12,938 bases of DNA from Chloroflexota bacterium. GTDB lineage: Bacteria > Chloroflexota > Anaerolineae > Fen-1058. Numbering within the stretch: position 1 is the stretch's first letter; every line of letters starts with the position of its first letter. A program made the translations under genes and the position numbers. The notes under the pieces were generated by a model. That model saw only the letters and a list, made by a program, of their open reading frames with translations. It was not told where the DNA came from and searched no databases. The stretch lies in NCBI GenBank assembly GCA_016219235.1, contig JACRBO010000605.1, positions 1 through 12,938 on the forward strand. Reading direction: 5' to 3'. Positions 1 to 12,938 of the stretch are shown piece by piece.

Positions 1-76
1 CCTGTCAATGCTCGTCTTGCACAACTTTGCGCAACGGTCGATTGTCGATCGTGCCCAACCCGACGGTGTTGGGCCA

Positions 77-145
77 GCCACAAAAGAACACAAGGATCAC
101 AAAAATGGCGAGAGTTCTTTAGCGTTCTTTGCGTTCCTTTGTGGC
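77..145. repeat. Mirrored 9-10 nt array 3' of trpA
   Basis: Loose units of the type CACAAAAGAA / CACAAGGAT (79-108) meet units of opposite polarity such as GTTCTTTGC / GTTCCTTTG (112-145). The outer ends, 77-91 and 131-145, are complementary at 13 of 15 positions, so leftward RNA could form a stem-loop after the trpA stop. Neither side has the U-tract of a normal intrinsic terminator. Confidence 0.75.
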
Positions 146-167
146 AAATCGATCGCCGGATAATCGA

Positions 168-983
168 TCAGCGCATCGCCGACTTCAACGCGCGCACGAA
201 CTGCGCCGCAGCCTGCGCTTTATCCTCCGCCCGATCGACGATCTGCACCAGGCGCGATCCCACGATTACGCCGTCAGCCAGACGACTCACATCAGCGGCC
301 TGCTCCGGCGTCGATACCCCAAACCCGATCGCGATCGGCGTCGTGGTGGCGTGCCGTACTCGATCGACAAATGTGCCCAAATTGTCGGCCAATTTCGATC
401 GAGTGCCGGTGACGCCCGTCAACGATACCAGATAGATAAATCCCCGCGCTTTAGCGGCGACGAGTTTCAAACGTTCGTCCGTCGACGTAGGGGCGAGAAA
501 ATAAATCAATCCCAAGCCCCGATCGGCGCACAACCGATCGAGGTCGTCCGCTTCTTCGGGCGGCAAATCGGGCACGATGAAGCCGTCGACACCGGCCACG
601 GCTGCATCATTGACAAAGCGCTCCAGCCCATACGCCAGCATCGGATTGAAGTAGCCCATCAGCAGAAACGGCTGCTTGACGCCGCGTGCTCGTAACTCGG
701 CGATCATCGCCAGCGCCTTCGCCACGGTGATGCCCTGCTCCAGCGCGATCTGCGTCGCGTGTTGAATTACCGGCCCGTCCGCCAACGGATCAGAGAATGA
801 CAGACCCAATTCAAACGCATCCGCCCCGGCCTCGCTCATCGCGACGATCACATCCAACGATGTTGCCGCATCAGGAAAACCCAACGGGAAATACGGCATC
901 AACGCCGCGTGGCTGTTACCGAACAGATTGCTGATACGCGCCAGTGATTGCTGATTGTAGATTTCTGATTGTTGATTACTCAT
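168..983 (-). CDS. trpA: Tryptophan synthase alpha subunit
   Basis: TrpA cleaves indole-3-glycerol phosphate to indole and glyceraldehyde 3-phosphate in the cytoplasm and passes indole to TrpB. The protein is 271 residues, normal for the family. The catalytic segment ELGLSFSDPLADGP is visible, with the two acid residues at E58 and D69 (equivalent to E49 and D60 of the enteric enzyme). Other family blocks are FIVPDLPPEEAD, LVSLTGVTGTR and AIGFGVSTPEQ. I chose the ATG at 983; a GTG one codon upstream is also possible. No clear Shine-Dalgarno is seen, and the trpB stop lies only 6 nt upstream, so translational coupling is likely. The first 13 or so residues (MSNQQSEIYNQQS) are encoded by a 7-nt tandem array and precede the conserved core. 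Odd: Ser62 stands where most TrpA proteins have proline (P53). It is the last gene of the operon. Confidence 0.96.
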   Translation of the reverse strand: MSNQQSEIYNQQSLARISNLFGNSHAALMPYFPLGFPDAATSLDVIVAMSEAGADAFELGLSFSDPLADGPVIQHATQIALEQGITVAKALAMIAELRARGVKQPFLLMGYFNPMLAYGLERFVNDAAVAGVDGFIVPDLPPEEADDLDRLCADRGLGLIYFLAPTSTDERLKLVAAKARGFIYLVSLTGVTGTRSKLADNLGTFVDRVRHATTTPIAIGFGVSTPEQAADVSRLADGVIVGSRLVQIVDRAEDKAQAAAQFVRALKSAMR

Positions 984-1004
984 CACTCGTCACTCGTCAC
1001 GTAT
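942..1004. repeat. Heptanucleotide array across the trpB-trpA border
   Basis: Nine consecutive 7-nt units. On the plus strand five end in GAT (for example TTCTGAT, TGTTGAT), then TACTCAT, CACTCGT twice and CACGTAT. They encode the last residues and stop of trpB, the 6-nt spacer, the trpA start, and about 13 N-terminal residues of TrpA. Confidence 0.9.
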
Positions 1005-2207
1005 CGCCTTCATCACTGTATCCAAATCCTTATCCCCCCGCCCCGACAAATTCACCAGCAGAATCGCGTCCTTCTTCATCGTCGGTGCGCGCTTGATCGC
1101 CTCGGCGACCGCATGCGACGACTCCAGCGCCGGGATGATGCCCTCCAACTTGCACAACATTGAAAACGCATTGAGCGCTTCATCGTCAGTCGCAGACGTG
1201 TATTGGGCGCGGCCCATATCGCGCAAATGGGCATGCTCCGGCCCAATGGCGGCATAATCTAAACCGGCCGAAATCGAATGCGTCTCCGCGATCTGCCCGT
1301 CGGCATCTTGCAGCACAAAGGTCTTCGTGCCATGCAGCACACCCAATCGCCCCACCGCGGGATCACCGAAACGCGCCGCGTGCTTGCCCGACGCAATGCC
1401 TTCGCCGCCCGCCTCCACGCCAATCAGTTCAACGGCTGCATCATCACGAAACGCGTGAAAGAGGCCGATCGAATTGGAGCCGCCGCCCACACACGCGACG
1501 CACTGATCGGGCAAGCGTTCCGTCATCTCCAGGATTTGCGCCCGCGCCTCACGTCCGATGATCGCCTGAAAATCGCGCACCATCGTCGGATACGGATGCG
1601 GCCCCAGCGCCGACCCTAACAAATAGTGCGTCGTGTTGACGTTCGTCACCCAATCACGGATCGCTTCGTTGATGGCATCCTTCAACGTGCGCGTGCCTGC
1701 ATCGACCGGCCGCACTTCTGCACCCAGCAGCTTCATGCGAAACACATTCGGCTGCTGGCGAGCCATATCGACCGTGCCCATGTACACCACACACTCCAAT
1801 CCCAACAACGCCGCCACCGTGGCCGAAGCCACACCATGCTGCCCCGCGCCCGTTTCAGCCACGACGCGCCGTTTGCCCATCAACTTCGCCAGCAGCGCCT
1901 GCCCCAACGCATTGTTGATTTTGTGCGCGCCCGAATGCGCCAGGTCTTCGCGCTTCAAATAGATCTGCGCGCCACCCAGGTGTTCGCTCAAGCGCCGCGC
2001 GTGGGTCAATGCCGTCGGTCGCCCCACATACGTGCGCAGCAAACGCTCGTATTCAGCCACAAACGCGGCATCGCCCATCGCCTCAACGTACGCCGCCTCA
2101 AGTTCGCCCAGCGCGGGCATCAACGTCTCTGGCACAAACTGCCCGCCGTAAATTCCGAATTTGTGATTTAAGATTTCTGATTTCTGATTTAGCACGCGAA
2201 CGCTCAT
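990..2207 (-). CDS. trpB: Tryptophan synthase beta subunit (TrpB1 type)
   Basis: This PLP enzyme condenses indole with serine to give tryptophan, normally as the alpha2beta2 complex with TrpA. The 405-residue protein has the usual TrpB1 layout: [14 protein letters not shown] at the start of the core, [10 protein letters not shown] with the PLP lysine at K96, AETGAGQHG with the catalytic glutamate at E118, and a [10 protein letters not shown] phosphate-binding loop. It ends with the LSGRGDKD motif. It is encoded directly upstream of trpA, with 6 nt between them. The start ATG at 2207 lies in an 8-nt array, and residues 6-15 ([10 protein letters not shown]) come from a separate 7-nt array just before the core. 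No strong Shine-Dalgarno is visible, so coupling to trpF, whose stop is 15 nt upstream, is plausible. The last codons, RDE plus stop, belong to the array shared with trpA. Confidence 0.97.
2165..2192. repeat. Heptanucleotide array in the 5' end of trpB
   Basis: Four contiguous units GATTTNN (GATTTAA, GATTTCT twice, GATTTAG), with a degenerate unit beside them. In the trpB frame they encode residues 6-15, just before the conserved FGIYGG core. Confidence 0.88.
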
Positions 2208-2231
2208 CCGTTTATCCGTTGTTCATCCGTT
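2205..2231. repeat. Octanucleotide array across the trpF-trpB border
   Basis: CATCCGTT, TATCCGTT, a 3-nt interruption, and CATCCGTT again. On the coding strand it holds the trpF stop codon (2225-2223) and the trpB start codon (2207-2205). Confidence 0.82.
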
Positions 2232-2849
2232 GCTTCGTGCTCTGGTAACAAACAATTTCATTTTTGCCGCATCCTTCTTGCCCGGCGTACTCTCCACGCC
2301 CGACGCCACATCTACCCCCCACGGCTGCACTTGTCGAATCGCCTCCGCAACATTCTCCGGCGTGATGCCGCCCGCCAGCAAGATCGGGTGTTGTCGCGCG
2401 ATCTGTGCGGCCAGCGACCAATCGCCCACCTGTCCCGTGCCGCCGTACTCGCCCGTGCGATACGCATCGATCAGCAGCGCAGGCTCGTTCTTAACCGCAT
2501 ACGTTTTCGCCTGATTTTCAGCCTCTTCCAGCGATTGCGGCCTCAGCGCTTTGAAGCCAGTCACCTGCGTGAGCATCTCGATCGATTCATCGCCGTGGAG
2601 TTGGGCCAAGTCGAGATCGACTCTGCGCAAGATCGATTGTATGTCAAGCAGCGGTGAATTGACGAAAACCCCAATCAACTGCGGTTTGCTCACACCCGAT
2701 CGGATCTTCTCGACGATCGAGCGCGCCACTTCGGGTTCAACATATCTGACGCTCTGCCGGTAAAAATTGAACCCCAGCAAATCCGCGCCCGCCTCAATCG
2801 CCGCCCGCGCATCATCCAGATTCGTTATCCCGCAAATCTTCACCTTCAC
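2223..2849 (-). CDS. trpF: Phosphoribosylanthranilate isomerase
   Basis: TrpF performs the Amadori rearrangement of N-(5'-phosphoribosyl)anthranilate to CdRP, the step before TrpC. The protein is 208 residues, normal for a stand-alone TrpF, with the opening KICGITNLDDA (catalytic cysteine at C6), GFNFYRQSVRYV, AQLHGDES, LLIDA with the catalytic aspartate, AGGITPENV and the closing DVASGVES. The start is a GTG (MKVKICGIT, the usual family N-terminus). It lies inside an 8-nt tandem array that also contains the trpC stop codon; the array's AGGG about 7 nt upstream may act as ribosome binding site. The last codons (SNG plus TGA) lie in another 8-nt array running into trpB. TrpF is not fused to TrpC here. 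Confidence 0.95.
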   Translation of the reverse strand: MKVKICGITNLDDARAAIEAGADLLGFNFYRQSVRYVEPEVARSIVEKIRSGVSKPQLIGVFVNSPLLDIQSILRRVDLDLAQLHGDESIEMLTQVTGFKALRPQSLEEAENQAKTYAVKNEPALLIDAYRTGEYGGTGQVGDWSLAAQIARQHPILLAGGITPENVAEAIRQVQPWGVDVASGVESTPGKKDAAKMKLFVTRARSNG

Positions 2850-2889
2850 CTCTTCACCCTGTCACCTTGTCACCCCTTCATCTTGTCAC
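2842..2889. repeat. Octanucleotide array across the trpC-trpF border
   Basis: Six exact-length 8-nt units without interruption. On the coding strand they have the form GTGACAAG or GTGAAGAG, with one ATGAAGGG. They provide the last trpC residues and its TGA stop, the 28-nt spacer, and the GTG start and first codons of trpF. Confidence 0.92.
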
Positions 2890-3654
2890 GAGTTCCCGCA
2901 CCTTCGCCCTCACATCCGTCGCTGTCACCAGCGCCTCGCCGACCAGCATTGCATCGACGCCCATGAGTGCCAGTTCCTCCACATCCGCCGCCGAATGAAT
3001 GCCGCTCTCCGCCACGACGATCACGTTGCCCGGAATCCGCACGCGCAGTTTCGCCGTCGTCTGAAAATCCACGCTGAAATCGCGCAGGTTGCGGTTGTTC
3101 ACGCCAACTAACTGTGGGCCAACTCGAAACGCTCGCTCCAGTTCCTTCAGGTCGTGTACTTCGATCATCGCCGCCAGCCGCAGCGCGCACGCCAGTTGAT
3201 AGAACGCTTTCAGCCGCGCATCGTCGAGCGCCGCCACGATCAACAGGATCGCATCCGCGCCAGCCGCGCGTGCTTCATACAGTTGGTACTCGTCGACGAG
3301 GAAGTCTTTGCGCAACGCAGGCAGCAGCGAGATCGATCGGGCCGCCACCAGATCATCGAGCGAACCTTGAAAAAAGCGTTCATCCGTCACCACTGACAAA
3401 GCCGCCGCACCGTTGTCATCGTAGGTCTGCGCGAGCTGCTGGACATCGTAAGCGGCGCGCAGCAAGCCCCTGGACGGCGACGCTTTCTTGCATTCGGCGA
3501 TCAGCGCCGGGCGAGGTGCGTCTCGCAATGCGCCGATAAAGTCGCGCGGCGGCTCTTGCAATTCGGCCTGGGCGCGCAGCCGCGCCAGCGGAACTTGTTC
3601 TTTACGAATCGCAACTTCTTCAACTTTGTGAGCGAGAATTTGATCGAGAATCAT
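2878..3654 (-). CDS. trpC: Indole-3-glycerol phosphate synthase
   Basis: TrpC closes the indole ring, converting CdRP to indole-3-glycerol phosphate with loss of CO2. The 258-residue (beta/alpha)8 protein shows the full active site: AECKKASPS (E54, K56), LRKDF (K116), IEVHD (E165), NNRNL (N187) and AESGI (E216, S217). I start it at the ATG beginning MILDQILAHK, the usual N-terminus. The frame is open further upstream to a TTG, but that part is only translated 7-nt array. There is no obvious Shine-Dalgarno, and 54 nt separate it from the trpD stop, most of them an array that could form a hairpin. The last residues (VTR) and the stop are encoded by an 8-nt array that runs into trpF. Confidence 0.96.
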   Translation of the reverse strand: MILDQILAHKVEEVAIRKEQVPLARLRAQAELQEPPRDFIGALRDAPRPALIAECKKASPSRGLLRAAYDVQQLAQTYDDNGAAALSVVTDERFFQGSLDDLVAARSISLLPALRKDFLVDEYQLYEARAAGADAILLIVAALDDARLKAFYQLACALRLAAMIEVHDLKELERAFRVGPQLVGVNNRNLRDFSVDFQTTAKLRVRIPGNVIVVAESGIHSAADVEELALMGVDAMLVGEALVTATDVRAKVRELVTR

Positions 3655-3660
3655 GTTGAC

Positions 3661-3716
3661 CGTGTTACGTGGTGCGTAATGCGTGATACACGGACCACGC
3701 AATTCGCATCACGCGC
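3661..3716. repeat. Mirrored heptanucleotide array between trpD and trpC
   Basis: Eight contiguous 7-nt units: four of the form CGTNNNN followed by four of opposite polarity (mostly CACGNNN). Segments 3669-3685 and 3696-3712 are complementary at 14 of 17 positions. The trpD stop codon (3711-3709) lies in one arm. Confidence 0.9.
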
Positions 3717-4716
3717 TAAAGTTAATCAACGCATCGAGCTTTGCCAACGCCGCACCAGATTCAAGCGAGGCTGCGGCTAACTCAAGCCCTTGCCGCAAAT
3801 CGCCGGTTTCCGCGCCAAGCGCCGCCGCCGCATTGAGCAGCACCACACTCTTGCGCGCGCCGTTGACTGAACCACCCAACACCTCGCGCAAAATCCGCGC
3901 ATTTTCCTCGGCGGTGCCGCCGCGCAGTTCAGCCAGGTCGCCGCGCGGCAAACCTAGCGTTTCGGGATCGAGCGTGGTCGTTGTAACCTTGCCAGCCTTC
4001 AAGTGACTCAGCCGATTCGGCCCGGCAGTATTCAGTTCATCGACGCCGCCGTAGCCGTGCACCACAAAGGCCGCACGCGAACCAAGTTCGCCCAGCACTT
4101 TTGCCAGTGGCTCGGTCAATTCCGGATCGAACACACCGATGATCTGCACGTCTGCCCCGGCCGGATTCGTCAACGGGCCAAGCACGTTGAAGATCGTCCG
4201 CTGCCCGATCTCTTTGCGCGGCCCGACGGCATGCTTCATAGCTGGATGAAACTTCGGCGCAAACAAGAACCCGATGCCCACCTCGTCGATCGCTTTGCCC
4301 ACCTGATCCGGCGTCAAATCGAGGTTGACGCCCAATGCGGCCAGCACATCGGCGCTGCCGCATTGTGACGATGCGGCGCGATTGCCGTGCTTCGCCACTT
4401 TGCGCCCCGCCCCCGCAATCACAAACGCCGCCGCCGTGCTGATGTTGAACGTATGCTTGCCGTCGCCGCCGGTGCCCGCCGTGTCGTACAGGCCCGCTCG
4501 TTCACGCACCGGTACCGGCACCACATTGGCCCGCATCGAGCGGGCCGAGCCGGTGATCTCGTCGACCGTCTCGCCCTTCATCCGCAACGCGATCAGGTAC
4601 GCGCCAATCTGCGCGGGCGTCGCTTCACCGGCCATGATGTCGTTCATCGCCGCTTCGGCTTCCGGTTGCGTCAAATTCTCGCGGCGAATCACTTTGGCAA
4701 TCGCGTCTTTAATCAT
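3709..4716 (-). CDS. trpD: Anthranilate phosphoribosyltransferase
   Basis: TrpD transfers phosphoribose from PRPP to anthranilate. The 335-residue protein matches the stand-alone family length. It shows the PRPP-binding loop DTAGTGGDG followed by HTFNIST, then KHGNRAASSQCGSADVL, FAPKFHPAM (anthranilate site) and FNVLGPLTNPA. I chose the ATG giving MIKDAIAKV because a strong GGGGAGG lies about 6 nt upstream; an in-frame ATG five codons earlier would place that Shine-Dalgarno inside the gene. The protein is not fused to TrpG, unlike the enterobacterial TrpGD. The stop codon lies in the mirrored 7-nt array that separates it from trpC. Confidence 0.96.
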   Translation of the reverse strand: MIKDAIAKVIRRENLTQPEAEAAMNDIMAGEATPAQIGAYLIALRMKGETVDEITGSARSMRANVVPVPVRERAGLYDTAGTGGDGKHTFNISTAAAFVIAGAGRKVAKHGNRAASSQCGSADVLAALGVNLDLTPDQVGKAIDEVGIGFLFAPKFHPAMKHAVGPRKEIGQRTIFNVLGPLTNPAGADVQIIGVFDPELTEPLAKVLGELGSRAAFVVHGYGGVDELNTAGPNRLSHLKAGKVTTTTLDPETLGLPRGDLAELRGGTAEENARILREVLGGSVNGARKSVVLLNAAAALGAETGDLRQGLELAAASLESGAALAKLDALINFSA

Positions 4717-4737
4717 GATGTGCCTCCCCATGTCTTG

Positions 4738-4777
4738 GCGCGTATTGCGTGTTTTTCACGAAACACGCACCACGCGC
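4738..4777. repeat. Mirrored heptanucleotide array and hairpin between trpG and trpD
   Basis: Units CGTATTG and CGTGTTT meet CACGAAA, CACGCAC and CACGCGC. The dyad pairs 4738-4743 with 4772-4777 (6 bp) and 4746-4754 with 4761-4769 (9 bp), with a 2x2 internal loop and a 6-nt terminal loop. It lies in the 70-nt spacer, upstream of the trpD Shine-Dalgarno. Confidence 0.88.
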
Positions 4778-4786
4778 TACAGGCTG

Positions 4787-5353
4787 TTAGTTCTTGATAG
4801 ACAGGAAATTCTTCAACAACTGCTTCCCGTGCTTCGTCAAAATCGATTCGGGATGGAACTGCACGCCGAAGGTGGGATGCTCTTTGTGTTTCAACCCCAT
4901 CACGATGCCATCGCTCGTAAACGCGGTGACTTCCAGACAATCTGGCACAGGTTCGTCCACCATCAGCGAGTGGTAGCGCGTGGCTTCGAAGGGGCTGGGC
5001 AAGCCGTCGAAAATTCCCTTGCCCTGATGGTAAATCGGCGACGTCTTGCCGTGCATCAATTTGGGCGCGCGCTTCACTACACCGCCATACACCGCGCCGA
5101 GGCACTGATGGCCGAGACACACGCCCAACACCGGGATTTTGCCCGTGAAATAGCGAATGGCTTCATTCGAAATGCCGCCGTCGTTCGGGTCGCCGGGACC
5201 GGGGGAAATAACAAGGTGAGTGGGTGACAGGGTAACAAGCTGATCAAGTGTGATTTGATCGTTTCTAAACACGCGAATATCCGCGCCCAATTCGCCGAGA
5301 TATTGCACCAAGTTGTAGGTGAAAGAATCGTAGTTGTCGATTACGGCGATCAT
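4787..5353 (-). CDS. trpG: Anthranilate synthase glutamine amidotransferase component
   Basis: TrpG hydrolyses glutamine and delivers ammonia to TrpE for anthranilate synthesis. The 188-residue class I amidotransferase begins [15 protein letters not shown], has the oxyanion segment SPGPGDP, the nucleophile in GVCLGHQ (C79), and the other triad members in QFHPES (H167, E169). I start at the ATG because GGGAG lies 8 nt upstream. The frame extends upstream only to a TTG that would put this Shine-Dalgarno inside the gene. Residues 39-49 ([11 protein letters not shown]) are encoded by four 8-nt repeat units, yet the protein keeps family length and a family-like sequence there. A similar enzyme (PabA) can serve folate synthesis; the operon context makes a Trp role most likely, and a shared role cannot be excluded. 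Confidence 0.95.
5208..5239. repeat. Octanucleotide array inside trpG
   Basis: Four contiguous 8-nt units on the plus strand: ATAACAAG, GTGAGTGG, GTGACAGG and GTAACAAG. They belong to the same family as the trpC-trpF array but in opposite orientation to transcription. They encode TrpG residues 39-49 without changing the protein length. Confidence 0.8.
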
Positions 5354-5381
5354 CTTTGTTACTCCCAATACATTATCGGCA

Positions 5382-5437
5382 CGTGGTGCGTGGTGCGTGG
5401 TGCGTGTTCCGTTACGCAGTACGCATTACGCAGTGCG
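5382..5437. repeat. Mirrored heptanucleotide array between trpE and trpG
   Basis: Eight 7-nt units: CGTGGTG three times and CGTGTTC, then CGTTACG, CAGTACG, CATTACG and CAGTGCG of opposite polarity. TGCGT segments of the first half can pair with ACGCA segments of the second. The trpE stop (5428-5426) lies in the array. Confidence 0.9.
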
Positions 5438-6952
5438 CTCGGCTTGCTCTATCGCTACCGCCAACGCCTTCGCTTTATTCAACGTCTCTTGGTATTCACT
5501 CGCCGGATCGGAGTCCGCGACAATGCCCGCGCCCGCTTGAATGCTGACACAGTCGCCGTGCATCAACAGCGTGCGGATGGCAATGCAAGTGTCCATCGCG
5601 CCGTCATACGAGAAATACCCGACTGCTCCCGCATACAGGCCGCGCTTCAACCCTTCGAGGTCGCGAATGATCTCCATCGCGCGCACTTTCGGCGCGCCGC
5701 TGACCGTGCCCGCCGGGAATGTCGCGCGTAGCAGATCGAAAGCCGTCAGGCCATCGCGTACTTTGCCTTCCACTTGCGAGACGATGTGCATCACGTGCGA
5801 ATAGCGTTCCACGACGAATAGATCGGGGACACTCACCGTACCGTACTCGGCCACGCGGCCGATGTCGTTGCGGCCCAGATCGATCAGCATCAAATGCTCG
5901 GCGCGCTCTTTCGGATCGGCTAACAGTTCTTGCTCCAACGCCATGTCCTCGGTGGGAGTGGAACCGCGTCGCCGCGTACCCGCGATCGGGCGCACCGTGG
6001 CCGTGCGGCCTTCCAATCGCACGAGCATTTCCGGCGAGGCGCCGATCACGTGATAAGGTTGATCGTTCACCGTGCCAAAGTCAAAGAAAAACATGTACGG
6101 CGACGGGTTTAGTCGCCGCAAGGCCCGATAGATATCGAACGGCTGAGCGGACGTGCGCCGCGACAGCCGCTGCGACAACACGACTTGAAAGATGTCGCCC
6201 GCCGCGATGTGCTCTTTGGCCTGACGAACGATCTCTTCAAATTGAGGCTGGGTAAAGTTAGTAGTCAGAGGCTCAGCGGATGGTGCGTGATGCGTGGTGC
6301 GTGTTGGAAGAGGCGCGTTCAGTCGCTCCGCGATCCGATCGAGCCGCGTGACAGCCTCCGCGTAGGCCGCATACGGATCGCCGCTGAGGTGCGCATTCGC
6401 AATGATCAACAATCGGCCGCGCGCGTGATCGAAAGCGACGAGCGTGTCGGCCAGCATGAAGATCGATTCGGGCAGTGCGGTAGCCGGTGCTTCACCCTCG
6501 ACATCCAACTTCGGTTCGAAGAAGCGGATGACATCGTAACCGAGATAGCCCACCAGACCGCCGACGAAGCGCGGCAGACCCGGCAACATCACCGGCTTGA
6601 AGCGCGCCATCTCGGCTTGCAGCACGTGCAATGGATCGTTGCCCGTGGGTAGATCAAACGTCGAGGCGCTGCCATTCACACGCCGTGTCACCGCGCGGCC
6701 CTTGAACGTCAACAGCGCGCTCGGCTCCACACCGATGAATGAGTAACGCCCGATCTGTTCACCACCTTCCACGCTCTCTAACAAGAACGATGCACCGTGC
6801 CCCGCCAACTTGAGATACACCGACACCGGCGTATCCAGATCGGCCGGTAATTCCCGATAGATCGGCACGAGGTTGCCCTGCGCCGACAGGGGCAGCAGTT
6901 CGTCAATGGACGGATGAATATCGGTGCGTTGGTTAATCGCTTCAGCCAGCAT
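5426..6952 (-). CDS. trpE: Anthranilate synthase component I
   Basis: TrpE converts chorismate and ammonia to anthranilate, the committed step, with TrpG supplying ammonia. The 508-residue protein has the N-terminal regulatory domain with FLLESVE (residues 56-62, the LLES tryptophan-binding motif), which suggests retained feedback inhibition. The chorismate-binding domain follows: QVVLSQRL, PIAGTRRRG, LMLIDLGRNDIGRV, TFPAGTVSGAPK and GAGIVADSDP. I chose the ATG giving MLAEAINQ because GGGAG lies 5 nt upstream. The frame stays open for 18 more codons, but those are translated 7-nt array. Around residues 216-226 ([10 protein letters not shown]), in the linker between domains, the coding sequence contains four 7-nt units identical in type to those between genes. 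The stop TAA lies in the trpE-trpG array. Confidence 0.96.
   Translation of the reverse strand: MLAEAINQRTDIHPSIDELLPLSAQGNLVPIYRELPADLDTPVSVYLKLAGHGASFLLESVEGGEQIGRYSFIGVEPSALLTFKGRAVTRRVNGSASTFDLPTGNDPLHVLQAEMARFKPVMLPGLPRFVGGLVGYLGYDVIRFFEPKLDVEGEAPATALPESIFMLADTLVAFDHARGRLLIIANAHLSGDPYAAYAEAVTRLDRIAERLNAPLPTRTTHHAPSAEPLTTNFTQPQFEEIVRQAKEHIAAGDIFQVVLSQRLSRRTSAQPFDIYRALRRLNPSPYMFFFDFGTVNDQPYHVIGASPEMLVRLEGRTATVRPIAGTRRRGSTPTEDMALEQELLADPKERAEHLMLIDLGRNDIGRVAEYGTVSVPDLFVVERYSHVMHIVSQVEGKVRDGLTAFDLLRATFPAGTVSGAPKVRAMEIIRDLEGLKRGLYAGAVGYFSYDGAMDTCIAIRTLLMHGDCVSIQAGAGIVADSDPASEYQETLNKAKALAVAIEQAERTA
6279..6306. repeat. In-frame heptanucleotide array inside trpE
   Basis: Units GATGGTG, CGTGATG, CGTGGTG and CGTGTTG, the same family as the intercistronic arrays. 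Encodes the [10 protein letters not shown] stretch in the linker between the TrpE domains. Confidence 0.85.
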
Positions 6953-6970
6953 GTCTTCTCCCAGTCTAGT

Positions 6971-7028
6971 GAGTGATGAGTAACGAGTAAAACGTTCCAT
7001 ACTCATTACTCATCACTCGTTACTCGTC
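6971..7028. repeat. Mirrored heptanucleotide array between trpB2 and trpE
   Basis: Units GAGTGAT, GAGTAAC and GAGTAAA are followed, after 9 nt, by ACTCATT, ACTCATC, ACTCGTT and ACTCGTC. Segments 6971-6988 and 7001-7018 are complementary at 17 of 18 positions around a 12-nt loop, a long potential hairpin between the trpB2 stop and the trpE Shine-Dalgarno. Confidence 0.92.
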
Positions 7029-8403
7029 ATGCATTTACTTTCGGCAGCCCCGCAATCGCTTCTTCAATCGCTTCGCGCGGATACTCATAGTCTTCCAGTT
7101 CGCCCGCGAAGTATTTCTGATAACCGGCCATGTCGAAGTGACCGTGCCCGCTGAGGTTGAACAAGATTACTTTCTTCTCACCCGCCGCTTTAGCCTGCAA
7201 TGCTTCGTCGATGGCGACGCGGATCGCGTGCGCGGATTCCGGCGCGGGAATGATGCCCTCGGTGCGCGCGAACTGCACCGCCGCCGCAAACACCGGATTC
7301 TGCGCCACGGCCACCGCTTCAATGACGCCTTCGTCGTACAACTTGCACACGATCGGCGCCATGGCGTGATAGCGCAGACCGCCCGCGTGAATGGGCGCGG
7401 GAATGAAGGCCGAGCCGAGCGTGTACATCTTGACCAGCGGCGTCATCTGCGCGGTATCGCCGAAGTCATAGGTGTAAATGCCTTTCGTCAACGACGGCGC
7501 GGCGGTCGGTTCCACGGCGACGATGCGCGTGGTTCGGCCGTCCTTCAACTTGCCGCGCACAAACGGCAGCGCGATGCCGCCAAAGTTCGACCCACCACCC
7601 ACACAGCCGATCACGATGTCGGGATACGCGCCGACGAGTTCCATCTGCTTCAGGGCTTCCTCGCCGATGACCGTTTGATGCAGCAGGACGTGATTGAACA
7701 CCGAGCCGATCGAGTATTTGGTGTCCGGCGTCGTGACGGTATCTTCCAGCGCTTCACTGATCGCGATGCCCAGCGAGCCGCTGTGATTGGGATCTTGCGC
7801 CAGAAACTTGCGGCCAGCATTTGTATCCTTGGATGGCGAAGCAACGATCGACGCGCCATACGATTCCATCAGCATGCGGCGATAGGGTTTCTGCTGATAG
7901 GAGATATTGACCATGTACACTTTCGCTTCAAGGCCAAAGAACGCCGACGCGAAAGCCACCGCGCTACCCCACTGCCCCGCGCCGGTTTCCGTCGCGATCC
8001 GCTTCGTGCCGGCCAGCTTGTTGTAATATGCCTGCGGCACAGCCGTGTTAGGCTTGTGCGATCCGACCGGCGACACACCCTCGTATTTGAAATAAATCTG
8101 CGCCGGAGTATCAAGGGCCTTCTCCAAACGCCGCGCCCGCATCAACGGCGTGGGCCGCCACAACCGATAGATTTCGCGCACCTCTTCGGGGATGTCGATG
8201 AACCGCGCCGCGTACGGGCCGACGGATGCTTCCTGCATGACGATCTCCATCGGGAACAGCGGCGCTAAGGCATCCGGCCCGATCGGTAGGCCGGTGCCCG
8301 GATTGATTACCGGCGGCAGCGGCGTCGCAAAATCGGCTTGCACGTTGTACCACGCGGTCGGCATTTCACTTTCGTCGAGTAGGAACTTCACCTGGTCAGA
8401 CAT
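7027..8403 (-). CDS. trpB2: TrpB2-type tryptophan synthase beta chain
   Basis: This 458-residue PLP enzyme belongs to the TrpB2 branch, which is longer than TrpB1 and diverges in the parts that contact TrpA. TrpB2 proteins convert indole plus serine to tryptophan, often independently of TrpA, and are thought to salvage indole. Branch marks are the extended N-terminus, [25 protein letters not shown] with the PLP lysine at K117, [12 protein letters not shown] with glutamate E139, [10 protein letters not shown], and [11 protein letters not shown] near the end. The start ATG has AAGGAGA just upstream. It lies between trpS and trpE, so the operon encodes two beta chains. A 7-nt array precedes the gene, and another begins at its stop. 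Whether it acts with TrpA or alone cannot be read from the sequence. Confidence 0.95.
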
Positions 8404-8438
8404 GGCTCTCCTTGCAAGAATGATTTAGTGTTTGAAAT

Positions 8439-8473
8439 CGTGTCGCGTATTTCGTGATGCGTGTTGCGTAACT
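8439..8473. repeat. Heptanucleotide array between trpS and trpB2
   Basis: Five contiguous units CGTGTCG, CGTATTT, CGTGATG, CGTGTTG and CGTAACT, all of one polarity. It occupies much of the 84-nt spacer and leaves both stop codon and Shine-Dalgarno free. Confidence 0.9.
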
Positions 8474-8487
8474 ACCGCACTAATTCG

Positions 8488-9546
8488 CTACCGCAACCGC
8501 CTCAGCCCCATCGCCTCTCGCGCCATCGCTACGGTCTCTTCCGAGATGGGCCGAATCTTGGCCGCACCCGCCGCGATGATCTCGTCGATCAGGCCGGGCT
8601 TGGCCTCGTAGTGCGCGCGGCGCTCGCGGATCGGCGCGAGGAAGTTTTGCAGCGCGATATTCAGCTTCTTCTTCACTTCCACATCGCCCACCTTGCCAGT
8701 GCGATAGCGATCCTTCAAGTCTTCGACCTCAGCCGTATTCGGATTGAACGCATCGTGATACTGGAAGACGGGATTGCCATCGGGGTTGCCGGGAATGTCC
8801 GCCCGGATGCGCGTGGGATCGGTGTACATGCTCATCACCTTTTGGCGCACGGTCGCTTCATCATCCGACAGCATGATCGCGTTGCCCAGCGACTTGGACA
8901 TCTTCGCTTTGTTGTCCGTGCCCACCAGCGTCGGCACGTCGCCGATCAGCGTATCGGGCTCGGGAAAAACCTCGCTGCCGTACAGGTAGTTGAAGCGCCG
9001 GGCAATCTCGCGGGTGACTTCCAGATGCGACGCCTGATCTTTGCCGACCGGCACCAGGTTCGCGCGCACGTGTAAAATATCGGAAGCCTGCAGCACCGGA
9101 TAGCCCAGCAAGCCATACGATGGCTGCTCGATGTGCTCGGCGTCCATGACTTCTTTCAGCGTCGGCACGCGCTCCAGGCGCGGCACGGTCGCGAGCATCG
9201 AGAACAACAGATGCAGTTCGCACACGCTGGGCACATCCGATTGCACGTAGATCGTGGTCTTGTCGGGATCGATGCCCACCGATAGATAATCGAGCACGAG
9301 TTGGCGCGTGTAGCCGACCGTGGCCGCAACGTGTTCCTTATCGACCGTGCGGGTCAGTGCGTGATAATCGGCCGCGAGCAAAAACACCTCATACTCATCC
9401 TGCAGCCGCACCCGATTGGCCAGTGTGCCGACATAGTGCCCCAGATGCAGCGGGCCGGTGGGCCGATCGCCGGTGAGAATGCGCCCCTTTTTGATTGCAG
9501 ATTGCGGACTGCTTACTGCTGATTGAATTTCAACGGCTGCTTCCAT
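8488..9546 (-). CDS. trpS: Tryptophanyl-tRNA synthetase
   Basis: TrpS charges tRNA-Trp with tryptophan. The 352-residue class I synthetase has the HIGH-type motif in PTGPLHLGH (residues 29-37) and KMSKS at 215-219, with SYGLLGYPVLQASDIL and VPVGKDQ between them. These are typical of the bacterial enzyme. The ATG at 9546 has GGAGG 6 nt upstream. The core starts about residue 22 (RILTGDRPTG). Residues 8-19 (IQSAVSSPQSAIK region) are written in five 7-nt repeat units and look like an added N-terminal tail. It is the first gene after the T-box leader, and no promoter is visible between it and trpB2. Its expression should rise with the whole trp operon when tRNA-Trp is uncharged. Confidence 0.96.
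   Translation of the reverse strand: MEAAVEIQSAVSSPQSAIKKGRILTGDRPTGPLHLGHYVGTLANRVRLQDEYEVFLLAADYHALTRTVDKEHVAATVGYTRQLVLDYLSVGIDPDKTTIYVQSDVPSVCELHLLFSMLATVPRLERVPTLKEVMDAEHIEQPSYGLLGYPVLQASDILHVRANLVPVGKDQASHLEVTREIARRFNYLYGSEVFPEPDTLIGDVPTLVGTDNKAKMSKSLGNAIMLSDDEATVRQKVMSMYTDPTRIRADIPGNPDGNPVFQYHDAFNPNTAEVEDLKDRYRTGKVGDVEVKKKLNIALQNFLAPIRERRAHYEAKPGLIDEIIAAGAAKIRPISEETVAMAREAMGLRRLR
9491..9525. repeat. Heptanucleotide array in the 5' end of trpS
   Basis: Five contiguous units TTGATTG, CAGATTG, CGGACTG, CTTACTG and CTGATTG. In frame they encode TrpS residues 8-19, ahead of the catalytic core. Confidence 0.85.
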
Positions 9547-9564
9547 TGCGTGCCTCCATAATTC

Positions 9565-9602
9565 CTTTGCCGCATTTGCTTTGCCGCTTTGCGGCTTTGC
9601 GT
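9565..9602. repeat. Octanucleotide array between the T-box terminator and trpS
   Basis: Units CTTTGCCG, CTTTGCCG, CTTTGCGG and CTTTGCGT with a 6-nt partial unit. It fills the space between the terminator U-tract and the trpS Shine-Dalgarno. Confidence 0.82.
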
Positions 9603-9608
9603 GAGATC

Positions 9609-9656
9609 AAAAAACGCCCGTCCCGACTCGCATCACTGCGCTGTCTGGGACGAGCG
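9609..9656 (-). terminator. T-box-controlled intrinsic terminator
   Basis: On the minus strand CGCTCGTCCC (9656-9647) pairs with GGGACGGGCG (9624-9615) over 10 base pairs with one G-U, extended after a bulged A by GAC/GTC. Six U residues follow (9614-9609). The 5' arm is the same segment used as the 3' arm of the antiterminator, so the two folds exclude each other. Confidence 0.93.
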
Positions 9657-9963
9657 CTCGATACGCCCGTGGTGCCACCCACTTTAAGCCGCTCATGCTA
9701 TAAATAAAAACACCTGTCTGTGATGCGACAGGTGCCTGAGCCAGCCTCACTTTGCGAGTACGGTCGGCGCTGTGCGCCTTATAACGATACTCTCTGCCCT
9801 GATAACGGTGGCGATTCCGGCTTGAGCTACTCCCGATCGGTTTTGCCCGCGCAACTCGGAGGGCCATTCCACGTCTGCAACTGGATCGGACTTTCAGCGG
9901 CTACCGTCCGACTCTCTGACCAATCACGGGTGACGTGTACTCGTCCTCGTCAGCGTCTTTGTG
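9609..9963 (-). promoter_or_regulatory. Tryptophan T-box leader (tRNA-Trp-sensing riboswitch)
   Basis: Read on the minus strand, this leader has T-box parts in order. Stem I carries AGAGAG (9912-9917) and an apical TCGGAC/GTCCGA hairpin, then GAATGGCCCTCCGAG. The specifier UGG at 9864-9866 is the Trp codon. Stem II contains GGCGC-ACA-GCGCC closed by GAGTA/TACTC. Stem III is CACCTGTC/GACAGGTG (9711-9734). The T-box sequence GGGTGGCACCACGGG (9666-9680) gives the 7-nt bulge UGGCACC. The bulge base C would pair with G73 of bacterial tRNA-Trp. The antiterminator pairs 9678-9680 with 9647-9649 and 9664-9670 with 9650-9656. The 5' limit is estimated from the promoter. T-boxes of this kind are established transcription attenuators; uncharged tRNA-Trp would allow read-through into trpS and the trp genes. 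Confidence 0.95.
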
Positions 9964-9969
9964 CGCCAG

Positions 9970-9999
9970 ATAGTACCACAGGCGCTCGGCGCATGTCAA
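9970..9999 (-). promoter_or_regulatory. Sigma-70-type promoter of the trpS-trp operon
   Basis: TTGACA (9999-9994, perfect -35) and TACTAT (9975-9970, 4 of 6 matches to the -10 consensus) are separated by 18 nt on the minus strand. Transcription would start near 9963, just before the T-box stem I. The promoter starts about ten bases after the U-tract of the preceding terminator. Confidence 0.85.
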
Positions 10000-10008
10000 G
10001 GGCAAATT

Positions 10009-10046
10009 AAACAAAAAGGGCCACTCACTTTTTGGGTGGGTGGCCC
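10009..10046 (-). terminator. Strong intrinsic terminator upstream of the trp promoter
   Basis: On the minus strand GGGCCACCCAC (10046-10036) pairs with GTGAGTGGCCC (10028-10018): 11 positions with one C-A mismatch, a 7-nt loop, then TTTTTGTTT (10017-10009). There is no T-run on the plus-strand side, so it acts on leftward transcription. It ends whatever RNA comes from 10047 and beyond and insulates the trp promoter. Confidence 0.9.
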
Positions 10047-10500
10047 GGCAACACTATTCAGTTGACCCGCTTGTCCGATGTCAGTTGGTCCGTCCAAATG
10101 CGCCCTGCAACGACTTGCTGCTTCAACTACTTACACCCGGGCACTGCCATTTGGGCCATCCACATGGGGTGTCACGAGGCCGTGTGTCTTAACATTTATT
10201 CCTGAGCTGTATCCTCTGCAGCAGATCACACGCTAACCGCAACTACTGACGGGCTGGCCGTCCTTAACCAGATGTTGCAAATTTGGTCGTGAGAATCACC
10301 AGCCAGCCAACTACCAGCGCGTGTCTGCCCGGGTCGCGTCGCCGTCAGGTGCACCTTGCGGTGTATCGGCCTTACGGGCGACTTTAGTCCACAGCTACTT
10401 CAAAGCCGCCTAATGCGACGGAGGGCCGGAGTCTGCGACTCAACAGTCAGGGTGTGATGGTCTCTCGGAACGCCGCTTGCGCGAACATCGGACTCACGTT
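10047..10500 (-). ncRNA. Candidate structured non-coding RNA (unidentified)
   Basis: No credible protein frame is present, and the stretch ends in a strong leftward terminator. Read on the minus strand it offers many local helices. GGCTGGCTG/CGGCCAGCC (10308-10300 with 10260-10252) encloses GTGA-TTC-TCAC and ACCA/TGGT hairpins. GTCGCC/GGCGAC (10382-10377 with 10343-10338) encloses CACC-GCAA-GGTG with a GNRA loop. A second GCAA loop lies at 10484-10473. GTCCGATGT (10493-10485) can pair with ACATCGGAC (10081-10073) and would close the whole unit. I do not recognise a family: the hallmark motifs of RNase P RNA, tmRNA, SRP RNA and group I/II introns were not found. The 5' end is uncertain. A long 3' UTR of the DUF952 transcript is the main alternative. 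Confidence 0.35.
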
Positions 10501-10720
10501 TTCCGGTGGTTCGACGCCGTTCTTCAAATTCGTCGCGCCTCCTTTCCGATTCACGTACTGTCACTGCTCAACTGCATGACGCGCCGTTTCGGGGATGAAA
10601 CGAGCGTCTGCTCGCGAGGTGCTTTCTTAATAACACAAGTCCAAAGCGAACACAATGATCTAGAGTACTATTCAGGTACCGTTCAACCGATCGAGAAAAA
10701 CCACGCAAAACAAGCCTGCG
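10501..10720. other. Non-coding stretch downstream of the DUF952 gene
   Basis: No protein gene is supported here. A strong hairpin at 10578-10608 has arms GACGC/GCGTC and CGTTTC/GAAACG around a 6-nt loop. A weak leftward promoter-like pair, TTGTGT (10655-10650) and TATTAA (10632-10627) with 17-nt spacing, could start the candidate RNA that follows, but it matches the consensus poorly. Confidence 0.4.
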
Positions 10721-11080
10721 TCAAGTATGTGTCACATTGCGATCTGGAAATTGAAATGATCCGTCGGACAGGCGCGGCATCCGCAACACACTCACGATGG
10801 CGCTGCGATTCAATGCGCCATAGATGTGCGGATAGAGCACCTCGTCGTTACCCGGCTCGTATTTGATCGGCGCCGTCACCAGGTCTTCATCGATCACAAT
10901 CACGAGGAACGCCCGTTCATCAGTCCGATAGTAGCGATTTGCCACAATCACCAACTGCTCGTCACCTTTGGTGCAGTGGATAAAGCCTTCCCGATCGAAC
11001 TCGGCGGGCGTATACGGCCGATCGGGCGGTTGACCGTGAAAGTATTCGATCGGCGCGAGATGGTAAACGATGTTGTTCAT
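10721..11080 (-). CDS. DUF952 family protein
   Basis: This small soluble protein of 119 residues matches the DUF952 pattern: an opening IVYHLAP, then DREGFIHCTKGDEQLVIVANRYY, a hydrophobic VIVIDEDL strand, and PHIYGALNRSAIVSV. The family has no firmly assigned function, and none is claimed here. There is no signal peptide or membrane segment. Its ATG overlaps the TGA of the upstream peptidase gene (ATGA), so the two are probably translationally coupled in one transcript. The tail after VLRMPRLSDG is less family-like. Confidence 0.85.
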   Translation of the reverse strand: MNNIVYHLAPIEYFHGQPPDRPYTPAEFDREGFIHCTKGDEQLVIVANRYYRTDERAFLVIVIDEDLVTAPIKYEPGNDEVLYPHIYGALNRSAIVSVLRMPRLSDGSFQFPDRNVTHT

Positions 11081-12849
11081 ACCGCCAGACTCTCCGCCTC
11101 GTCGATCCAGCCTTTGATCACATCGAAGCCGCCCTGCCAGAACTCGGCCGAAGCGATGTCGATGCCCGCCTCAGTCAGAATCTTTGCCGGCGATTCCGAT
11201 CCGCCATACGACAGAATCTTCAAGTATTTGGGCTTGAATGCTTCGCCTTCTTTGCGATACATCTGGTACAGCGCCAGCACCAGCAGCTGCCCGAAACTAT
11301 AGGCATAGGTGTAGAACGGGGAGTGATAGATGTGCGGGATCGAAATCCACTCCCACTTGAACTCGTCAGCCACGTCCACGGCGTCGCCGAATTGCTCGGC
11401 CAGATTGGCGTGATAGCGCACCGTGATTTCATCGACCGATTGACCCTCATTCACCAAGTGGTGCGCCTCGCGCTCGAATAGCGTGAAATAAGCCTGGCGC
11501 TGCACGGTAGCGTACGCATCGTCGATCTTGCCGGCCAGCAGATCGCGTCGCACCGCCACCTCCGTTTCGGCTTTCAACAACCGATCGGTCAGCAGCATCT
11601 CCGCGAACGTGGAGGCCGTTTCGGCCAGCGGCAGCGACGAATGGAACGTCAGCACCGAGTGAGCGGCAGCCATCAACGCGTGAATGGCGTGACCCAATTC
11701 GTGGGCCAGCGTGGCCACATCACGCGCGCGATTGGCAAAGTTCACCAATACCCACGGCGAGACGCCAGGCAGAATGCCCGCGCAGAAGGCGCCGCCGCGC
11801 TTGCCCGCCCGCACCTCGGCATCGATGTGCCCGTCCACAAAGACCCGCCGTGCCTGGTCGGCCAGGACCGGCGAGAAGTCGCGAAAACTATCGAGCACCA
11901 GCTGTACCGATTCGTCGTAGCCGTACTCTTTCTCGGATTCGAGCAGCGGCGCATAGATGTCGTAACGGCGCAGTTTGGGCACGCGCATCCACTTGGCTTT
12001 AAGTTTGAAATAGCGCTGGAACAAGTGATTGTTATTGCGGCTGACCGCCAACAAGGTATCCGTCACCGCATCCGGAATATCATTACCCAGATTGCGGACG
12101 GAGATTGGCTCAGCGTAGTGCCGCACCTGAATCGCCTCGGCATGCCAGTCACGTACGCGAAAGTTGTATATCTGCGCCAGCAGCGTGCTGTGCTCGCCGT
12201 AGACACGGTACAATTCGCGATAAGCTGCCGCGCGCACGTCAGGCGACGGATGGCGGGCATACGCGCTGAGGGCATCGCGCGTCAGTTTCTTCGTTTCGCC
12301 ATCGACTTCGAGTGTGAACTCGAACTTGTTGGTGATCATGTCGTACACAGTCACCAGTGCGTCGATGCCGTTCACGTCCTTCAACGTGATGATTTGCTCT
12401 TCGGCTTCACTCAAGGTGTACGGCTTGAAGCGGCGCAATGATTCGAAGTAGTAGCGCGCATCACCGCTGGCCGCCAGCAACCGATCGGCCTGGGCATCGT
12501 CCAGGCTTTTGAACCACAGGCTGAAGAACAACGTTCGATTGCTGGCCTGCGCCAACACTTGATCGATGCGGCCCTTGAAATTCAAGGCGTCTTGATTTTG
12601 CGTATCCTCGGTAAACCACAGAAAGGCGTAGCCGCCCAACCGGTGTGCCAGTTCGCTGACCGTCTCATATCGTTTAAGAATGGAGACAAATTCGCCGGCG
12701 GGCAGATCGGGCGTGAGCTGCGATCGGGTGGATTCCAGATCGCCCAGGGTCTCTTCCAATTGCGACAAATAATCGGTCAACTGCGGCCCGCTATGCGCCG
12801 GCAACAGGGCTGTCAATGCCCAACGAGATTGTGCAAACGTTTCGGCCAA
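11077..12849 (-). CDS. pepF: M3 family oligoendopeptidase F-like zinc metallopeptidase
   Basis: A cytoplasmic zinc peptidase of the M3 family that degrades oligopeptides. The 590-residue protein is a complete M3B-type chain. The N-terminal helical region is followed by RNLGNDIPDAVTDTLL and RYDIYAPL, then the catalytic core GAFCAGILPGVSPWVLVNF and LAHELGHAIH, with zinc ligands H383 and H387 and catalytic E384. LAETASTFAE follows, where E410 is the probable third ligand. YSFGQLLVLALYQMY is the usual C-terminal block. The start is a TTG with AGGAG about 7 nt upstream; no in-frame ATG fits. No signal peptide is seen. Substrate preference cannot be read from the sequence, so the symbol is family-level. 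Confidence 0.92.
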   Translation of the reverse strand: MAETFAQSRWALTALLPAHSGPQLTDYLSQLEETLGDLESTRSQLTPDLPAGEFVSILKRYETVSELAHRLGGYAFLWFTEDTQNQDALNFKGRIDQVLAQASNRTLFFSLWFKSLDDAQADRLLAASGDARYYFESLRRFKPYTLSEAEEQIITLKDVNGIDALVTVYDMITNKFEFTLEVDGETKKLTRDALSAYARHPSPDVRAAAYRELYRVYGEHSTLLAQIYNFRVRDWHAEAIQVRHYAEPISVRNLGNDIPDAVTDTLLAVSRNNNHLFQRYFKLKAKWMRVPKLRRYDIYAPLLESEKEYGYDESVQLVLDSFRDFSPVLADQARRVFVDGHIDAEVRAGKRGGAFCAGILPGVSPWVLVNFANRARDVATLAHELGHAIHALMAAAHSVLTFHSSLPLAETASTFAEMLLTDRLLKAETEVAVRRDLLAGKIDDAYATVQRQAYFTLFEREAHHLVNEGQSVDEITVRYHANLAEQFGDAVDVADEFKWEWISIPHIYHSPFYTYAYSFGQLLVLALYQMYRKEGEAFKPKYLKILSYGGSESPAKILTEAGIDIASAEFWQGGFDVIKGWIDEAESLAV

Positions 12850-12880
12850 GGATCATCTCCTGACAACGTGAGGTAAAGTA

Positions 12881-12909
12881 AGTCTACCGCCAGTACAGGC
12901 AATCGTCAA
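12881..12909 (-). promoter_or_regulatory. Probable promoter of the peptidase-DUF952 pair
   Basis: TTGACG (12909-12904, 5 of 6 matches) and TAGACT (12886-12881, 4 of 6) are 17 nt apart on the minus strand, and would start transcription about 25 nt before the TTG start codon. Confidence 0.6.
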
Positions 12910-12938
12910 TCTGCTCCGGACACGACACATGACACAGA

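What the first reader, a model, noticed from the sequence alone, without database searches (positions are those of the whole stretch)
77..9602. Every junction of the nine-gene trp operon carries a short tandem array
All nine borders (T-box/trpS, trpS/trpB2, trpB2/trpE, trpE/trpG, trpG/trpD, trpD/trpC, trpC/trpF, trpF/trpB, trpB/trpA) and the region 3' of trpA hold 3-9 units of a 7, 8 or about 9-10 nt repeat. At least five unrelated unit types occur. The peptidase/DUF952 overlap and the non-coding stretch beside it have none. Cyanobacterial STRR heptamers are a known parallel, but I know of no description of such regular placement at gene borders within one operon. It suggests a repeat-generating process that targets gaps between genes, or a role in mRNA processing or ribosome spacing.
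Basis: partly seen in the sequence, partly recalled or inferred. Interest (0 to 1): 0.78.

Follow-up and report, generated by a model that had tools for sequence, protein, structure and literature searches.

The report
Heptamer hairpin spacers inside operons
In a little-known class of bacteria, gaps between genes of one operon are often filled with a short, mostly 7-letter word repeated in a row and often mirrored into a hairpin; the word differs between species while place and layout recur, which hints at an undescribed kind of gene spacer or of DNA growth.

Summary
The feature is larger than described. (1) Four of the ten stretches also fold as significant hairpins whose arms are the unit in opposite directions. 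(2) Arrays also lie in coding sequence, even with a swapped word at the same place in relatives. (3) It is neither trp- nor strain-specific: in Anaerolineae, gaps of 61-150 bp inside trp, his, nuo and atp operons hold arrays in 87 of 178 cases, against 66/349 other codirectional, 12/80 convergent and 4/52 divergent gaps; E. coli K-12 had 0 of 81 gaps. (4) Array hairpins have the purine-rich arm first, 150 to 17. (5) There is no sign of selection for pairing in the sense RNA, and compensation is weak. Best reading: fast-turnover, locally grown operon spacers (7-bp duplication plus inverted duplication), probably also used as cistron separators. A new variant of known heptamer repeats; nine literature searches found no description of the operon-internal placement or the arm polarity.

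The parts
9643..9962 (-). T-box leader
   Evidence: Rfam RF00230, 84 bits, E 2e-18, below the gathering score of 93
9578..9601 (-). 8-nt array between T-box and trpS
   Evidence: p 0.006; no hairpin (z +1.1)
9493..9525 (-). 7-nt array translated at the trpS N-terminus (QSAVSSPQSAIKKG)
   Evidence: p 0.004; compared with relatives
8439..8469 (-). trpS/trpB2 array, class NNACGCA, single arm
   Evidence: p 0.006; no hairpin (z +0.3)
6970..7027 (-). trpB2/trpE heptad hairpin; 19-bp stem, arms 7000-7018 and 6971-6989, class GAGTRAY
   Evidence: p 0.002; z -5.6
6281..6306 (-). 7-nt array in frame inside trpE (interdomain linker TRTTHHAPS)
   Evidence: p 0.002; L001 and L002 carry another word at the same place
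5382..5438 (-). trpE/trpG double-arm array, class TGCGTRR then YYACGCA
   Evidence: p 0.002; stem forms but z only -1.3
4738..4785 (-). trpG/trpD heptad hairpin, arms 4761-4777 and 4738-4754
   Evidence: p 0.002; z -3.2
3661..3714 (-). trpD/trpC heptad hairpin, arms 3694-3714 and 3667-3687
   Evidence: p 0.002; z -2.2
2844..2874 (-). trpC/trpF 8-nt array (GGTGACAA type), single arm
   Evidence: p 0.006; no hairpin
2210..2232 (-). trpF/trpB array (CAACGGATGAA type, 11 nt, about 2 copies)
   Evidence: p 0.004
2159..2190 (-). 7-nt array translated at the trpB N-terminus ([12 protein letters not shown])
   Evidence: (p 0.002)
945..1000 (-). trpB/trpA array: GTGACGA units over the trpB stop codon, running into an AATCAGA-type array translated as MSNQQSEIYNQQS of trpA
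   Evidence: (p 0.002)
77..145 (-). hairpin with about 10-nt units 3' of trpA
   Evidence: z -4.1; array p 0.014 against shuffles, 0.058 against coding windows

Best explanation
These are the local form of a class-wide feature of Anaerolineae: spacers inside operons that have been grown by repeated duplication of a short unit (7 bp in most cases, less often 8 or 9) and, in many cases, by an inverted duplication of the array, giving a hairpin whose purine-rich arm comes first. Step 1 (shown): arrays are placed between the stop codon of one cistron and the start of the next, preferentially inside operons. Step 2 (shown by comparison): place and layout recur across genomes while the word is often replaced, so the sequence itself is not what is kept. 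Step 3 (inferred): they arise mostly in situ by slippage-type duplication followed by fold-back or template-switch copying, with only limited spread of a word within a genome. Step 4 (inferred, less sure): they persist because they serve as interchangeable cistron separators that set distance from the stop codon and a free ribosome-binding site, rather than through fine-tuned RNA pairing.
For: Gaps of 61-150 bp: arrays in operon-internal gaps 87/178 (trp 49/97, his 14/28, nuo 21/48, atp 3/5) against other codirectional 66/349 (p 2e-12), convergent 12/80 (p 1e-7), divergent 4/52 (p 1.5e-8) (window and L001-L004 left out). Distinct from ordinary 3'-end hairpins: among hairpins, 71/112 in operons and 10/45 in convergent gaps have arrays. 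Period 7 in 191 of 266 stronger arrays. Array starts overlapping or abutting the stop codon in 130 of 294, within 6 nt in 55 more. Spacers are added length: trpD/trpC median gap 69 with array and -4 without, trpC/trpF 41 and -4, trpB/trpA 71.5 and 29. A ribosome-binding-like motif lies between hairpin and start in 125 of 173 array hairpins, 151 of 234 others. Word replacement: trpE/trpG is TGCGT-class in the window but GAGTGA-class in L001-L003; at trpS/trpG, 19 arrays (15 hairpins) fall into three main word classes, two of period 7 and one of period 8, under similar flanks; inside the trpE linker the window has ACGCAYC-type units where L001 has ACTCGTC units, in frame and at the same length. 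In-situ growth: 134 distinct canonical heptamers among 191 arrays; word sharing within a genome 108/848 pairs against 747/17297 between genomes and 2.8% for permuted units. Polarity: purine arm first in 150, second in 17 of 173 array hairpins.
Against: Sense RNA pairing is not favoured: G-U 144 against A-C 173 mismatches, sense fold more stable in 83 and less in 83; in the TrpE loci alone A-C even exceeds G-U, 94 to 48. Compensation between close orthologues is weak: 34 broken, 15 to G-U, 3 of 4 double changes compensated with 1.8 doubles expected. About 40% of array gaps have no hairpin (115 of 288). Frequency varies widely between genomes: random codirectional gaps of 61-150 bp 15/29 (G002), 5/57 (G003), 9/67 (G006), 14/60 (G009). 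The hairpin depletion in divergent gaps is significant in the TrpE loci (1/34 against 172/456, p 7e-6) but not in the random G002+G003 sample (6/28 against 79/240, p 0.28). Several junctions keep the same word class between window and relatives (trpB2/trpE, trpG/trpD, trpF/trpB). Growth by slippage and fold-back was not observed; it is inferred.
Confidence: 0.5

Rival explanations
1. Neutral by-product: a high rate of 7-bp slippage plus fold-back duplication in these genomes fills any DNA that is under little constraint, and operon spacers are simply the freest DNA; no function.
For: High turnover of words, array-bearing arms that match only slightly better in register than one unit out of register (0.840 against 0.798, 101 hairpins), no RNA-level signature, arrays also at tolerant places inside genes. 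Heptamers are described as the commonest longer simple repeat in many bacteria, with polymerase slippage proposed (introduction of PMC4679880).
Against: Convergent gaps carry no promoters and should tolerate arrays at least as well, yet have them in 12/80 against 87/178. The strict purine-first polarity is not explained by a positional composition trend: gaps with neither feature are flat, and single arrays show no position preference (p 0.44).
Confidence: 0.3
2. Functional RNA hairpins selected for structure in the polycistronic mRNA (3'-end protection, processing sites or attenuation).
For: Strong folds at four of ten stretches of the window; hairpins common after genes, 172 of 456 codirectional plus convergent gaps against 1 of 34 divergent in the TrpE loci; placed between stop codon and start.
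Against: No G-U excess, no sense/antisense difference, weak compensation, no T-rich tract behind the hairpins (T 0.27-0.35 in 8 nt), many arrays without partner arm.
Confidence: 0.12
3. Copies of a mobile palindromic element of the REP/MITE kind.
For: Words recur within a genome about three times more often than between genomes; one word occurs many times in some genomes and never in others (GGATGAA triplets: 95 in G015, 68 in G009, 0 in 4 of 10; reversed-pattern control 0 in all 10).
Against: Only 3 same-genome pairs of array hairpins are near full-length copies at >=80% (only some loci were mapped to a genome there, so this is a lower bound); 134 distinct units among 191 heptamer arrays; the unit, not a whole element, is what is shared.
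Confidence: 0.08

Closest known systems
Short tandemly repeated repetitive (STRR) heptamers of cyanobacteria (recalled; a search listing only)
   Same: 7-nt tandem units between genes
   Different: Here many unrelated words per genome, paired into purine-first hairpins, concentrated inside operons; no sequence comparison with STRR was made
TAACTGA repeats of marine Beggiatoaceae and others (PMC4679880; abstract, introduction and passages seen)
   Same: Heptamer direct repeats near starts, overlapping upstream stop codons, some inside ribosomal protein operons; role in translation suggested
   Different: One fixed word, 169 direct-repeat sets and one inverted set; here the word is free and inverted arms are common
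(GATAGRA)n satellites of Chloroflexus aurantiacus (PMC6749651; passages seen)
   Same: Heptamer arrays in the same phylum
   Different: 22 satellites from a single heptamer; no operon placement or hairpin described in the passages seen
REP/REPIN elements (PMC3116915, PMC2817692, PMC3733652; search listings only)
   Same: Many extragenic palindromes per genome
   Different: REPs are defined by a shared sequence and, for many, a linked transposase (recalled); here arms are tandem arrays of variable words and copies are few
Intrinsic terminators
   Same: Hairpin after the stop codon
   Different: No T-rich tract, placed inside operons, tandem arms; convergent gaps, where terminators belong, have hairpins (45/80) but rarely arrays (12/80)

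Membership tests
Intergenic heptamer simple-sequence repeats (STRR-like, broad sense) | Tandem copies of a unit of about 7 nt, above chance | tested here: met
   period 7 in 191 of 266 stronger arrays
Intergenic heptamer simple-sequence repeats (STRR-like, broad sense) | Lies mainly outside coding sequence | tested here: met
   G002: 19 arrays of period 7-11 in 13.8 kb non-coding against 6 in 131 kb coding; G003: 21 in 103 kb against 30 in 415 kb
Cyanobacterial STRR proper | The specific cyanobacterial heptamers | not tested
   No cyanobacterial sequence was compared
TAACTGA repeats | Unit TAACTGA | tested here: not met
   Window units are TGCGTRR, GAGTRAY, GGTGACA, AATCAGA, CGGAT types
REP/REPIN mobile palindromes | Whole palindromes shared as copies within a genome | tested here: not met
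   3 same-genome near full-length pairs among 173 array hairpins, a lower bound
REP/REPIN mobile palindromes | Linked REP-associated transposase | not tested
   No search for it was made
Intrinsic terminators | T-rich tract after the stem | tested here: not met
   T fraction 0.27-0.35 in the 8 nt after codirectional hairpins
Conserved structured RNA | Compensatory base changes and G-U preference | tested here: inconclusive
   3 of 4 double changes compensated, 1.8 doubles expected, 34 broken; G-U 144 against A-C 173

The most novel reading that the evidence does not exclude
Anaerolineae possess a cistron-punctuation system that is defined by architecture and not by sequence: a dedicated or strongly biased process writes an arbitrary 7-nt word in tandem after the stop codon of operon-internal genes and then its inverted copy, always purine arm first, and can rewrite the word (and its period) at the same junction, even in frame inside a protein linker, without loss of layout.
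Probability: 0.3. Interest if true: 0.82.

Novelty: new variant of a known kind. Interest (0 to 1): 0.6.

Why it matters
Bacterial operon spacers are usually thought of as short and optimised. Here whole operons of biosynthesis and respiration are spaced by rapidly changing tandem hairpins in a class of abundant, mostly uncultured bacteria. That gives a natural system for asking how spacers are born, why seven base pairs is the preferred step, why the purine arm is first, and whether layout without sequence can be selected. The extension of proteins by translated arrays (NQQS leaders of TrpS, TrpB and TrpA) also shows one way in which new N-termini arise.

Tried and rejected
All-frame stop cassette: purine-rich units contain TGA/TAA/TAG, but the count in arrays (457) equals that in column-permuted units (453). 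Positional composition as cause of the polarity: rejected, flat profile in 535 gaps with neither feature, and single arrays show no R/Y position preference (p 0.44). Sense-RNA selection through G-U preference: not supported. A first count of A-C mismatches was doubled by a script error; replace it. Arms as exact ordered copies: only slightly better in register than one unit off. Trp-specificity: first suggested (49/93 against 17/97 at 61-150 bp, 12/30 against 2/52 at 151-300; not significant at 21-60, 20/62 against 12/66, p 0.10), then rejected by the his, nuo and atp controls. Whole-element mobility: little support. An early gene finder undercalled genes (56% coding in G003) and was replaced by a hexamer model (on). 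The reversed-pattern control says nothing because that pattern reads the same backwards. In one search the L003 TrpE row was empty (extraction failed).

Limits: gene borders are ab initio, so starts are uncertain; p<=0.01 means 0 of 100 shuffles and at most 1 of 200; a few gaps may be counted twice because two gene models gave slightly different borders (trp 97 where one search had 93); some 'other codirectional' gaps are surely inside unlabelled operons. Most genomes are metagenome bins (G003 and G004 are 7.7 and 8.0 Mb and may be mixed). Word families are inflated where the consensus mixes both arms.
Full report
What is there. The window is from an unnamed Anaerolineae contig: its nearest held relatives by TrpE are Thermoflexales bins L001 (92% identical), L002 (88%), a fen Anaerolineae bin L003 (80%) and L004 (78%). 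A T-box (below Rfam's gathering score) precedes trpS-trpB2-trpE-trpG-trpD-trpC-trpF-trpB-trpA on the minus strand. All nine borders and the stretch 3' of trpA show a 7-11 nt periodicity with p between 0.002 and 0.014 against dinucleotide shuffles (uncorrected); the weakest are trpF/trpB (about two 11-nt copies) and the stretch 3' of trpA (p 0.058 against coding windows). A stricter automatic test passed 6 or 7 of the window's 9 codirectional gaps.

Anatomy. The units are not one family: TGCGTRR/YYACGCA, GAGTRAY, GGTGACA (8 nt), CGGAT types (9-11 nt), AATCAGA, TTTGCGG (8 nt). Several arrays come as two arms with the same unit in opposite directions. trpB2/trpE is a 19-bp stem (z -5.6); 3' of trpA, trpG/trpD and trpD/trpC also fold better than shuffles; trpE/trpG forms such a stem without significance; the other five stretches do not. 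Arrays are not confined to gaps: the N-termini of TrpS, TrpB and TrpA are translated AATCAGA-type arrays (NQQS peptides, recognisable in relatives too), and the TrpE interdomain linker holds an in-frame array. At that linker L001 has ACTCGTC units instead of the window's ACGCA-type units, at the same peptide length; L002 has a degraded version and L004 none.

Is it general? In 80 Chloroflexota TrpE loci, arrays occur in 126 of 417 codirectional gaps of 21-300 bp, 5 of 39 convergent and 1 of 34 divergent. In random stretches the rate in codirectional gaps of 61-150 bp differs by genome: 15/29 in G002, 5/57 in G003, 9/67 in G006, 14/60 in G009. E. coli K-12 had 0 in 81 gaps of 100 kb (only 12 of them codirectional of 61-150 bp). 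Coding windows pass at 0.7 to 3.3% (10/766, 8/244, 10/746, 4/591, and 3/180 in E. coli).

Is trp special? Trp-trp gaps of 61-150 bp had arrays in 49 of 93 against 17 of 97 other codirectional gaps of the same loci (window and L001-L004 left out). To separate trp from operons in general I fetched his, nuo and atp operons from the genomes of 24 of these loci where hits allowed (18, 20 and 18 stretches). Gaps of 21-300 bp: trp 35/75, his 26/49, nuo 32/92, atp 7/15, other 24/179. So the property belongs to operon-internal spacers. The pooled table at 61-150 bp is 87/178 inside operons, 66/349 other codirectional, 12/80 convergent, 4/52 divergent. Convergent gaps have hairpins as often (45/80 against 112/178) but rarely arrays, which sets array hairpins apart from ordinary gene-end hairpins.

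Sequence is replaced, layout recurs. Between the window and L001-L003 the word class changes at trpE/trpG, at trpC/trpF (periods 8, 7, 7, 10) and at trpD/trpC (TGCGT class in window and L001, GAGTGA class in L002 and L003), and is kept at trpB2/trpE, trpG/trpD and trpF/trpB; trpB/trpA is the same in window and L001 and different in L003 (by eye and by unit distance, the latter blurred where both arms enter the consensus). At trpS/trpG in other genomes 19 of 42 loci have arrays, 15 of them hairpins, mostly in three word classes: GTCAAAG (7 nt), GACCATA (7 nt) and GTTTGAAA (8 nt), with similar last codons of trpS and similar starts of trpG. Orthologous hairpins can also be conserved (L055, L056 and L076 are 90-95% identical), so turnover is fast but not instantaneous. 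Where arrays are missing the same junctions are often overlaps: median gap -4 for trpD/trpC and trpC/trpF, against 69 and 41 with arrays.

How it may arise and act. Units are diverse (134 distinct among 191 heptamer arrays) with a threefold excess of sharing within genomes, and near-full copies within a genome are few: this fits local growth with limited spread better than a copy-and-paste element. The purine-rich arm comes first in 150 of 173 array hairpins and second in 17; the bias is weaker in hairpins without arrays (131 to 72) and holds in convergent gaps (12 to 1). Because a palindrome reads the same on both strands, this polarity cannot come from the direction of transcription. My inference is that inverted copying happens mainly from the purine-rich nascent strand. 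RNA-level tests do not favour pairing in the sense transcript: G-U 144 against A-C 173, sense and antisense equally stable (83 and 83), weak compensation in 22 orthologous pairs. In the TrpE loci alone A-C exceeds G-U (94 to 48), which is opposite to what selection on the sense RNA would give; pooling weakens it (p 0.12).

Judgement. Shown: reality of the arrays, operon-internal enrichment, polarity, word replacement. Inferred: growth by slippage and inverted duplication. Less sure: use as a cistron separator. The main rival is neutral filling of free DNA; its difficulty is the low rate in convergent gaps and the polarity.

Literature. Nine searches of an open-access library gave no paper on operon-internal tandem hairpins in Chloroflexota among the titles and abstract starts listed; most subscription papers are not in it. 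Read in passages: PMC6749651 (Chloroflexus aurantiacus, GATAGRA heptamers) and PMC4060949; abstract, introduction and passages: PMC4679880 (TAACTGA). STRR of cyanobacteria, REP definitions and terminator features are from memory.

Noticed in passing
window 9493-9525, 2159-2190, 945-977; L002, L003, L154: The N-termini of TrpS, TrpB and TrpA in these relatives carry related peptides (ISNQQSA, NQQS) that are translated 7-nt arrays: three units of seven give one heptapeptide.
   Followed up: partly
G009 and G015 (genomes of L037 and L012): One word, GGATGAA, is very frequent in two of ten genomes (68 and 95 triplet matches, overlapping ones counted) and absent from four; arrays of it also end contigs of G015 (C12, C94, C140), so long arrays may break assemblies.
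   Followed up: no
window 9643-9962: The tryptophan T-box scores below Rfam's gathering threshold (84 against 93) and would be missed by default annotation.
   Followed up: no
L026 gaps of trp and neighbours: Another kind of spacer, pyrimidine arm first (CCCCTCTCCCCCTTCCCC ... GGGGAAGGGGGAGAGGGG), recurs in this locus.
   Followed up: no
L006, L026, L148, L209 and others: A 9-nt class (CACGAAGGA, CACAGAGCA types) forms near-perfect hairpins and may be a separate family.
   Followed up: no
TrpE loci, array hairpins: Mismatches between arms are A-C rather than G-U in the sense strand (94 to 48), the reverse of the usual RNA signature; not significant when pooled.
   Followed up: partly
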